From Candidatus Stoquefichus sp. SB1 (GTDB taxonomy: Bacteria > Bacillota_I > Bacilli_A > Erysipelotrichales > Coprobacillaceae): a DNA stretch of 64,000 nucleotides. How positions within the stretch are numbered: position 1 is the stretch's first letter; each line of letters begins with the position of its first letter. The stretch is from assembly GCF_001244545.1 (NCBI RefSeq), contig NZ_LN852695.1, forward strand, positions 713,158 to 777,157, read 5' to 3'. The notes under the pieces were generated by a model. The model did no database searches. It was not told the origin of the DNA and was given only the letters and a program-made list of their open reading frames with translations. A program made the position numbers and the translations under genes. This document shows, piece after piece, positions 1 through 64,000 of the stretch.

Positions 1-1021
1 GGTATAGCTTTGAATAAAGCAAACAAATAGATATGCTTAAATGAATATTCATATGATTAATAAACCAAGGTTCCTGAAAACGATCTTGAATATTTTTTAA
101 GATTTTTTCTGTTAACTGTGTTTTAGGAATAATTAAAGTAAAAATATCTCCATTAGTACGATATAGTTTTTGATGTGGTGTTACTGTCTTAAGATATTGA
201 GCCACATTTTTTAATAACATATCGCCACTATCAACCCCAAATATATCATTGACTGATTTAAAATCATCAATTGAAATAACCAAAAGATGAAATTCATTCA
301 TTAATAAATACATATTATTTAATTCACTAATAAACGCATTACGATTCATTGTATTAGTAAGTGCATCAGTAAAATAATCAGGATTTTCAAAACTAAAATA
401 TAAAATCAATAATGACATGACTAAACCAATACCAGTCATTAATAATTCACGATGAAAGAATTGAATGAGTAATCCAATAACAGTAATCAGTGTAATGCTC
501 AAGATTGTGACAAAGAGATATTTGTCCATCTTTTTTTTATAAAAAATTGAAATAACTAAACCAGCTAACATACAAAACGCACCATTAATATAAAGTAAAA
601 TTTGCCAGTTACCTTGAGTATATACATTCATAGCATCATAATAGAAAATAGCATGAGACCAGGGGTTTGTAAATAAGAAAGCTAAAGTTATAAAAGTTGG
701 CAAATAGAAGATCCAAATGATTTTCTTGTAATGAAAACGTGTTAAAGTAATAATATATGTCAAAAAGATCACTGGTAAAATGATTTGTAGAAATTGATAA
801 GACCAGTTTAGTAAATAGTCAATACTATGAGGAATGATGTGGGAATAATATGAACTCAAGACAGTTAAAATATCTAAAACAATATCAAAAAAAATAAGTA
901 AAAGATAAAGAGCATAAATTTTACTTCTTTCTTGAACATGTTGTCTTTTTATGAAAAAGTAGATAATCAAAATAGATAAGATGACTAAAGAGCTTATTTC
1001 AAAATCAATATTAAAATGCAT
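1..1021 (-). CDS. 7-TM membrane protein with degenerate GGDEF domain (3' partial)
   Basis: The gene starts at an ATG (complement of 1019-1021) preceded by AAGAAGGTGGGG and runs off the left edge, so only about 340 codons are visible. The first 210 or so residues form about seven hydrophobic segments, like the 7-TM sensor modules found before kinases and cyclases. They are followed by a GGDEF-type fold: DALTNTMNRNAF, then SIDDFKSVNDIFG, then TNGDIF where an active diguanylate cyclase has GGDEF. Loss of the first Gly and the acidic fourth residue suggests no cyclase activity, perhaps a GTP or c-di-GMP sensor role (inference). It is divergent from the gene at 1274. The fold is clear; the ligand is unknown. 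Confidence 0.8.
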   Translation of the reverse strand, partial: MHFNIDFEISSLVILSILIIYFFIKRQHVQERSKIYALYLLLIFFDIVLDILTVLSSYYSHIIPHSIDYLLNWSYQFLQIILPVIFLTYIITLTRFHYKKIIWIFYLPTFITLAFLFTNPWSHAIFYYDAMNVYTQGNWQILLYINGAFCMLAGLVISIFYKKKMDKYLFVTILSITLITVIGLLIQFFHRELLMTGIGLVMSLLILYFSFENPDYFTDALTNTMNRNAFISELNNMYLLMNEFHLLVISIDDFKSVNDIFGVDSGDMLLKNVAQYLKTVTPHQKLYRTNGDIFTLIIPKTQLTEKILKNIQDRFQEPWFINHMNIHLSISICLLYSKLY

Positions 1022-1098
1022 GATTATACCCCACCTTCTTTCTTTATTTTACTTGTGAATTGAAATGAAAGCAAATCATTTTTAAAAATGAAAAAATA

Positions 1099-1126
1099 TT
1101 GCATTAAGCAAATGATATGATATAAT
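1099..1126 (+). promoter_or_regulatory. Predicted sigma-A promoter
   Basis: TTGCAT (1099-1104) and TATAAT (1121-1126) are separated by 16 bases. It would start transcription near 1133, directly ahead of the structured leader and the gene at 1274. Confidence 0.6.
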
Positions 1127-1132
1127 AAAAAT

Positions 1133-1256
1133 AGAAGATGACTTTGAGCAGAAAAGAAATGTTACAGGATGAAAAACCTGACGAGAGCTGGAATAAACCA
1201 GGGTTTCTTGGATGTTAGAGAGGTAAGGATCAATTTGATTCTTACTTTTTTTAATT
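1133..1256 (+). promoter_or_regulatory. Structured leader with intrinsic terminator (candidate riboswitch or attenuator)
   Basis: About 130 nt lie between a good promoter and the RBS of the next gene. Small hairpins are visible: CAGG/CCTG around an A-rich loop (1174-1190) and CTGG/CCAG (1188-1201). Both can be enclosed by AAGAAA pairing with TTTCTT (about 1154 and 1204). Then comes a terminator: GTAAGGATC (1223-1231) pairs with GATTCTTAC (1237-1245) and is followed by seven T. A terminator before the first gene implies conditional read-through. I could not match it to a known riboswitch, and there is no T-box motif. Confidence 0.5.
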
Positions 1257-1273
1257 ATAACTAGGAGGATATT

Positions 1274-1810
1274 ATGGCACAGTATGTTTATGTAACAATA
1301 GCAACCAAAATAGTAGTGAAGAAGACAGGACATTATTATTTTGGTGGAATGGAGTATACAATGGAACAAATTAGAGAAAAACTGGAAAATACTTTTAATT
1401 TATCATTGTATAATATTTATGAGAATAGTGAATATGTAGGCTTTGTTATGAAACCAGAAATTATTAAACAATATCTTTATGATTTTTTGTATGAACAATC
1501 ATTTCATTTATTGTGTGGTGATGAGATAAGAAATGAATTAGAAAATATTCGGGATCTAGATGAAGAAATGATCGTGTATATGTTAAGAAATAATCAATTA
1601 AAGTATATCCATTATATAGATTTTGATGTGATGAAGTCAGATTATATAGCATATGATCTAGAAATATATTTAGAAGGTGTTAATTATTTAAGTGATGGTA
1701 AGATAAAAATGGAGTTATATGCTGAATTATTTCAGTATATTAATCAAATGATTAGAAAAAGTTCTACGAATCCATTAAAAGATGCAGTTTATATTATGAT
1801 TGTGGGATAA
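1274..1810 (+). CDS. Hypothetical protein, 178 aa
   Basis: Strong RBS (AGGAGGATATT) before ATG 1274. I do not recognise a family. The N-terminus (MAQYVYVTIATKIVV) looks like a beta strand rather than a signal peptide. The body is acidic and helical with no membrane segment and no cysteine motif. It sits behind the attenuated leader at 1133-1256, and a transglutaminase-like gene follows 29 bases downstream, so the two may be co-transcribed. The leader suggests regulated expression; nothing in the sequence shows the function. Confidence 0.75.
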   Translation: MAQYVYVTIATKIVVKKTGHYYFGGMEYTMEQIREKLENTFNLSLYNIYENSEYVGFVMKPEIIKQYLYDFLYEQSFHLLCGDEIRNELENIRDLDEEMIVYMLRNNQLKYIHYIDFDVMKSDYIAYDLEIYLEGVNYLSDGKIKMELYAELFQYINQMIRKSSTNPLKDAVYIMIVG

Positions 1811-1839
1811 TCATGATATAATATTATCGAGGTGATTTT

Positions 1840-3189
1840 ATGGATATAAAAACATTAAATATTCCTTTGCCAGAAGATTTAATGAAATTAAAGTGGAATG
1901 GACAATTTGATTTATTGAAGGAAATGATTGATATAAGAGTCAAAAAAGATATTCCTTTACAATTAAAAGAACGATTATTATTAGAAAAAGAAATTATTGA
2001 TGATTTGAAAAGAGAATATATTTATACAAGAGATGAAGCTATAGAGATTCTTAAAGATAAAATAAGAGATTTTCAGGAAAGTGAATTTGATGAATTGTTT
2101 AAAGAGAGTGCTTTTGAATTTATATTTGAAGAAGGCATCATGAAATTCAAGAATGATTTTTATGATAATTTAATAAAAACAAGAAAAGCATATGCACAAA
2201 GACATAAAGAGGAAATATCTTATGCAAATTATGAATTGTTGGATCAAGTCATTACAAAAATGAAAGAGGAAGGTGAACTTTCATATAAAATACATGTGAA
2301 AGTTGCATTGAAAATAAAACCAGAATATGAAAAGATTGGGAAAGTGATTCGTGTTTGGTTGCCAATTCCAATAGAATATGCTCAGGTTGAAGAATTTCAT
2401 ATTATAAAAACAACGCCAGAAGCGACACTTATTAATGATTCTCATACAAATCATCGAAGTGTTTATTTTGAAGTACCATTAGAACATAATCAAGAGTTTA
2501 GTGTAGAATATGAATTTATTAATCATTCTATTTATCAGGAGTTGGATGCTAATATTGTAACAGATGAACATCCTGATTGCTGTTTGGATGAAAAACTTCC
2601 ACATGTTGTTTTTTCACCCTATCTTTGTGCTTTGGTAAAAGAAGTTGTTAAAGAAGAAACCAATCCACTATTAAAAGCTAAAAAAATATATGAGTATATC
2701 ACAAGCCATATTATGTATTCATTTGTGAGACAATATGTAACTTTACCTCCTATACCAGAATATGTTGCAACTGGGTTGAAAGGGGATTGTGGTGTACAGG
2801 CAATTCTTTTTATAACAATGTGTCGTATTGCGGGGATACCAGCAACATGGCAGGCAGGACTATATGCAACACCACATGAAATTGGAAATCATGATTGGGC
2901 TAGATTTTATATTGCACCTTATGGCTGGCTCTATGCAGACTGCTCATTTGGTGGTAGCGGATATCGTAATGGTTCAAAGTTACGTCGTGATTTCTATTTT
3001 GGACATTTAGAACCATTTAGAATACCTAGCGCATGTGAATTTCAATGCGATTTAAACCCATCAAAGCAGTTTTTAAGAAGAGATCCTTATGATCATCAAA
3101 CTGGAGAAGTGGAATATATTGATGAATTGATTCCACAAGATCACTATGAGATGACACAAAGTATCATCGAAATTAAAGAAAGTCATTAA
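1840..3189 (+). CDS. Transglutaminase-like domain protein
   Basis: 449 aa with RBS GAGGTGATTTT before ATG 1840. Residues 1-150 are charged and helical; the middle is beta-rich; residues 280-400 form a transglutaminase-like cysteine protease fold. The Cys-His-Asp triad is visible: Cys317 in GDCG, His351 in NHDWARF and Asp367 in ADCSFGG. Bacterial members are usually peptidases or amide-modifying enzymes rather than crosslinkers. There is no signal peptide or membrane segment, so it is probably cytoplasmic. A terminator follows immediately. Domain assignment is secure; substrate unknown. Confidence 0.85.
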   Translation: MDIKTLNIPLPEDLMKLKWNGQFDLLKEMIDIRVKKDIPLQLKERLLLEKEIIDDLKREYIYTRDEAIEILKDKIRDFQESEFDELFKESAFEFIFEEGIMKFKNDFYDNLIKTRKAYAQRHKEEISYANYELLDQVITKMKEEGELSYKIHVKVALKIKPEYEKIGKVIRVWLPIPIEYAQVEEFHIIKTTPEATLINDSHTNHRSVYFEVPLEHNQEFSVEYEFINHSIYQELDANIVTDEHPDCCLDEKLPHVVFSPYLCALVKEVVKEETNPLLKAKKIYEYITSHIMYSFVRQYVTLPPIPEYVATGLKGDCGVQAILFITMCRIAGIPATWQAGLYATPHEIGNHDWARFYIAPYGWLYADCSFGGSGYRNGSKLRRDFYFGHLEPFRIPSACEFQCDLNPSKQFLRRDPYDHQTGEVEYIDELIPQDHYEMTQSIIEIKESH

Positions 3190-3216
3190 AACTGTATTTG
3201 TAATACAGTTTTCTTT
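3188..3216 (+). terminator. Intrinsic terminator
   Basis: AAACTGTATT pairs with AATACAGTTT around a TGT loop and is followed by TTCTTTATTTT. It ends the transglutaminase unit. The first in-frame ATG of the next gene (3222) lies just past this T-tract, which argues against that ATG as the start. Confidence 0.8.
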
Positions 3217-3257
3217 ATTTTATGAGACAGGAAGATAATAAGCGAGGAGGAGTAGAT

Positions 3258-4418
3258 TTGGAAAATCGCCCAGTGATAAAAATATCATTATTTTCTAGAT
3301 TGGTTATGATTTATAATGATAATGAAATTATTCTGTCGGATTATTTGGGGAAACAGTTACTTATTTTATTGGAAATGTTAATTTATTATCGTCAAAATGC
3401 TTTTTCTAATGATTTGATTATTGAAGCTATTTGGTCTCATCATAAAAATCCTCGTAATGCAATGAAATATTCTATCCATAGATTACGCATGAAATTAGTG
3501 GAGATACCAGGATTAGAAAATTTAGATTTTATTGTGACTGCAGCAAATGGTTATATTTTAAATCCAGCATATACATATCAGGTGGATTGTGAAGAATTTT
3601 TTAAACTGCATCAAGTTTTAAAGAATAAAAAAATAAATCAGGAAACAGAATTAACGGCTTTAAAACTTATTTATTTATATCAGGGACAAATTTATCAGTC
3701 TCCAAAAATACAATGGGCTATTTATATTAATGATTTTTGTAAAAAAATATATCTTTATTATGTAGAAATACTCTGTGAATATTTTTTAGAACAGGAAAAA
3801 TATACATGTATCATTAGAATAACACAACATGCTGCAGCAATGGTACCAGAGTATGAAAAAGCCTATTACTACCATTTTAAAGCACTTATCAGTCAGCAAA
3901 AATTTCATGAAGCAAGAGAATACTATGATGTGACAATTAAGCAATATGCACAAAAGTATAAACTTACATTAAATCAGGAGTTTAGAGAATTGTTTCATCA
4001 GTTAATGTTAAATAATAAAAAGACGACGGCTATTGATGACATCTATACAGAGTTATTGACTGTAAAGCAGCGAGACAATACTTTCTTTTGTGAATTTGAT
4101 GTGTTTGAATATATTTTTGAAAAAGCAATACGTGATCAAAAACGTTATCATTTATCATATTATCTGATTTTATTTTCTTTAGAATCATATCCAGAAAATC
4201 AAGAAATGAAAATTATGTTAAAACTAAAAAAAATTATTTTTAAAACTATGCGTTCTACTGATTCATTTACTAGAATCAATGAATTACAGTTTTTAACATT
4301 GATTACTTGTAATGAGGAAGAAGATGTTCATACAATTGCACAACGTGTGATTCAAAGATTCTATCGTGTGAATACAAGTAGTTTAGTAAAAATAGGTTAT
4401 TCTATTAAAAAAGTTTAA
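3258..4418 (+). CDS. SARP/BTAD-like regulator with degenerate GGDEF-like C-terminus
   Basis: I place the start at TTG 3258 because CGAGGAGGAG lies right before it, whereas the in-frame ATG at 3222 sits in the previous terminator tail without an RBS. The first 95 residues are an OmpR-like winged helix (YSIHRLRMKL, then AANGYIL). Next is a helical TPR-like BTAD region to about residue 260, as in SARP/DnrI-type activators. The last 110 residues resemble a GGDEF fold (RSTDSFTRINELQFLTLI, where RINEL replaces GGDEF) and should be inactive. The next gene has GGDEF and EAL domains, so a signalling partnership is plausible (inference). Confidence 0.7.
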   Translation: MENRPVIKISLFSRLVMIYNDNEIILSDYLGKQLLILLEMLIYYRQNAFSNDLIIEAIWSHHKNPRNAMKYSIHRLRMKLVEIPGLENLDFIVTAANGYILNPAYTYQVDCEEFFKLHQVLKNKKINQETELTALKLIYLYQGQIYQSPKIQWAIYINDFCKKIYLYYVEILCEYFLEQEKYTCIIRITQHAAAMVPEYEKAYYYHFKALISQQKFHEAREYYDVTIKQYAQKYKLTLNQEFRELFHQLMLNNKKTTAIDDIYTELLTVKQRDNTFFCEFDVFEYIFEKAIRDQKRYHLSYYLILFSLESYPENQEMKIMLKLKKIIFKTMRSTDSFTRINELQFLTLITCNEEEDVHTIAQRVIQRFYRVNTSSLVKIGYSIKKV

Positions 4419-4483
4419 TTTATCAAAAAACTCAAAAATATGTGATATAATGAGGTAATCATTATAATAGAAGGAGAATCATT

Positions 4484-7400
4484 ATGGACTATCAAGAACA
4501 TATTTTACTGATAAGTAAAGATTTGAAAGTATTAGAATTCATAGATCAAGCATGTCATTTACAGTATATTATTGATTGTGTAGATAATATGGCAGATGCT
4601 AAGGATATTCTAATCAATGAACTTTCATTAATGTTAATGATAGTTGATATTGATGATTTTCCAGATGGTTTTGAACTTATACGTTTTGTAAGACAATATC
4701 CACGTTTTATGAATTTATCTATTTTGATAATAGGAGAATTATATCCAGATATTGAAAAGCAAATGGGGCTTTTAGGAATTATGGGACATATGAAAAAGCC
4801 AATAGAAAAAGATGAATTTGTAGATACGATTCAAGATATGCATAAAAATCAAGGTTATCATTTGTTTGAAAGAGATGCTTTAACTGGTGTTTATAATAAA
4901 GAATTCTTTTTAAGAAAGGCTGCAGATATTCTTCAAAGAGATATTCATAAGGATTATGATCTTGTTTGTTTTGATATTGATCGTTTTAAGTTGATTAATG
5001 ATTTTTATGGAACGGCCGAAGGAGATAGACTTTTGTGCTATATTGCCAAGCTTTTTGCAAAAGTATCTATTGATTATCATTGGTTATTAGGACGTTTACA
5101 TAATGATGTTTTTGTAATTTTGATGGAACATGGGAGTATGACATATGAGGATTTGACAAAGATTGTTGATCGGCAATTAGAGGCCGTTTCAAAAGATATG
5201 AAAATTATTTTGAGTTTTGGCATATATCCAATCACTGATAAGTCTTTATCTGTTAGTGTTATGTGTGATAGAGCTTTATTAGCTTCTAAAAAGGCTAAAG
5301 GTAATTATTCAACGTCTTATACTGTATATCAGGAAGTCTTAAGACAAACAATTATGGATGAACAATCAATGATTAATGAAATGGATGCCGCTTTAGCAAT
5401 GGGACAATTTGTCCCTTACTATCAACCTAAATATAATATTGAAACAGGTCATATCATTGGTTTTGAAGCTTTGGTTAGATGGGTTCATCCAACTAGGGGA
5501 CTCATTCCTCCACAGGAGTTTATACCATTATTTGAATCAAATGGTTTTATATCACAAGTGGATTATTATATTTGGGAAGAAGTGTGTAAAGATTTAAGAA
5601 AATTACGAGATGCAGGGTATGATGTATTACCGGTTTCAGTGAATGTATCTAGAATGGAATTATATCTTAATATTGAAAGTCAATTATTAGGACTTATGAA
5701 TAAATATCAGATACCAACAAAACTATTTAGGTTAGAGATTACTGAAACAGCTTATACGAAAGATCCTCAACAGTTGATTGAAGTTGTTGAAATATTAAGA
5801 AAGCGTGGCTTTTTGATTTTAATGGATGATTTTGGAAGTGGTTATTCTTCGCTCAATATGTTAAAAGAAGTTCCAGTAGATGTTTTAAAAATTGATTTAC
5901 AGTTTGTTCAGGGAATTGAAACTTCTGGAAAGAGTGAGAAAATATTAGAATCAGTTGTTATTATGGCTAGAAAATTGAATTTAGCAGTGATTGCTGAAGG
6001 TGTCGAAACAAAAAAACAAGTTGATTTTTTACTTTCAATTGGATGTTTAAGAGCACAGGGATATTATTACAGTCATCCAATTTCTCGAGAAGAAATGTAT
6101 GCTATTTATGATAATCCTGCTATTTATAAAGGAGATTCTAAAGATAATATTGAGAAACTGATTAATATAGATGATATTTTAAATCATATTCAGCATGTTG
6201 ATGATGTGAATTGGTATAGAAGTGCTATTTTAAAGTTAGATGCTCAAATTTTTGAATACGACTTTAAAACAGGAAGTATGCGCTATTATGATTCTCATGT
6301 TAATCAGAAAACAGGAGAATTGAATAAAATCGAAGTACCTAATTATATTCAAAGAATTAAAGAAGGATATCATATTTATCCTGATGATTTAAAGATTGCT
6401 TTAGAACTTCTTTCAGGGCAAGAAGAGTATAAATGTCGTTTACGTGCAAAACCTTATTTTTCTAATCAGAGTTATCAATGGTATGAAGTTATTTCACGAA
6501 CGATTTATGATGAATACCATCAACCGATACTTGCAGTGGGTGTTTTGCGTAATGTGACAGATGAAAAGTTAAATGAAATGGTTTTACAATCTTTGTTAGC
6601 AATTGATGCTCAAAATGCTCTCTATCAAACAGTGACACAAGTATGGGCAAATATTGGAAAAGCACTTTATTTTGATATGGTTTATTCAGTGAATAGAATG
6701 CATCAACCAATAAAATGTTATCTTCATTATCAATTGGATGAATTAATTAAGATGCCTGTTCATATGAAGAGTTTAGATGTACATCAGTCTCAAAAAATTT
6801 GTGATATTTATTATCAAAATCAAGGGATTATACATTTGACAGATGAATATGATAACTTTAATGAGTGGCAGGATTATATACAGGGTGGTATTACAGATGT
6901 GTATTGTTTACCTATTTTCAATAAAAAACAATATATTGGAGATGTTGTTTTTGCTTCAAGAGAAAAAAGACAATTATCTGATCATGAAAAAGCAGTGTTG
7001 ATTGAAATTGGAAAATATATTGATACATATAGAGATATACAGATTTTAGCAAAGGCATTGCAGGATAAAAATGCACTTTATAATATGATTATGGATAATA
7101 TTTTTAGTGCTGTTCTTCTGATTGAATTGAATGAGCATAAAGCAGAGGCTATTATAGCAAATAAGAGTTTTTATCAGTTATACGAAATAGATGAAAAACA
7201 AGCTATTCAGGATATTGATATTATGAGTTTATTGGATGATAGTGATCGAACGTTGATTGAAAATGCGCTTTGGCAGACAGTTCATCAAGGACAGGTACAA
7301 ATTCATACATATCATGGTATTCGTACTGATGGAGAAGTGTTGACATTAGAAATGAGAGCACATTATTTATCACGTAAACAAGAGAGTCATCTTGTTGTTG

Positions 7401-8704
7401 TGACAATTAATGATATATCTGAAAGAATAAAACACGAAAAGGAAGTGGCTTTATCAGAAATAAGATATCGCTTAGCATTTGAACAGACATCATTACGTCT
7501 ATGGGATTATAATATTAAAACAAAACAGCTTTATCGTTCTGCTGCTGTACAAAAAGATGCAGGATATGAAGAGATTATTGATGATGTTCCAGCTTTCTTT
7601 ATTAAAAATAATATTATTCATCCTGATTATCAAAAAGGATATCAAGAATTTTATGAAAAGGTTTCTCAAGGAAATGATTGTGATTATCTTTTTAAAAGCA
7701 TTCATAAAGATGGAACTTATAAATGGATGCATATTTCTTATCGGGTTTTATTTGATGAACAGGGTCAACCTGATCATGCGATTGGTATAGGTGAAGATAT
7801 CAACGAAGTTTATAAAAATAAACTTAAAATTCAACAAGAACAATATTACGAATCTCTCTTTCATCATTCACGAATTTATTATGATATTAATTTATCTCAA
7901 GATAGTATCGTTTTTAATGATGAACGAGACTTATTCCATGATATAAGCAATTATACTTTTACAGGATTTCTTGAATTTACAGTTAAAAGACTTGTTAGTC
8001 CTCAAGATGCCAAAAGATTTATGACAGAATTTAATATAGAAAAATTAAAAGGGCTCTTTTATAAAGGTCAAACATTTCGCTCCTATGAATTCCAATTAGG
8101 AAATAAACAGAAGTGTTGGTATGAAATAGATGTTAATCTTTATACCCCTACTAATAGTCATGATATTTGTGCATTTGTCACAGTGAGAGATATAGATGAG
8201 CGTAAACGTTATGAATTATCATTGGAGTTTAATGTTCGTCATGATGATTTAACTGGTTTATATACTCGTCGATTTATTCGAGAATATGTGGAAGAAAAAG
8301 CACGTCATCAAAAAATAGCTTTGTTAATGATTGATGTTGATGATTTTAAATTAATCAATGATACATTTGGACATGATTATGGTGATGAAACTTTAAGAAA
8401 TATTGCAGATGTCCTTGTACAAGTTGTAGGTGAAAAAGGAATTGTTGCCCGTATTGGTGGTGACGAGTTTGTTATGATTATAGAAACCTTTGATAGTGAG
8501 CAGGATGTTATGAATATTGCTAAACGTATTAATGATAATATTCATTTAAGTTTTACGGTTAATAATGAGTGTCATACGTTATCATGTTCTATTGGTATAG
8601 CTTATTCAAATGAGCATGATTATACTTTTAAATCATTATTTAATAAGGCTGATCAAAATCAGTATAAAATGAAAAAAAGTCATAAAAATAATGAGATGAA
8701 TTGA
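4484..8704 (+). CDS. REC-GGDEF-EAL-PAS/GAF-GGDEF hybrid c-di-GMP signalling protein
   Basis: 1406 aa, RBS GAAGGAG. Residues 1-120 form a receiver-like domain (Asp-rich VDIDD). The first GGDEF domain (about 130-285) has the degenerate HNDVF near residue 206. The EAL domain (about 295-550) keeps EALVRW (from residue 328), LEITETAY, LMDDFGSGYSS and AEGVET, so phosphodiesterase activity is expected. Several PAS and GAF-like segments follow (about 570-1220). A second GGDEF domain at the end has intact RIGGDEF (1325-1329), expected to be an active cyclase. Both synthesis and breakdown of c-di-GMP are thus encoded in one soluble protein. Its stop codon lies in a palindrome shared with the opposing gene. 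Confidence 0.9.
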   Translation: MDYQEHILLISKDLKVLEFIDQACHLQYIIDCVDNMADAKDILINELSLMLMIVDIDDFPDGFELIRFVRQYPRFMNLSILIIGELYPDIEKQMGLLGIMGHMKKPIEKDEFVDTIQDMHKNQGYHLFERDALTGVYNKEFFLRKAADILQRDIHKDYDLVCFDIDRFKLINDFYGTAEGDRLLCYIAKLFAKVSIDYHWLLGRLHNDVFVILMEHGSMTYEDLTKIVDRQLEAVSKDMKIILSFGIYPITDKSLSVSVMCDRALLASKKAKGNYSTSYTVYQEVLRQTIMDEQSMINEMDAALAMGQFVPYYQPKYNIETGHIIGFEALVRWVHPTRGLIPPQEFIPLFESNGFISQVDYYIWEEVCKDLRKLRDAGYDVLPVSVNVSRMELYLNIESQLLGLMNKYQIPTKLFRLEITETAYTKDPQQLIEVVEILRKRGFLILMDDFGSGYSSLNMLKEVPVDVLKIDLQFVQGIETSGKSEKILESVVIMARKLNLAVIAEGVETKKQVDFLLSIGCLRAQGYYYSHPISREEMYAIYDNPAIYKGDSKDNIEKLINIDDILNHIQHVDDVNWYRSAILKLDAQIFEYDFKTGSMRYYDSHVNQKTGELNKIEVPNYIQRIKEGYHIYPDDLKIALELLSGQEEYKCRLRAKPYFSNQSYQWYEVISRTIYDEYHQPILAVGVLRNVTDEKLNEMVLQSLLAIDAQNALYQTVTQVWANIGKALYFDMVYSVNRMHQPIKCYLHYQLDELIKMPVHMKSLDVHQSQKICDIYYQNQGIIHLTDEYDNFNEWQDYIQGGITDVYCLPIFNKKQYIGDVVFASREKRQLSDHEKAVLIEIGKYIDTYRDIQILAKALQDKNALYNMIMDNIFSAVLLIELNEHKAEAIIANKSFYQLYEIDEKQAIQDIDIMSLLDDSDRTLIENALWQTVHQGQVQIHTYHGIRTDGEVLTLEMRAHYLSRKQESHLVVVTINDISERIKHEKEVALSEIRYRLAFEQTSLRLWDYNIKTKQLYRSAAVQKDAGYEEIIDDVPAFFIKNNIIHPDYQKGYQEFYEKVSQGNDCDYLFKSIHKDGTYKWMHISYRVLFDEQGQPDHAIGIGEDINEVYKNKLKIQQEQYYESLFHHSRIYYDINLSQDSIVFNDERDLFHDISNYTFTGFLEFTVKRLVSPQDAKRFMTEFNIEKLKGLFYKGQTFRSYEFQLGNKQKCWYEIDVNLYTPTNSHDICAFVTVRDIDERKRYELSLEFNVRHDDLTGLYTRRFIREYVEEKARHQKIALLMIDVDDFKLINDTFGHDYGDETLRNIADVLVQVVGEKGIVARIGGDEFVMIIETFDSEQDVMNIAKRINDNIHLSFTVNNECHTLSCSIGIAYSNEHDYTFKSLFNKADQNQYKMKKSHKNNEMN

Positions 8705-8721
8705 TTAATTCATCTCATTAT
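8688..8721. terminator. Convergent terminator palindrome shared by two coding ends
   Basis: A 15-bp stem (8688-8702 with 8707-8721) has the loop GATT. It contains the last codons and stops of the genes on both strands; each ends in Asn-Glu-Met-Asn. On the minus strand the hairpin is followed by a U-rich stretch (ATTTTTATGACTTTTTTT); on the plus strand the tail is weaker. Confidence 0.75.
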
Positions 8722-10099
8722 GATTTAAAAGCTGATTAAGTAATTTGACAGCAATAGGTATTTGCTGTAAAGAAAGTCCAGAATAATTAATAACAAATGT
8801 ATGTGAATCATAGGGATGTTCATAAAATTGAGAAAGCGTACTAATATGTAAACCTATTTGTGACGCTTTTTTTATTATGTCGTTATCATGATAGTGAGAT
8901 TGATAGTGAAGAAGAAAATGAAGACCGGCATTTTCTTCAGTAATTTCAATTTGTTTGGCAATGGAACTTTGATTTAATTGATATAAAAATTCATCCCGAA
9001 TGAGTTTATAAGAATTACGCATACGATTGATATGTTTTTCAAAATAGCCTTGCTGCATGAAATAAGCAAGAATGATTTGTTCAAAACTGGAGACACTACA
9101 AGCATAAAAATGTAGTTTCTCCTGAAAACATTGAACAAGATGAGGAGGTAAAACCATATAGCTTATACGAAAAGAAGGTGCTAGAGTTTTAGAAAAAGTA
9201 TTCATATAGATGACTCTTTCATTTTGATCGATTTGATATAAAGTGGATATAGGCTTTCCTCTTAAACGAAACTCACTATCATAATCATCTTCAATAATAT
9301 AATGTTGTTGATCATTTGCCCATTTAAGAATATCTAATCGTCTTTTAATTGGCATAGTAATACCTGTGGGATAATGATGTGCAGGGGATATATGAACAAC
9401 TTGGGCTTTGCTTTTGGTGAGTTCTGAAATACTTAAGCCATTTTGGTCTAATGGAATATATTGATAAGTAATATCATTAAGTTGATAAACTTTAGAAATA
9501 CTTCGATGACCAGGATCTTCTAAAGCATAAATCAAATGACGCCCAAGAAGCTGAATGACAAGATTATATAAATATTCTGTACCAGCCCCAATAATGATTT
9601 GTTGGGGCGATACATTCATTCCAGAAAATGCATAGAGATGCTTGCTGATAGCCTCTCGTAAAGATAGACAGCCTTGTTGCGGAGGTCTTGCAAGTAATGA
9701 AGGTTCTTGTGATGACAAGACTTGTCTTGTTAATTTAGACCATGTAGAAAAAGGAAAATGCGTAGGGGATACAGAATTGGTTTTTAAGTCAATTATAAAA
9801 GGATGTTCTTTTTCTTGCGGTAATTGTACCTTTTTTTGGGTAGCAGTTGGTGGATATTGAATTTCACTGACAAAATATCCTTTTTTCTCAATAGCATAAA
9901 TATACCCTTCAATGAGTAATTGGTTATAAGCATTTTCAACAGTAATTAAACTTACATTTTGATTTTTAGCAAACGCTCTTTTAGATGGGAGTTTTTCATG
10001 GGGATTAAGTTTTAGCTCAATAATATCTTTTTTTATACATTGGTAAAGATATTCATACATACTTATATGCATATCACTAGGGAAAGAATAAGTTAACAT
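8705..10099 (-). CDS. pdxR: MocR/PdxR-type GntR regulator with aminotransferase-like domain
   Basis: 464 aa, start ATG at 10097-10099 with RBS AGAGGTGATTTT. Residues 15-80 are a GntR winged helix (KLPSKRAFAKNQNVSLITVE). The rest is a class I aminotransferase fold with IIEDDYDSEFR and the PLP lysine (Lys304) in NTFSKTLAPSF. In this family PLP is a sensed ligand and the protein controls vitamin B6 synthesis or uptake. The divergent neighbour is an ECF transporter S component, which fits a PdxR role. CTGG-containing repeats in the 116-base gap are candidate operators. Family certain; the pdxR rather than another MocR assignment is inferred from context. Confidence 0.75.
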   Translation of the reverse strand: MLTYSFPSDMHISMYEYLYQCIKKDIIELKLNPHEKLPSKRAFAKNQNVSLITVENAYNQLLIEGYIYAIEKKGYFVSEIQYPPTATQKKVQLPQEKEHPFIIDLKTNSVSPTHFPFSTWSKLTRQVLSSQEPSLLARPPQQGCLSLREAISKHLYAFSGMNVSPQQIIIGAGTEYLYNLVIQLLGRHLIYALEDPGHRSISKVYQLNDITYQYIPLDQNGLSISELTKSKAQVVHISPAHHYPTGITMPIKRRLDILKWANDQQHYIIEDDYDSEFRLRGKPISTLYQIDQNERVIYMNTFSKTLAPSFRISYMVLPPHLVQCFQEKLHFYACSVSSFEQIILAYFMQQGYFEKHINRMRNSYKLIRDEFLYQLNQSSIAKQIEITEENAGLHFLLHYQSHYHDNDIIKKASQIGLHISTLSQFYEHPYDSHTFVINYSGLSLQQIPIAVKLLNQLLNHNEMN

Positions 10100-10128
10100 A
10101 AAATCACCTCTGTTTTATTATAACAAAT

Positions 10129-10173
10129 CTGGTCATATAAAAAAATATAAAACTGGATATTTTCATATAACCA
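10129..10173. promoter_or_regulatory. Candidate PdxR operator repeats
   Basis: CTGGTCATAT (10129-10138) and CTGGATAT (10153-10160) are direct repeats with starts 24 bases apart. CATATAACCA (10164-10173) is an inverted half-site of the same type. The first repeat lies just upstream of a minus-strand TATAAT (about 10118-10123) for the regulator gene. Direct plus inverted repeats are typical of MocR-type regulators; binding is inferred. Confidence 0.45.
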
Positions 10174-10215
10174 CAATAGATATATACTTGTCCCAAGGAA
10201 GAGGGGGAATTCATT

Positions 10216-10803
10216 ATGAATAATAAAATATTAAAAATTGTTATGATTGGTTTAATGTCTGCTTTGTGTTATATTGCATTTACTTTTATGCAAATTAAAA
10301 TTCCAACACCAGGTGGAGCAACATCTTTTCATTTAGGTAACACATTTTGTGTTTTGGCGGCTTTATTACTAGGCGGTATTCCAGGAGGGGCAGCTGGGGC
10401 TATTGGTATGGGAATTGGAGATTTATTAGACCCAACTTATGTTATTGTTGCACCAAAGACAATTATTTTAAAAATGGGGATTGGTATTATTACAGGATTA
10501 GTAGCACATAAAGTCTTTCACATTCAAAAATTAGAAGGACAACGTTTATATAAAGCAGTTATTCTTTCAGCACTTGCTGGAATGTTGTTTAATGTTGTTG
10601 GTGAACCTATTTTGTCATATTTCTATACAACATTTATTTTAGGAGCACCTGAGAAAGCAGCAAAAGCATTAGCTTCTTGGAATGCTATAACAACTGCGAC
10701 AAATGCTATTTTAGCAGTTATTATTTCATCAGCTATATATATTGCTATTGCACCTAGATTAAAAAATAATGGCATTTTAAGAAAATTAGCACCAAAGGAA
10801 TAG
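10216..10803 (+). CDS. ECF transporter S component, probably vitamin B6 related
   Basis: 195 aa, RBS AAGAGGGGGAATTC. Six hydrophobic segments, with the conserved PGGATSFHLGNTFCVLAALL region followed by a Gly-rich stretch ending in GDLLDP, as in energy-coupling-factor substrate-binding subunits of the riboflavin/pyridoxine/HmpT class. The S component binds the vitamin and needs the shared EcfAA'T module, which is not in this window. Divergence from a PdxR-like regulator suggests a pyridoxine-type substrate (PdxU-like), but thiamine precursors cannot be excluded. Confidence 0.75.
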   Translation: MNNKILKIVMIGLMSALCYIAFTFMQIKIPTPGGATSFHLGNTFCVLAALLLGGIPGGAAGAIGMGIGDLLDPTYVIVAPKTIILKMGIGIITGLVAHKVFHIQKLEGQRLYKAVILSALAGMLFNVVGEPILSYFYTTFILGAPEKAAKALASWNAITTATNAILAVIISSAIYIAIAPRLKNNGILRKLAPKE

Positions 10804-10840
10804 TGGAAATCTATTCCTTTTTGCGTTATAATAAGTACAT

Positions 10841-10917
10841 GCCGACATAGCTCTAACTGGTAGAGCAGGCCACTCGTAATGGTCAGGTTGCAAGTTCGAT
10901 CCTTGTTGTCGGCACCA
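10841..10917 (+). tRNA. tRNA-Thr (anticodon CGT)
   Basis: A complete 77-base cloverleaf with encoded CCA: acceptor GCCGACA/TGTCGGC, D-arm GCTC/GAGC, anticodon stem GGCCA/TGGTC with loop CTCGTAA (anticodon CGT at 10875-10877), T-arm GCAAG-TTCGATC-CTTGT, discriminator A. A TATAAT-like box lies just upstream (about 10827-10832). A second, damaged copy is at 12241-12317. Confidence 0.93.
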
Positions 10918-11263
10918 TTTTTTAAACGGTGAGTTTCATCGCAAATTATATTTTTATTGTTTCGATGAATTTTAAAGGTTTATATATTAAAGGGTTTAGA
11001 GGATCTTCTAAACTTTTTATTTATAAAATGTCTGCTTAGAGTGTATAAAATTATACATCTTTTTTTGTATATGAAGAAAAAAACGATGTTTTTTTGATAC
11101 GGGTTTTCTAACAAAATTAACCCATATCTAACAGAATATAAAAGATAGAATAAAAATATCTGATATATGCAATCAGCTCAAAGTTATAGAATAACTTTGA
11201 GCTTTAACCATAAACATTGAAAATACACTTGCAATAAATATAAATCAAAAAATCACACTTCCC
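10918..11263. other. Non-coding stretch after tRNA-Thr
   Basis: AT-rich with no credible ORF. Apart from the terminator-like hairpin at 10994-11018 it holds a perfect 12-bp inverted repeat, GCTCAAAGTTAT / ATAACTTTGAGC with a 3-base loop (11176-11202). That repeat has no T-tract in either direction, so it may be an insertion-element relic rather than a terminator. Confidence 0.5.
10994..11018 (+). terminator. Probable terminator after the tRNA
   Basis: GTTTAGA pairs with TCTAAAC around GGATCT and is followed by TTTTT. It is the first U-tailed hairpin after the tRNA-Thr. Confidence 0.55.
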
Positions 11264-11596
11264 TTAATTTGTTGACTTTAATTTCTTATAAACCTTATAT
11301 CCAAAATAAGTAAAGAAGAATACTGATAAGACGCCATCATAAATATAGGCAGTGGTATTAGTAGAATGATTAAACAAAGCTATAATCAATGGAACAACAA
11401 TCACAAGTCCTGTAAAAAGTCCCCAGATATAATAAAACCAAGTATCAATAAAATAGGTGAAAGTAATGGACATAATACAAAGGGCTAAAATTGCAGGTTC
11501 CCGCATAAAGGAAAAATAATACGTTTCAATTGCCATAAACATTTCAATCATCGCAAATATACTAATCATTACGAATGTCATCTTGGGACTTTTCAT
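11264..11596 (-). CDS. Small four-TM membrane protein, unknown function
   Basis: 110 aa with an excellent RBS (TTAAGGAGGCAATATA) before ATG. About four hydrophobic segments: residues 8-30, 34-50, 55-75 and 88-103. There is a Lys-rich C-terminus. No recognised family. It lies between the intact tRNA-Thr and its damaged copy, with a broken transposase upstream, so it may be cargo of a mobile segment (inference). Confidence 0.65.
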   Translation of the reverse strand: MKSPKMTFVMISIFAMIEMFMAIETYYFSFMREPAILALCIMSITFTYFIDTWFYYIWGLFTGLVIVVPLIIALFNHSTNTTAYIYDGVLSVFFFTYFGYKVYKKLKSTN

Positions 11597-11897
11597 TATA
11601 TTGCCTCCTTAATTTATAGTAATACTATTATTTCGTAAAATTTTTAAATAATTTTCTCATTTTATTATTTACTTTATATTATAAGTGTTTTAAATGCTTA
11701 TGTTTTATCATACTCTATCTATTTTTAAATTATCATCAAAAAATTTATGATGTCAATAATAATATTGATTTCAATTAATGTTTGTGAATCAAATATGATA
11801 GTGTCTTAATGGTCAAAGTTGATTTTGTCTTAAATAGTTATCACATTATTAATATTTATGTTACACTTTAACTTCATATCTATTTGAGGAGGTTATT
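11597..11897. other. AT-rich intergenic region
   Basis: No ORF, tRNA or convincing hairpin seen. It holds the RBS of the minus-strand gene and presumably promoters for it and for the former transposase, whose RBS-like GAGGAGGTTATT is at the right end. Confidence 0.5.
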
Positions 11898-12182
11898 ATG
11901 AGAAGGGTTGATCTAAGAATGAACGAATAATATAAATATGACATTATTAAAAATTTAGTTGATAATAACGGTAATAAGAAAAGAGTTGTCATCAAACTTA
12001 AATGCTCAACAAGAACCATTGACAGACTTACTATTAAATACAGGAATGAAGGCGAGAAAGGGTTTATTCATGGCAAACTCGGGATCTAACACCATCCAAT
12101 AGAAATTAGAAAATTTCACAAAAATTCCAGACCAATTATAAAAGACAAAAACAAACCAGAGAAGACAGAACAATTTGAATAA
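11898..12182 (+). pseudogene. Broken transposase N-terminus (helix-turn-helix part)
   Basis: ATG 11898 has a good RBS (GAGGAGGTTATT) but the frame stops at 11928 (TAA) and 12087 (TAA), with a likely frameshift after about 12120. The readable parts, MRRVDLRMNE, then NGNKKRVVIKLKCSTRTIDR, then YRNEGEKGFIHGKLG, are an insertion-sequence-type helix-turn-helix where a wing of basic residues precedes a missing DDE catalytic domain. The family is ISNCY-like from memory. Nothing downstream encodes the catalytic part, so it is non-functional. Confidence 0.65.
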
Positions 12183-12240
12183 TCTTTATTTTATAAGGGT
12201 TTCGGGGATTTGAAAAGGAAAATTTAAGACTAAAAAACTT

Positions 12241-12317
12241 GCCGATATAGCTCTAACTGGTAGAGCAGGCCACTCGTAATGGTCAGGTTGCAAGTTCGAT
12301 CCTTATTGTCAGCACCA
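12241..12317 (+). pseudogene. Decayed duplicate of tRNA-Thr(CGT)
   Basis: It matches the tRNA at 10841 at 74 of 77 bases, including the anticodon and CCA. The three changes are C to T at 12246 (acceptor pair becomes G-U), G to A at 12305 (C-A mismatch in the T-stem) and G to A at 12311 (C-A mismatch in the acceptor stem). There is no TATAAT-like box just upstream. It is probably not a working tRNA. Confidence 0.75.
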
Positions 12318-12514
12318 TACTCACAAATTGAAACTGGAATTGTTTGGATCTCAGTTTTTAAATATTGAAAAATATGCACGTATGTGTTTTTATGTAGTTA
12401 TGATATAATACAATTGATAAGATAGATTAAGAAGTTGTGAATATATAAGATTAATTAATTGATTAAAGAATTGAATGAGAGAATCATAGAAAGTAGAATT
12501 TATAGAGGCAAGAT

Positions 12515-12853
12515 ATGATTAAAACTGAATTTGGAATTATAGAATGTTTTGATAATGGAGAATATGTGATAGATGAATCAATGAAACTTGTTTATATTGA
12601 TGATGATAAGTATATTGATGATTGGTGGAATCAATTGCTAACAATAAAAACATATTTTCATAATTTAAATCAGCCATCGCAGGCACTTGATAGATGGGGA
12701 ATCACATTAATTCCACCAGAGTCTTTACCAGCTTTTCAAGATATTATTTTGTCAGATAAAAGAATAAATGAAGATATACATTTATTAGAACTAGCAAATT
12801 TAATAAATATAGCGATTGATGAAAATAAATTTATAATACATTTTGGAATATAA
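12515..12853 (+). CDS. Hypothetical protein, 112 aa
   Basis: ATG 12515 follows AGAGGCAAGAT. The product is small, acidic, and soluble with aromatic residues (DDWWNQLL, LDRWGITLIPPESLP). Its size and composition resemble immunity-type or SUFU-like accessory proteins, but I cannot name a family. It sits alone in the accessory strip after the tRNA pseudogene, upstream of a DUF3795 gene. A TATAAT-like box lies about 110 bases upstream (near 12401). Confidence 0.65.
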   Translation: MIKTEFGIIECFDNGEYVIDESMKLVYIDDDKYIDDWWNQLLTIKTYFHNLNQPSQALDRWGITLIPPESLPAFQDIILSDKRINEDIHLLELANLINIAIDENKFIIHFGI

Positions 12854-12904
12854 GTTATAAGAAACATTACAAATTTGATTTGAATTTTCAAAGGAGGTGC
12901 TGCC

Positions 12905-13402
12905 ATGTACGATTTACCTTATGGATATTGTGGAATTATGTGTGCTTTATGTAATCGGCATATCGTGAATGGGAGTAGTGCGTGTTCTGGTTGCTCTCAA
13001 AATGGTTATTATTCTGAACCATGTAAAATTGCTAAATGCTGTAAGGAAAAGGAGATACTTCATTGTGCGTTATGCAAAGAATTCCCTTGTGAGAAAGTAA
13101 AAAAAATCGGAGATTTCAGTGATCTGAATACGAATGAACATTATGCTAAGGTTTGTAGTTGTATATTAGAAAATGGATTTGATGTTTGGTATCAAGAATA
13201 TGAAGAACGGAAAATTCTGTTAATGATAGCTTTAGAAAAATATAATAATGGCAGAATGAAGCGATATTTATGTGAATTATTTATGAGAGAAGATTTAGTC
13301 GTTTTACAAGAGATAATGGATGCTGCTAATAATCTAATTGGTACACCTAAAGAACTTTCTATTCAATTTAAATCTTTAGTAGATCAAATTCTTAAATTAT
13401 AA
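12905..13402 (+). CDS. DUF3795-like cysteine-rich protein
   Basis: 165 aa with RBS AAAGGAGGTGCTGCC. The N-terminal half carries the DUF3795-type pattern: YGYCGIMCALC, then SACSGC, a CCKEKEILHCALC segment and EFPCEKV, probably binding metal through many cysteines. The C-terminal half is helical. DUF3795 proteins have no established reaction. The gene stands between two unrelated small genes, so context does not add a function. Confidence 0.8.
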   Translation: MYDLPYGYCGIMCALCNRHIVNGSSACSGCSQNGYYSEPCKIAKCCKEKEILHCALCKEFPCEKVKKIGDFSDLNTNEHYAKVCSCILENGFDVWYQEYEERKILLMIALEKYNNGRMKRYLCELFMREDLVVLQEIMDAANNLIGTPKELSIQFKSLVDQILKL

Positions 13403-13474
13403 TTTATGATGAAAGAAGAAAGATGAAGATTCTTGGAAAGTCTATCAGGATATGTTAGAAGAGAAGGTGTTAAA

Positions 13475-13840
13475 ATGGTAAAGTCGAAAAAGATGATATG
13501 TTTTCTAGTTTGTGTGCTGGTATTTATTGGTTGCCTTGTATTTTTAGATCAACAAACGACTTATCTTGTTGTTGTCCATCAAAATGATGTTGAAGTTCTT
13601 AATGGAAATATTATAATAGAAATGAGTTCAGCGACTTCAGTAGGTTATTTTAGGAAGGTTATATTTGAAGAGATAGATAATGGTATTTATAGTATTGAGG
13701 CCTATTTTTCGTTATTATCTGGGGAATATTCTGGATATAAATACAAAATTGATAATTCAGACAATTATATTAAAGAGATAAGACAATATAGTTTAGATAG
13801 TTCAGGTGACTATACTGTTATCTATCAGAATAATAATTAA
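13475..13840 (+). CDS. Small membrane-anchored or secreted protein
   Basis: I start at ATG 13475 (MVKSKK), preceded by GAGAAGGTGTTAAA, rather than the in-frame TTG at 13433, which has no RBS. The 122-aa product has an N-terminal hydrophobic segment (residues 6-25, FLVCVLVFIGCLVFL), either an uncleaved anchor or a lipoprotein signal with an imperfect lipobox at IGC. The remainder is a beta-rich extracellular domain with no family I recognise. Confidence 0.65.
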   Translation: MVKSKKMICFLVCVLVFIGCLVFLDQQTTYLVVVHQNDVEVLNGNIIIEMSSATSVGYFRKVIFEEIDNGIYSIEAYFSLLSGEYSGYKYKIDNSDNYIKEIRQYSLDSSGDYTVIYQNNN

Positions 13841-14029
13841 AATAGAAGTATATGTATATAACAAATTTCTATTACAAGAGATATTACACCCTTTAGATTA
13901 TAAACTAATGAAGATATTGAAACTATTGAATTCAAATAATCGATATTATATAATGATTATACAAAGTGATGATAAGTTGATTAACATTCAATTCATCTGC
14001 TTAGTCTATAATGAAAACGGGTGATAAAA

Positions 14030-14422
14030 ATGGATAGAATTGAAAAGAGGATTGCAATTCTTTATTCTTTAAGAAAAAAACGTATTAATGAGTTATTAAA
14101 AGATTATCATTTAACACATGATGATTATCAAATTGTAATGGCTTTACATTATGCTGAAGGTATGTCAATTGAAGAAATGATAAATGAAACGAAAATTGAT
14201 GCAAGATTAATTCAACATATCTTAGACCATCTTGTTAAAAGAGATTATATAGAGATAAAAGATGGACAACTTTATTTGACAGATTCAACAAAAAAACTAT
14301 ACCCACAGATAAAAAGAGTTATTAAAAAAAGCAATGATGAACTTATACGTGATATCACTTTAGATGAATATCATGAAATTATTGAGATATTAGATAAATT
14401 AGTTGAAAGTTATGAAATGTAA
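14030..14422 (+). CDS. MarR-like winged-helix regulator
   Basis: ATG 14030 (MDRIEKRIAIL) is preceded by GGGTG; the in-frame GTG at 14021 is a less likely start. The product, about 130 aa, is helical with a winged-helix core: MSIEEMINETKIDARLIQHI as the DNA-contact helices and RDYIEIKDGQLYLTD as the wing. The C-terminal helix would dimerise. Target and ligand are unknown. The 189 bases upstream (13841-14029) hold no gene I trust. A strong terminator follows. Confidence 0.7.
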   Translation: MDRIEKRIAILYSLRKKRINELLKDYHLTHDDYQIVMALHYAEGMSIEEMINETKIDARLIQHILDHLVKRDYIEIKDGQLYLTDSTKKLYPQIKRVIKKSNDELIRDITLDEYHEIIEILDKLVESYEM

Positions 14423-14430
14423 TCAATGGG

Positions 14431-14458
14431 GAAGTGTTAATTAGACACTTCTTTTTTT
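14431..14458 (+). terminator. Intrinsic terminator
   Basis: GAAGTGT pairs with ACACTTC around TAATTAG, followed by TTTTTTT. It ends the MarR-like gene. Confidence 0.8.
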
Positions 14459-14533
14459 GTCTTTTCGTTCATAAAATGAAAGAAACTTCCTTTTTCTTTA
14501 AAAATCCTATATACTAATCAAAGAGGTGAGACT

Positions 14534-15373
14534 ATGAATAAAAAAATTATATTTTTAGATGTTGATGGAACACTCACATTACCAACTGGTGAGGTCTCTT
14601 ATAAAGTTAAAAATGCAATATCACAAGCAAGAAATAATGGACATTATGTTTTTTTATGTACAGGAAGAAATAAGGCAGGTATACGTTCACTATTACCTAT
14701 TGGGTTTGATGGTGCGATTTGTAGTGCTGGAGGTTATATTGAAATTGCTGGTCAAAAAGTTTATGAGTCTTGTTTGAGTCATGAAGATTTAACACTAGCA
14801 AGATCAGTATTTGATAAAAATAATTTAATGTATAATTTAGAAGCAACAGAAATGACATTTCAAGATGATGAAATGAATAAAGAGTTTGTTAAACATCATA
14901 TAGCAAAAGAAAATATGAATTCGGAATTACAGAGATTGGTAAATGAACAAAAGGAACGTTTTAATGTTCATAGTATAGAAGAATATGAAATAAACCCTGT
15001 ACCAATTCAAAAACTTTGTTTTATGTGTCGTGATGAGAAAAACTTAGAAGAACCTCGAGCATTATTATCAGAGCGTTTTAATTTTATTGTTCATGATATT
15101 TTTTCTAAAGATGTTATTAATGGGGAAATTATAGTGAAAGGTACAAACAAAGGAAAAGCTGTTGAATATGTTGTTAATCAATTAGGTCTTTCAATAGAAG
15201 ATACAATTGGATTTGGTGATAGTATGAACGATTATGAGATGATTCAAACTTGTCAACATAGTGTTGTTATGGGGAATGGAACAGCAGAATTGAAGAAACA
15301 TGCAACAACTGTCTGTGAGAATGTTGAAGATGATGGGGTTTATTATGAATTTAAAAGACTAGGATTGATTTAA
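14534..15373 (+). CDS. HAD-superfamily phosphatase, Cof type
   Basis: 279 aa, RBS AGAGGTGAG. HAD motifs are intact: motif I FLDVDGTLT near the N-terminus, motif II CTGRN, and GFGDSMNDYEMI near the C-terminus. The large insert between motifs II and III is the type IIB (Cof) cap. Such enzymes dephosphorylate sugar phosphates or cofactor precursors such as pyridoxal phosphate and FMN; the substrate cannot be read from sequence. A second member of this family is at 34241. Confidence 0.88.
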   Translation: MNKKIIFLDVDGTLTLPTGEVSYKVKNAISQARNNGHYVFLCTGRNKAGIRSLLPIGFDGAICSAGGYIEIAGQKVYESCLSHEDLTLARSVFDKNNLMYNLEATEMTFQDDEMNKEFVKHHIAKENMNSELQRLVNEQKERFNVHSIEEYEINPVPIQKLCFMCRDEKNLEEPRALLSERFNFIVHDIFSKDVINGEIIVKGTNKGKAVEYVVNQLGLSIEDTIGFGDSMNDYEMIQTCQHSVVMGNGTAELKKHATTVCENVEDDGVYYEFKRLGLI

Positions 15374-15505
15374 TAAAATATGATTAAAATCATTTAAAAA
15401 GGTGGATGATGGATATGAGAATCTGTTCTCATTTTCTTTATAAAAACTTTCACATAAAATAAGCAAATACATTTGAAATGTTTCCTTTTTAAAGTGATCC
15501 AAGTA

Positions 15506-15537
15506 AAAGAGAGCCTGACTTAGTCAAGGCTCTCTTT
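15506..15537 (-). terminator. Terminator of the O-antigen ligase-like gene
   Basis: AAAGAGAGCC pairs with GGCTCTCTTT. Read on the minus strand it is followed by TTTTACTT. The stop codon of the upstream coding region (15520-15522) lies in the loop. Confidence 0.8.
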
Positions 15538-16713
15538 GTATACATCAAATGAACTTGCAATTAATAAATAAAGGAATCCTGTTTGAACAAAGAAAATTGT
15601 ATAATCAAGAACACCATGGATAAAAATCATAACGGTAAAAGCAATCATTAATGCAACCATTGTTTTATCAATTTTCTTTTTCCATAATAAATATAATCTT
15701 TTGATATTGCTCCAAATAAATGGAACAATTGTTAATAAACCAATAATTCCAAAACATAATACTGGATCTAAATAGATACTATGAGCATGTTCAGTAGGAT
15801 GCCCATGATAAAGTGGATAGATATGCATATAAGTCATTGGCCCTTCACCAAATAAAGGATGGGTTTTAATATTCGCAATAGCGACTTCCCAAATATTCTG
15901 TCGTGTCATAAAATAGGCAACAATATTATCAACACGTGGGAACTGAGAAGGATTAAAAAGGAAATAAAGACAAACCAGAAGAACCCCTCCAAAGATAAAA
16001 GCACAGGTCTTATAACGTTTATCAATAATTAACATAATCATAATCCCTCCCGCAATAGCAGGCCAGGCAGTTCGACAGGCAGTTAATAGAAGCATAAACA
16101 AATTAATACCAATCACACATAGGTAATAAGCAAATTTTTTCCATTCTTTTTTTATATTTTCAATTTTTAATATTTTATAAAAAGTTAAACAAACAAAGAA
16201 TTCAATCATCATAGCATAATAATTCGCATTAAAGAATACTGAATTAATACGATCTTGAGGTTTATTAAAAAAACGTATTTCTAATTGATCTATATCAAAC
16301 TTATTTAAAATACCAATGTATTCAATCAAAGCATACATGGCTGCAAAAACACTTAAAACAATAATACAGTTCGTTATGAATTCAAATAATTCAGGTGTAA
16401 TATGCTGACGATAATACAAAACAAAAGACAAAATAGCTAAAATCCCAATCGAACAAGCAGCACCATAATAATTCTGATAAAAAAGTGATACAATCAGACT
16501 CAAACCACTAAAATAAAGAATAAATTGACTCTTTGGTGTATTTCGATAAGCTTCTTGTATTTCTCCTTTTAACAATAAACGAACTGTTAAAAATATAATA
16601 ACAGTCGCACACATATAAAACGGTAAAAAGAGTGATAAGATTGCGACGATAATATATCTTTGGTTATGAGTGAAATGTTTTTTTAAATAATCAATTCCAA
16701 ACATAAGCTTCAC
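15520..16713 (-). CDS. O-antigen ligase/polymerase family membrane protein
   Basis: 397 aa with about 10 to 11 hydrophobic segments. The long loop before the last helices carries NPSQFPRVDNI, then GEGPMTYMH and HPTEHAHSIYLDPV, characteristic of the Wzy_C/WaaL (O-antigen ligase) family, whose loop histidine is involved in transfer of lipid-linked glycans. In Gram-positives such proteins polymerise or attach surface polysaccharide or teichoic-type chains. RBS GGGAGGTGAAGCTT precedes the ATG. No glycosyltransferase cluster is next to it, so the substrate is unknown. Confidence 0.8.
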   Translation of the reverse strand: MKLMFGIDYLKKHFTHNQRYIIVAILSLFLPFYMCATVIIFLTVRLLLKGEIQEAYRNTPKSQFILYFSGLSLIVSLFYQNYYGAACSIGILAILSFVLYYRQHITPELFEFITNCIIVLSVFAAMYALIEYIGILNKFDIDQLEIRFFNKPQDRINSVFFNANYYAMMIEFFVCLTFYKILKIENIKKEWKKFAYYLCVIGINLFMLLLTACRTAWPAIAGGIMIMLIIDKRYKTCAFIFGGVLLVCLYFLFNPSQFPRVDNIVAYFMTRQNIWEVAIANIKTHPLFGEGPMTYMHIYPLYHGHPTEHAHSIYLDPVLCFGIIGLLTIVPFIWSNIKRLYLLWKKKIDKTMVALMIAFTVMIFIHGVLDYTIFFVQTGFLYLLIASSFDVYKESLD

Positions 16714-16810
16714 CTCCCAAAATGTATCTTCATTTTACAACATTTCATAATTTATGTATACTATAAAAAACAAACATAACAAAAATGTAAGAAATAGAAA
16801 GAGGAAAAAC

Positions 16811-17740
16811 ATGAAAAAATACCTATATTTTTATAATTATGCACCAAATGAACAAGCCATATGTGAAATGGAATTTAAACAGTTGTTTCATGAAAAAATG
16901 ATTTCTAAGTATTATTTGACTCATCAGTGTTTTGATTATACAAGAAGTGTCTTTATAAAAGGTCGACTAGATATTATAAAATCGTCAAATGATTTTGATG
17001 AAATTATTCAATATATAAAAGATAAAAAAATGTGTTACTATGAATTTAAAGTGATTTATCTTAAAAATGAAATAACACATGTAGAGTATCAGGAGTCATT
17101 AGAAAAATGTCGACAAATTGCTTTTCCTATAGATGGTTCAGTCAATATCCAAAACCCTGAAATCATTTTTGCGATTACAAAGTTAAAAGATATATGGTAT
17201 TTTGGTATTTATCATAATCAGACAAATTGGAATGAATATTACGAAAAACCTTATTCATATTCACATTCTCTGAATATTAGAGATGCTAGAACATTGGTCA
17301 ATATTGCAGTTGGTCATGATCTTTCATTGAAAGTTGTTGATCCTTGTTGTGGAATTGGAACAGTCGTTTTGGAAGCGTTGAGTATGGGAATTGATATTAA
17401 AGGATTTGATATTAATCGTGAAGTCTCTTATCAGGCGAGAATGAATTTGGAACATTTTGGCTATCAAGGTGAAATCATCCAAAAACAGGATATGCGTTTT
17501 CTCAAAGAACATTATGATGTCGTTATTTTGGATATTCCCTATGGTGTTTATAGCCCTTTTACACATCAGCAACAAATAGATTTATTAAAAGGGGCAGTGT
17601 CTTTAGCACCAGTGATTACTTTGGTTAGTCATATCGATATGAATGAAGATTTAATAAAACTTGGGTATCGAATTATTGATCAGGCGACCATTCAAAAAGG
17701 AAATTTTTTGAGATATATGACTAAGGCTATTCAGCAATAG
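16811..17740 (+). CDS. THUMP-type/UPF0020 nucleic-acid methyltransferase
   Basis: I start at ATG 16811 (MKKYLYFYNYA), which has AGAAAGAGG upstream, instead of the in-frame ATG 16754 inside the promoter region. About 309 aa: the N-terminal half is a substrate-recognition region. From about residue 175 it is a Rossmann methyltransferase with VVDPCCGIGTVVLEA (SAM loop), GFDINREV and LDIPYG in place of the N-methyltransferase DPPYG motif. TRM11/TrmG10-like enzymes methylate guanosine in tRNA; this exact target is inferred. Confidence 0.8.
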   Translation: MKKYLYFYNYAPNEQAICEMEFKQLFHEKMISKYYLTHQCFDYTRSVFIKGRLDIIKSSNDFDEIIQYIKDKKMCYYEFKVIYLKNEITHVEYQESLEKCRQIAFPIDGSVNIQNPEIIFAITKLKDIWYFGIYHNQTNWNEYYEKPYSYSHSLNIRDARTLVNIAVGHDLSLKVVDPCCGIGTVVLEALSMGIDIKGFDINREVSYQARMNLEHFGYQGEIIQKQDMRFLKEHYDVVILDIPYGVYSPFTHQQQIDLLKGAVSLAPVITLVSHIDMNEDLIKLGYRIIDQATIQKGNFLRYMTKAIQQ

Positions 17741-17775
17741 AAATTTTCGATATAATAAAAATGAGGTGAGGGGAA

Positions 17776-18633
17776 ATGAAACATATTTTTATGATGAAAT
17801 ATACAAAAAAACATCACGATTTTGAGCAAGTTATTCATAAAATCATGAAAGATTATGATTATGAGATTGTTTATCGAAATTCTTTACAGGATAGTCAAAA
17901 ATACATAGAACAATTAAAACAAACAGTCCGACTTTATATAATTGGTGGTGACGGAACAATTAATGGACTGATACAAAAACTTGTTTTGACATCACATGAA
18001 GTTGTTATCATTCCATTAGGAACAGGAAATGATTTTTGTCGTACACTTACAAAAGAAAAAAATCCATCTTTTCTTTTACAACAATCACTGACATTGCCTG
18101 CTAAGAAGATAGATGTCATACAATTAAATGAGACTTATTATATCAATGCTGCTTGTTTTGGATTAGATAGTGTGATAGCCAATCATGTTCATGATACACC
18201 TCATATTCCTTTTGTACCTGATTCTAAAAGTTATATTATATCTATTTTACAAAATACATTACGTTATGATAATCATCAGGTTAAAGTGACTAGTGATAAT
18301 CAATTGCTTTATCAGGGAGATATGATTCTATGTACAGTTAATAATGCCCAATATTATGGTGGTGGATTCCAAATTATCCCACATGCGATTATTGATGATG
18401 GTTATATGGATATATGCATTGTAGATAAAGTTCCTAAATGGAAAATTCCATATATGGTTGAAAGATTAGTCCGACGTAAATTAGATGGGCGCAAGGATGT
18501 TCATTATTTTAAAGTCAAAAATGCGAAAGTGACTTGTGAATATAGTTGTAATGTAGATGGTGAAGAAGTGAACTATGAAAAATATGATTTTTCAATTGTT
18601 CCACAGTGTTTAAATATTGTTAAATATAACTAA
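17776..18633 (+). CDS. Diacylglycerol/lipid kinase family protein
   Basis: 285 aa with RBS GAGGTGAGGGGAA. It carries the DAG kinase catalytic signature IIGGDGTINGLI followed by IPLGTGNDFCRTL. The C-terminal half is the beta-sandwich of DgkB/YegS-type enzymes, with YYGGGFQIIPHAIIDDG. These phosphorylate diacylglycerol or related lipids to recycle phosphatidate at the membrane. It is a single gene convergent with asnB, sharing the terminator between them. Confidence 0.85.
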   Translation: MKHIFMMKYTKKHHDFEQVIHKIMKDYDYEIVYRNSLQDSQKYIEQLKQTVRLYIIGGDGTINGLIQKLVLTSHEVVIIPLGTGNDFCRTLTKEKNPSFLLQQSLTLPAKKIDVIQLNETYYINAACFGLDSVIANHVHDTPHIPFVPDSKSYIISILQNTLRYDNHQVKVTSDNQLLYQGDMILCTVNNAQYYGGGFQIIPHAIIDDGYMDICIVDKVPKWKIPYMVERLVRRKLDGRKDVHYFKVKNAKVTCEYSCNVDGEEVNYEKYDFSIVPQCLNIVKYN

Positions 18634-18656
18634 AAAGCAAGCCTAGGCTTGCTTTT
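18633..18656. terminator. Bidirectional terminator
   Basis: A perfect palindrome, AAAAGCAAGCC and its complement, lies between the convergent lipid kinase and asnB genes. A and T tracts flank it so that both strands give a U-tailed hairpin. The asnB stop (18643-18645) lies in it. Confidence 0.85.
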
Positions 18657-20475
18657 GATATTCTTCACTAAAGAAAACTTGATGCCATAATGAGAAACAA
18701 TAGACTGTCCAAATCTTCTTATAATAGTCATGTTTTTGACTTTGGTGGTCATTTAACATTGATATTAATTTTTGATCATCAAATAATTCTTTAATAATTG
18801 GTGTTTGTAAACCATCATAAACTTTTTGATAAAGATCATCTTCCCTCATCCATTCTCTTAAAGGAACTGGGAAACCAAGTTTCTTTTTCTTATAAGCTTC
18901 ATTAGGAATAACTTTTCTAGCTGCTTCTCTTAAAAGAACTTTTGTATTTTCTTTTGTGACTTTTTGATTATCTTTTAATTGGCTTGCTACATCAAAAACT
19001 TCTTTATCAGTAAAAGGAACACGACTTTCAATCGAATGAGCCATAGTCATTTTATCCCCTTTTTGTAAAATATCTTTGATAAACCATGTTTGTAAGTCTA
19101 CATTTTGTCTCTTTTGAATCGGTGTTGCTTTTCCTAGATTTTTAAATAAAGGTGCAACAATATCCTGTTGAGTATGTAAGTGTGATGTATCACGTAACAA
19201 ATGCTTACAATCATTTTGAGAAAAAACTGGATTAACACCTACATAATAATCTTCAATACGTTCACCATTTCTAATTAAGAATGGAATACCTCTTATTGTT
19301 GGTAAATGTTTACATATTTTAGAAATAAGATGACGAATTCCAAAAGGAATTTTACCATACCAGCCACTATCAATATCACCACGATAGGTATTATATCCAC
19401 CAAAAAATTCATCTGCACCTTCTCCAGATAAAACAACTTTAACATCTTGGCTTGCGAGTTCGCTTACAAAATATAAAGCAACGGCAGCAGGATCAGCTGT
19501 TGGTTCATCTAAGTGATACATAATTTTTGGTAAAATATTTAAATATTCTTCTTTTGTAATAATCTTACTTTTATTCTCAATACCTAACTGCTCTGTTAAA
19601 TCTTTGGCATAACCAATTTCATTATATCTTTCATCATTATAACCTACAGTATATGTATGCTGTGGTCTTGCTAATGAAACAAGATATGAAGAATCAATAC
19701 CACTACTTAAAAATGAACCAACTTCTACATCAGCAATTAAATGATGTTTAACAGAATCTTTCATAATTTGATCAATCATATCAATCATTTCTTGATCATT
19801 TTTGTATTGATCTTTAAACTGAATAGAATAATAACGTTTCATTTCAATTTTTTGATTCTTATAAATCAAATAATGACCAGGTAATAATTGTTTTACATTT
19901 TTAAAGAAAGTGTCTTGACCAGCCACAAAATTCATTTTTAAATAAATATCTAAAACATCTTTATTTAATTCCTTTTTAAAATCTGGATGATCTAAGAAAG
20001 CCTTAATCTCACTAGCAAATAAGAAATGCTGTTGATCATAGTAATAGTAAAAAGGTTTAATTCCAAAATGATCTCTTGCACAAAATAATTCATGTGTTGA
20101 TGTATCATACAGTGCAAAAGCAAACATTCCTCTTAAATGATTAACAATATCATAATGATATTCTTCATATCCATGTAATAGCACTTCTGTATCGCTATTT
20201 GTTTGAAAGTGATGCCCTTTTGCTTCTAAATCCTTTTTTAATTCTAAATAATTATATATCTCACCATTAAATACCACAACAAGATGATTGGTTTTCATTG
20301 GCTGGTTACCACCAGCTAAATCAATAATAGATAAACGGCGATGCCCTAAAGCAACATAATCATCAACAAATTGCCCTTCACCATCAGGTCCTCTATGAGC
20401 AATACGGTCCATCATCTTTTTCAGTATATCAGATGCATTTTCATTCACTGGAGCGAATCCTACGATTCCACACAT
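18643..20475 (-). CDS. asnB: Asparagine synthetase B, glutamine-hydrolysing
   Basis: 610 aa, start MCGIVGF, so Cys2 is the glutaminase nucleophile after Met removal. The N-terminal glutamine amidotransferase domain shows AHRGPDGEG, VVFNGEIYNY and NSDTEVLLHGYEEY. The C-terminal synthetase domain shows the SSGIDSSYL ATP-pyrophosphatase loop, VLSGEGADEFFGGY and SIESRVPFTDKE. It makes asparagine from aspartate, glutamine and ATP. RBS AAAGGACGTG. Some family members amidate cell-wall peptides instead, but nothing here suggests that. Confidence 0.93.
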   Translation of the reverse strand: MCGIVGFAPVNENASDILKKMMDRIAHRGPDGEGQFVDDYVALGHRRLSIIDLAGGNQPMKTNHLVVVFNGEIYNYLELKKDLEAKGHHFQTNSDTEVLLHGYEEYHYDIVNHLRGMFAFALYDTSTHELFCARDHFGIKPFYYYYDQQHFLFASEIKAFLDHPDFKKELNKDVLDIYLKMNFVAGQDTFFKNVKQLLPGHYLIYKNQKIEMKRYYSIQFKDQYKNDQEMIDMIDQIMKDSVKHHLIADVEVGSFLSSGIDSSYLVSLARPQHTYTVGYNDERYNEIGYAKDLTEQLGIENKSKIITKEEYLNILPKIMYHLDEPTADPAAVALYFVSELASQDVKVVLSGEGADEFFGGYNTYRGDIDSGWYGKIPFGIRHLISKICKHLPTIRGIPFLIRNGERIEDYYVGVNPVFSQNDCKHLLRDTSHLHTQQDIVAPLFKNLGKATPIQKRQNVDLQTWFIKDILQKGDKMTMAHSIESRVPFTDKEVFDVASQLKDNQKVTKENTKVLLREAARKVIPNEAYKKKKLGFPVPLREWMREDDLYQKVYDGLQTPIIKELFDDQKLISMLNDHQSQKHDYYKKIWTVYCFSLWHQVFFSEEYQKQA

Positions 20476-20569
20476 TTATATCACGTCCTTTGCGAAAGCA
20501 TTATAACATTTTTTTAGGAATAGGTGTAAAAAAGATAACAAAAATATGAAATTAAATGAAAAGAGGACC

Positions 20570-20770
20570 TTAATCCTCATCCACATCCACATAAAACTCA
20601 ACATAACCACAAATTTTACAAATAGCAGCTTTCAAAGGATGATTTATTTTTTTGAAATTTTCATCTTTTTCTACAATTGTGTAATCACTAATTGCTTGTG
20701 CTTCATCCTTTAAATAACAATCTTCTTTCATTTCCTTATGACATCTTGGACATTTTCTCACATTTCTCAC
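20570..20770 (-). CDS. Small zinc-ribbon protein, 66 aa
   Basis: RBS AAGGAGAGGTGAG before the ATG. Two Cys pairs, CPRCHKEM near the N-terminus and CKICGY near residue 52, would bind one zinc. There are no membrane segments. Similar small zinc-ribbon proteins of unknown role are common in Firmicutes. It may be co-transcribed with the acetyltransferase gene upstream on the same strand. Confidence 0.75.
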   Translation of the reverse strand: MRNVRKCPRCHKEMKEDCYLKDEAQAISDYTIVEKDENFKKINHPLKAAICKICGYVEFYVDVDED

Positions 20771-20837
20771 CTCTCCTTATTATTATACAAAAAATATGTA
20801 TTAAAACAAATATCTATCATCAATTTATAAAAATAAT

Positions 20838-21278
20838 TTATGGTTTGATGACTTTTAAAGGGTGAATTGCTTTGTTTCTATAAAATAAATCATCTCGAAT
20901 AATAAATCCATTTTTTTCCCAAAACTGATTACCCACCTGATTATCAGCGAAAGTCACTAATGCAACTTTATGAATCCCTTCATATTCAAGAGCATCCATG
21001 GCAGATTGTAAAAGAGTTGAACCAATTCCTTTATGACGCTGATGAGTAGCAACTGATAAATGATAAATAAACCCTCTACGTCCATCATGACCACTCATGA
21101 TAACACCAATAATCTGATTGTTTTCTATCGCAACAAAAGATGTATGAGGATTTCTTAATAAATATTTGTGAATTCCTTTTTTTGAATCATCAATATGATT
21201 TAAGCCCATACCAGGAGTATTTAACCAGAGCTGATAAACCATATCATAATCATCGATTGTCATTACTCTTATTTTCAT
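20838..21278 (-). CDS. GNAT-family N-acetyltransferase
   Basis: 146 aa with RBS AAGGAGGTCTTT. The acetyl-CoA binding loop is HQRHKGIGSTLLQSAMDAL (R/Q-x-x-G-x-G/A type), followed by VALVTFADNQVGNQFWEKNG with the usual Asn near motif B. The substrate cannot be predicted. It probably forms a unit with the small zinc-ribbon gene 67 bases downstream. Confidence 0.85.
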   Translation of the reverse strand: MKIRVMTIDDYDMVYQLWLNTPGMGLNHIDDSKKGIHKYLLRNPHTSFVAIENNQIIGVIMSGHDGRRGFIYHLSVATHQRHKGIGSTLLQSAMDALEYEGIHKVALVTFADNQVGNQFWEKNGFIIRDDLFYRNKAIHPLKVIKP

Positions 21279-21562
21279 AAAGACCTCCTTTTCTATGCGA
21301 ACAGTAACATCTCTTTATCACTTTGTCAATAAGTTTAAAATACACGATTTGCTTTCATTAAATGAGAATAGAAATTGAACTCTTGTAAAAATTAAAAAAA
21401 CGAGACATGAGGAATTCATAAACATATTGTAGAATCATGAAAGATAATATATAAAGATGATTGTATGGGAAAATATGGGTAAATTTATAAACGTCAAAAA
21501 ACCGTTATTTTCCATTTTTTTAGACAAAATATGTGTTATAATGTACAAAGGAGCGTGATAAG

Positions 21563-22255
21563 ATGATTAAACTCGAAAATGTTACAAAAGTTTATAAAAC
21601 TGGTGTAAGAGCCGTTAACAATATGAATGTTGATATTGGTCCAGGTGAATTTGTTTATGTTATTGGACCAACAGGAGCAGGAAAATCTACTTTTATTAAG
21701 TTGTTATATAGAGAAGAAAAACCAACATCAGGTAAAGTAATTGTGGCTGGACAGGATGTTTCTAAAATTAAAGACCGTAAGGTTCCTTATTTTAGAAGAA
21801 ATATTGGAGTAGTTTTTCAAAATTTTAGATTATTGCCAAAGAAAACAGTCTTTGAAAATATTGCTTTTACTTTAGAAGTGACAGATACACCAAAAGTAGA
21901 AATAAGAAAAAATGTTAGAAGAACATTAGAATTGGTTGGATTAGAAGATAAGGCCAATGCTTTTCCACATGAGTTATCTGGTGGACAGCAACAGCGTGTA
22001 GCCATTGCAAGAGCGATTGTTAATAACCCTAAAGTTTTAATTGCTGATGAACCAACAGGTAATTTAGATCCAGATACATCAATAGAAATCATTGAATTGT
22101 TAGAGCGTATTAATGAAGTCAATCATACAACGATTTTAGTCGTTACACATGATAAAGAAATTGTTCAAAAATATAAAAAGAGAACAATTTTAATTGAAGA
22201 TGGATGTATTAAGACAGATACAAGTTCAGGAGGTTATGTAGATGGAATTAATTAG
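21563..22255 (+). CDS. ftsE: Cell-division ABC ATPase FtsE
   Basis: 230 aa, with AAGGAGCG RBS and a TATAAT-like box upstream (about 21536). Walker A is GPTGAGKST, signature LSGGQQQRVAIARA and Walker B VLIADEPTGNLD. It overlaps ftsX by 14 bases, the conserved arrangement. FtsEX sits at the septum and in Gram-positives activates cell-wall hydrolases through FtsX. The hydrolase partner (PcsB or CwlO type) is not adjacent. Confidence 0.93.
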   Translation: MIKLENVTKVYKTGVRAVNNMNVDIGPGEFVYVIGPTGAGKSTFIKLLYREEKPTSGKVIVAGQDVSKIKDRKVPYFRRNIGVVFQNFRLLPKKTVFENIAFTLEVTDTPKVEIRKNVRRTLELVGLEDKANAFPHELSGGQQQRVAIARAIVNNPKVLIADEPTGNLDPDTSIEIIELLERINEVNHTTILVVTHDKEIVQKYKKRTILIEDGCIKTDTSSGGYVDGIN

Positions 22256-23147
22256 TTGTATTAAAAACTTCCCAAAACATTGTAAAACTGCATTTCAGAA
22301 TATTTGGAGAAATGGTGTAATGTCTGTTTCATCAATCTTTGCAGTTACAATTACATTGGTTTTAATTGCTGTGATTAGTGTGGTTGCGATTAATATTCAG
22401 GATATGACTTACAGCATTGAGGATAGTTTAACTATTTATGTGAAAATGGATCGTAATGTTAAAGATGCTGATGCTAAAAAATTACAGCCAACTATTGAAA
22501 AGATTGATGGCGTGAAAAAAGCAACTTTCTCTTCAAAAGATGAAGAATTAGATAAAATGATTGAATCACAAAATGATGATGGTAAAAAGTTATTTGAAAG
22601 TTATCGTAAGAATAATCCATTAGGAGCAGCTTATGTGGTAGAAGTCAAAGATGCAAAACAACTTGATAAAGTTTCTAAACAAATTGCAGATTTAGATCAT
22701 GTTAATGAAGTGAATTCAGGAGGAAGTTCAACAAACTCACTTGTTAATACTTTGGAAACAGTCAGAAATGGTGGTGCTATCTTTGTTGTTGGATTAACAG
22801 TTGTTGCCTTGTTTATGATTGCCAATACGATTAAGATTACAATTACATCAAGACAAACTGAAATTAGTATTATGCGTATGGTAGGAGCAAGTAACTGGTA
22901 TATCCGTTTACCATATATGTTAGAAGGTATATTTATTGGTGTTTTAGGTGCAATTGTTCCTATTCTTGTTGTTTATTTTGGTTATAACATGGTTTACCAG
23001 GGAGCTGTAGGATTGCTTCCATCGATGTTGTCATTAAGAGAACCATTCCCATTTATTTGGCAATGTTCAGGATTATTGGTAGCTTTAGGTAGTGGTGTTG
23101 GCTTGATTGGAAGTTTTGTATCAGTTAGAAAATTCTTGAAATTTTAA
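22242..23147 (+). CDS. ftsX: Cell-division membrane protein FtsX
   Basis: 301 aa, four TM segments: one near residue 25-50, then a large extracellular domain (about 55-165) and three helices in the C-terminal FtsX domain. The conserved cytoplasmic loop ITSRQTEISIMRMVGAS couples to FtsE. RBS CAGGAGGTTATG lies within ftsE. The outer domain is the expected site for activating peptidoglycan hydrolases. Confidence 0.93.
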   Translation: MELISCIKNFPKHCKTAFQNIWRNGVMSVSSIFAVTITLVLIAVISVVAINIQDMTYSIEDSLTIYVKMDRNVKDADAKKLQPTIEKIDGVKKATFSSKDEELDKMIESQNDDGKKLFESYRKNNPLGAAYVVEVKDAKQLDKVSKQIADLDHVNEVNSGGSSTNSLVNTLETVRNGGAIFVVGLTVVALFMIANTIKITITSRQTEISIMRMVGASNWYIRLPYMLEGIFIGVLGAIVPILVVYFGYNMVYQGAVGLLPSMLSLREPFPFIWQCSGLLVALGSGVGLIGSFVSVRKFLKF

Positions 23148-23174
23148 AAGAATGATTTATTTCATTCTTTTTTT
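23146..23174 (+). terminator. Intrinsic terminator after ftsX
   Basis: AAAAGAATGA pairs with TCATTCTTTT and is followed by a T-run. Confidence 0.8.
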
Positions 23175-23234
23175 ATGGAAAGAGAACTCTATAATTGATG
23201 AAAAGGATCCAACTTTTGTTAGTGTTTTTGAGTA

Positions 23235-23268
23235 TCAAAAAAGACCGTGCAACTATATACGGCCTTTT
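23235..23268 (-). terminator. Terminator after the cheW-like gene
   Basis: On the minus strand AAAAGGCCGT pairs with ACGGTCTTTT around ATATAGTTGC and is followed by TT. It faces the ftsX terminator; the two units converge here. Confidence 0.7.
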
Positions 23269-23282
23269 CTACCTCTAAGAAC

Positions 23283-23750
23283 TCAAATAGATTGAGTAAT
23301 AGCCTCCAATTGGTCGACGCTGAGGATTTTCTGTGTGTTCAATAGTAGTATGACCTTGTTGTCATGCTTAGTAATACCTGTTAGATAAACGCTGTCCAAA
23401 TCATGAGAGACTTGCGGAGGCTGGAGAATATCTTCATCTGGAATATCAGTGACCTCATTGATACTATCAACAATCATACCCAACAGATGGTCATCAATCT
23501 TAATAACAATAATGCACGTATGCTCGTCATAGAATTTTTCTTTTTTCCCCAGGTACAGGCGTATATCGACAACAGGGATGATGTTACCCCGCAGGCTAAT
23601 AATACCTTTGACATATATTGGGAATTCTGGAATCTCCGTGATTTCCTGGATGCCAATAATCTGCACAACATCAATGCATGAAATGCCAAAAATCTGTTTA
23701 TCTGTCCAAAAGGTAAGATATTTTCCCTCTATTTCATTGTCTATTGCCAT
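23283..23750 (-). CDS. cheW: CheW-like coupling protein (orphan)
   Basis: 155 aa with RBS GAGGAGGTATTGTA. CheW fold: KYLTFWTDKQIFGISCIDVV at the start, IPVVDIRLYLG in the middle and VYLTGITKHDNKVILLLN near the end. CheW links receptors to the CheA kinase in chemotaxis. No CheA, receptor or flagellar gene is in the window. The gene looks richer in GC than its surroundings, and its codon use differs (CTG, CGG, GAC), suggesting transfer from a motile relative such as a Lachnospiraceae species (inference). Confidence 0.85.
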   Translation of the reverse strand: MAIDNEIEGKYLTFWTDKQIFGISCIDVVQIIGIQEITEIPEFPIYVKGIISLRGNIIPVVDIRLYLGKKEKFYDEHTCIIVIKIDDHLLGMIVDSINEVTDIPDEDILQPPQVSHDLDSVYLTGITKHDNKVILLLNTQKILSVDQLEAITQSI

Positions 23751-24116
23751 TACAATACCTCCTCATTTTGCCCACCTCAGCTTCATCGCTAAAGCCGCCA
23801 TATGGGTGGAATTATTAGTTAGATTACGCTATATAATCACGTGGTAAAGAAATGATATATAATATATATTTTATAATACTGTTTAGGATTATGCAAGTTA
23901 ATAAAACCGAGTGATTTGTTCGCTATATAATATATTATGCATCAGGAAGAATTACTACAATCTTATAACACATATGTCATAATTATGGTTCGGTAGATGG
24001 GTGTGGGTGGTGACGATAGTTGGGGGCACCAGTTCTTCCACAATATTGTATTTCAAGTCATAAAGATGTACAATATTTATATATTATTAGTCAATGTGAC
24101 TAAAGGAGTGTCATAA
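23751..24116. other. Non-coding region of mixed composition
   Basis: The left end is relatively GC-rich. On the minus strand a short open tail (about 23734-23810; HPYGGFSDEAEVGKMRRY) ends just inside cheW and could be the relic of an upstream chemotaxis gene, but it is too short to name. The middle is very AT-rich with minus-strand promoter-like boxes. A GC-rich patch at about 23985-24040 has no ORF I can support. Confidence 0.4.
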
Positions 24117-24623
24117 ATGAAGAACCTGATGTTAATAGGTGGAACAATGGGAGTTGGAAAAACAACGACCTGTCAGCAACTCAAATATAAACTTACGAAT
24201 AGTGTTTTTTTAGATGGTGATTGGTGTTGGGATATGCATCCTTTTATTGTCAATGATGAAACCAAAAGAATGGTAATGAATAATATTATTTATCAATTGA
24301 ATCAGTTTATAAAATGTTCAGCAATAGAAAATATTATATTCTGCTGGGTAATGCATGAACAATCCATTATTGATGAGATTCTTTCAAGATTAGATTTAAC
24401 TGATTGTCATGTTTATTGTATATCTTTGGTTTGTCAATCATCAATTTTAACTGAAAGGATTCAAAAGGATATTGATTTAGGTATTAGAAAACAAGAGGTT
24501 CTTTCAAAGAGTTTAGAAAGAATGGATATGTATGAAAACCTCCAAACAATCAAAATTGATGTTTCTTCTCTGTCTGTAGAAGAGGCGGCTGATATGATTT
24601 TTGCTTTGATAAAGCAAGACTAA
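24117..24623 (+). CDS. P-loop nucleotide kinase-like protein
   Basis: 168 aa, RBS AAAGGAGTGTCATAA. Walker A is GGTMGVGKTT at residues 7-16, followed by FLDGDWCWDM as a substrate-side motif and a LID-like segment ERIQKDIDLGIRKQE. It resembles small AAA_33/shikimate-kinase-like enzymes or antibiotic and nucleoside kinases. The phosphorylated substrate is not readable. It precedes pgsA but pgsA has its own strong promoter. Confidence 0.75.
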   Translation: MKNLMLIGGTMGVGKTTTCQQLKYKLTNSVFLDGDWCWDMHPFIVNDETKRMVMNNIIYQLNQFIKCSAIENIIFCWVMHEQSIIDEILSRLDLTDCHVYCISLVCQSSILTERIQKDIDLGIRKQEVLSKSLERMDMYENLQTIKIDVSSLSVEEAADMIFALIKQD

Positions 24624-24632
24624 GATATTCGT

Positions 24633-24661
24633 TTGACTTCAACATGTATTTTCCTTATAAT
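24633..24661 (+). promoter_or_regulatory. Near-consensus sigma-A promoter of pgsA
   Basis: TTGACT (24633-24638), a 17-base spacer and TATAAT (24656-24661). Transcription would start near 24668, downstream of the in-frame ATG at 24644, which therefore cannot be the start of this transcript. Confidence 0.8.
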
Positions 24662-24688
24662 AGGGATTATATGAAGGCAGGGACAGTT

Positions 24689-25246
24689 ATGTTTACAAAA
24701 AAAGAAATCTTTAGTATACCAAATATATTATGTTATTTTAGAATTGCATTAGTACCAGTATTTTTGTATACCTATTTTAATGCTGAAACGAGTGAAGGAC
24801 ATATGTTGTCAGCGGGAATATTGATACTTTCAAGTTTGAGTGATTTCTTTGATGGTTATATTGCAAGAAAGTATGACATGATTACAGAGTTAGGTAAATT
24901 AATTGATCCTGTTGCTGATAAATTAACACAGTTTGTAGTGGCTTGTACATTGATGTATACATATCCTGCTTATGCCTGGTTAGTTGCTATCATTGTTTTA
25001 AAAGATGGTATGTTGCTATTTGTGGGATGGTTTATTTATCGTAAGAAAGGTAGACATTTGGCACAGGCGGAGATGCCTGGTAAAATTGCTACAGCAGTTT
25101 TCTTTGTTGTTTCTATTTTATTAATTGCTTTCTATATTCCTAATACAACGGTTTCTGCAGTCATGATTTATTCAACTGTTGTATTAATGTTGATTGCGAT
25201 GATTTATTATGGACAAGGGCTATATTATTTATATAAACAAGATTAA
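24689..25246 (+). CDS. pgsA: CDP-diacylglycerol-glycerol-3-phosphate 3-phosphatidyltransferase
   Basis: Start ATG 24689 (MFTKKEIFSIPN) has AGGCAGGGA upstream and lies after the promoter. About 185 aa with several TM helices. The CDP-alcohol phosphotransferase signature is complete: DG-x2-AR-x8-G-x3-D-x3-D, spanning FDGYIARKYD to KLIDPVADK. It makes phosphatidylglycerol phosphate, the precursor of phosphatidylglycerol and cardiolipin. Length fits the family. Confidence 0.88.
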   Translation: MFTKKEIFSIPNILCYFRIALVPVFLYTYFNAETSEGHMLSAGILILSSLSDFFDGYIARKYDMITELGKLIDPVADKLTQFVVACTLMYTYPAYAWLVAIIVLKDGMLLFVGWFIYRKKGRHLAQAEMPGKIATAVFFVVSILLIAFYIPNTTVSAVMIYSTVVLMLIAMIYYGQGLYYLYKQD

Positions 25247-25275
25247 ATCAACCTTTTGGTTGATTTCTTTTTTTT
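25245..25275 (+). terminator. Intrinsic terminator after pgsA
   Basis: AAATCAACC pairs with GGTTGATTT around TTTT, followed by C and a long T-run. Confidence 0.85.
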
Positions 25276-25313
25276 AAAATCTTCTATGATAGAGATATCA
25301 GGAGGATAAAGGA

Positions 25314-26255
25314 ATGAAGAAAATAGTAGAAGTGTCTGATTTGACAAAAATATTTCAACAGATATGTGTTGTTGATCATATTCATTTTTCAATATATGAA
25401 GGAGAAATTCTTTGTTTGTTAGGACCTAATGGTGCTGGGAAAAGTACAACTATTCATATGTTAAGTGGCATTATGAAAAGAGATGCAGGAAAAATGAAAT
25501 ATCTAGGTCAAGATATTCAAGATAATTTGCGACAGTACCAGCAGATTCTGGGATTTGTACCACAAGATATTGCGTTATATGAAAATTTAACGGCACAGGA
25601 AAATCTATCTTTTTTTGCTTCGTTGTACGGACTAAGAGGCACTGAACGGAAACAGGCTGTAGAAAAGGCATTAGGGTTTGCTGGCCTAACGAGTCGTCGT
25701 CATGATAAAGTGAAAACTTTTTCTGGTGGTATGAAGAGGCGTTTGAATATCGCTTGCGCTATTGCCCATCATCCACAATTTGTTATTATGGATGAACCAA
25801 CAGTAGGAATTGATCCGCAGTCTCGTAATCATATTCTAACTTCTATTAAAAAATTAAAAGAGGCTGGGATGACAGTTCTTTATACGACCCATTATATGGA
25901 AGAGGTCGAAGAAATTTCTGATCGGATTGTGATTATGGATCATGGGAAAATCATAGCTAGTGGGACTAAGGAACAGTTAAAAGAAAATCTTTCTAAGGAA
26001 AGGCAGTATATTATTGAATTAAATCATAACCAATCTGTAGATTTAGATGCATTTTATAAAATTATTGGAATCCAAGAAGTAAAGCAAGAGCATTATCAAT
26101 TACAATTAACAACTTTAAAAGATATTGAAAATCTTAATGCTATTATTGAAGAGTTATTAAAACAAAAACAATGTATTCAAAAAATAACTTTAAATGAAAT
26201 CAACCTAGAAACAGTTTTTTTGAATTTAACAGGAAGAAAACTGAGGGATAAATAA
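25314..26255 (+). CDS. ABC exporter ATP-binding protein
   Basis: 313 aa, RBS CAGGAGGATAAAGG. Walker A GPNGAGKST, signature FSGGMKRRLNIACAIAHHP, Walker B FVIMDEPTVGIDPQ and switch YTTHYMEE. The CcmA/DrrA-type layout with a C-terminal extension (residues 220-313) is typical of ABC-2 exporters of drugs, lipids or peptides. It shares a base with the first permease gene and forms an operon with two ABC-2 membrane genes and a large LuxR-type regulator. Confidence 0.88.
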   Translation: MKKIVEVSDLTKIFQQICVVDHIHFSIYEGEILCLLGPNGAGKSTTIHMLSGIMKRDAGKMKYLGQDIQDNLRQYQQILGFVPQDIALYENLTAQENLSFFASLYGLRGTERKQAVEKALGFAGLTSRRHDKVKTFSGGMKRRLNIACAIAHHPQFVIMDEPTVGIDPQSRNHILTSIKKLKEAGMTVLYTTHYMEEVEEISDRIVIMDHGKIIASGTKEQLKENLSKERQYIIELNHNQSVDLDAFYKIIGIQEVKQEHYQLQLTTLKDIENLNAIIEELLKQKQCIQKITLNEINLETVFLNLTGRKLRDK

Positions 26256-26992
26256 TGAAATATATAAATGTTTTATGGTTAGATATTAAAAATTTATTTA
26301 CGAATATTGCTTGGCTTTTTTATGGTATTGTTTTTCCTTTATTGTTAATTATTATTTTAGGATATTTAACTCATAATGATTATGGGAATTCAATACGTTC
26401 TTATGATTATTATGGTGTGACATTGATTATCTTTTCTATTTTAAATACAGGGACAATTGCTGCTAATAGTTTTATGGAAGATAAAATGAAAATGGGAAAC
26501 ATGCGTATTGTTTTTTCTCCTATTCATCTTTCATGGGTTTATATATCAAAGATTATAGCATCAGCATTTTTTAATCTTATTTGTCATTGTTTTGTTGTGA
26601 TAATATTACTTATTGGTTTTCAATTAAACTTAGGATTACATATAGGCACTCTATTTATATTAATGATGATTGGTGAATGTTTTGGAGCTACCTTAGGCGT
26701 TTGCATATGCTGTGTTTTAAAATCTGAAAGTCTTTGTAATCAAATATTAAGTCTTGTTATTCAATTGGCAGCGGCGTTAGGAGGAGTGTTCTTTTCTTTA
26801 GATCGATTCGGAGATATTTTTACGAAATTGAGTTATATTTCACCTATAAAATGGATGATTCAGGCATGCTTTATGTATATTTATGATGGTCAGAGTGGAC
26901 CGCTTTATTTATGTATGGGGGTACTAATCATTGGAATATTGATATGTCTGTGGGTTTGTCAAAAAACATGGCATGGGGAGGATTGTTTGTGA
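26255..26992 (+). CDS. ABC-2 type permease subunit 1
   Basis: 245 aa, six predicted TM helices with the ABC-2 pattern (NTGTIAANSFMEDKMKMGNMR as the coupling loop and LSYISPIKWMIQACFM near the end). The ATG overlaps the stop of the ATPase gene by one base. It pairs with the next gene to form a heterodimeric channel; cargo unknown. Confidence 0.82.
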   Translation: MKYINVLWLDIKNLFTNIAWLFYGIVFPLLLIIILGYLTHNDYGNSIRSYDYYGVTLIIFSILNTGTIAANSFMEDKMKMGNMRIVFSPIHLSWVYISKIIASAFFNLICHCFVVIILLIGFQLNLGLHIGTLFILMMIGECFGATLGVCICCVLKSESLCNQILSLVIQLAAALGGVFFSLDRFGDIFTKLSYISPIKWMIQACFMYIYDGQSGPLYLCMGVLIIGILICLWVCQKTWHGEDCL

Positions 26993-27933
26993 AAATGTTA
27001 TTAAAAAATCATTTTTTACGCTTGTGGCAGGATAAAAGAATCTTGTTTTTGTATGCTTTTTTAACAGCTGGAAGTATCATTGTTGCTGTGATGATTTCTT
27101 CTCAATCAGCGAAATTTGCTAATGTAGCAGTGATAGATGATAAGCGATTACCAGTTTTGAATGATCAAGATGTAGATATACATTATTTGGATCACATGCC
27201 TTTACAGACAGATTTAGTGACTCAAAAATATGATGCATTTATTGAGATGAAAGATCAACTGATTGTACATACATATAAAAATGAAGATTTCAAAAAACAA
27301 TTATTATTTCTATTAACAACCAATCATGAGCCATTTATGCAAATGGCTCATCAGGGAGAAACAATTTTTGGATTTATGATTATGTTTGTCATGATGCAAG
27401 CATTGTTTTATACAACATTATATGGTGAAGATAAAGAAAGTCATATGTTAGAAAGAATACATATCAGTGGTTGTTCATTGTTAAAATATTTATTATCACA
27501 ATCTATTATTACTATTGTATTATCATGGAGTTCGACTTTTTCTATATTGGTTATTCTTCACATTAGCGGTTTTAATATTGGTTTTTCCTTGTATGAATAT
27601 GCTTTTTTACTCTCGCTTTTAACACTATTTTCAACAGCTTTTGCTATTTTAATGAATTCTTTATTTGACAAGGAAACAACAAGTTTAAGTGCTTCAGCGA
27701 TTATTGTATTAAGCTCACTTTTATCTGGGACTTTCTACTCATTTATTAAGGATGATGGTATAATTGGATTATGTATTAATGTTTTGCCCCAAAAAGTTTT
27801 GTTGGATTTATCAAAACATCTTACGCATTTTCAACAGTCACAATGGATGGGTTTGGTTTATTTAAGCAGCTTAATTTTTATTTTCTATAGCATTGCTATT
27901 GTGAAGGAAAGAAAATCTATGAGTCATCATTGA
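26989..27933 (+). CDS. ABC-2 type permease subunit 2
   Basis: I start at GTG 26989, overlapping the previous stop (GTGA) with GGGGAGGATT upstream; ATG 26995 is an alternative, and the in-frame ATG at 26911 lies deep inside the previous gene. About 315 aa: one N-terminal helix, an extracytoplasmic segment of about 130 residues, then five helices, the usual YhgE/ABC-2 membrane layout. It forms the exporter with the two genes before it. Confidence 0.8.
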   Translation: MKMLLKNHFLRLWQDKRILFLYAFLTAGSIIVAVMISSQSAKFANVAVIDDKRLPVLNDQDVDIHYLDHMPLQTDLVTQKYDAFIEMKDQLIVHTYKNEDFKKQLLFLLTTNHEPFMQMAHQGETIFGFMIMFVMMQALFYTTLYGEDKESHMLERIHISGCSLLKYLLSQSIITIVLSWSSTFSILVILHISGFNIGFSLYEYAFLLSLLTLFSTAFAILMNSLFDKETTSLSASAIIVLSSLLSGTFYSFIKDDGIIGLCINVLPQKVLLDLSKHLTHFQQSQWMGLVYLSSLIFIFYSIAIVKERKSMSHH

Positions 27934-27949
27934 AATTAGAGGAGCTATC

Positions 27950-30451
27950 ATGAAAAAGAATATCATTATATCAGCAAAATTGAAAAGACCTATTCCAAGA
28001 AAGGATTATATTATTAGAAAGCCATTATTTGCTAAATTGGATACAATGGATGAATATACTTTTGTCATGATTGAAGGAGCGGCTGGAAGTGGTAAAACAA
28101 CATTAATGAGTTCTTACATTGATTATCATCAATTAGAAACGGTTAAATGGTTAACATTAGATAAAAACTTTAATGATCCTTTTTTATTCTTTCAATATTT
28201 TATTGAAATGTTTCATGTAGAAATAGATTTAACAGCATATCATTATTTATTAACAGATAACTTTATGAAAGAGAGTCTTTATCAAATTGTGGATATGTTA
28301 TGTTGTGATTTTCAAAAATTAGAGAAACACTATCTGGTATTGGATAATGTTCATTTTTTGAAAGACTCTTTTTTATGTGAATTGCTAGATATGTTATTTA
28401 AGGAATTACCACAACATATTCATGTTATTATGTTAGGAAGGAATTTACCTCAAATTCATTTGAGTCATTATTATGCAAATCATCAAATTTTAACAATTTC
28501 ATCAGCTGAATTGATTATGAGTGATGAAGAAGCTGAACAATTTTTAACCAAAACACTACATGCTCCTTATAATGGTGAACTGATATATTTAGCTCATGGA
28601 TGGGTTGCAGCCTTAGCCCTTCTTTACTCGTTTTCGGTGGAATTGCATGACCAAGTCATGCAGATGGATTTATTAGAAGATTATATTGAAAAAGAATTTT
28701 TAAAAGAATGGGATACATCTGTTGTAGAATTTATTCAATTAACAGCTGTTTTAGATTTCTTTGATGAAAACTTATGTGAATATCTGTGCCCCCAAATTGC
28801 TTTTCAACCCACAATTCAATTATTGATGCACCATCATGTTCTTCTTATACAATTAGATGAAACCACATATACATATCATGATCTTATTAAAGAATATTTT
28901 ATAAAGAAATTTGAACAAGAAAATAAAAAGCAGAAATCTCAATATTTGGGCCGAGTTGCTCAATATTATGAAAATAAAAAGGATTATGATGAGTGTTTAA
29001 AATACTTGTTATGGAAACAGGATTATGAGAAAATGATGGAATTAATTGTACTTATTCCTCAAAATGGTAAGACTCTTGCTTATTTAACAAAAGTACCAGT
29101 TGATGAAATTATGAAAAATGCTGATTTTGCTATTCAATATTTCTTTTATTTTTATGTGAATTCAGATGAACTTACATGTCAGAAAATTTATCAGCATACA
29201 AGTTCTTATATTCAAGAGTATCCTTCATTAACGGTTTTTAATAATTTGAAATTGTTTGTTGAAGATCGTATTAAAACACGTATCAATCCAATGACATCAT
29301 TATCAGAAATCATTGATCTGAATTTAAGTGAAGTCACTTTAGCAATCGTTCTTTTAAAAGATATATTTTTACTTTATTTAAAAGATGAAATAGAAATGGC
29401 AAAAAAATATATTGCTAAAGCACATGAACTTATACAAAAACATCCTCATAATTATTTGCGATATTTTTATTTTATAACATGTGCACAATTTTATGAGTAT
29501 TTAGGTGAATATACAGTTTCTATCCATTATTTTAAGCAAGCGTATACTTATTTGTATAGTTCACCTCATTTAGAAATTGGATATTATGTGGGTATAGCAG
29601 GAGTCTATATAAAACAGATGTATCTTAAAGAAGCGCAAAGTTGTTTTGATCTGATTGCTGAAAAAGTTGAGAGTCAGCCTCATCGTATGCAAGTAGCTTA
29701 TTATCATACTTATATACAGTTATTATATTTACAAGAACATTATGAACAGGCAAATCAGTTATGGATAACTTTTTTTGAACAATGTGATCCTTTAGAAATT
29801 GTCTATTTAGCACATATATTGCAAATGCGTTATTCGTATCATCAATATGAATTTATCTTTGATTTATTTAAAAAAGAATATCAATTAACAAATTCAGATG
29901 AATTGGATAGCGATGCTCATATTCTTTATGCATTGATTGATTATCATCAGCATAAAGAAGAACAAGCACGTCTTTTGCTTGAAAAAACACTTATTTATTG
30001 TCGTAAGAAAATGCTACGATTAAATCTCATTGAAATAAATCTTTACCTGATTCTCTATTTTCACCAAAGTTATACTGAAAAAGAAATTGCTGATTTGTGG
30101 AAAGAAGCAATTCATTATATCATTAAGGAGCATGTTTATTTACCATTCTGGTTGATTCGTCATGATTTTCATCAGTTTGTTGAAATATGTCATCAATATC
30201 AACTTTTTGCATTGATTGATTCACAGGAAAGGTTAATCATTCAATCATTATTACCTCAGCCAATGGTCTTAACAGTGCGTGAAAAGGATGTTATGAAAAT
30301 GTTGCAAAAAGGATATACCAATAAACAAATTGCTGAAGCATTAAATATTTCATTAGCAACAGTCAAAACACATTTGATTAATATTTTTTCTAAACTTCAT
30401 GTTAATAATCGGGTTGAAGCTTTAACAAAATATCAGGAAATATATGAATAA
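27950..30451 (+). CDS. LuxR-family regulator with ATPase domain (LAL/MalT type)
   Basis: 833 aa, RBS AGAGGAGCTATC. N-terminal STAND-like NTPase: Walker A IEGAAGSGKTTLM, Walker B HYLVLDNVHF. The middle (about 350-730) is helical TPR-like repeats for ligand or partner sensing. The C-terminus is a LuxR helix-turn-helix, LTVREKDVMKMLQKGY then ISLATVKTHLINIFSKLHV. Such LAL/MalT proteins are ligand-activated activators. Its position directly after the ABC-2 exporter (17 bases) suggests it controls that exporter or responds to its cargo (inference). Confidence 0.87.
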   Translation: MKKNIIISAKLKRPIPRKDYIIRKPLFAKLDTMDEYTFVMIEGAAGSGKTTLMSSYIDYHQLETVKWLTLDKNFNDPFLFFQYFIEMFHVEIDLTAYHYLLTDNFMKESLYQIVDMLCCDFQKLEKHYLVLDNVHFLKDSFLCELLDMLFKELPQHIHVIMLGRNLPQIHLSHYYANHQILTISSAELIMSDEEAEQFLTKTLHAPYNGELIYLAHGWVAALALLYSFSVELHDQVMQMDLLEDYIEKEFLKEWDTSVVEFIQLTAVLDFFDENLCEYLCPQIAFQPTIQLLMHHHVLLIQLDETTYTYHDLIKEYFIKKFEQENKKQKSQYLGRVAQYYENKKDYDECLKYLLWKQDYEKMMELIVLIPQNGKTLAYLTKVPVDEIMKNADFAIQYFFYFYVNSDELTCQKIYQHTSSYIQEYPSLTVFNNLKLFVEDRIKTRINPMTSLSEIIDLNLSEVTLAIVLLKDIFLLYLKDEIEMAKKYIAKAHELIQKHPHNYLRYFYFITCAQFYEYLGEYTVSIHYFKQAYTYLYSSPHLEIGYYVGIAGVYIKQMYLKEAQSCFDLIAEKVESQPHRMQVAYYHTYIQLLYLQEHYEQANQLWITFFEQCDPLEIVYLAHILQMRYSYHQYEFIFDLFKKEYQLTNSDELDSDAHILYALIDYHQHKEEQARLLLEKTLIYCRKKMLRLNLIEINLYLILYFHQSYTEKEIADLWKEAIHYIIKEHVYLPFWLIRHDFHQFVEICHQYQLFALIDSQERLIIQSLLPQPMVLTVREKDVMKMLQKGYTNKQIAEALNISLATVKTHLINIFSKLHVNNRVEALTKYQEIYE

Positions 30452-30475
30452 ACATATATTTCCTATTTTATTTTT
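30435..30475 (+). terminator. Terminator overlapping the LuxR-family gene end
   Basis: AGGAAATATATG pairs with CATATATTTCCT, 12 bp, followed by ATTTTATTTTT. The stop codon lies in the loop. Confidence 0.8.
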
Positions 30476-30500
30476 AGTATAATGAATACAGGTGATAAGA

Positions 30501-30902
30501 ATGGGAAATAAAAGAGAACTGAAGCAGTTATGTTACATGGAAGCATTAGAAGATAGTGTTGTTTCAGTAGAGATGATTTTAAATAGATTAAATCAGATTG
30601 AACAAAAGAAAGGTGTTTTTGATGCGTATATTTTATCTCATGATCGCACAAAGACAATTTTAGATTTAGAACTATCATTAGCGACTTTATGTATTTTATT
30701 ACGTAAGATGTCTGAAAACTTATTAATTGTGACACCAGAAGAATTAAGAAGAGATATGAATAGTATTATTCATTCTAATCGTTTTGAATATAATCGTTTG
30801 GAAGTGATTGTTTATTCTCAAAAGGGAAAAGAACAGGTTGATTTAAATGGATTAATGGCTTTTTGTCATAGAGTTCTTTCAAGTGACAAAGTTCGTAAAT
30901 GA
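30501..30902 (+). CDS. Hypothetical protein, about 133 aa
   Basis: Start ATG 30501 (MGNKRELKQL) after ACAGGTGATAAG; the in-frame GTG at 30492 is part of that RBS. A TATAAT-like box is just upstream (about 30477-30482). The product is helical and soluble with no cysteine or nucleotide motif, and I do not recognise it. It is followed 30 bases later by a small membrane protein gene, so they probably form one unit ahead of gpmI. Confidence 0.65.
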   Translation: MGNKRELKQLCYMEALEDSVVSVEMILNRLNQIEQKKGVFDAYILSHDRTKTILDLELSLATLCILLRKMSENLLIVTPEELRRDMNSIIHSNRFEYNRLEVIVYSQKGKEQVDLNGLMAFCHRVLSSDKVRK

Positions 30903-30932
30903 GATAAGTTATAATCTTCTTGGGTGATGAAA

Positions 30933-31115
30933 ATGAATCTAAGAAAGAATATTGGTATTATAATGATGATGTTAGGTGTATTGTTGACGATTAATCAGGG
31001 ACAGAGTCAAAATGAGTTTTTAAAACAGATTGAAATGACATTAAAAACATATTGGCCTTTAATCATTAGTTTTATTGGGATTTATATGATTTCAACACCA
31101 AAAAGAAGAAGATAG
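30933..31115 (+). CDS. Small two-TM protein, about 60 aa
   Basis: ATG 30933 (MNLRKNIGII) follows TTGGGTGATG; ATG 30927 is also in frame. Two hydrophobic segments (about residues 7-21 and 40-54) are linked by a polar stretch and the product ends in KRRR. This is the layout of LiaF-like or DUF5668-type small membrane proteins, but it is too short to assign. A terminator follows. Confidence 0.6.
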   Translation: MNLRKNIGIIMMMLGVLLTINQGQSQNEFLKQIEMTLKTYWPLIISFIGIYMISTPKRRR

Positions 31116-31116
31116 C

Positions 31117-31137
31117 GGGAATTTGATTCCCTTTTTG
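31117..31137 (+). terminator. Intrinsic terminator
   Basis: GGGAA pairs with TTCCC around TTTGA, then TTTTT. It closes the two-gene unit before gpmI. Confidence 0.7.
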
Positions 31138-31218
31138 TTTTATCGTAAAAAATTACATTATAACTTTATTTTTTGTCTATAATTTTGTATAATGAGCGCA
31201 TATGGAGGTATATAGAAA

Positions 31219-32736
31219 ATGAAAAAGAGACCAGTGGTTTTATGTATTATGGATGGTTATGGTTTAACTGATAGAGTTGATGGAAATGCAGTCAAGTTAG
31301 CGAATACACCATGTTTAGATGATTTAATGGCAATGTATCCAACAACAACTTTAAAAGCAAGTGGAAATGCAGTTGGATTGCCTGAAGGACAAATGGGTAA
31401 TAGTGAAGTTGGACATTTAAATATTGGAGCGGGAAGAATTGTTTATCAATCTTTAACTCTCATTAATAAAGCTGTTGAAGATGGAACATTTTATACAAAT
31501 GAAACATTCTTAAAAGCAATTACACATGCAAAAGAAAATAATTCTAAATTACATATTTGGGGATTATTATCAAATGGTGGTGTTCACTCTTCAAATGAAC
31601 ATATTTATGCATTATTAAAATTAGCGAAAGACCAAGGATTAGAAAAAGTTTATGTTCATGCATTTTTAGATGGTAGAGATGTTGCCCCAGATAGTGGAGC
31701 AGACTTTGTACAAGAACTTCAAGATAAAATGAATGAAATTGGTGTTGGTCAAATTGCTTCTGTTTCTGGTAGATATTATGCAATGGACAGAGATAAGAGA
31801 ATGGATCGTGTAGAATTAGCTTATAATGCATTAGTTGGAAAATCAGGTGAAACATATGGTGATCCAGTTCAATATGTTAAAGATTCTTATGCAAAAGAAG
31901 TTTATGACGAATTTGTTATTCCAGGATATAATCCAGCAACTGATGGAGCAATTTCAGATAATGATGCTATTATTTTTGCAAACTTCAGACCTGATAGAGC
32001 AATTCAAATGTCTAATGTCTTTACTGCTGATGTTTATGAAGACTTTAAACCAACTGATAAACCAAAGAATATTTTCTTTGTATGTATGATGCGTTATGCT
32101 GACACTGTTAATGGTGAAATTGCATTCCATTCATTAGATTTAACAAATACTTTAGGTGATTATTTATCAGCTAAAGGAATGAAACAATTAAGAATTGCTG
32201 AAACTGAAAAATATGCCCATGTGACATTCTTCATGGATGGTGGTGTAGATAAGGAAATTGATGGAGCAACACGTGTTTTAATTAATTCACCAAAAGTTGC
32301 AACATATGATTTACAACCAGAAATGAGTGCGTATGAAGTCAAAGACGCATTAATTGCTGAATTAGATAAAGATATTTATGATGTTGTTATTGTGAACTTT
32401 GCAAACTGTGATATGGTTGGACATACTGGTATTATTCCAGCAGCGATTAAAGCAGTTAGTGTTGTTGATGAATGTGTTGGTGAAGTTTATGAAAAAGTTC
32501 TTGAATTAGGTGGAACAATGTTAATTACTGCTGATCATGGTAATAGTGAGAAATTGTTAGATGAGGAAAATAATCCATTTACTGCTCATACAACAAATCT
32601 TGTTCCATTAATTGTAACAAATACACATTTAGATTTAAAAGAAGATGGAAAATTAGGAGATTTAGCTCCAACTATCTTACAGTTATTAGGATTAGCAATT
32701 CCTGCTGAAATGACTGGTGAAAGTCTATTGAAATAA
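31219..32736 (+). CDS. gpmI: 2,3-bisphosphoglycerate-independent phosphoglycerate mutase
   Basis: 505 aa, RBS TATGGAGG, TATAAT upstream at about 31187. Alkaline-phosphatase fold with metal ligands: CIMDGYGL at the start, the phosphoserine loop MGNSEVGHLNIGAGR, then FANCDMVGHTG and TADHGNSE, all typical. It interconverts 3- and 2-phosphoglycerate in glycolysis with two Mn ions. It stands alone, not in the gap-pgk-tpi-gpmI-eno cluster found in many Firmicutes. Length fits the family. Confidence 0.94.
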   Translation: MKKRPVVLCIMDGYGLTDRVDGNAVKLANTPCLDDLMAMYPTTTLKASGNAVGLPEGQMGNSEVGHLNIGAGRIVYQSLTLINKAVEDGTFYTNETFLKAITHAKENNSKLHIWGLLSNGGVHSSNEHIYALLKLAKDQGLEKVYVHAFLDGRDVAPDSGADFVQELQDKMNEIGVGQIASVSGRYYAMDRDKRMDRVELAYNALVGKSGETYGDPVQYVKDSYAKEVYDEFVIPGYNPATDGAISDNDAIIFANFRPDRAIQMSNVFTADVYEDFKPTDKPKNIFFVCMMRYADTVNGEIAFHSLDLTNTLGDYLSAKGMKQLRIAETEKYAHVTFFMDGGVDKEIDGATRVLINSPKVATYDLQPEMSAYEVKDALIAELDKDIYDVVIVNFANCDMVGHTGIIPAAIKAVSVVDECVGEVYEKVLELGGTMLITADHGNSEKLLDEENNPFTAHTTNLVPLIVTNTHLDLKEDGKLGDLAPTILQLLGLAIPAEMTGESLLK

Positions 32737-32758
32737 GCGATGTATATATCGCTTTTTC
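32735..32758 (+). terminator. Intrinsic terminator after gpmI
   Basis: AAGCGAT pairs with ATCGCTT around GTATAT, then a T-run. It overlaps the gpmI stop. Confidence 0.75.
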
Positions 32759-32835
32759 TTTTACAAAGATAATCTATGGTTACTTCTTTCCTTTTTGAAG
32801 AGTTTATGATATATTTAAAAAAATGGAGTGATTCA

Positions 32836-33345
32836 ATGAAAAAAATAATGTATTGGCTATTGAGTTTGTTTTTATTAGTAGGATGTTCACAAACTTCAGT
32901 AGAAAAGATAAAAATAAATGGCATTGTGCCTATTCAGTATCAAGAGTTAATACAGAATTTAAATTCAGATGTTAAATTTATATTATATATTGGTAGACCT
33001 GATTGTGGTGATTGTCAGGAATTTTATCCAATATTAGAAGATTATATCAATCAGCATGAAGGAACAGGCATTTATTATTTAAATATTAAAGCGTTTAGAG
33101 ATCGTGCCAAAGAAGCAGATGCAAGTCAGGAAGAAAAAGATTTTTATGAAAATTTATATCATGAATTGCATTTTGACTGGACACCAACAATCCATATTAT
33201 TTCTCAAGGAAAGTTTGTCAAAACTTATCAATATCTTGATGAAGAATATTTTAATATAAGTGATAGAGAAAAACAAAAAAAACGCCGACAAGAATTTTTA
33301 GATGAATTTGTTGTGTTTATGGATGCATATTTTAAGGAGGATTAA
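32836..33345 (+). CDS. Thioredoxin-fold lipoprotein
   Basis: Start ATG 32836 (MKKIMYW) after ATGGAGTG; in-frame codons from 32776 lack an RBS. The product, about 169 aa, has a lipoprotein signal (LLSLFLLVGC, lipid on the Cys) and then a thioredoxin-like domain with CGDC in place of the usual CGPC/CxxC and a cis-Pro segment WTPTIH. It would sit on the outer face of the membrane. A bacteriocin-accessory (PedC-like) or extracytoplasmic thiol role is plausible. It abuts the zinc-ribbon gene downstream. Confidence 0.82.
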   Translation: MKKIMYWLLSLFLLVGCSQTSVEKIKINGIVPIQYQELIQNLNSDVKFILYIGRPDCGDCQEFYPILEDYINQHEGTGIYYLNIKAFRDRAKEADASQEEKDFYENLYHELHFDWTPTIHIISQGKFVKTYQYLDEEYFNISDREKQKKRRQEFLDEFVVFMDAYFKED

Positions 33346-33348
33346 ACC

Positions 33349-34155
33349 ATGAAGAAATGTCCAAGATGTGGATATGATGTGAAAGATGATGAAAAGTTTT
33401 GTCCACACTGTGGGTTAGATTTACAAGATCGTTATAGAGCGATTAAACCTAAAAATAAATCAATGACATATTTATTATATGTGATTATCTTTTTCTCATT
33501 TATTACAATACCATTATTATATAGTCGTTTTTTAAATGATGTGAGTGAGAATTTTGTTCAGTCATCAGATAAGAAAGTAGAATTAAAGAAAATGACTGAT
33601 GAAAAGCCAACAGGGTTATTTGCGTCTTTTGATACATTGGCTGATTTTAAGAATCAGTTTACAAATGTTGATGGGATCGTTGAATCAATTACGCAAAAAG
33701 AAAATGAACTTCTTGCAAAAGGAAATTACGTATATGATAAATCATATAGTATTCAGGTTTTAGATAATTATGATATTTTATATCGTTTTATTTATACTGC
33801 CCAAATTAATGAACAATTAAGTTTACAAATAGAACGTAAATATGATCGAGGTCATACTTATAATACAGAAATTGTGACATTAAAGAAAACAGGTGCAAAG
33901 ACTTTTGAACAATTGTTTTTAACTAATGAAGAAAAAGCAATTATGCATCAGTTTATAGGTGATGAAGATGTCACTGAAAAATTAATTGCTGATTTTTCTA
34001 AACGACAGGATGAATTTGAAAAGAAAAAGAAAACATTAGGACATTATGGAATTGGAAATTATAATGGACAATCTTCTTTTGTGGCATATAGACAACAGGA
34101 CAGTTATTATTCTGAACTAAAATATAGTCATGAATTAAGTGATTACATGAGTTAA
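33349..34155 (+). CDS. Zinc-ribbon membrane protein
   Basis: 268 aa, RBS AAGGAGGATTAAACC, 3 bases after the thioredoxin-like gene. An N-terminal double CxxC zinc ribbon (CPRCGYDVKDDEKFCPHCG) is followed by a TM helix at about residues 43-60 and a 200-residue extracytoplasmic domain I do not recognise. It forms an operon with the lipoprotein. A second zinc-ribbon/TM protein is at 40202. Family members are common, functions obscure. Confidence 0.78.
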   Translation: MKKCPRCGYDVKDDEKFCPHCGLDLQDRYRAIKPKNKSMTYLLYVIIFFSFITIPLLYSRFLNDVSENFVQSSDKKVELKKMTDEKPTGLFASFDTLADFKNQFTNVDGIVESITQKENELLAKGNYVYDKSYSIQVLDNYDILYRFIYTAQINEQLSLQIERKYDRGHTYNTEIVTLKKTGAKTFEQLFLTNEEKAIMHQFIGDEDVTEKLIADFSKRQDEFEKKKKTLGHYGIGNYNGQSSFVAYRQQDSYYSELKYSHELSDYMS

Positions 34156-34177
34156 GCAAACATTCGTTTGCTTTTTT
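34154..34177 (+). terminator. Intrinsic terminator
   Basis: AAGCAAAC pairs with GTTTGCTT around ATTC, then TTTT. Confidence 0.8.
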
Positions 34178-34240
34178 CAATTATTATCTTTGTTTTTATT
34201 TTGATATTCGCTATAATGTATAAAAAGTGAGGTGGGGGAT

Positions 34241-35029
34241 TTGAAGATTTTATTTAGTGATATGGATGGAACATTGATTGATCATAATATGAGTATTTCT
34301 GATCAAAATATTAAGAAGATGAAGGAATTAAGAGAACAAGGTCATTTGATTGCTTTATGTACAGGAAGAAATCTAATGGAAACAAGACAGATTACAGATT
34401 ATATTGATTTTCCATTTGATTATCTTGTTTTAAATAATGGAGGACATATTTTAAATAAAAATTATGAGACTTTATTTGAAAAGAAAATAGATAAAAAAAT
34501 TGGGATTGATATCCTTAAACATACAACAAGTTATCCTGGGATGTGGTCATTCTTTTGTGATGGGAATGTGAATTATGGATATAAAGATGGTATCACGATT
34601 AATCATGGAAGTGTTGATAAAGAAGTGATTGATATTGATTTTATAGATGCTTTTAAAGAGGCTGATCATTTTCAAATTATTGCATTTAATCAGGATGATG
34701 AAGGTGTTGAAGATGCCAAGGTATGTTTTGATTATATTCAACAACAATATGGGGATTATGTTGAAGCGTATTTTAATACCCATTATGTAGATGTGGTTCC
34801 TAGTGGCTGTTCAAAAGGAACAGGTGTTTTAAAACTTTTAGAATTGATATCTGAAACAGTAGATGAAGTTTATGCGATTGGGGATTCGTATAATGATTTA
34901 TCAATGTTAGAAGTAGCAAATTATGGCTATACATTTTATCATGCACATGATGATATTAAAAATGCGACACCATATCATGTTGATTATGTTTATGAAGTGA
35001 TTGAAGATATGTTAGGGGGAAGAAAATAA
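34241..35029 (+). CDS. HAD-superfamily phosphatase, Cof type
   Basis: I start at TTG 34241 (MKILFSDMDGT) because GAGGTGGGGG sits just before it; the in-frame GTG 34232 lies inside that RBS. About 262 aa with motif I FSDMDGTLI, motif II LCTGRNL and motif IV IGDSYNDLSML, plus the type IIB cap. The substrate is unknown. It overlaps hisC by one base. Confidence 0.85.
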   Translation: MKILFSDMDGTLIDHNMSISDQNIKKMKELREQGHLIALCTGRNLMETRQITDYIDFPFDYLVLNNGGHILNKNYETLFEKKIDKKIGIDILKHTTSYPGMWSFFCDGNVNYGYKDGITINHGSVDKEVIDIDFIDAFKEADHFQIIAFNQDDEGVEDAKVCFDYIQQQYGDYVEAYFNTHYVDVVPSGCSKGTGVLKLLELISETVDEVYAIGDSYNDLSMLEVANYGYTFYHAHDDIKNATPYHVDYVYEVIEDMLGGRK

Positions 35030-36087
35030 TGAGTTGGCAAGATAAATTAAGAAATGTGGAACCATATCAGGCTGGAGAACAGCCCCAAATTAAAAATTTA
35101 ATTAAACTCAATACAAATGAAAATCCATATGATCCAGGGACAAAAGTGAAGCAGGCTATTTTAGATTTTGATTCATCGTTGTTACCACTTTATCCACGTC
35201 CTGATGCGGATGAGTTAAAACATAGCTTAGCATTGTATCATGGACTTGCAGATGATCAGGTCTTTATAGGAAATGGTTCTGATGAAGTTTTGGCATTGAC
35301 TTTTTTAACATGTTTTAATGGGGAAAAGCCAGTCTTGTTCCCTGATATTAGTTATTCTTTTTATCCGGTTTATTGTGAATTATATGGTATCAATTATCAT
35401 AAAGTTCCATTAAATGAACAATTAGAAATTGTTAAAGAAGACTATTATCAGGAAAATAGTGGGATTATTTTTCCTAATCCCAATGCGCCAACGGGATTGC
35501 TTGTCACAAGTGAATTGATTGAAGATATTTTAAAACATAATAGTGAGAGTATTGTCGTAATTGATGAAGCTTATATTGATTTTGGTGGAGAAAGTGTTGT
35601 ACCACTTTTAAAGAAATATCCAAATCTTTTAATTACTCAAACTTTTTCAAAGTTTAGATCTTTAGCTGGTATACGCCTTGGTGTTGCATTAGGAAATACA
35701 GAAATTATTTCTAAATTGTATGATGTGAAGAATTCTTTTAATTCTTATCCAATTGATAGTTTAGCTCAGGTCATTGGTCTGGCAAGTATTGAGGATAGTG
35801 ATTATATTCATGATAATGCAAAAAAGATTATAGAAACAAGAGAGTATACAAAAAAAGAACTAAAGGCACTTGGCTTTGTTATGCCTGATTCATATGCTAA
35901 TTTTATCTTTGTTAAGCACCCTCAATATGATGCAAAAGATTTATTTATTAAATTAAGGGAAAGAGGAATCTTAGTTCGTTATTTTGATAAACCGAGAATT
36001 GATCAATATTTAAGAGTAACTATTGGAACTCAAAAACAAATGGAAACATTTGTTCAAGTGATAAAAGAAATTTTAAGCCTTCTTTAA
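35029..36087 (+). CDS. hisC: Histidinol-phosphate aminotransferase-like enzyme
   Basis: 352 aa. Class I/II PLP aminotransferase: KLNTNENPYDPG at the start, FIGNGSDEVLALTF, FPNPNAPTG, IDEAYIDFGG and the PLP Lys in QTFSKFRSLAGIRLG. HisC transaminates histidinol phosphate, and paralogs act on aromatic amino acids. No other his gene is in the window, so the true substrate could be aromatic. It shares one base with the HAD gene upstream, hinting that the phosphatase may act in the same pathway, for example on histidinol phosphate (inference). Confidence 0.87.
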   Translation: MSWQDKLRNVEPYQAGEQPQIKNLIKLNTNENPYDPGTKVKQAILDFDSSLLPLYPRPDADELKHSLALYHGLADDQVFIGNGSDEVLALTFLTCFNGEKPVLFPDISYSFYPVYCELYGINYHKVPLNEQLEIVKEDYYQENSGIIFPNPNAPTGLLVTSELIEDILKHNSESIVVIDEAYIDFGGESVVPLLKKYPNLLITQTFSKFRSLAGIRLGVALGNTEIISKLYDVKNSFNSYPIDSLAQVIGLASIEDSDYIHDNAKKIIETREYTKKELKALGFVMPDSYANFIFVKHPQYDAKDLFIKLRERGILVRYFDKPRIDQYLRVTIGTQKQMETFVQVIKEILSLL

Positions 36088-36098
36088 AGAAGGTTTTC
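36075..36098 (+). terminator. Intrinsic terminator after hisC
   Basis: AGCCTTCTTT / AAAGAAGGTT stem with a T-rich tail, partly inside the coding end. Confidence 0.7.
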
Positions 36099-36163
36099 TT
36101 ATGGGTATATATATTTGAGAATGAATATGAATATGTTATAATGAGAAACGTTAGGAGATATTT

Positions 36164-36808
36164 ATGAAGAAAGATTTAGCTGTTATATTTGATTTGGATG
36201 GAACATTGTTAAATACTGATTTGTTAATTAGAAAATCTTTTGAACATGTTTTTCAACATTATAAACCTGATTATAAGTTAAGTGATGAAGAACATCTCTC
36301 TTTTTTAGGACCAACTTTAAAAGATACTTTTGAAAGATATTTCCCAGAGTCAATGACAGAGGAGTTAATCGAATATTATCGTGAATATAATCATAGTCAT
36401 CATGCATTATATGTCACAATTTATCCAACTGTCAAAGATACTTTAGAATATTTAAAAAATCACAACTATCCACTTGGAGTTGTGACAACAAAATATTCAC
36501 AGGCTGCCTATATAGGATTAGATTTGTTTAATTTAAGACAATATTTTGATATTGTTTTAGGAATGGATCATGTCAGCAATGTGAAACCTGATCCAGAGGG
36601 AATTTTAAGAGTTATGCAAGAAACAAATTGTAAAAAAGCTCTCTATATTGGTGATAATACAAGTGATATCTTAGCAGGAAAGAATGCAGGTGTTTACACA
36701 GCAGGTGTGAAATGGACACCAAAAGGAACGCAAGATATGGAAAAATTGAATCCTGATTTGATGATTCATCAAATGGATGACATAATTGAATTTATAGAAA
36801 GGGTGTAA
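36164..36808 (+). CDS. ppaX: HAD phosphatase, PpaX-like
   Basis: 214 aa, RBS TTAGGAGATATTT. Motif I FDLDGTLLNTD, motif II VVTTKYS, motif III VKPDPEGI, motif IV YIGDNTSDILAGKNAG: the phosphoglycolate phosphatase-like class IA HAD. In Bacillus, PpaX hydrolyses pyrophosphate made by HPr kinase. Its position just upstream of trxB and rapZ matches the PpaX genomic neighbourhood, though hprK is not here. Confidence 0.78.
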   Translation: MKKDLAVIFDLDGTLLNTDLLIRKSFEHVFQHYKPDYKLSDEEHLSFLGPTLKDTFERYFPESMTEELIEYYREYNHSHHALYVTIYPTVKDTLEYLKNHNYPLGVVTTKYSQAAYIGLDLFNLRQYFDIVLGMDHVSNVKPDPEGILRVMQETNCKKALYIGDNTSDILAGKNAGVYTAGVKWTPKGTQDMEKLNPDLMIHQMDDIIEFIERV

Positions 36809-36812
36809 AAAT

Positions 36813-37715
36813 ATGACTGATTTAATTGTAATTGGAGCTGGTCCAGCAGGATTGACAGCGGCTTTATATGCAACACGTGCTGGAGCAAGTGCGATTGTTT
36901 TAGATGGAGGAGCACCAGGTGGTAAATTGAATTTAACTGCTGAAATTGAAAATTATCCAGGAGTGATTCAAAAAGGACCAGAATTGGCTTATTCTATGTA
37001 TGAACAATGCTTATCTTTTGGTGCTCAATATGAGTATGGTGAAGTGACACAGATAGAAGATAAGGGTGAGCATAAAATTGTTCATGCTGGAGAAAAAACT
37101 TATGAGGCTCAGTATGTCTTTATTGCAACTGGTACAAAAGAGCGTCATATGGGAATCCCTGGCGAAGAGGAAATGAGTGGTCGAGGTGTTTCTTATTGTG
37201 CTGTTTGTGATGGACCATTCTTTAAAAATAAGACCGTTTGTGTTGTTGGGGGTGGCAATAGTGCCATTGAGGAATCTATCTATTTAAGTGATATTGTTGA
37301 AAAAGTGCATGTTATTGTACGTCGTGATGTGTTACGTGCTGATCAATATTTAATTTCAAAATTAAATCAAAAGGATAATATTGAGATGCATTATTTAAAG
37401 AAACCAGTATCAATTGAAGTAACTGATAATAAGGTAAGTGGATTGGTTGTTGCTGATTCAAAGAGTGGAGAATTATCAACCATTCCAACAAATGGAATTT
37501 TCCCATTTATTGGATTAGATCCAATGAGTGGTTTTGTTAAGGATTTAGGGATTGTTAATGAACAAGGTTATATTGAAGTTGATGAAAATCAGGAGACAAG
37601 TGTGAAAGGTATTTTTGCTGGTGGAGATGTGACAGCAAAGCATTTACGTCAAGTTGTGACTGCAACAAATGATGGAGCCATCGCGGGTCAATATATTGCA
37701 TCATTATTGAAGTAA
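36813..37715 (+). CDS. trxB: Thioredoxin-disulfide reductase
   Basis: 300 aa, start 4 bases after ppaX. FAD-binding VIGAGPAGLTAALYATRAG at the start, redox CAVCDG around residue 131, NADPH-binding VVGGGNSAIEESIYL, and GIFAGGDVTAKHLRQVV near the end. It reduces thioredoxin with NADPH. One of the two members of the conserved ppaX-trxB pair upstream of rapZ. Confidence 0.93.
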   Translation: MTDLIVIGAGPAGLTAALYATRAGASAIVLDGGAPGGKLNLTAEIENYPGVIQKGPELAYSMYEQCLSFGAQYEYGEVTQIEDKGEHKIVHAGEKTYEAQYVFIATGTKERHMGIPGEEEMSGRGVSYCAVCDGPFFKNKTVCVVGGGNSAIEESIYLSDIVEKVHVIVRRDVLRADQYLISKLNQKDNIEMHYLKKPVSIEVTDNKVSGLVVADSKSGELSTIPTNGIFPFIGLDPMSGFVKDLGIVNEQGYIEVDENQETSVKGIFAGGDVTAKHLRQVVTATNDGAIAGQYIASLLK

Positions 37716-37741
37716 AGAAAGATGAAAGTCTTTCTTTTTTG
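37714..37741 (+). terminator. Intrinsic terminator after trxB
   Basis: AAAGAAAGA pairs with TCTTTCTTT, then TTT. Confidence 0.75.
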
Positions 37742-37802
37742 AATAAAAAGAGTACACTTATGGTTGGTTTTTTGATATAGTATTGTAAAGGAGGATGAGA
37801 GT

Positions 37803-38651
37803 ATGGATAAGATAGAGGTTGTAATTGTAACAGGAATGTCAGGTGCTGGGAAAACACAGGCAATGGCGATATTTGAAAATATGGAGTATCGTTGTATTGA
37901 TAATTATCCAGTGGCTTTATTAAAAGAATTTGGAGATTTGTTAAGAACATCTACAAAGTATTCTAAGGTGGCTATGGCAGTGTCTTTAGGAGATGCTATT
38001 TTAGCAATTAGAGTTCTTTCTAATATGGATTGGGTAGATTTAACTGTGATTTTTCTAGATTGTGAAGATGAAGTGCTTCTTTCTCGTTATAAACAGACAA
38101 GACGTTCTCATCCACTGATGATTAGTAATGTTGCTTCTTCTTTAACTGAAGCAATTGAGTTTGAAAGAGAAATGGCTGATCCAATTAGTAAACTCGCAAA
38201 TATTGTTATTGATACAACATTATTAAAACCAACAAAATTACAAGATAAATTAGAAATTTATTTTCATAAAGGAAATCAAAATACTTTTAGAGTCTCTTTT
38301 GTTTCATTTGGTTATAAACATGGTGTTCCTCGAGATGCTGATTTATTATTAGATGTCCGTTTTTTACCAAATCCTTTTTATATTGAAGAATTACGTAGTC
38401 AAACTGGTAATGACAAGGCTGTTTATGATTATGTAATGAATCAACCAGAAACAACAGAGTTTATTGAAAAAACAATTACTTATTATGATTATTTATTAAA
38501 GAAATATGAAGAAGAAGGAAAAATGCAGATGATTATTGGGATTGGATGTACTGGTGGACAACATCGTTCAGTAACACTCACAAATTATTTTGCAGAATAT
38601 TATTCACAATTTTATCAGGTTTATAAATGGCATAGAGATGCCGATCATTAA
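37803..38651 (+). CDS. rapZ: RNase adapter/nucleotide-binding protein RapZ (YvcJ)
   Basis: 282 aa, RBS AAGGAGGATGAG. Walker A TGMSGAGKTQAM, ENMEYRCIDNYP, and C-terminal VRFLPNPFYIEELR and GIGCTGGQHRSVT, all hallmarks of YvcJ/RapZ. In Bacillus YvcJ is a GTPase affecting competence; in E. coli RapZ guides RNase E on GlmZ. It is followed 12 bases later by whiA, without yvcK between them. Confidence 0.93.
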   Translation: MDKIEVVIVTGMSGAGKTQAMAIFENMEYRCIDNYPVALLKEFGDLLRTSTKYSKVAMAVSLGDAILAIRVLSNMDWVDLTVIFLDCEDEVLLSRYKQTRRSHPLMISNVASSLTEAIEFEREMADPISKLANIVIDTTLLKPTKLQDKLEIYFHKGNQNTFRVSFVSFGYKHGVPRDADLLLDVRFLPNPFYIEELRSQTGNDKAVYDYVMNQPETTEFIEKTITYYDYLLKKYEEEGKMQMIIGIGCTGGQHRSVTLTNYFAEYYSQFYQVYKWHRDADH

Positions 38652-38663
38652 GGAGGGAAAAGT

Positions 38664-39611
38664 GTGATATCTTTTTCTAGAGTTGTAAAGGAAGAAATTG
38701 TATTTAATGATTTTAATAAAGAATGTGAAAAAGCAATTCTATGTGCCATGATTAAAATTGTTGGAACACTTTCATTAAATCAATCTGGATTGTCATTGAC
38801 TTTACGTACTGAGAATGCAAAGATAGCTTCTAAATTGCATAAATTATTAAAAGATCTTTATCAGCCACATATTGAATTTCGTGTGTCTAGAAAAATGAAA
38901 TTAAAGAAAAATAATGTTTATATGTTAATGGTTTCTAAGGCAAGAGAAATTTTAGAAGATCTTCATTTAATGGAGGGAATAGGATTACAGAGTATTCCTG
39001 ATGCTGTTTTACTGAAAACTGATGAACAAAAGCGAGCATATTTAGCAGGGGTGTTTTTGGCATGTGGCAGTGTGAATAATCCTGATACTTCTAATTACCA
39101 TTTAGAAATGAATGTGAATGAAGAAGATTATGCTTTATTTATTGAAGAATTAATGAATCATTATGAATTAAATGCTAAAATGATTAAACGTCGTAATAAA
39201 TATGTTGTCTATATTAAATCAGCTGAAAAGATAGGAGATTTTTTACGGGCTATTGGAGCGTCACAGTCAGTCATGGATTTTGAAATGACAAGGATTGATC
39301 GTTCAATGGCAAATACAGTGAATCGCTGGAATAATTGTGATATTGCTAATGAGATGAAAGCAATGAGTGCTTCAACTGCTCAAATAGAGGATATTGCTTA
39401 TGTTATTGATAAAGCTGGAATTGAAATATTGGATGATAAGACAAGAGTGGTTGCACTTTTGCGTTTAGAAAATCCGGAGTTAACACTTAATGAATTAGCG
39501 GATGCCTATTTACAGCAAACCGGACAGACAATTAGTAAATCTGGATTGCATCATCGTTTTAAGAAAATTAAGGAAGAGGCACAAAAATTACGTCAAATGG
39601 AGAATGATTAA
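38664..39611 (+). CDS. whiA: DNA-binding protein WhiA
   Basis: 315 aa, GTG start with AAGGAGGGAAAA upstream. It has the LAGLIDADG-like N-terminal domain (RAYLAGVFLACGSVNNP) and C-terminal helix-turn-helix (LTLNELADAYL, then KSGLHHRFKKI). WhiA controls division and chromosome segregation genes in Gram-positives. It forms an operon with rapZ and probably with the small XRE gene that follows. Confidence 0.93.
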   Translation: MISFSRVVKEEIVFNDFNKECEKAILCAMIKIVGTLSLNQSGLSLTLRTENAKIASKLHKLLKDLYQPHIEFRVSRKMKLKKNNVYMLMVSKAREILEDLHLMEGIGLQSIPDAVLLKTDEQKRAYLAGVFLACGSVNNPDTSNYHLEMNVNEEDYALFIEELMNHYELNAKMIKRRNKYVVYIKSAEKIGDFLRAIGASQSVMDFEMTRIDRSMANTVNRWNNCDIANEMKAMSASTAQIEDIAYVIDKAGIEILDDKTRVVALLRLENPELTLNELADAYLQQTGQTISKSGLHHRFKKIKEEAQKLRQMEND

Positions 39612-39612
39612 T

Positions 39613-39837
39613 ATGGAAGATATTAACATGAAATTTGGAAGAAGGATTAAGGAATTAAGACTTATTCAAAACATTTCTCAGGAGGAATTAGGGTTTCGTT
39701 GTCAGCTTTCTAAAAATTATGTTTCTGATGTGGAAAGAGGAACGAGGAATGTTTCCTTAAAAGTTATTGAAAAATTTGCTTTGGGATTAAAAGTTCCGCT
39801 CTATTATTTATTTAAATGGCATGATGATGAGGAATAA
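39613..39837 (+). CDS. Small XRE-family DNA-binding protein
   Basis: I start at ATG 39613 (MEDINMKFGRR), one base after the whiA stop; codons from 39502 overlap whiA out of frame and are unlikely. 74 aa, a single HTH_3 domain: GRRIKELRLIQNISQEELG, CQLSKNYVSDVERGTRNVS, then a dimerising helix. No toxin or phage partner is adjacent. Confidence 0.82.
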   Translation: MEDINMKFGRRIKELRLIQNISQEELGFRCQLSKNYVSDVERGTRNVSLKVIEKFALGLKVPLYYLFKWHDDEE

Positions 39838-39896
39838 GTTCATTTATAGTTTATATTTGTCATATAGACTAAGTATATTGAAAAAGGAGAATATAT

Positions 39897-40172
39897 ATGG
39901 GATATAGTTTTATCTATTTATTTTGCATATTAATATTATTAATGTTAGCACTCAGATTCTTTTTGCCATTTTTTATATATTTATTTCCAGTCTTAATTAT
40001 TATCTGGATTTTAAAAATATTATTTGGGCGTAAAAGACGTCATCAATCAACATCTTCAAGTGATAGAGAATATTATGAATCTATCTATAAAGATGATCAG
40101 CCAACTGATCCTAATGTGATAGATGTAGATTATAAAGTTGTTGATGAAGAGGAAGAAGATAACACACATTAA
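39897..40172 (+). CDS. Small membrane protein, 91 aa
   Basis: RBS AAAAGGAGAATATAT. Two hydrophobic stretches (about residues 2-26 and 28-44), then a basic GRKRRHQ and a very acidic C-terminal tail of about 35 residues (VVDEEEEDN). No family recognised. It lies upstream of a zinc-ribbon membrane protein. Confidence 0.7.
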   Translation: MGYSFIYLFCILILLMLALRFFLPFFIYLFPVLIIIWILKILFGRKRRHQSTSSSDREYYESIYKDDQPTDPNVIDVDYKVVDEEEEDNTH

Positions 40173-40182
40173 GGTGTGTTTT
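40161..40182 (+). terminator. Weak intrinsic terminator
   Basis: AACACAC pairs with GTGTGTT around ATTAAG, then TTTG; the short T-tract makes read-through likely. Confidence 0.5.
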
Positions 40183-40201
40183 GAATAAAGGGGGATAAAA
40201 A

Positions 40202-41464
40202 ATGATTTGTCCAAGATGTAAAACAGAGGTTAATGATGATATGAATTTCTGTCCACAATGTGGTATGAAAATAGACAGATGTCCGCAGTGTGGTCAGCCA
40301 GTTATCACTGGTGCAAAATATTGTTCACATTGTGGTGCTAATATTCAACAACCAACAAAAACAAGTCGCCTTGATGGTTACTATGAACCATTAAGTGAAA
40401 ATAAGCATACTGATGAACCTGAACAAAAAGAAGTATTTCAGGATGTTCCAGTGAATAAAAAGGTCAATAAGAAAGTGATTATTATTTCGGTATCTATTCT
40501 TGTTATTGCAAGTGTGCTTTCTTATATTTATATTTATCATGGACCATCATTCAATCTTCAGCAAAATCAACAAGAAACCAGAAAAGTAGAAGCAATGACA
40601 ATCGGTGGTCAAACAAGTTTTTCAACACATACTGGTAATATTAATCAAAATGGAACAGTTTATCAGACAGATAATAAGATATATATGTGTGATGATAATG
40701 GATATCTTATCAGTATGGATAAGAATTTAGAAAATAAAAAGACACTGGTATCTGAAGCATGTCAATATATTAATGTTGTAGACAATACCATTTATTATAC
40801 TAATAAAAATAATGTTCTCTGTCAGGTTTCAACTGATGGTGGGAATCAAAAAGTTGTACTTAATCAAAAGGTTTATTATGTTGTTGTCAAAAACAATAAA
40901 ATTTATTATCAGTTAGATGAAGATAATGAATCTATTTATGTATATGATTTAAAAACAAATCAAGCAACTCAATTGAATAAACGTCATTCATATAATTTAA
41001 ATGTATTAGATGATTATATTTATTTTACAAGTGATGATGGGATTTATCGAATGGGAATTAATGGACAAGGTGAAGAGAAATTATTAAGTGGTAAAATTTA
41101 TAACCTTATCTATCAAAATGAGAAATTATATTATTTAACGAGTGATAAAAAGATTCAGTCTTATGATATCAATAGTAAAGAAGTAACTGATATGACACAA
41201 CAAAGTGCTATGTTAATCAATATGAATGATCAGTATTTATTCTTTTATTCTGGTGATTATAATGTTATGCGTTATGATCTAAAGACAAAGCAAACACAAA
41301 AATTATATAGTGGTATTGTTCAAAGTGGACAAGTTATTGGTGATAAACTTATTTTAAATACTGGAATGAAAAATTCAAAGACTGGACAATATCAGGTTAT
41401 TATGGATTTTAATGGCGAACAGCAACAAAGACTATTTGTGGATAGTAGTGGAGATTATATTTAA
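40202..41464 (+). CDS. Zinc-ribbon membrane protein with DUF5050-like beta-propeller
   Basis: 420 aa. Two zinc ribbons at residues 1-60 (CPRCKTEVNDDMNFCPQCG, then CPQCGQ and YCSHCG), a linker, one TM helix (about 95-115, VIIISVSILVIASVLSYIYI), and an extracytoplasmic region of repeated blades such as NTIYYTNKNNVLCQVS, NKIYYQL and DDYIYFTSDDGIYRM, as in DUF5050. Such domains probably bind surface ligands. RBS AAAGGGGGATAAAA. It overlaps the next gene by one base. Confidence 0.82.
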   Translation: MICPRCKTEVNDDMNFCPQCGMKIDRCPQCGQPVITGAKYCSHCGANIQQPTKTSRLDGYYEPLSENKHTDEPEQKEVFQDVPVNKKVNKKVIIISVSILVIASVLSYIYIYHGPSFNLQQNQQETRKVEAMTIGGQTSFSTHTGNINQNGTVYQTDNKIYMCDDNGYLISMDKNLENKKTLVSEACQYINVVDNTIYYTNKNNVLCQVSTDGGNQKVVLNQKVYYVVVKNNKIYYQLDEDNESIYVYDLKTNQATQLNKRHSYNLNVLDDYIYFTSDDGIYRMGINGQGEEKLLSGKIYNLIYQNEKLYYLTSDKKIQSYDINSKEVTDMTQQSAMLINMNDQYLFFYSGDYNVMRYDLKTKQTQKLYSGIVQSGQVIGDKLILNTGMKNSKTGQYQVIMDFNGEQQQRLFVDSSGDYI

Positions 41465-41820
41465 TGGTTGTTGTATTGGTTGCAGCAAGATATCAACAGA
41501 TATTAAAGTGGTTGCAGGCAACATCTTTTCAAGATATTAATTCTATTCATCTGATGAAACGAAATGGTCCTAAAGTTTATTTATATATTGATACACAACT
41601 TTCTTTTTACAACATTATTAAAGTATTTCATCAATGTATTCATCAAAATGGTGGTATGAATTATGTTTATCAGTTCTATAGTATTTATAATGGGATGATA
41701 GATTATAATGATTATTTGAATCAATCAACAAAAGATACAATGCCTTATTATTGTTGTCAGCATAAAGATATTACTGATGATGAGATAGAAAATATGAGAA
41801 AACAATTAGGTTTATTTTGA
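41464..41820 (+). CDS. Hypothetical protein, 118 aa
   Basis: The ATG shares one base with the upstream stop (TAATG), so translation is probably coupled. A short soluble protein with a hydrophobic N-terminus (MVVVLVAARY) and many Tyr and His residues; no motif I recognise. The stop codon lies in the loop of its terminator. Confidence 0.65.
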   Translation: MVVVLVAARYQQILKWLQATSFQDINSIHLMKRNGPKVYLYIDTQLSFYNIIKVFHQCIHQNGGMNYVYQFYSIYNGMIDYNDYLNQSTKDTMPYYCCQHKDITDDEIENMRKQLGLF

Positions 41821-41834
41821 ATAAACCTTTTTTT
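41808..41834 (+). terminator. Intrinsic terminator overlapping the gene end
   Basis: AGGTTTATT pairs with AATAAACCT around TTG, then a T-run. Confidence 0.8.
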
Positions 41835-41885
41835 GTTACCAATTTGTTTAAATAATTTGTATAATAAGAAAAAGGAATGATAAAA

Positions 41886-42935
41886 ATGAAAAAAGGAATG
41901 AAAAGAGTATTTATTGGATTATTAGTTGTTGTTTGTCTTGTGGCAGCAGTGTTAGGGTTTTATACAGTCATGGAATATCGACCTGATGCGATAGAAACAA
42001 TTACAGCTATGAGTGGAAATCAGAAACTCTCCTTACAAGAGACACTTACAATTTTAACAATGAATACAGGTTATGCAGGACTTGATGAAACACAAGATTT
42101 CTTTATGGATGGTGGAGATAAAGTACGACCTGAAAGTGAAGAGGATATTCAAAATAATTTGCAAGGAATCAGCAATATTCTTAAAAAATATCAATCAGAT
42201 ATATATTTTTTACAAGAAGTTGATTTGAATTCAAAGCGTTCTTATTTTGTTGATGAACAGAAGTTTTATGAAAAACAATTAGGCATACCAAGTTTATTTG
42301 CTAAGAATTTTCAATGTACCTATGTTCCATATCCATGGCCACCTATTGGAAAGGTTACAAGTGGTATTATGACAATGAGTCAATATCAAGTTCATGAAGC
42401 ATCACGTATTGCTTTACCTGAATCTTTTTCTTGGCCTATTAAGACAGCCAATTTGAAACGCTGTATGTTAGAGGCAAGATTACCAATTGAAGGTAGTGAT
42501 AAGGAACTTGTTTTGATTAATTTTCATTTAGAAGCTTATGATAGTGGAGAAGGAAAGATAGCTCAAACACGAATGCTTGCTGAGAAATTAAGTGAAGAGT
42601 ATGCAAAAGGAAATTATGTGATTGCTGGTGGTGATTTTAATCAAACTTTTGAAGGTGTAAAAGAGTACCCTGTTGTGAATCAGGATACATGGGTACCAGG
42701 AGTTATTTCTAATAATGATTTACCAGAACATTTTGAATTTGCTATTGATGATACATATCCAACATGTCGATTGTTAAATCAGCCATATACTGGAAGTTAT
42801 GAAACATCACAAGTTTATATAATTGATGGATTTATTGTTTCGGATAATATTGAGGTTATTAAGGTAGAAAATAAAAATGTTGATTTTACTTATTCTGATC
42901 ATCAGCCAGTATCATTAGAAGTTAAATTAAAATAA
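41886..42935 (+). CDS. Membrane-anchored endonuclease/exonuclease/phosphatase family protein
   Basis: I start at ATG 41886 because GGA directly abuts the ATG at 41877, too close for use. About 349 aa: an N-terminal TM helix (residues 6-26), then the EEP fold. Motifs: LTMNTGYAGL, FLQEVDLNS (metal-binding Glu), LINFHLEAYDSG, IAGGDFNQTF and SDHQPVS (catalytic His/Asp). The fold covers nucleases, sphingomyelinases and inositol phosphatases, so the substrate is open. It probably acts outside the cell. Confidence 0.82.
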   Translation: MKKGMKRVFIGLLVVVCLVAAVLGFYTVMEYRPDAIETITAMSGNQKLSLQETLTILTMNTGYAGLDETQDFFMDGGDKVRPESEEDIQNNLQGISNILKKYQSDIYFLQEVDLNSKRSYFVDEQKFYEKQLGIPSLFAKNFQCTYVPYPWPPIGKVTSGIMTMSQYQVHEASRIALPESFSWPIKTANLKRCMLEARLPIEGSDKELVLINFHLEAYDSGEGKIAQTRMLAEKLSEEYAKGNYVIAGGDFNQTFEGVKEYPVVNQDTWVPGVISNNDLPEHFEFAIDDTYPTCRLLNQPYTGSYETSQVYIIDGFIVSDNIEVIKVENKNVDFTYSDHQPVSLEVKLK

Positions 42936-43000
42936 ATTTAGTCTTTCTAAAGTAACATTCTATGATATAATAGGGCATATATTAAAAATGAGGGAACAAT

Positions 43001-44347
43001 ATGTTAATAAAAGAGATTATTGAAGCGACGAATGGAAAATTACTGAGTGGTCGATTAGAAGATGATATTCAAGGATTTACACAAGATACAAGAACCATTC
43101 AAAAAGGTGATATGTATATTCCTATTATTGGTGAAAATGCTGATGGGCATGATTTTATTGAACAGGCATTTCTCAGTGGAGCAAGTTCTGTTATTACATC
43201 ACGTGTCATTGATTATGCTGATAAGAATGTGATTTTAGTAGATGATACTTTAAAGGCTATGACTGATATGGCAGCTTATTTAAGAAGTCATAGAGATGTA
43301 AAAGTTGTTGGGATTACTGGGAGTGTTGGAAAGACAAGTACTAAAGATATGATTTATTCAGTTGTATCTATGAAATATAAAACATTAAAAACATTAGGTA
43401 ATTATAATAATCATATTGGGTTACCATTAACTATTTTAAGATATCAGGATGAAGAAGTGATGATTTTAGAAATGGGTATGAATCATCTAGGGGAAATACA
43501 GCATTTAACTCATATTGCTAAACCTGATATAGCAGCTATTACAAATGTTGGAACGGCACATATTGGAGAATTAGGATCAAGAGAAAATATATTAAAAGCG
43601 AAATTAGAAATTGTTGATGGTTTCAATAAAGATGGAATTTTAGTTATTAATGATGATAATGATATGTTGCATACTGTACAATTGAATGATTATCATATTG
43701 TCAGGGTAGGACAAAATCAGAATTGTGATTTAAAAGCTACTCATGTTCAATTAGGATTAGAGGAATCTGATTTTGATATTGATTATCAGGGTCAAACATA
43801 TCATGTTCATGTACCTGTATCAGGTGAACATTTTATATATAATGCTTTGATTGCAATTGCAATTGGTTTGTCTTTAAATATAGAAATGGAATTATGTATT
43901 GAAGGTATTGAGCATTTTGAATTAACAAAGAATAGAATGGATATTATTGAAATAAAGGATCATGTGAAAGTGATTGATGGAACTTATAATGCAAATCTTG
44001 ACTCAATGAAATCAAGTTTAGATGTTTTATCACAATATAAAAATAGAAAGATTGCTGTTTTAGGTGATATGTTAGAACTTGGTTCTTATGAAAAAAAACT
44101 TCATGAAGAAGTTGGTGAGTATGTTGTTGAAAAAGGAATTGATGAACTTTTATGTGTAGGAGAAGCAAGTCAATATATTGTTGATAAGGTTCATGAATTA
44201 GGAATGGAAGCTTATCATTTTGAGGATAATGTATCACTTAATGAATATTTAGATGAACTGTTAGAGAAAGATGATGTTGTTTTGATTAAAGGATCTAATG
44301 GTATGCATTTAAAAGAAGTTGTTGAATATTTGAAGGAGCGAAAATAA
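43001..44347 (+). CDS. murF: UDP-MurNAc-tripeptide:D-Ala-D-Ala ligase
   Basis: 448 aa, RBS GAGGGAAC. Mur ligase ATP site GITGSVGKTSTKDM near residue 108, MNHLGEIQHLTHIAKPD, DGTYNANLDSMKSSL and GDMLELGS. MurF adds D-Ala-D-Ala to the muropeptide in the cytoplasm. ddl, which makes that dipeptide, starts immediately after its stop with no spacer. Confidence 0.93.
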   Translation: MLIKEIIEATNGKLLSGRLEDDIQGFTQDTRTIQKGDMYIPIIGENADGHDFIEQAFLSGASSVITSRVIDYADKNVILVDDTLKAMTDMAAYLRSHRDVKVVGITGSVGKTSTKDMIYSVVSMKYKTLKTLGNYNNHIGLPLTILRYQDEEVMILEMGMNHLGEIQHLTHIAKPDIAAITNVGTAHIGELGSRENILKAKLEIVDGFNKDGILVINDDNDMLHTVQLNDYHIVRVGQNQNCDLKATHVQLGLEESDFDIDYQGQTYHVHVPVSGEHFIYNALIAIAIGLSLNIEMELCIEGIEHFELTKNRMDIIEIKDHVKVIDGTYNANLDSMKSSLDVLSQYKNRKIAVLGDMLELGSYEKKLHEEVGEYVVEKGIDELLCVGEASQYIVDKVHELGMEAYHFEDNVSLNEYLDELLEKDDVVLIKGSNGMHLKEVVEYLKERK

Positions 44348-45385
44348 ATGAGGAAGTTATTAATTATATGTGGGGGACAATCAACTGAACACATCATTTC
44401 AAGAATGTCTTGTACCTCAGTTTTACAAAATATTCATAAAGAAAAATATGAATTGACTTTAGTTGGAATTGATTTAGAAGGAAACTGGTATCTTTTAGAT
44501 CAAAATCAACATGATTTAGCTCAAAACAATTGGTTACAAAATGCACAATTGATTGATGATATATATGGTTTATTAAAACAACAGGATGTTGTTTTCCCAC
44601 TCTTACACGGGAAATATGGTGAAGATGGGACAATTCAAGGATTATTAGAACTTGCAAAAGTGCCTTATGTAGGCTGTAAAACAATGGGTTCAGCTATTGC
44701 CATGGATAAGATATATACAAAGAAAATCCTTGAGACAGTTGGAATTCCTCAAGTTCAATCATTATATGTGAAAAAAAGATATGATGGGAAACTTGTTGTT
44801 GTCAACCAGCAATTTGATGAATCTACAGATATTATTAAAGCTGTTAAAGAAACAATGGGATTTCCATGTTTTATGAAAGCAAGTCGTTCTGGATCAAGCG
44901 TTGGCTGTTATCGTGTAGATAAAGAAGAAGAGTTTTATGAAAGACTGAATGAAACAGCTCAGTATGATAGTCATATCGTGATTGAAGAATGTGTTGACTG
45001 TATTGAACTTGAAACAGCGGTATTAGGAAATGATGATCCAATCGTTTCACGTGTTGGACAGATTATGCCTCATGGTGAATTTTATACTTTTGAATCTAAA
45101 TACGAAGATGAAGAAAGTAAGACATGTATACCAGCCTTGGTAGATGAGAAGATTCAAGAAGAAATCAGAGGTTATGCTTTAAAAGTCTTTAAAGCGATTG
45201 ATGGGCATGGACTTTCACGTGTTGATTTCTTTTTAGATAAAAAGACAAACAAAGTCTATTTAAATGAAATCAATACAATGCCAGGATTCACAAAGATTTC
45301 TATGTATCCTCAGTTGATGGCAGATTATGGTATTCCTTATTGTGATTTAATTGATCAACTTATTGATTTAGCATTTGATAAATAA
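44348..45385 (+). CDS. ddl: D-alanine--D-alanine ligase
   Basis: 345 aa, starting directly after murF; RBS GAAGGAGCG is in the murF end. ATP-grasp fold with VFPLLHGKYGEDG, MKASRSGSSVGCYRV, SRVDFFLDKKTNKVYLNEIN and MPGFTKISMYPQLM at the end. It makes the D-Ala-D-Ala dipeptide used by MurF. The final stretch is the source or sister of the decayed copy at 46887. Confidence 0.93.
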   Translation: MRKLLIICGGQSTEHIISRMSCTSVLQNIHKEKYELTLVGIDLEGNWYLLDQNQHDLAQNNWLQNAQLIDDIYGLLKQQDVVFPLLHGKYGEDGTIQGLLELAKVPYVGCKTMGSAIAMDKIYTKKILETVGIPQVQSLYVKKRYDGKLVVVNQQFDESTDIIKAVKETMGFPCFMKASRSGSSVGCYRVDKEEEFYERLNETAQYDSHIVIEECVDCIELETAVLGNDDPIVSRVGQIMPHGEFYTFESKYEDEESKTCIPALVDEKIQEEIRGYALKVFKAIDGHGLSRVDFFLDKKTNKVYLNEINTMPGFTKISMYPQLMADYGIPYCDLIDQLIDLAFDK

Positions 45386-45407
45386 GATGTCTGAGGACAT
45401 CTTTTTG
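45384..45407 (+). terminator. Intrinsic terminator after ddl
   Basis: AAGATGTC pairs with GACATCTT around TGAG, then TTT. Confidence 0.8.
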
Positions 45408-45495
45408 TTTTTCTTTAAAAATCAATAATTATGATATTTTCATAAGTTATTCATAACCATTTGATAAAATAAAATATATAAAAGTGAATTGAAAT

Positions 45496-45969
45496 ATGAA
45501 AAAATTAGGAGTATTATTGCTTGTATTATGTTTATGGGGATGCAATCAACAAACAGTATCAAAACCAAGCAAAGCAAATACAGAGATATATCAATAGTTA
45601 ATGAATAATATAAAAATAACAATGCCATCAGATGTCTATAATGCTTTAAAGAATAAGGAAATTTATATAAAAGTAAACAATACTTTTTTAATTGCTAATG
45701 ACAAAGAAAATCCAACACTCAGATTAGATTTTACTTATCAGGATGGTAAACTTGTTCAATATGTAAGTAAAAAATATGGTTTTGTTGATAATATGAAAGA
45801 TGACAAGATAAATGAAGAAAATGCTAAAACTTTGATTCAATTATTTGCTATGACTTTCTTTAACCAAGAAGTTGCTTTATCAAAAATCACACCATTAAGC
45901 GGTTATGAAACAGAAAACTATATGATATTTGAAGATATTCACAAGGTGATGTTTATCTTGTTCGGTTAA
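45496..45969 (+). pseudogene. Small lipoprotein gene interrupted by one in-frame TAG
   Basis: From ATG 45496 the frame gives a lipoprotein signal (MKKLGVLLLVLCLWGC, lipid on the Cys), a Lys/Ser linker to ...EIYQ, then TAG at 45595-45597. The same frame continues open for another 123 codons to 45969 (LMNNIKITMPSDVYNALKNK and on), a beta-rich extracellular domain with no other defect. One base change, for example CAG or AAG to TAG, would explain it. No strong RBS precedes the ATG (AGTGAATTG). It is either a fresh pseudogene or a real read-through case. An internal ATG at 45601 could make a signal-less protein. Confidence 0.75.
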
Positions 45970-46253
45970 ATAAAAATATGATTATAAAATATATAAATAA
46001 TAGTGAAGTTGTTTAGCGCTTGTTATGAATATCATAAAAATTGTAACAACTATAATGTAATTAACAAAATAGATGATATTTTGATACAAGTTATAATTCA
46101 TAAGTTGCCCCAAAATATGAATGATATGAAACTATGTCAAGTTCTTTTGGAATTCATAGATATAGTGTTGGGAATATGATTTCTATTATGATGATGGAGG
46201 AGTGATTGGTATGAGGCATAAATCTAAAAGTATAGGGAAAAGAGGGGAATAAT
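45970..46253. other. Intergenic region before the peptide and sensor-like genes
   Basis: AT-rich with no long ORF. Only the 13-codon micro-ORF at 46211 stands out at the right end. There is no obvious T-tailed hairpin in the first 230 bases. Confidence 0.5.
46211..46252 (+). CDS. 13-codon micro-ORF (possible signal or leader peptide)
   Basis: ATG 46211 is preceded by GGAGGAGTGATTGGT, one of the best RBS sequences in the area, and reads MRHKSKSIGKRGE then TAA. The stop is one base from the ATG of the membrane protein at 46254, whose own RBS (AGAGGGG) lies in the end of this frame. It could be a signalling peptide, a leader controlling the next gene, or a decayed remnant. Evidence is only the RBS and position. 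Confidence 0.25.
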   Translation: MRHKSKSIGKRGE

Positions 46254-46841
46254 ATGTATAATTATCAGTATTGGATTGTTTTAGAAAGAGTAGTAACAGA
46301 TATAATGATTATGACTTTACTATTAAAAACAAAAACTATAGACTATAGAAAAAAATATGGAATTTATATAATCTTATTATACTTTTTGACAACTGTCATA
46401 TTGAGTTTAATGCAAAGTCAAATATGGTATTGTTTGTATTTTGTTTTAGATATAGTTATGGTGCTATATATGACTAATAAAAGTAAAAGGGGTGTATATT
46501 GTATTCTTGTTTTTAATATACTTATCGAGTTATTAAATTATATTTTTATGTATTATGGATTTATTTATCCAATCCATAATATATTCTTGTATTTAGGACC
46601 GGTATGCATAAGTTTTGTATTATTTATGATTTTATATTATGTGCTTAGGAATAAAAATGATATTTTTAATAAATTAAATTTCATATTTAATACTGTCTTT
46701 CTTCTGATATGGATAATTTTTACAAAAATTATTTTTCGATATACAATATATGATTTAGGAATGATTTATTACATTTTACTTGTCATTATTTTCTGGTCAG
46801 TAATTAATATCACCTTATCTCATATAGAAAAGAAAATATAA
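46254..46841 (+). CDS. Six-TM membrane protein resembling a sensor-kinase membrane domain
   Basis: 195 aa, nearly all hydrophobic, with about six TM segments and no soluble domain. The size and spacing resemble the N-terminal half of AgrC-type GHKL histidine kinases. The chain ends (LSHIEKKI) about where the coiled-coil and kinase would begin. No kinase frame follows. It may be a truncated sensor, an immunity protein or a transporter accessory. Assignment is tentative. Confidence 0.5.
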   Translation: MYNYQYWIVLERVVTDIMIMTLLLKTKTIDYRKKYGIYIILLYFLTTVILSLMQSQIWYCLYFVLDIVMVLYMTNKSKRGVYCILVFNILIELLNYIFMYYGFIYPIHNIFLYLGPVCISFVLFMILYYVLRNKNDIFNKLNFIFNTVFLLIWIIFTKIIFRYTIYDLGMIYYILLVIIFWSVINITLSHIEKKI

Positions 46842-47229
46842 TTACTATAAATAATATACATGTTTGATCTTTTAATTAGTGAACATAATGCTAGGATTCA
46901 TAAAGATTTCAATATATCCTCACTTAATGATAAATGACAGTATTTCCTATTGTGATTTAATTGATCAATATATTGTATCAATAAAACCAGTGCGTCAATG
47001 GATGGCGAAGGTCAATCAATCCATAGGTTTTTGTATTGTTGTTTTTGTGTTAAGATAAATAAGAAAAAATTATTAACTTTATCATTAATTATAGTTATAG
47101 AAACTCAAAGGTATGTGATATATCAAATAATAAATCAGAGTAAACATAGATATTATAAAATAAATTATTTGGGATATAGAATAGTGATAATAAGGTATTG
47201 TAATGATTCTAATGAAAGGAGTATTTGAT
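46842..47229. other. Gene-free stretch containing the ddl relic
   Basis: Besides the ddl fragment I see no credible gene. The open frame 46998-47228 has no RBS and an unlikely composition. RBS GAAAGGAG for the next gene lies at about 47213. Confidence 0.5.
46887..46983 (+). pseudogene. Decayed fragment of the ddl 3' end
   Basis: It aligns without gaps to ddl 45277-45373 at a constant offset of 1610. By my count 64 of the first 80 aligned bases are identical. The frame still reads GFIKISIYPHLM and SYCDLIDQY against GFTKISMYPQLM and PYCDLIDQL of Ddl. No upstream ddl sequence is nearby. It is a relic of a second ddl copy or of a segmental duplication. Confidence 0.75.
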
Positions 47230-49359
47230 ATGAAGATAAAAAAATTTCTGATGTTTTTAACTTGTATATTAGCGGTAGTTATGTCGTTTTTTACATATAA
47301 GTATCAAAATTTAAGCTATTATTATAGATATAGTTCGTACAATGATTATATAACGTCTATTGAAGAAAAAGAAGTTATACCAATATGGGTTGAATTAATT
47401 GATCAAGATAAGAGTGCTGTTACAGATTTATTAATAAAAATGACAGAATTTTCTTTAGAAAATAATACTGACTATGTAATTGTGAAAAATGTTCATGAAG
47501 ATTTTACAACAAACATAGATAAATTTTATTTATATGCACATCATGAGAATTTATATAATGATTTTAAAAATCGTGGTGTTAGTGAACTGGATTTTACTTC
47601 AATTCAACGACAGGGATACTATACAACAGATACAAGTGATAAAGATGCAACTGGTATTATTCATATCTTAGATAATCAGATTTTTAATCAACATAAATCT
47701 CATTCGCAATTTTTACCAGTTTTGCAAAGTGTTGATGAAATATATCAACAACAAAACTTTTATGTTTATTTTTATTCAGATAATGCAGCTGCTTTTACTT
47801 TAAAGATTGACGATTGGTTAAAAAATAATTATTCTGGGAAACTCCAATATATTAATGATATAGATCATTATCATGGTGCCGAATTAAATAGTTTTTCTGA
47901 AGAGAGTATGATGAAACTAAATAATATTTTAATTTGTATTGGTTTGGCATATGTTGTTTACTATATTATTTATTTTATGAAACAAAGAAAAAAATTTATG
48001 ATTCAAAGAATGTATGGAAAAAGTATTTTGACTATTTTTTTAAAAGAATGTACTCAAACATTTATATTGACATTGGTGTTGTTTAATTTATGTTTATATA
48101 TAAGTAATTATATGATAAGTCATTATCAAACTTTTCAAGATACTGAATTAAGATATATGCTTTATACAATGAGTTTAAGTATGGTTATAGGATTGTGTGT
48201 AGTTGGTATTTTACTGTATTTATTTATGATGAAATCAACTTCACTTAAAGAATTAAAGAGTGGTACGTCCTATAAGAAAAATTTATTTATAACTATGGCT
48301 TTAAAAGTTATTGTTATTACATTTATGTCAACTCCATTTATTACTTCATTTTCTAGTTTTATAACAAGTTCAAAAGAAGGTTATTTTTTGAATAAAAATT
48401 ATGATTTAGTTGCTAAAAATTATTATCTTGATGGATCATTTGATGAAACTGAAAACAATCAAAAAGTGATGGAATATTATCTTAATAATGAAGGAATGTA
48501 TTGTGATTTTATGACTGGTTATTCACAACAGTATGAATTTTTAAAGGAAACATTTCCTGAGGTGGATCAGGAACAGCTTAAAGAAAGCAGTGTGAATTAT
48601 CCTGTAATTTATGCAAATCAAAATTATATATTACATCAAAATAAAATATATGATACTCAAAATCAGGAAGTAGATTTAAATCAATATTCAACTGATGTTT
48701 TATTAGTTCCCTCAAAATATATGGCTGAAGAATTAGAAAAGAGTATGTTAAGTTCGCAGGTTTCCATTGTAGAAATAAAAAATCCGGGTACGTTTATTAA
48801 TTTTTTTGGTATAGAACCATTTACAATAACAAATCCAGTTATCTATTTGTGCAAAAATTATAATATTAATCTTAATATGAATATGTTGTATATACCAAAG
48901 AGTATTTCTTTACAAAATATTACTGAAAATATAAAGAAATTGACGGGAGAAAATCCTGTATTAGTTGATTTAGAAAAAAGAATTGAATCTAATTTTACTG
49001 ATATTCAAAATCAAATATTAGAATTTGGAACTATTGTTATTCTTTATATGATTTTATTTGTTGGAATCATATATCAAACTGCATTTCTTTTTATTGAACA
49101 ATATAAAAAGATACTTAGTATTTTATATGTGTTTGGTAAAAATCGCTATGAACGTTATTCTTTTTTAATGATAATGAGTTTAATTTTCTATTGTATTCCA
49201 ATCATCATACAGTTATTAATGCATCAAATAACATTTTTATCAATATTATGCTTCAATATTGTTTGTATTGTGTTTGAGTGTATTTGTATATTAGTTTTTG
49301 TGAGATATTTAGAGAAAAATAGTGTGAGTGTAATATTGAAAGGAGAAGAAAAATTATGA
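47230..49359 (+). CDS. Bacteriocin-associated (DUF1430-like) membrane protein, copy 1
   Basis: I start at ATG 47230 (MKIKKFLMFL) because GAAAGGAG precedes it; 47203 is in frame but lacks an RBS. About 709 aa: one N-terminal helix, a 200-residue extracellular domain, three helices (about 235-345), a second extracellular region, and three helices at the end including the FtsX/MacB-like permease pattern. Size and layout match the 7-TM bacteriocin-associated protein family found with lactococcin-972-type ABC transporters. It overlaps its ATPase gene by 4 bases. Confidence 0.72.
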   Translation: MKIKKFLMFLTCILAVVMSFFTYKYQNLSYYYRYSSYNDYITSIEEKEVIPIWVELIDQDKSAVTDLLIKMTEFSLENNTDYVIVKNVHEDFTTNIDKFYLYAHHENLYNDFKNRGVSELDFTSIQRQGYYTTDTSDKDATGIIHILDNQIFNQHKSHSQFLPVLQSVDEIYQQQNFYVYFYSDNAAAFTLKIDDWLKNNYSGKLQYINDIDHYHGAELNSFSEESMMKLNNILICIGLAYVVYYIIYFMKQRKKFMIQRMYGKSILTIFLKECTQTFILTLVLFNLCLYISNYMISHYQTFQDTELRYMLYTMSLSMVIGLCVVGILLYLFMMKSTSLKELKSGTSYKKNLFITMALKVIVITFMSTPFITSFSSFITSSKEGYFLNKNYDLVAKNYYLDGSFDETENNQKVMEYYLNNEGMYCDFMTGYSQQYEFLKETFPEVDQEQLKESSVNYPVIYANQNYILHQNKIYDTQNQEVDLNQYSTDVLLVPSKYMAEELEKSMLSSQVSIVEIKNPGTFINFFGIEPFTITNPVIYLCKNYNINLNMNMLYIPKSISLQNITENIKKLTGENPVLVDLEKRIESNFTDIQNQILEFGTIVILYMILFVGIIYQTAFLFIEQYKKILSILYVFGKNRYERYSFLMIMSLIFYCIPIIIQLLMHQITFLSILCFNIVCIVFECICILVFVRYLEKNSVSVILKGEEKL

Positions 49360-50000
49360 GTGATGTTGTGAATGTGAAACATTTAGTAAAATCATTTGGA
49401 GAACATATTGTTTTGGACGATATTAATTTGTGTGTTAAAGAGAAAGAAATTTTTATTGTGACAGGACCCTCAGGTTGTGGAAAATCAACATTACTAAATA
49501 TAATTGGTTTACTAGATCAACCTGATAGTGGAGAAATCATATTATTTGGAAATAAAAATATTAAACCATTTTCAAAAATGGCAGAAAAAGTATTAAAGAA
49601 TAAAATAGGCTATCTTTTTCAAAATTTTGCATTATTAGAAAATGAATCAGTATATAGTAATTTAGAAATGATAATGGCTAATAAAGTGAAAAATAAGCGT
49701 GATGAAATTGCTTTGGCATTAGAGAAAGTTGGTTTAAAAGGATATGAAAAGAAAAAAGTTTATGAATGTTCTGGAGGAGAACAGCAACGTATTGCCTTAG
49801 CAAGGTTACTTTTAAAACCATGCGAGTTAATACTAGCTGATGAGCCGACAGGAAGTCTTGATCAACATAATAAAGAAGAAATTATTCAACTATTACTTAA
49901 ATTAAATGAAGAAGGAAAAACAATCATTATGGTTACTCATGATAATGAATTATTGAAATATGCGACAAATGTGTATTCGTTTTGGAATGATTCTTTTTAA
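49356..50000 (+). CDS. ABC ATPase of the DUF1430 pair, copy 1
   Basis: 214 aa. Walker A GPSGCGKSTLLNIIGLLD, signature CSGGEQQRIALARLLL, Walker B LILADEPTGSLD, as in LolD/MacB-type and lactococcin-972-group ATPases. Translation is coupled to the membrane gene (ATGA overlap). Close paralog at 52226, very similar throughout (for example NIIGLLD, YLFQN, CSGGEQQRIALARLL). Confidence 0.87.
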   Translation: MSDVVNVKHLVKSFGEHIVLDDINLCVKEKEIFIVTGPSGCGKSTLLNIIGLLDQPDSGEIILFGNKNIKPFSKMAEKVLKNKIGYLFQNFALLENESVYSNLEMIMANKVKNKRDEIALALEKVGLKGYEKKKVYECSGGEQQRIALARLLLKPCELILADEPTGSLDQHNKEEIIQLLLKLNEEGKTIIMVTHDNELLKYATNVYSFWNDSF

Positions 50001-50156
50001 TGAAAATAAAAAGATTTATTCTAATGTATTATATTTATTTAAAACGATGATATTAGAGAATATTTTGAGGAATCAATAATTATTGCTTTTATGTAGATTA
50101 TCATTCTTATGAAATGATTCTTTAATTGATAAGAGTAAGAAGAGAGGAATGAAAAC

Positions 50157-52226
50157 ATGAAAAAGATATTAATCATTTATATTGTGTTTGTTGCTTCGCT
50201 TCTTTTTTATATGTCTTATGATTCATATAATTATATGAATTGTGCAAGGATAGCTAATATAAGTAATAAAATAACAGAAGAATTATTTATATGTAATATA
50301 GATGTGGATGATTCGTTAGCTATAGCAGAAGTATTTAATACAATAAATGAGTTTGCTTATAAAGAAAACACTGAATTTGTACTAAATGAAAATATTGTTG
50401 AAGATGATGGGACAATGCTTTATAACAAGTATCTATACGCTACTGATAATCAATGGATTTATGATACAGTGAGAATGACATCAGGTCAAAAAATTGACTT
50501 TATGAAAAAAGCTACTTCACAGGATTATTTATCTTCTAATAAAAATGACAAGCAAGCAAAGGGAACATTTAGTTCTTATGACAATACTTATTTTGCTTAC
50601 GAAAATGAAGTTTACAGATTTTACAGTGCTAAATCAAGTGTTGAAAATATGAAAAGCAAATCATTTTCCGTAGATATGGTGGATGCTGAAAATGCGAATA
50701 AATTATCAGAACGACTTATTGAAAAATATGGCAATCATTTAAAATGTGAAGTCAATCATCCTTATGGCGGAAGTGAAAGTGATATATTAACTGTATATAG
50801 GTACTCAGATATTCAATTTGCATTTATATGTAGTTTTGCAATTATGGGAATTATGATGATTTGTATTATTACTAAAGATAAGCGAGAAATTCTCATTCGA
50901 AGAATGAATGGTAATAATGCATTTGGTATATGTATTCGCCTGTATTCTCAAACATTATTTGTTGATTTTGTTGTATTTGTTTTGACAATTATAATAATAT
51001 GGTGCGTGTTAATTGGAAAGTGGGATAGTTATTACATTGAACTTTTCAATGATATGAAAAGATTTTCTACATATGCTTTTTTGTCTATTCCATGTTTATT
51101 AATTTTAAGTGGAGTTTATGTTCACTATACAGTTGATATAAGAGAATTAAAAAATAATCAGTCATTAAAGGTAATGAATAATTTAAACTATCTATTTAAG
51201 ATAGGAATGAGTTTGTTTTTAATTGTGCCTTTTGTGACGAGTTTTCATGCAACCTTGCCACATATTATAAAATATCAGTATGTTCAATCAAATAAGGAAA
51301 AAATAGAACAGTATTGGCATTTTGCTTTTTCAGAGGCTTCACCAGAGGAAATGAATGAAATATATAAGAGTTGTTTATATGTTGACATGACAGATTATAG
51401 TCATATGAGCAAGATAAATGCTATTATGAAACCAGGTTATGATAGTGGTGAGGGAAATATGAGTGTACCCCTTGTTACGGTCAATGATAACTATTTAAAA
51501 GATTTTACTTTATTTGATTTAAACAATCAAAAAATTAACATTGCTTCTTTGCCTGAAAAGACAATGCTGATACCAGAGCAGTATCAGCATACAGAATTAA
51601 CACCTTCGCAAATGTATGAAGCAGAAAATAAGATCATAGTTAAGAATACAGGAACTCATTATAATTTACAGGTGAGAGAAAGCAATTATAAGCTAGATAA
51701 TCCAATTGTATTATTAATTCATGATTATAGCGGAGATGTTTCCTGGAATAATATTTATTTTAAGGCTGAAACAAAGCAAAAATATAATGAACTGCATAAT
51801 TATATACAAAGCATTACGAAAAAGTCATATAAGTTATTAAATACATCTGCTGATATAACTCATTATACAATTAGCGCTCAACAAGTCTTTACTGAACTGT
51901 TCAGTAAACTGTTCATCTATGGTTTTGTATATTTGTTATTTATATTACAGTTTATGACATTGTATATTCAGGATTGTAGAAAAGAAATGAGTATTCAATA
52001 CATGCTAGGCAAATCAAAATGGGATAGATATGGAAATATGTTTATTATTAATGTTTGTATTTATTTATGTATTATTTTATTAGGGGTATTGTGGCAGAAT
52101 ATAGCATTAAGTATGTGTTTAGAGTTTAGTGCTATCTTCTTTAGTTTTGACAGTTTGCTTATGTTTGTCTATATTAAACTGTTTGAAAAAAAGAGTATAG
52201 TTTTAAGTCTGAAAGGAGAATATTAA
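50157..52226 (+). CDS. Bacteriocin-associated (DUF1430-like) membrane protein, copy 2
   Basis: 689 aa, RBS GAGAGGAATG. Same layout as the protein at 47230: N-terminal helix, long extracellular region, helices near 220-350, another extracellular part and a C-terminal helix group ending KSIVLSLKGEY. The two chains are recognisable paralogs at the ends (FEKKSIVLSLKGEY against LEKNSVSVILKGEEKL) but diverge in the outer domains, which suggests different ligands. Confidence 0.72.
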   Translation: MKKILIIYIVFVASLLFYMSYDSYNYMNCARIANISNKITEELFICNIDVDDSLAIAEVFNTINEFAYKENTEFVLNENIVEDDGTMLYNKYLYATDNQWIYDTVRMTSGQKIDFMKKATSQDYLSSNKNDKQAKGTFSSYDNTYFAYENEVYRFYSAKSSVENMKSKSFSVDMVDAENANKLSERLIEKYGNHLKCEVNHPYGGSESDILTVYRYSDIQFAFICSFAIMGIMMICIITKDKREILIRRMNGNNAFGICIRLYSQTLFVDFVVFVLTIIIIWCVLIGKWDSYYIELFNDMKRFSTYAFLSIPCLLILSGVYVHYTVDIRELKNNQSLKVMNNLNYLFKIGMSLFLIVPFVTSFHATLPHIIKYQYVQSNKEKIEQYWHFAFSEASPEEMNEIYKSCLYVDMTDYSHMSKINAIMKPGYDSGEGNMSVPLVTVNDNYLKDFTLFDLNNQKINIASLPEKTMLIPEQYQHTELTPSQMYEAENKIIVKNTGTHYNLQVRESNYKLDNPIVLLIHDYSGDVSWNNIYFKAETKQKYNELHNYIQSITKKSYKLLNTSADITHYTISAQQVFTELFSKLFIYGFVYLLFILQFMTLYIQDCRKEMSIQYMLGKSKWDRYGNMFIINVCIYLCIILLGVLWQNIALSMCLEFSAIFFSFDSLLMFVYIKLFEKKSIVLSLKGEY

Positions 52227-52882
52227 TGGAAACAATAGTAAAATTAGAAAATATTAGTAAATCTTTTCAGGGAGTCGAAGTTTTAAAGGATTTGAATTTA
52301 ACAATTCAAAAAGGAGAGTTTGTTGCAATTATAGGAGCATCAGGTTGTGGGAAATCAACATTGTTGAATATTATCGGTTTATTAGATAAACAAGATCAAG
52401 GAGACATGACTCTATTTGGAGAAAAGAATGTTAAACCTTTTAGTCATAAAGCCGAGATGATATTAAGAGATAGGATTGGATACTTGTTTCAAAATTATGC
52501 CTTAATAGAAAATCAGACAGTTGGCTATAATCTAGAGATTGTTTTTGATCATAAGGTAAAGAAGGAAGAAAAGAAACAGAAGATTCAAGAAGCCTTGGAA
52601 AAAGTAGGTCTAAAAGGAATAGAGAATAAGAAAGTTTTTAAATGCTCAGGAGGAGAACAACAAAGAATAGCCTTAGCACGATTGTTGATTAAACCATGTG
52701 ATTTGGTTTTAGCAGATGAACCAACGGGGAATCTAGATATAGAAAATAGAGAAAAGGTCTTACAGATCCTAAAGGATTTAAATCAGCTAGGGAAAACAAT
52801 TATCTTAGTCACACATGATTTAGATGTCGCAAAGGAATGTCAGAAAGTATTTAAAATGAGCAATCATCAAATTAAATATTAA
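52226..52882 (+). CDS. ABC ATPase of the DUF1430 pair, copy 2
   Basis: 218 aa, ATG sharing a base with the preceding stop. Walker A GASGCGKSTLLNIIGLLD, signature CSGGEQQRIALARLL, Walker B LVLADEPTGNLD, H-loop VTHD. Partner of the membrane protein just upstream. Together with 49356 the two cassettes form a tandem duplication. Confidence 0.87.
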   Translation: METIVKLENISKSFQGVEVLKDLNLTIQKGEFVAIIGASGCGKSTLLNIIGLLDKQDQGDMTLFGEKNVKPFSHKAEMILRDRIGYLFQNYALIENQTVGYNLEIVFDHKVKKEEKKQKIQEALEKVGLKGIENKKVFKCSGGEQQRIALARLLIKPCDLVLADEPTGNLDIENREKVLQILKDLNQLGKTIILVTHDLDVAKECQKVFKMSNHQIKY

Positions 52883-53178
52883 AATACAATGGGATAAATA
52901 GTTCAAGTCTGGTCAAGAAAATTATTTATCCTTTTAAATTGTTTTAATGATGAATTTATAAATTGATAATCAGAAAAATGATATTCATAATATTTTATTT
53001 AAGTATAATAATATTTATCTGTTGATAGAAAATGATTTTTAAAGCAACAACAAATAGAATTTCATTTGTTATTGACATTGTTTTTATTTAAAAAGTTAGT
53101 TTTTTTATGAAAATACGAAAAAACATATAATCAATTTTACAAAACTAAAAATTCACAAACTAAAAAATAAAAATAGTG
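52883..53178. other. AT-rich intergenic region before the ilv-leu leader
   Basis: No ORF or U-tailed hairpin of good quality for the end of the ABC unit; no RNA gene seen. The leucine operon promoter lies at the right edge. Confidence 0.5.
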
Positions 53179-53207
53179 TTGACTAAAAAATGGAAAAGGT
53201 ATATGAT
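53179..53207 (+). promoter_or_regulatory. Promoter of the branched-chain amino-acid operon
   Basis: TTGACT (53179-53184), a 17-base spacer and TATGAT (53202-53207); transcription would start about 53214, giving a leader of about 330 nt before leuA that contains the T-box. Confidence 0.75.
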
Positions 53208-53260
53208 ATATCCAACAACCCTATAGTAAATACAAAGATAGGAAATAGTAGATAGTGTAA

Positions 53261-53518
53261 GATGCGTAGAGAGATTTCGGTTGGTGAAAGAAATCGTGAT
53301 GACATTATTGAACTCATCCTTGAGTGGAGCACTGAAACAGTAGGAGTAAGCTGCTACGGAACTTGCGACCGTTATCACGCTAGAGTATGAACTTAAAATA
53401 AGCGTACTTGATAAGGTTATTGCTGTGAGGCAATAATAAATATGAGGTGGAACCACGAAGTGAATAACTCTCGTCCTCTATTATGAATTTGTTTTCATAA
53501 TGAGGAGCGAGATTTTTT
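53261..53518 (+). promoter_or_regulatory. T-box riboswitch, leucine specifier
   Basis: Stem I begins GCGTAGAGAG; the distal loop region has GGTTGGTGAAAG. The specifier loop GAACTCATCC carries CTC at 53313-53315, a leucine codon. The conserved T-box AGGTGGAACCACG is at 53445-53457. A strong terminator follows: CTCTCGTCCTC...TTATGAA (from 53468) pairs with TTCATAATGAGGAGCGAG, then TTTTTT. Uncharged tRNA-Leu should favour read-through into leuA. Confidence 0.92.
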
Positions 53519-53544
53519 ATTATATAGGGATAGGAGGTAGAAAC

Positions 53545-55230
53545 ATGAATTATAAAAAGTATAAGAAGTTTGAAACAATTAAATTGAAAGATCGTACATG
53601 GCCTGATAAAGAAATTGAAAAGGCTCCAACTTGGTGTTCAGTTGATTTACGTGATGGAAATCAAGCATTAATTACACCAATGAAAATTGAAGAAAAAGTG
53701 GAAATGTTTCAATTATTGGTGGATTTGGGATTTAAAGAAATTGAAGTTGGTTTTCCTTCTTCATCACAAATTGAATATGATTTTTTAAGATTATTAATTG
53801 ATGAACATTTGATTCCTGATGATGTAACAGTTCAGGTATTAACTCAAGCAAGAGAACATTTGATTAGAAGAACTTTTGAATCATTAAAAGGTTTGGATAA
53901 AGCTATTGTTCATATTTATAATTCAACATCTGTTCTTCAAAGAGATGTGGTTTTTGGTAAAAGTAAAGAAGAAATTAAACAAATTGCTGTGGAAGGTACA
54001 AAATTAGTGAGAGAATTATCACAGGAATTTGATGGAAAAGTGATTCTTGAATATTCACCAGAAAGTTTTACAGGAACGGAAGTTGATTATGCATTAGATG
54101 TTTGTGAAGCAGTGATGGATACATGGGGAGCCTCAAAAGAAAACAAGGTGATTATTAATTTGCCTTCAACTGTTGAAATGGATACACCAAATGTTTATGC
54201 AGATCAAATTGAATGGATGTGTCGCAATTTTAAAGATCGAGAACGTGTTATTGTGAGTTTACATCCTCATAATGATAGAGGTTGTGGTGTGGCTACAACA
54301 GAACTTGGTTTATTAGCAGGTGCTGATAGAGTGGAAGGAACTTTATTTGGTAATGGTGAAAGAACAGGGAATGTTGATATTATTACTTTGGCATTAAATA
54401 TGTATACACATGGAATTGATCCTTGTCTTGAATTAAGTCATATGAATCATATTAAAGCAATCTATGAAAAGGATACGAAGATGGAAGTACCACCACGTCA
54501 TCCATATGCTGGACAACTTGTCTTTACAGCTTTTTCTGGCAGTCATCAGGATGCAATTAATAAAGGTATGTATGCTTATCATCAAAGAGGTGGCGAGATT
54601 TGGGAAGTCCCTTATTTACCAATCGATCCTGCTGATTTGAATAGACAGTATGAACCAATTGTGCGTATTAATTCGCAGTCAGGTAAAGGCGGTGTTGCCT
54701 TTGTAATGGATACTGTTTTTGGATATCATTTACCAAAAGCATTGCAGGCTGATTTTGCTAAAGCTATTCAAAATATTAGTGAAACGGAAGGAGAAGTCTC
54801 ACCTGAGAGAATTTATGATACCTTTAAGAAAGAATATATTGATAATGAAGAACCATATAAATTTATTAGACAGAAATTAATTGATATTAGTGATGATGAT
54901 AGTGAATTTGAAAGAAGAGCAGAAGTCACAATTGAAGATCATGGTGAAGTGAAAACATTGGTTGGCTATGGAAATGGACCAATTGACGCAGTTAAAAATG
55001 CTTTGAATTCTTCCGATGATTTCTTATATACACATTTGTTGGATTATAGTGAACATGCATTGACTTCAGGATCATCAGCAAAAGCAGCAGCTTATGTTCA
55101 GTTACGTCCAAAAGGAAGTTCAGTCTGTGAATATGGTGTTGGTGTTCATGCAAATATTACGACTGCAACAATTAAAGCAATGATTTCGGCTATGAACCGT
55201 ATTCATAAAATATTAAAGAAAGAAGGATAA
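53545..55230 (+). CDS. leuA: 2-isopropylmalate synthase
   Basis: I start at ATG 53545 (MNYKKYKKFETI) after GATAGGAGGTAGAAA; the frame open from 53500 overlaps the T-box terminator. 561 aa, the long LeuA type: HMGL/DRE-TIM barrel with VDLRDGNQAL, LHPHNDRGCGVA and EGTLFGNGERTGNVD, then a C-terminal regulatory LeuA domain (GVGVHANITTATIKA). It commits 2-ketoisovalerate to leucine. First gene of the operon. Confidence 0.93.
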   Translation: MNYKKYKKFETIKLKDRTWPDKEIEKAPTWCSVDLRDGNQALITPMKIEEKVEMFQLLVDLGFKEIEVGFPSSSQIEYDFLRLLIDEHLIPDDVTVQVLTQAREHLIRRTFESLKGLDKAIVHIYNSTSVLQRDVVFGKSKEEIKQIAVEGTKLVRELSQEFDGKVILEYSPESFTGTEVDYALDVCEAVMDTWGASKENKVIINLPSTVEMDTPNVYADQIEWMCRNFKDRERVIVSLHPHNDRGCGVATTELGLLAGADRVEGTLFGNGERTGNVDIITLALNMYTHGIDPCLELSHMNHIKAIYEKDTKMEVPPRHPYAGQLVFTAFSGSHQDAINKGMYAYHQRGGEIWEVPYLPIDPADLNRQYEPIVRINSQSGKGGVAFVMDTVFGYHLPKALQADFAKAIQNISETEGEVSPERIYDTFKKEYIDNEEPYKFIRQKLIDISDDDSEFERRAEVTIEDHGEVKTLVGYGNGPIDAVKNALNSSDDFLYTHLLDYSEHALTSGSSAKAAAYVQLRPKGSSVCEYGVGVHANITTATIKAMISAMNRIHKILKKEG

Positions 55231-55233
55231 GGT

Positions 55234-56780
<1,547 letters not shown>

Positions 56781-56782
56781 TC

Positions 56783-56833
56783 AATAACACACACTTTGTG
56801 TGTGTTCAGTAAAGAGTCTTTGACTCTTTAGTG
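56783..56833 (+). other. Tandem hairpins between ilvC and leuC
   Basis: AACACACAC/GTGTGTGTT and AAAGAGTC/GACTCTTT are perfect stems, each with a three-base TTT loop and neither with a T-run. They may stabilise or process the operon mRNA instead of terminating it (inference). Confidence 0.5.
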
Positions 56834-56866
56834 ATGACATACAAAGAATTAAAGGGGGAAATAATT

Positions 56867-58138
56867 ATGTCGATGACAATGACACAAAAGATATTGGCTG
56901 ATCATGCAGGATTAAAGGAAGTGGTTGCAGGTCAATTAATAGAAGCAAAATTGGATATCGTCATGGCTAATGATATTACAGGACCAATGGCATTACCTAT
57001 TTTTAAACAGATGGCTGATCATGTCTTTGATAAGGATAAAGTTGTTTTGGTACCAGATCATTTTACGCCTAATAAAGATATTAAATCAGCAGAAAATTCT
57101 AAAGCAATTAGAGAATTTTCATTGAATCAATGTTTAACTCATCATATGGAACAAGGAAAATGTGGTGTTGAGCATGCGATTTTACCTGAACGTGGGATTG
57201 TAGTGGCAGGTGAATGTATTATTGGTGCTGATTCTCATACTTGTACTTATGGAGCATTAGGAGCATTTTCTACAGGTGTTGGAACAACTGATATTGCAAC
57301 AGGTATGGCAACTGGTGAATTATGGTTTAAAGTTCCAAATGCTATTCAATTTGTATTAAAAGGAAAACCTCAACCTTATGTAAGTGGAAAAGATGTTATT
57401 TTACACATTATTGGAAAAATCGGTGTAGATGGAGCTTTATATAAATCAATGGAATTTACAGGTGAAGGTGTTGCAGAACTTTCAATGGATGATCGTTTTA
57501 CTATCTGTAATATGGCTATTGAAGCGGGAGCAAAAAATGGTATTTTCCCTGTTGATGAAAAAACAAGAGAATATATGAAGAAACATTCAAAGAAAGAATA
57601 TAAGGAATATATGGCTGATGAAGATGCTGTATATGATGAAGTGATTGAAATTGATTTGTCTCAAATTGTACCAACTGTAGCATTCCCACATTTACCTGGA
57701 AATGCACATACAATGGATGAAATTAATAATGAAGAAAAGATTATGATTGATCAAGTTGTGATTGGTTCTTGTACGAATGGAAGAATGAGTGATTTACGTA
57801 AAGCAGCAGCTATTTTAAAAGGAAAACAAGTTGCTCATCATGTGCGTGTTATGGTCATTCCAGCAACTCAAAAAATCTTTGTACAATGTATTCAAGAAGG
57901 ATTAGCAGAGATTTTCGTAGAAGCAGGATGTGCTTTTAATACACCAAGTTGTGGACCATGTATGGGTGGACATATGGGTGTTATGGCAAAAGGCGAAAAG
58001 TGTGTTTCAACAACAAATCGTAACTTTGTTGGAAGAATGGGTGATACAGAAGCCTTGATTTATTTAGCTTCACCTGAGGTTGCAGCAGCCAGTGCAATTG
58101 CAGGTTATATTGCTGATCCAAGAAAGGTGGGAGAATAA
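56867..58138 (+). CDS. leuC: 3-isopropylmalate dehydratase large subunit
   Basis: I start at ATG 56867 ([15 protein letters not shown]) after AAAGGGGGAAATAAT; the in-frame ATG 56831 lacks a good RBS. About 423 aa aconitase-like chain, with [31 protein letters not shown], then [14 protein letters not shown] holding 4Fe-4S Cys ligands. It works with LeuD, encoded next with a 1-base overlap. Confidence 0.92.
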
Positions 58139-58632
58139 TGAAAGCAAATGGAACTGTCTTAAAATATGGAGATAACGTTGATACTGATGTTATTATCCCA
58201 GCAAGATATTTGAATTCTTTTGATGCAAAAGAATTAGCAAGTCATGCAATGGTAGATATTGATCCAACTTTTGTAGAACGTTTAAAACCAGGTGATATTA
58301 TGGTGGCAGGAAAGAACTTTGGTTGTGGTTCTTCTCGTGAACATGCACCTTTGGCATTGAAAACAGCAGGAGTGAGTTGTGTAATAGCAAAGTCTTTCGC
58401 AAGAATTTTCTACCGTAATTCTATTAATATTGGATTTCCAATATTAGAATGTGATGATGCAGCTCAGGATATTGAAGAAGGCGATCAAGTTGAAATAGAT
58501 TTTGATAGTGGTAAAATATACAATCAAACAAAGAATAAAGAATATCAGGCACAACCTTTCCCTGAATTTTTACAAAATATGATTAAAGCAAATGGCTTAG
58601 TTAATTATGTCAATGAAAAAAAGAGGGGGTAA
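58138..58632 (+). CDS. leuD: 3-isopropylmalate dehydratase small subunit
   Basis: 164 aa. Swivel domain with [14 protein letters not shown] at the start and the substrate loop [18 protein letters not shown] shares one base with the leuC stop. Forms the LeuCD heterodimer that isomerises isopropylmalate. Confidence 0.93.
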
Positions 58633-58636
58633 ATGA

Positions 58637-59719
58637 ATGGAAAAGAATATAACTGTTATTAAAGGTGATGGCATTGGACCAGAAATTGTCGATGTTGCAC
58701 TCAAGGTTTTAGATGCCATTGGTAAAAAATATAAACATACTTTTCACTATCAGGAAGTTTTAATGGGTGGAGCTTCAATTGATGTTTATGGCGTCCCTTT
58801 AACTGATGAAGCAATTGCTATTGCTAAAAACAGTGATGCTGTTTTATTAGGGTCAATTGGTGGTGATACCAATACTTCTCCATGGTATCAATTAGAACCA
58901 TCTTTAAGACCAGAAGCAGGATTATTGAAGATTCGAAAAGAATTAGGATTATTTGCAAATTTAAGACCAGCTTATTTATATGATGAATTAAAAGGAGCTT
59001 GTCCTTTAAAAGAAGAAATCACTGAAGGTGGTTTTGATATGATGATTATGCGTGAGTTGACAGGTGGTTTATATTTTGGAGAAAGAGAAACCAAAGAAAT
59101 CAATGGTGAAATAGTGGCTCATGATAATTTAGTTTATAGTGAATCTGAAATACGTAGAATTGCTAAACGTGGATTTGATATTGCAATGAAGCGTCGAAAA
59201 AAAGTCACAAGTGTTGATAAGGCGAATGTTTTGGATACATCACGTTTATGGCGTAAAGTTGTTAATGAGGTTGCAAAAGATTATCCAGAAGTAACATTAG
59301 AACATATGTTAGTTGATAATGCTGCAATGCAGTTAGTGAAAGATCCACGTCAATTTGATGTGATTTTAACAGAAAATATGTTTGGTGATATTTTAAGTGA
59401 TGAAGCCAGTATGGTGACAGGATCAATAGGAATGTTATCAAGTGCATCATTAAGAGAAGATCATTTAGGAATGTATGAACCAAGTCATGGAAGTGCACCA
59501 GATATTGCAGGAAAGGATATTGCTAATCCTATTGCAACAGTTTTATCAGCTGCTATGATGTTAAGATATTCATTTGATATGGATGAAGAAGCAAAGAATA
59601 TTGAAGATGCTATTGAGAAAGTATTGAAGGCAGGATATCGTACAGTTGATATTATGTCAGCTCATCAACATCAAGTCTCATGTTCAAAAATGGGTGATTT
59701 GATTATTGAAAATTTATAA
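58637..59719 (+). CDS. leuB: 3-isopropylmalate dehydrogenase
   Basis: 360 aa, [36 protein letters not shown] at the start, [25 protein letters not shown] and the [16 protein letters not shown] segment are typical. Oxidises and decarboxylates 3-isopropylmalate using NAD. Four bases after leuD. Confidence 0.93.
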
Positions 59720-59733
59720 TGGGGAGGTCACAT

Positions 59734-61401
59734 ATGAAAAGTGATAATGTCAAAAAAGGTGTTGAAAGAGCACCGCATAGATCTTTATTTAACGCATTAG
59801 GAATGACAGAAGAAGAATTATCAAGACCCTTAATTGGAGTTGTCAATTCATATAATGAAATTGTTCCTGGACATATGAATTTAGATAAAATTGCTGAAGC
59901 CGTTAAAAAAGGTATTTATTTAGCTGGTGGGACACCAATTGAAGTTCCTGCGATTGCCGTTTGTGATGGAATTGCGATGAATCATACAGGAATGAAATAT
60001 TCTTTAGTGACAAGAGAATTGATTTGTGATAGTACAGAATGTTTAGCAAATGCTCATCAATTTGATGGTCTTGTCATGATTCCAAATTGTGATAAAAATG
60101 TGCCTGGATTATTAATGGCAGCAGCACGTATCAATATTCCAACAATCTTTGTAAGTGGCGGTCCAATGTTAGCAGGACGTCGTGTTGATGGACAACAGAC
60201 ATGTTTATCTTCATTGTTTGAAGCTGTTGGGCAATTTAATTCTGGTAAAATTACTGAAGAAAAATTAAAAGAAATAGAAGAAAAAGCATGTCCAACATGT
60301 GGATCTTGTTCAGGTATGTATACCGCTAATTCAATGAACTGTTTAACAGAAGTTTTAGGAATGGGATTAAAAGGAAATGGGACAATTCCAGCAGTTTATA
60401 GTGAAAGAATTAGACTTGCAAAACATGCTGGTATGCAAATCATGAAATTGATTGAAAAAGATATTAAACCAAGAGATATTATGAATGAAAAAGCATTTAT
60501 GAATGCTTTAACTGTAGATATGGCTTTAGGGTGTTCAACAAACTCAATGTTACATTTACCTGCCATTGCTTATGAAGCAGGAGTGGAATTGAATTTGGAA
60601 ATTGCGAATGAAATTAGTAAGAAAACACCTAACTTATGTCATTTAGCACCTGCTGGAGATACATTTATTGAAGATTTAAATGAAGCTGGTGGTGTCTATG
60701 CCGTGATGAATGAATTAGATAAATTAGGCATCTTGAATACTGATGTATTAACATGTACAACAAAAACATTAAAAGAAAATATTGCTGGTTGTGTCAATCT
60801 AGATGAAAAGATTATTCGACCAGTAACCAATCCATATAGTCAAACTGGTGGAATTGCTGTTTTGAAAGGAAATTTAGCACCTGATAGTTGTGTTGTTAAG
60901 CAAAGTGCGGTTGCACCAGAAATGATGCAACATAAAGGACCAGCAAGAGTCTTTGATTGTGAAGAGGATGCAATTGCTGCTATTCGTGCTGGTAAAATTG
61001 TTGCTGGTGATGTTGTTGTTATTCGTTATGAAGGACCTAAAGGTGGTCCAGGAATGCGTGAAATGTTATCACCAACAAGTGAAATTGCAGGGATGGGCTT
61101 AGATAAAGATGTGGCTTTAATTACTGATGGTCGTTTCTCAGGGGCAACACGTGGTGCTTCAATTGGACATGTTTCACCTGAAGCAGCTGTTGGAGGTCCG
61201 ATTGCTTTTGTTAAAGAAGGCGATATGATTGATATTGATATTATTAATCATAAAATTGAGTTGTTGATTAGTGATGAAGAAATGGCAGAAAGAAAGAAAA
61301 ATTTCAAACCAAAGACTCCAGAGGTCAAAGGATATCTTAAAAAATATGCATCAATGGTGACTTCTGCTAATACTGGAGCTGTATTGAAAGTAAAAGAATA
61401 A
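59734..61401 (+). CDS. ilvD: Dihydroxy-acid dehydratase
   Basis: I start at ATG 59734 ([17 protein letters not shown]) because GGGGAGGT sits between it and the in-frame ATG at 59719, which overlaps the leuB stop. About 555 aa: Fe-S Cys in PNCDKNVPG and [19 protein letters not shown], with [20 protein letters not shown] near the end. Converts dihydroxy acids to 2-keto acids for Val, Ile and Leu. Confidence 0.93.
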
Positions 61402-61419
61402 AGAAGAGGAGGAAGAACT

Positions 61420-63096
61420 ATGGAAATGAAAGGATCAGATATTGTTGTTGAGTGTTTACTTGAACAAGGGGTTGAAACTGTGTTTGGGTATCCTGGTGGC
61501 ACAATTCTAGAAATCTATGATAGTTTATATAAATATCAGGATAAGATTAACCATGTCTTGACTTCTCATGAACAAGGGGCTTCACATGCGGCTGATGGTT
61601 ATGCACGTGCAACTGGTAAAGTTGGAGTTTGTATGGCAACGAGTGGTCCTGGAGCAACAAATCTTGTCACAGGTATTGCTACAGCACAAATGGACTCAAT
61701 TCCACTTGTTGCGATTACTGCCAATCAGGCAGTTTCATTGCTAGGAAAAGACAGTTTTCAGGAAGTAGATATTGCTGGAGTGACAATGCCAGTAACAAAA
61801 CATAATTTCATTGTTAAAAAAGTAGAAGACTTGGCACCAACAATTCGTAAAGCTTTCCAAATTGCAAAAGAAGGAAGACCAGGAGCTGTCCTTGTTGATA
61901 TTACAAAAGATGTGACTTTAGCACATTGTGAATATGTACGAACAGAACCAGAAAAAATTGAAAGAAGAAGTTACACATATCCAACATCAACAATTAAACA
62001 GGCTATTGAAATGATAGAAGCCAGTGAAAAACCATTTGTTTTTGTTGGAGGCGGTGCTGTTGCTGCTAATGCTTCTGTTGAATTAAGAGAATTTGTTGAG
62101 AAAATTGATGCACCAGTTACAGATTCATTGATGGGAAAAGGTGCTTTTGATGGAACAAATCCTCGTTATACAGGAATGTTAGGAATGCATGGAACAAAAG
62201 CAAGTAATCTAGGTGTTTCTGAATGTGATTTATTAATTGTTGTTGGGGCAAGATTTAGTGATCGTGTTACAGGAAATACTAAGAAATTTGCAAGACATGC
62301 GAAAATTATTCATATTGATGTTGATGCAGCAGAAATCAATAAGAATGTTGTTGTGGATTTAGGTATTGTTGGTGATGCAAAAAGTGTTCTTAGTGCACTT
62401 AATTTGTTGTTAAAACAACAAAACCATCCACAATGGTTAAAAGAAATTAGAGCCTTAAAAGATCAATATCCATTAACATATAATCCTGATATTTTAACAG
62501 GTCCTTATGTTATTGAACAAATTGAAGCTTTAACTGATAATAATGCGATTATCTGTACAGAAGTAGGTCAAAATCAAATGTGGGCTGCTCAATATTATCA
62601 TTATAAAAGACCACGCCAATTTATTTCGAGTGGTGGACTTGGAACAATGGGTTATGGTTTAGGAGCATCAATGGGTGCAAAATATGCAAAACCTGATCAG
62701 TTTGTTTTTAATATCGCTGGTGATGGATGTTTTAGAATGAATATGAATGAATTAGCCACTGCATCTCGTTATAATGTCCCTATTATTGAAGTTATTTTAA
62801 ATAACCATGTTTTAGGGATGGTTAGACAATGGCAAACTTTATTTTATGGTAAACGTTATTCAGCAACGATTTTAGATGATAAAGTTGATTTTTGTAAAGT
62901 TGCTGAAGGTTTAGGATGTAAAGCTATTAAGGTCACAACAAAAGAACAAGTTGTGCCAGCACTTCAAGAAGCAATGGATCATAATGGACCAGTTGTGATT
63001 GAATGTGTCATTCAAGAAGATGATAAAGTATTCCCAATGGTAGCACCTGGTGCAGCTATTGATGAAGTCTTTGATCAAGATGACGTAAATGAATAA
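61420..63096 (+). CDS. ilvB: Acetolactate synthase catalytic subunit
   Basis: 558 aa, RBS AGAGGAGGAAGAAC. ThDP enzyme: VFGYPGGTILEIYD, SHEQGASHAADGYARATGKV with the catalytic Glu, GPGATNLVTGIATA, and the ThDP/Mg motif NIAGDGCFRMNMNELATA ... NNHVLGM. Last gene of the operon, far from its regulatory subunit ilvN. A strong terminator follows. Confidence 0.93.
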   Translation: MEMKGSDIVVECLLEQGVETVFGYPGGTILEIYDSLYKYQDKINHVLTSHEQGASHAADGYARATGKVGVCMATSGPGATNLVTGIATAQMDSIPLVAITANQAVSLLGKDSFQEVDIAGVTMPVTKHNFIVKKVEDLAPTIRKAFQIAKEGRPGAVLVDITKDVTLAHCEYVRTEPEKIERRSYTYPTSTIKQAIEMIEASEKPFVFVGGGAVAANASVELREFVEKIDAPVTDSLMGKGAFDGTNPRYTGMLGMHGTKASNLGVSECDLLIVVGARFSDRVTGNTKKFARHAKIIHIDVDAAEINKNVVVDLGIVGDAKSVLSALNLLLKQQNHPQWLKEIRALKDQYPLTYNPDILTGPYVIEQIEALTDNNAIICTEVGQNQMWAAQYYHYKRPRQFISSGGLGTMGYGLGASMGAKYAKPDQFVFNIAGDGCFRMNMNELATASRYNVPIIEVILNNHVLGMVRQWQTLFYGKRYSATILDDKVDFCKVAEGLGCKAIKVTTKEQVVPALQEAMDHNGPVVIECVIQEDDKVFPMVAPGAAIDEVFDQDDVNE

Positions 63097-63100
63097 TTGA

Positions 63101-63140
63101 AAAATGGTTGATGATGAAAATCATCAACCATTTTACATTT
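63101..63140 (+). terminator. Terminator of the ilv-leu operon
   Basis: A 15-bp stem, AAAATGGTTGATGAT with its complement around GAAA, then a T-rich tail (TTTTACATTT). Confidence 0.85.
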
Positions 63141-63752
63141 CTAATAAGAATTTAGAAGTGTCAGTCAATATGTTTGCTGAAAGCATTTGATAATAAGTTG
63201 CGCTGTGCTATAATATGAGTACGGAAGTCTTCAAGGATTAAATGAATATACATGTCTGATATATCTATTTGAGGTTCAGATACTGAATCCACTGATCAGG
63301 TCAATAGGACATAAATTAAAGCAGCTCAGATACAGAAGGACAAGACTGCTTCATAGAATAGAAAAGCTTGAAAAGAGGATGAAGCAGATTTGCTTTCATA
63401 AAAACAGGTATATGAAGATAACGGGAAGAAGTCAGGGCAGATACTGCAACAATCTGTCCAAGTATGACCATGAAAAGAAGACTTGAAAAAGTTCTTATGA
63501 GAAAAAGAGAAATTGAAAATGATGGAAATGAAATTTAGGGCAATCATTATTGCTCTTTTTATGTCTGTTTTTAGCAGTTATCTGATGATAAGTCAAAGTT
63601 ATTAAGTGTGTTAGTTTTGAAACATAATAATTTTATTAGAAAGATAAAACATAGTTAATTTCATATAAATGAACATAATGAACCTAAAAAACTGTACTAT
63701 AGTTAAACTCTTTAGTACAATAAAGTAAATTAGGTAAGAGGAGAGATGTATT
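63141..63752. other. Gene-poor gap holding the remnant
   Basis: Apart from the broken coding remnant (63190-63540) this is AT-rich; the right end carries the promoter and RBS (AAGAGGAGAGATGTATT) of the last gene. No RNA gene seen. Confidence 0.5.
63190..63540 (+). pseudogene. Higher-GC remnant of a basic coding region, broken
   Basis: From about 63310 one frame reads HKLKQLRYRRTRLLHRIEK, then LEKRMKQICF, then GRSQGRYCNNLSKYDHEKK, and then meets TGA near 63482. A +1 shift restores LEKVLMRKREIENDGNEI and a stop at 63536. The codon use (CAG, CTG, AGG) and GC content differ from the neighbouring operon. The basic, helical pattern resembles the middle of a transposase, but I cannot name the family. 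A TATAAT box lies at about 63209. Confidence 0.45.
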
Positions 63753-64000
63753 ATGGGGCTTCTTGATATAGCTAGCAGTAGAACTATTAGTAGAGGATTT
63801 GATTATTATTTTAATGATTATGTGAAAGATGTTAAACAAATTAATGATTACGAATATGAAGGATATGTCAAAGGAAGTTTAAATGAACCTTATTTTGTTC
63901 ATATAAATATCAAACATCCTAAAAAATCGTATTGCAATTGTCCTTTTGCTAATGGAAATCGTATTTGTAAACATATGATTGCTTTATATTTCACAGTATT
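63753..64000 (+). CDS. SWIM zinc-finger protein (3' partial)
   Basis: ATG 63753 with RBS GAGGAGAG. The visible 82 codons begin MGLLDIASSRTISRGFDYY and contain the SWIM pattern CxC-x(n)-CxH in YCNCPFANGNRICKHMIALY. SWIM domains often lead helicases or stand before a larger regulatory protein; the rest is outside the window. Confidence 0.8.
   Translation, partial: MGLLDIASSRTISRGFDYYFNDYVKDVKQINDYEYEGYVKGSLNEPYFVHINIKHPKKSYCNCPFANGNRICKHMIALYFTV

Follow-up and report, generated by a model that had tools for sequence, protein, structure and literature searches.

Why does this locus carry two nearly identical threonine tRNA genes so close together, and is the second of them still a gene? In the window, by which we mean the whole 64-kb stretch of DNA analysed here, ARAGORN found exactly two tRNAs, each a tRNA-Thr(cgt) on the + strand, lying about 1.4 kb apart. 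A first-pass annotation of the sequence had described a 77-base tRNA repeated 1.4 kb downstream with three changes, two of which make C-A mismatches in stems, and this description was confirmed by ARAGORN, Rfam and direct alignment. The copies differ at three of 77 bases, and all changes from copy 1 to copy 2 are C to T or G to A, as had been stated (position 6, C>T; position 65, G>A; position 71, G>A). Chance is ruled out as the source of a 96% match over 77 bases. The best explanation, which we consider reasonably probable, is a working copy 1 together with a later, promoterless copy 2 that arose by ordinary rearrangement and is decaying as a pseudogene.

The changes at positions 71 and 65 of copy 2 each leave a C-A mismatch in a stem, C3-A70 in the acceptor stem and C50-A64 in the T stem, respectively, and that at position 6 converts a C-G pair to a U-G pair. 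The Rfam tRNA score is 58.2 bits for copy 1 and 45.7 bits for copy 2, the cloverleaf energies are -23.7 and -13.9 kcal/mol, respectively, and the full cloverleaf is lost when copy 2 is folded freely. The damage is slight, and both the anticodon and the CCA end of copy 2 are intact. A search of its own genome with the 77-mer returned both copies as close matches along with a single 74% match, which is a tRNA-Thr(tgt); the genome has three tRNA-Thr(tgt) genes alongside copy 1. The features of the locus are collected in Table 1.

Table 1. Features at and around the two tRNA-Thr(CGU) copies, in window coordinates.
Feature	Position	Strand	Basis
ECF-type transporter S component (PF07155) gene, conserved upstream neighbour of the native tRNA	10216..10803	+	Pfam 5.4e-29
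Promoter-like site of copy 1, TGGAAA-17-TATAAT	10804..10832	+	Promoter scan; TATAAT kept in relatives
tRNA-Thr(CGU), native copy 1	10841..10917	+	ARAGORN, Rfam; orthologous position in relatives
Stretch of 3,055 bp specific to this lineage; Candidatus Stoquefichus massiliensis (G001) lacks it between its tRNA and HTH gene	10918..13972	+	blastn comparison of window positions 1-24000 with 20 kb of G001
Terminator-like hairpin with U run, 70 bases 3' of copy 1	10988..11019	+	RNA fold z -3.88
Intact 110-aa membrane gene, no Pfam or NCBIfam family	11264..11596	-	
Left-end remnant of an IS1202-family insertion sequence	~11783..12076	+	Left terminal repeat and transposase start, one internal stop, right part missing
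tRNA-Thr(CGU) copy 2, probable pseudogene	12241..12317	+	ARAGORN, Rfam; two C-A stem mismatches (C3-A70, C50-A64) and lack of a nearby promoter match
112-aa ORF, no Pfam or NCBIfam match	12515..12853	+	
DUF3795 protein gene (PF12675)	12905..13402	+	Pfam 1.3e-06
Winged-helix (MarR-like) regulator gene, next conserved neighbour	14021..14422	+	80% protein identity to G001

Comparison with related genomes identifies copy 1 as the native gene, because the arrangement of ECF gene, promoter and single tRNA recurs in seven of them. Relatives of the ECF protein are encoded at 55 loci, seven of which also carry one tRNA-Thr(cgt) each; the tRNA lies directly 3' of the ECF gene at six of these linked loci, and TATAAT is kept upstream of the tRNA at all seven. 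Since some of the linked contigs stop shortly 3' of the tRNA, the locus count alone leaves room for a second copy, and possible second copies are therefore covered by a genome-wide search (E <= 1e-10), which matched 24 of the 43 family genomes, 23 of them once and the window's genome twice, a few of these matches being tRNA-Thr(ggt). Candidatus Stoquefichus massiliensis, a member of the same genus, has one tRNA-Thr(cgt) copy, and its promoter side resembles that of copy 1 (93.5% over window positions 10794-10917). The hairpin 3' of copy 1 is absent from the list of the consensus terminator scan. As a separate observation, the ECF gene of Candidatus Stoquefichus massiliensis is separated from the tRNA promoter by about 5.5 kb (G001:C4, L030, ~10065-15510) with sugar-uptake genes, where a PTS transporter and a beta-glucosidase-like gene were named from a reading of their ORFs.

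To place the three changes on one copy or the other, we used eight other distinct 77-base tRNA-Thr(cgt) relatives. Position 6 is C in seven of the eight and A in one, and positions 65 and 71 are G in all eight, indicating that copy 2 holds the derived state at each of the three positions. In the T stem, both copies also have an A52-U62 pair, which is G-C in seven of the eight relatives and A-U in just one, the distant G024. As this two-sided change is missing in the nearest relatives, the duplication, or a later gene conversion, followed both the change itself and the split from Candidatus Stoquefichus massiliensis.

Gene conversion could in principle have kept an older duplication alike while its flanks turned over, with copy 2 losing function recently. 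Consistent with such turnover, the tRNA 3' flanks are already unrecognisable between the window's genome and its sister, that of Candidatus Stoquefichus massiliensis matching neither copy's 3' flank, and the proteins around the tRNA differ by 11-22% between the two genomes. Against it, none of the 23 other matching family genomes yielded a second match in the genome-wide search, and no shared flank can be traced between the copies, so that we regard an old, converted duplication as unlikely.

Several observations bear on whether copy 2, as we propose, is a pseudogene. Its tRNA score is the lowest of the 52 in its genome, and when mismatches in the acceptor and T stems were counted by fixed offset across all 52 tRNAs, only copy 2 combined C-A mismatches in both stems. 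The second tRNA with mismatches is the initiator tRNA-Met, with C1-A72, which is normal in initiator tRNA, and two T-T pairs. These T-T pairs (T stem; L163 742-818, G000:C3) may be real or a sequencing error. Among 19 other distinct tRNA-Thr(cgt) sequences with a CCA end, two without CCA having been dropped, three have one T-stem A-C pair, indicating that such a mismatch is tolerated, and none has two mismatches. No promoter-like match was found on the + strand from 11967 to 12240, covering about 270 bases upstream of copy 2, in a promoter scan that overall gave 15 sites against 12.4 in shuffled sequence (sd 3.8), which is no excess. The earlier description of a decayed, promoterless copy is upheld, in that copy 2 is derived, damaged and without the conserved promoter of copy 1.

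The same changes are compatible with neutral decay, without amounting to proof of it. In random draws of three G/C-to-A/T transitions, at least two mismatches arose in 21%, and a 3-to-0 split of the changes between the copies is expected by chance one time in eight, so that relaxed selection is not proven. A functional, differently expressed copy 2 would be in keeping with its acceptance by ARAGORN and Rfam above cut-off and with its intact anticodon and CCA end, but its rank among the 52 tRNAs, its two stem mismatches and the lack of a promoter match nearby make this the least credible of the readings that we weighed. Relatives have this gene only once, and an additional copy bearing derived, structure-breaking changes has the marks of a pseudogene formed by duplication; copy 2 is probably a lineage-specific duplicate that has become one.

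The DNA between and beyond the copies is likewise particular to this lineage. In Candidatus Stoquefichus massiliensis the HTH gene starts about 90 bases 3' of the tRNA; the Pfam HTH matches of its counterpart in the window are weak and below cut-off. The small membrane gene that had been noted between the copies proved to be an intact ORF, whose product has a 53% identical paralogue in its own genome (G000:C6) and matches in 8 of the 43 family genomes. The 112-aa ORF 3' of copy 2 has no match in the other 42 of the 43 family genomes, and the sequence immediately 5' of copy 2 (12077-12240) gave only chance-level matches to its own genome, a palindromic motif apart. In our reading, the copies sit in a patch of gene turnover. 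The comparison with sister genomes, proposed earlier as a check for an empty site, was answered in part: in Candidatus Stoquefichus massiliensis a single copy is present and the 3.06 kb is missing, but this genome belongs to a different species, with a 3' flank that matches neither copy, and hence does not offer a clean empty site.

Genomic islands occur at tRNA genes, and integration at the tRNA gene had been suggested for this locus. On that account the whole tRNA would have served as a site-specific attachment site, the copies would be attL and attR, and the integrase and most other genes would since have been lost. Such an event might leave what is seen here: the tRNA gene is repeated directly, its two arms are separated by foreign-looking DNA that includes an IS remnant, and the sister species lacks the stretch. 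In Longibaculum muris, moreover, the C-terminus of a tyrosine recombinase (PF00589, 1.4e-15; L031 19316-19790) sits at a contig end, facing the orthologous tRNA-Thr. This element end, however, recurs at two places with no tRNA near either (G019:C10 and G006:C9), and therefore looks like that of an element without a preference for tRNA genes. Between the copies in the window, the three + strand frames gave no Pfam match at E <= 0.5, to an integrase or otherwise; the genome as a whole has 16 matches to PF00589, the nearest of them 42 kb away. The 3' flank of copy 2 is also unlike those of the three relatives tested, and attachment sites usually cover the 3' part of a tRNA. Searches of viral contigs (by exact pattern), plasmids and phages found no related locus, the phage search yielding tRNA-like pieces alone, in three phage records. 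The IS between the copies, for its part, belongs to a group that makes long target duplications of its own. Taken together, these results count against the suggestion, and we consider site-specific integration improbable.

Compared with genomic islands at tRNA genes, and with tycheposons as outlined in PMC10872708, the locus is similar in that a directly repeated tRNA brackets variable DNA, but it differs in that no recombinase match was found in the + strand frames between the copies, the repeat is a whole tRNA and the stretch measures only 1.3 kb. A search of the literature on duplicated or whole tRNAs at islands and on tRNA pseudogenes returned nothing usable.

One candidate mark of a tRNA-integrating element was considered and dropped. 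The palindromic motif CTTTATTTTATAAGGGTTT lies in the region 12183-12201, 38 bases 5' of copy 2, and is also present near the tRNA-Thr of Longibaculum, beside the integrase end. Of the 43 family genomes, 7 contain it, at 11 places in total (none for a reversed-pattern control), and viral contigs have it in 119 stretches, 80 of which are among the matches listed. Of 93 places examined, nine, the one in the window among them, are within 300 bases of a tRNA, and five are within 600 bases of an integrase end. The motif reads as a common terminator hairpin and is no longer counted as evidence; a literature search with its letters found nothing.

The broken transposase noted between the copies was identified as the left-end fragment of an IS1202-family element, with an internal stop. 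The assignment was made on a full-length relative in the same genome (G000:C4), to which the remnant is 75% identical over 11789-12076; the second ORF of this relative scores 290.9 bits against the NCBIfam ISNCY model NF033594 (cut-off 250), and its first ORF, at 92.2 bits, falls below that cut-off. The full-length relatives are about 1.55 kb long with TGT..ACA-type ends, and the flanks shared by eight of them measure 27-29 bp in six and 19 and 7 bp in the other two, lengths that may take in one base of the IS ends. In the available text of PMC10132070, the long-TSD branch of the IS1202 family is described as having target duplications of 16-28 bp and no known targets. The full-length relatives of the remnant resemble that branch in end type, length and long shared flanks, whereas the remnant itself lacks a right end, which makes its own target duplication unreadable.

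Could this element have carried the tRNA? An aberrant transposition that brought the tRNA beside the right end of the IS is suggested by the remnant ending 164 bases 5' of copy 2, and by one of the eight full-length copies in the family, which lies 88 bases from a tRNA-His. Yet neither a right terminal repeat nor a target duplication was found to the right of the remnant, and the other seven full-length copies have no tRNA in the flanks examined, so that we hold such a capture to be very unlikely. Independently of the tRNA question, another family genome (G040, L127) has an identical 92-base stretch with an IS1202-type left end at 725-816 and again at 1328-1419, 603 bases apart.

The extent of the repeat is the one odd feature of the locus. 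Identity between the copies extends one base past either end of the 77-mer, with unrelated flanks beyond, and the borders of the repeat coincide with the mature tRNA ends to within one or two bases. No pairing of copy 1 flanks with copy 2 flanks stands out among the comparisons tested, the best (copy 1 3' flank with copy 2 5' side) being equalled by 14 of 300 shuffles. Unequal duplication, which had been offered as the other origin, is not borne out in that form: a longer duplicated segment is not visible, and neither flank is common to the copies. A random breakpoint does not account for the fit to the mature ends, which could reflect old turnover of the flanks or a small duplication, with RNA-templated copying as the least likely source. 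The product of such copying would be a bacterial tRNA retrocopy, formed by reverse transcription of a mature, CCA-ended tRNA and insertion into the chromosome; the position of the repeat ends near the mature 5' and 3' ends and the lack of a common flank are the points that speak for it, and we give it only a very small probability.

Bacterial tRNA pseudogenes can arise from gene duplication, and copy 2 resembles those so formed in that it duplicates a single-copy tRNA, has stem-breaking changes and lacks a promoter; it differs from them in the fit of the repeat to the mature tRNA ends and in having no flank in common with copy 1. On our preferred account of a working gene and a decaying duplicate, copy 1 would be the functional tRNA-Thr(CGU) gene, and a promoterless copy would have been placed 1.4 kb downstream, in the patch of gene turnover, after the split from Candidatus Stoquefichus massiliensis. 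The copying would have occurred by illegitimate recombination, or by a small tandem duplication followed by insertions, rather than through a dedicated element. Copy 2 would then be silent. It would not be needed, its codon being covered by copy 1 and tRNA-Thr(UGU), and its decay as a pseudogene would have begun.

Read in this way, the locus is another case of a tRNA duplicate in decay, here in an AT-rich gut bacterium, and matters little in itself, its use being that of a dated example of the decay of a spare tRNA. If the match to the mature ends proved general, it would prompt the question of how tRNA copies come about in bacteria. Elsewhere in the window, a T-box leader (RF00230, 108.6 bits) lies on the + strand at 53226-53481.

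Follow-up and report, generated by a model that had tools for sequence, protein, structure and literature searches.

The window analysed here, 64,000 nucleotides of contig NZ_LN852695.1 from Candidatus Stoquefichus sp. SB1, encodes two head-to-tail pairs of ABC transporter genes, a permease followed by an ATPase in each (pair 1, 47230-50000; pair 2, 50157-52882). All four genes are intact and, like the other genes and relics of the island located below, are on the + strand. Pair 1 comprises permease 1 (47230-49359, 709 aa) and ATPase 1 (49356-50000, motifs intact), and pair 2 comprises permease 2 (50157-52226, 689 aa) and ATPase 2 (52226-52882). The permeases match TIGR01654 (E=3e-19, 68.8 bits for permease 1; E=4e-14, 52.1 bits for permease 2), both below the curated cut-off of 189.35, and each has a marginal match to DUF1430 (5e-6, slightly below the Pfam cut-off). 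The ATPases match TIGR03608, with ATPase 1 just under the curated cut-off of 254.85 (E=8e-75, 250.7 bits) and ATPase 2 above it (E=2e-79, 265.6 bits). The four genes are real and are assigned to the TIGR01654/DUF1430 and TIGR03608 families, in agreement with an original prediction, made from the DNA letters, of two head-to-tail pairs of a DUF1430-like protein (709 and 689 aa) and an ATPase.

In both permeases a single N-terminal helix is followed by a large outer domain and a membrane block, and then by another outer domain with the last membrane block behind it. A structure model of permease 1 (pLDDT 55, low confidence) ranked YbbAP first among folds, followed by MacB and the Streptococcus pneumoniae transporter 5xu1. 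The Pfam match of the permease to FtsX is weak, and a sequence search against solved structures gave no detectable match. A sensible reading is that these proteins are type VII ABC permeases whose single chain contains two FtsX-like halves, as that of YbbP does, with the fold detail predicted at low confidence.

The pairs had been described as paralogous tandem cassettes. A maximum-likelihood tree rules out tandem duplication: permease 1 groups with relatives from two other genomes, G041 and G023 (support 100/99), and permease 2 with those of a third, G042 (100/100), to whose frameshifted copy it is 41% identical. ATPase 2 likewise groups with G042 (98/97), and the pairs are not sister duplicates. 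G041 and G023 have the pair-1 type without the pair-2 type, and G042 has the converse, which argues that the two cassettes were inherited separately and came together in the island of Candidatus Stoquefichus sp. SB1. A plasmid match for permease 1 was not found, and a contig scan using the ATPase alignment yielded, for the most part, ABC transporters unrelated to these. Several permease relatives in G042 (L031, L036) and in another genome, G037 (L033), are frameshifted or interrupted, and cassette decay appears to be common in the family.

Directly 5' of permease 1 we identified the relic of a lactococcin-972-like peptide gene (47052-47228), comprising its first half, i.e., the signal-peptide region and early mature part. 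The start codon is absent, and most of the cysteines and the C-terminal half are gone. An ungapped alignment of 50 aa to the peptide encoded before the G041 permease has 16 identical residues and a score of 70 (maximum 41 in 60 shuffles and 45 in 324 tiles of the window). The comparison to a peptide of the sister species (genome G001) scores 53 and random tiles reach 50; the relic call therefore relies on the match to the G041 peptide. We did not find a clear peptide relic before pair 2, where the gap gave one score above shuffle level (38 vs a maximum of 28, for one of six peptides tried) that we judge too weak to claim. No lactococcin-972-type bacteriocin gene had been visible at first reading; this holds for an intact gene, but not for the half-gene relic. 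The layout of lactococcin-972-type operons (a signal-sequence peptide gene directly 5' of permease and ATPase) is thus not intact here, and it is intact in related loci. The G041 peptide gene (L028 430-774) precedes the closest relative of permease 1 and contains one in-frame TAG; the permease and ATPase that follow are open. This overturned an assignment of the G041 pair as peptide-less, and G041 is another instance in which the peptide has decayed while the pumps were retained.

Other remnants lie further upstream. The region 46078-46184 aligns, with one frameshift near 46139, to the 5' end of the agrB gene of the sister species in a frameshift-aware comparison. The score of 72 was reached by none of 60 shuffles (mean 24.8, maximum 35), and a repeat gave z=13. 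A profile of only six AgrB sequences found nothing significant in single reading frames, because the relic is frameshifted. A response-regulator 3' end was also considered for the region of the micro-ORF described below, but those alignments were at shuffle level and AgrB fits strongly. At 46868-46976 lies a degenerate second copy of the ddl 3' end (score of 139 to the ddl of this genome; maximum 74 in shuffles, 0/200 reaching it), nearer to the ddl of this genome than to the G001 gene. It is the scar of an earlier insertion or duplication where ddl ends, and duplicates of this kind may show how islands come to occupy this site. A lipoprotein pseudogene (45496-46010) is interrupted by an in-frame TAG at 45595 and changes frame near 45945; in its homolog (48% identity) in G001 (C14:20404-20754, outside the island), the matched part is free of stops.

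An open reading frame of 13 codons (46211-46252), preceded by GGAGGAG, immediately follows the agrB relic. It had been proposed as a micro-ORF with a strong ribosome binding site preceding a membrane protein gene, and both the frame and the GGAGGAG are present. However, no counterpart was identified upstream of the orthologous membrane protein gene in G001. Given this, and its position abutting a decayed fragment, the micro-ORF is probably not a gene.

The membrane protein itself (46254-46841, 195 aa) is intact, has 6-7 hydrophobic helices and is restricted to the genus. Its G001 ortholog (201 aa, 42% identical) is encoded in the same island. Differences between the two genes at the three codon positions are 0.40/0.24/0.52, with second positions the most conserved, which fits purifying selection. 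No match was found in Pfam, NCBIfam or PHROGs, and convincing relatives among 316 genomes of the order were limited to this genome and the sister species. Marginal matches occur in other families; the best of them, on inspection, seemed unrelated. A single-sequence structure prediction (pLDDT 57) was unusable. The original prediction of a six-TM protein is consistent with the helix count, but its proposal of a truncated, AgrC-like protein is contradicted by the full-length ortholog, and comparison with AgrC membrane/sensor domains was negative (hhalign probability 0.2%, E=0.38, with low power as the alignments held only 2 and 3 sequences). We therefore rejected a truncated AgrC. The protein represents an orphan family associated with this island.

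The island lies between ddl and leuA, and G001 has both genes in the same places. A T-box leader (RF00230, 108.6 bits) is located at 53226-53481, directly 5' of the leucine/branched-chain operon at the boundary of the island. The ddl-leuA island of G001 encodes a LytTR response regulator, a histidine kinase, AgrB, an AgrD-like peptide, two secreted proteins, the ortholog of the 195-aa protein and a MacB-like transporter. Lacking there is any TIGR01654 pair. The MacB-like ATPase-permease of that island (L008 9808-11629) is split over two reading frames (316 + 299 aa) and is apparently broken. We suggest, from the two genomes compared, that the ddl-leuA junction is a variable spot, or hotspot, for bacteriocin-type islands in the genus.

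Across 43 genomes from the family, the pumps and the peptides are associated. Of 10 permease-bearing genomes, 8 also encode the peptide, which is found in 0/33 permease-less genomes at E<1e-5 (Fisher p=3e-7), or in 3/33 if weak matches are included (p=4e-5); the genomes are related, and these p-values overstate their independence. The related peptides are ~110 aa long with a signal sequence, Sec-type by inspection, and in most a C-terminal H-x-H. They match no Pfam or NCBIfam profile, including the lactococcin-972 family, at E<=0.1. Thus, the label lactococcin-972-like rests on gene order, size and pump families. A secreted matrixin-like protein (PF00413, E=3e-9, HELGHPYGLGD motif) is encoded in G042 (L031 9824-10354) near the frameshifted relative of pair 2. 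The cargo of pair 2 may differ from that of pair 1, and this protein is a possible candidate for it.

We consider it probable that the locus is a decayed bacteriocin-island hotspot that keeps two type VII ABC self-protection pumps, with the bacteriocin lost and immunity kept. The agr-type quorum-sensing unit of the island would have decayed to an agrB stump and the peptide gene before pair 1 to its first half, with two ABC pairs of independent origin staying intact. Each permease, with its two FtsX/MacB-like halves and two outer domains, would work with two ATPases as a type VII ABC machine. As this fold suggests, ATP-driven movement of the outer domains could remove the peptide or free its envelope target. 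Immunity, rather than export, is the most likely function of the pairs, which may be retained for protection against peptides of neighbours or of a second locus in the same genome. In the lactococcin-972 literature, the two ABC genes are regarded as putative immunity genes (PMC4055356).

The second locus (C5:170000-182500; L005 375-12258) is complete: it encodes three sets of permease and ATPase, two secreted lactococcin-972-like peptides and AgrB, together with a LytTR response regulator and an AgrC-like kinase; an orthologous locus is present in G001 (L030 8294-20000). Its two peptides offer a potential cargo if the pairs in the window export a peptide encoded elsewhere, and TIGR03608 carries the name 'putative bacteriocin export ABC transporter'. 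We regard this as unlikely. Three pumps are already present within the locus. Its peptides carry Sec-type signals, so export by an ABC pair is not required, and the related streptococcin B is described as managing without a dedicated transporter (PMC11796350).

To a similar degree improbable is that the pairs now serve in general envelope duty, removing lipid-linked compounds or antibiotics as BceAB or YbbAP might, with no link to a bacteriocin. The fold ranking with YbbAP and MacB would suit such a role, as would the absence of a clear peptide relic before pair 2 and the pump pairs of G023 and G042, for which no peptide was detected. The peptide relic at pair 1 and the strong association of the two families argue against it. 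A working six-gene system for sensing, export and immunity, in which the 195-aa protein is the sensor and the micro-ORF the signal, as first proposed, would draw on the conservation of the 195-aa gene beside agr genes in the sister island and on the GGAGGAG motif, but is very unlikely given that the micro-ORF is not conserved, the agr genes are lost, and elsewhere each type of pump is found apart from the other and from the 195-aa gene.

The original prediction had itself named independent expression and inheritance of the cassettes, or homologs always lacking the micro-ORF and the six-TM gene, as observations that would speak against its proposal. In line with these, the cassettes are separate in other genomes, and pumps exist without the 195-aa gene. 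What survives of the proposed self-contained system, or relic of one, is the relic, represented by the agrB, peptide, ddl-tail and lipoprotein remnants.

The reading of retained self-protection pumps can be taken further, at a level we consider doubtful. The island could be a selected 'immunity stockpile', in which a hotspot beside murF-ddl sheds bacteriocin and signal genes and accumulates unrelated pumps, each against the peptide of a different neighbour. The 195-aa protein would then be a new accessory immunity or regulatory factor.

Loss of the bacteriocin with retention of immunity, and island hotspots, are known from streptococci, and the probable reading would extend both to another AT-rich bacterial family. 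The pump family is also linked to a divergent family of peptides, one not captured by current profiles. According to the literature, the function of the permease and ATPase, immunity included, has not been experimentally verified in any lactococcin-972 locus; the combination of two orphan pumps with a complete producer locus therefore makes this genome usable as a test case.

The predicted architecture would resemble that of YbbAP and other type VII ABC machines (MacB, LolCDE, BceAB). YbbP has two FtsX-like halves and two outer domains on a single chain, served by a separate ATPase (PMC12646458), as we predict for these permeases. YbbP differs in having 10 TM helices, compared with ~8 predicted here, and a hydrolase or kinase partner was not found. 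With agr quorum-sensing loci the window shares the agrB relic, and the sister island the full set of response regulator, histidine kinase, AgrB and AgrD; unlike these loci, the window island retains no intact agr gene. There is also a parallel with the lactococcin 972 and streptococcin operons (lcn972-orf2-orf3; scbABC), which have TIGR01654 permease and TIGR03608 ATPase families in identical order, with a signal-sequence peptide directly 5', as in loci related to these pairs. In contrast to those operons, the peptide here is only a relic, its related peptides match no published profile and the permeases fall below the TIGR01654 curated cut-off. Streptococcins are controlled by ComRS/ComE, whereas agr-type genes adjoin relatives of the pairs described here. 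Peptide gene loss with pumps retained is described for streptococcins as well (PMC6120550, PMC11796350): most partial clusters in pneumococci no longer have the bacteriocin gene but still carry immunity/transporter genes, and they occupy hotspots where clusters replace one another (PMC6120550).
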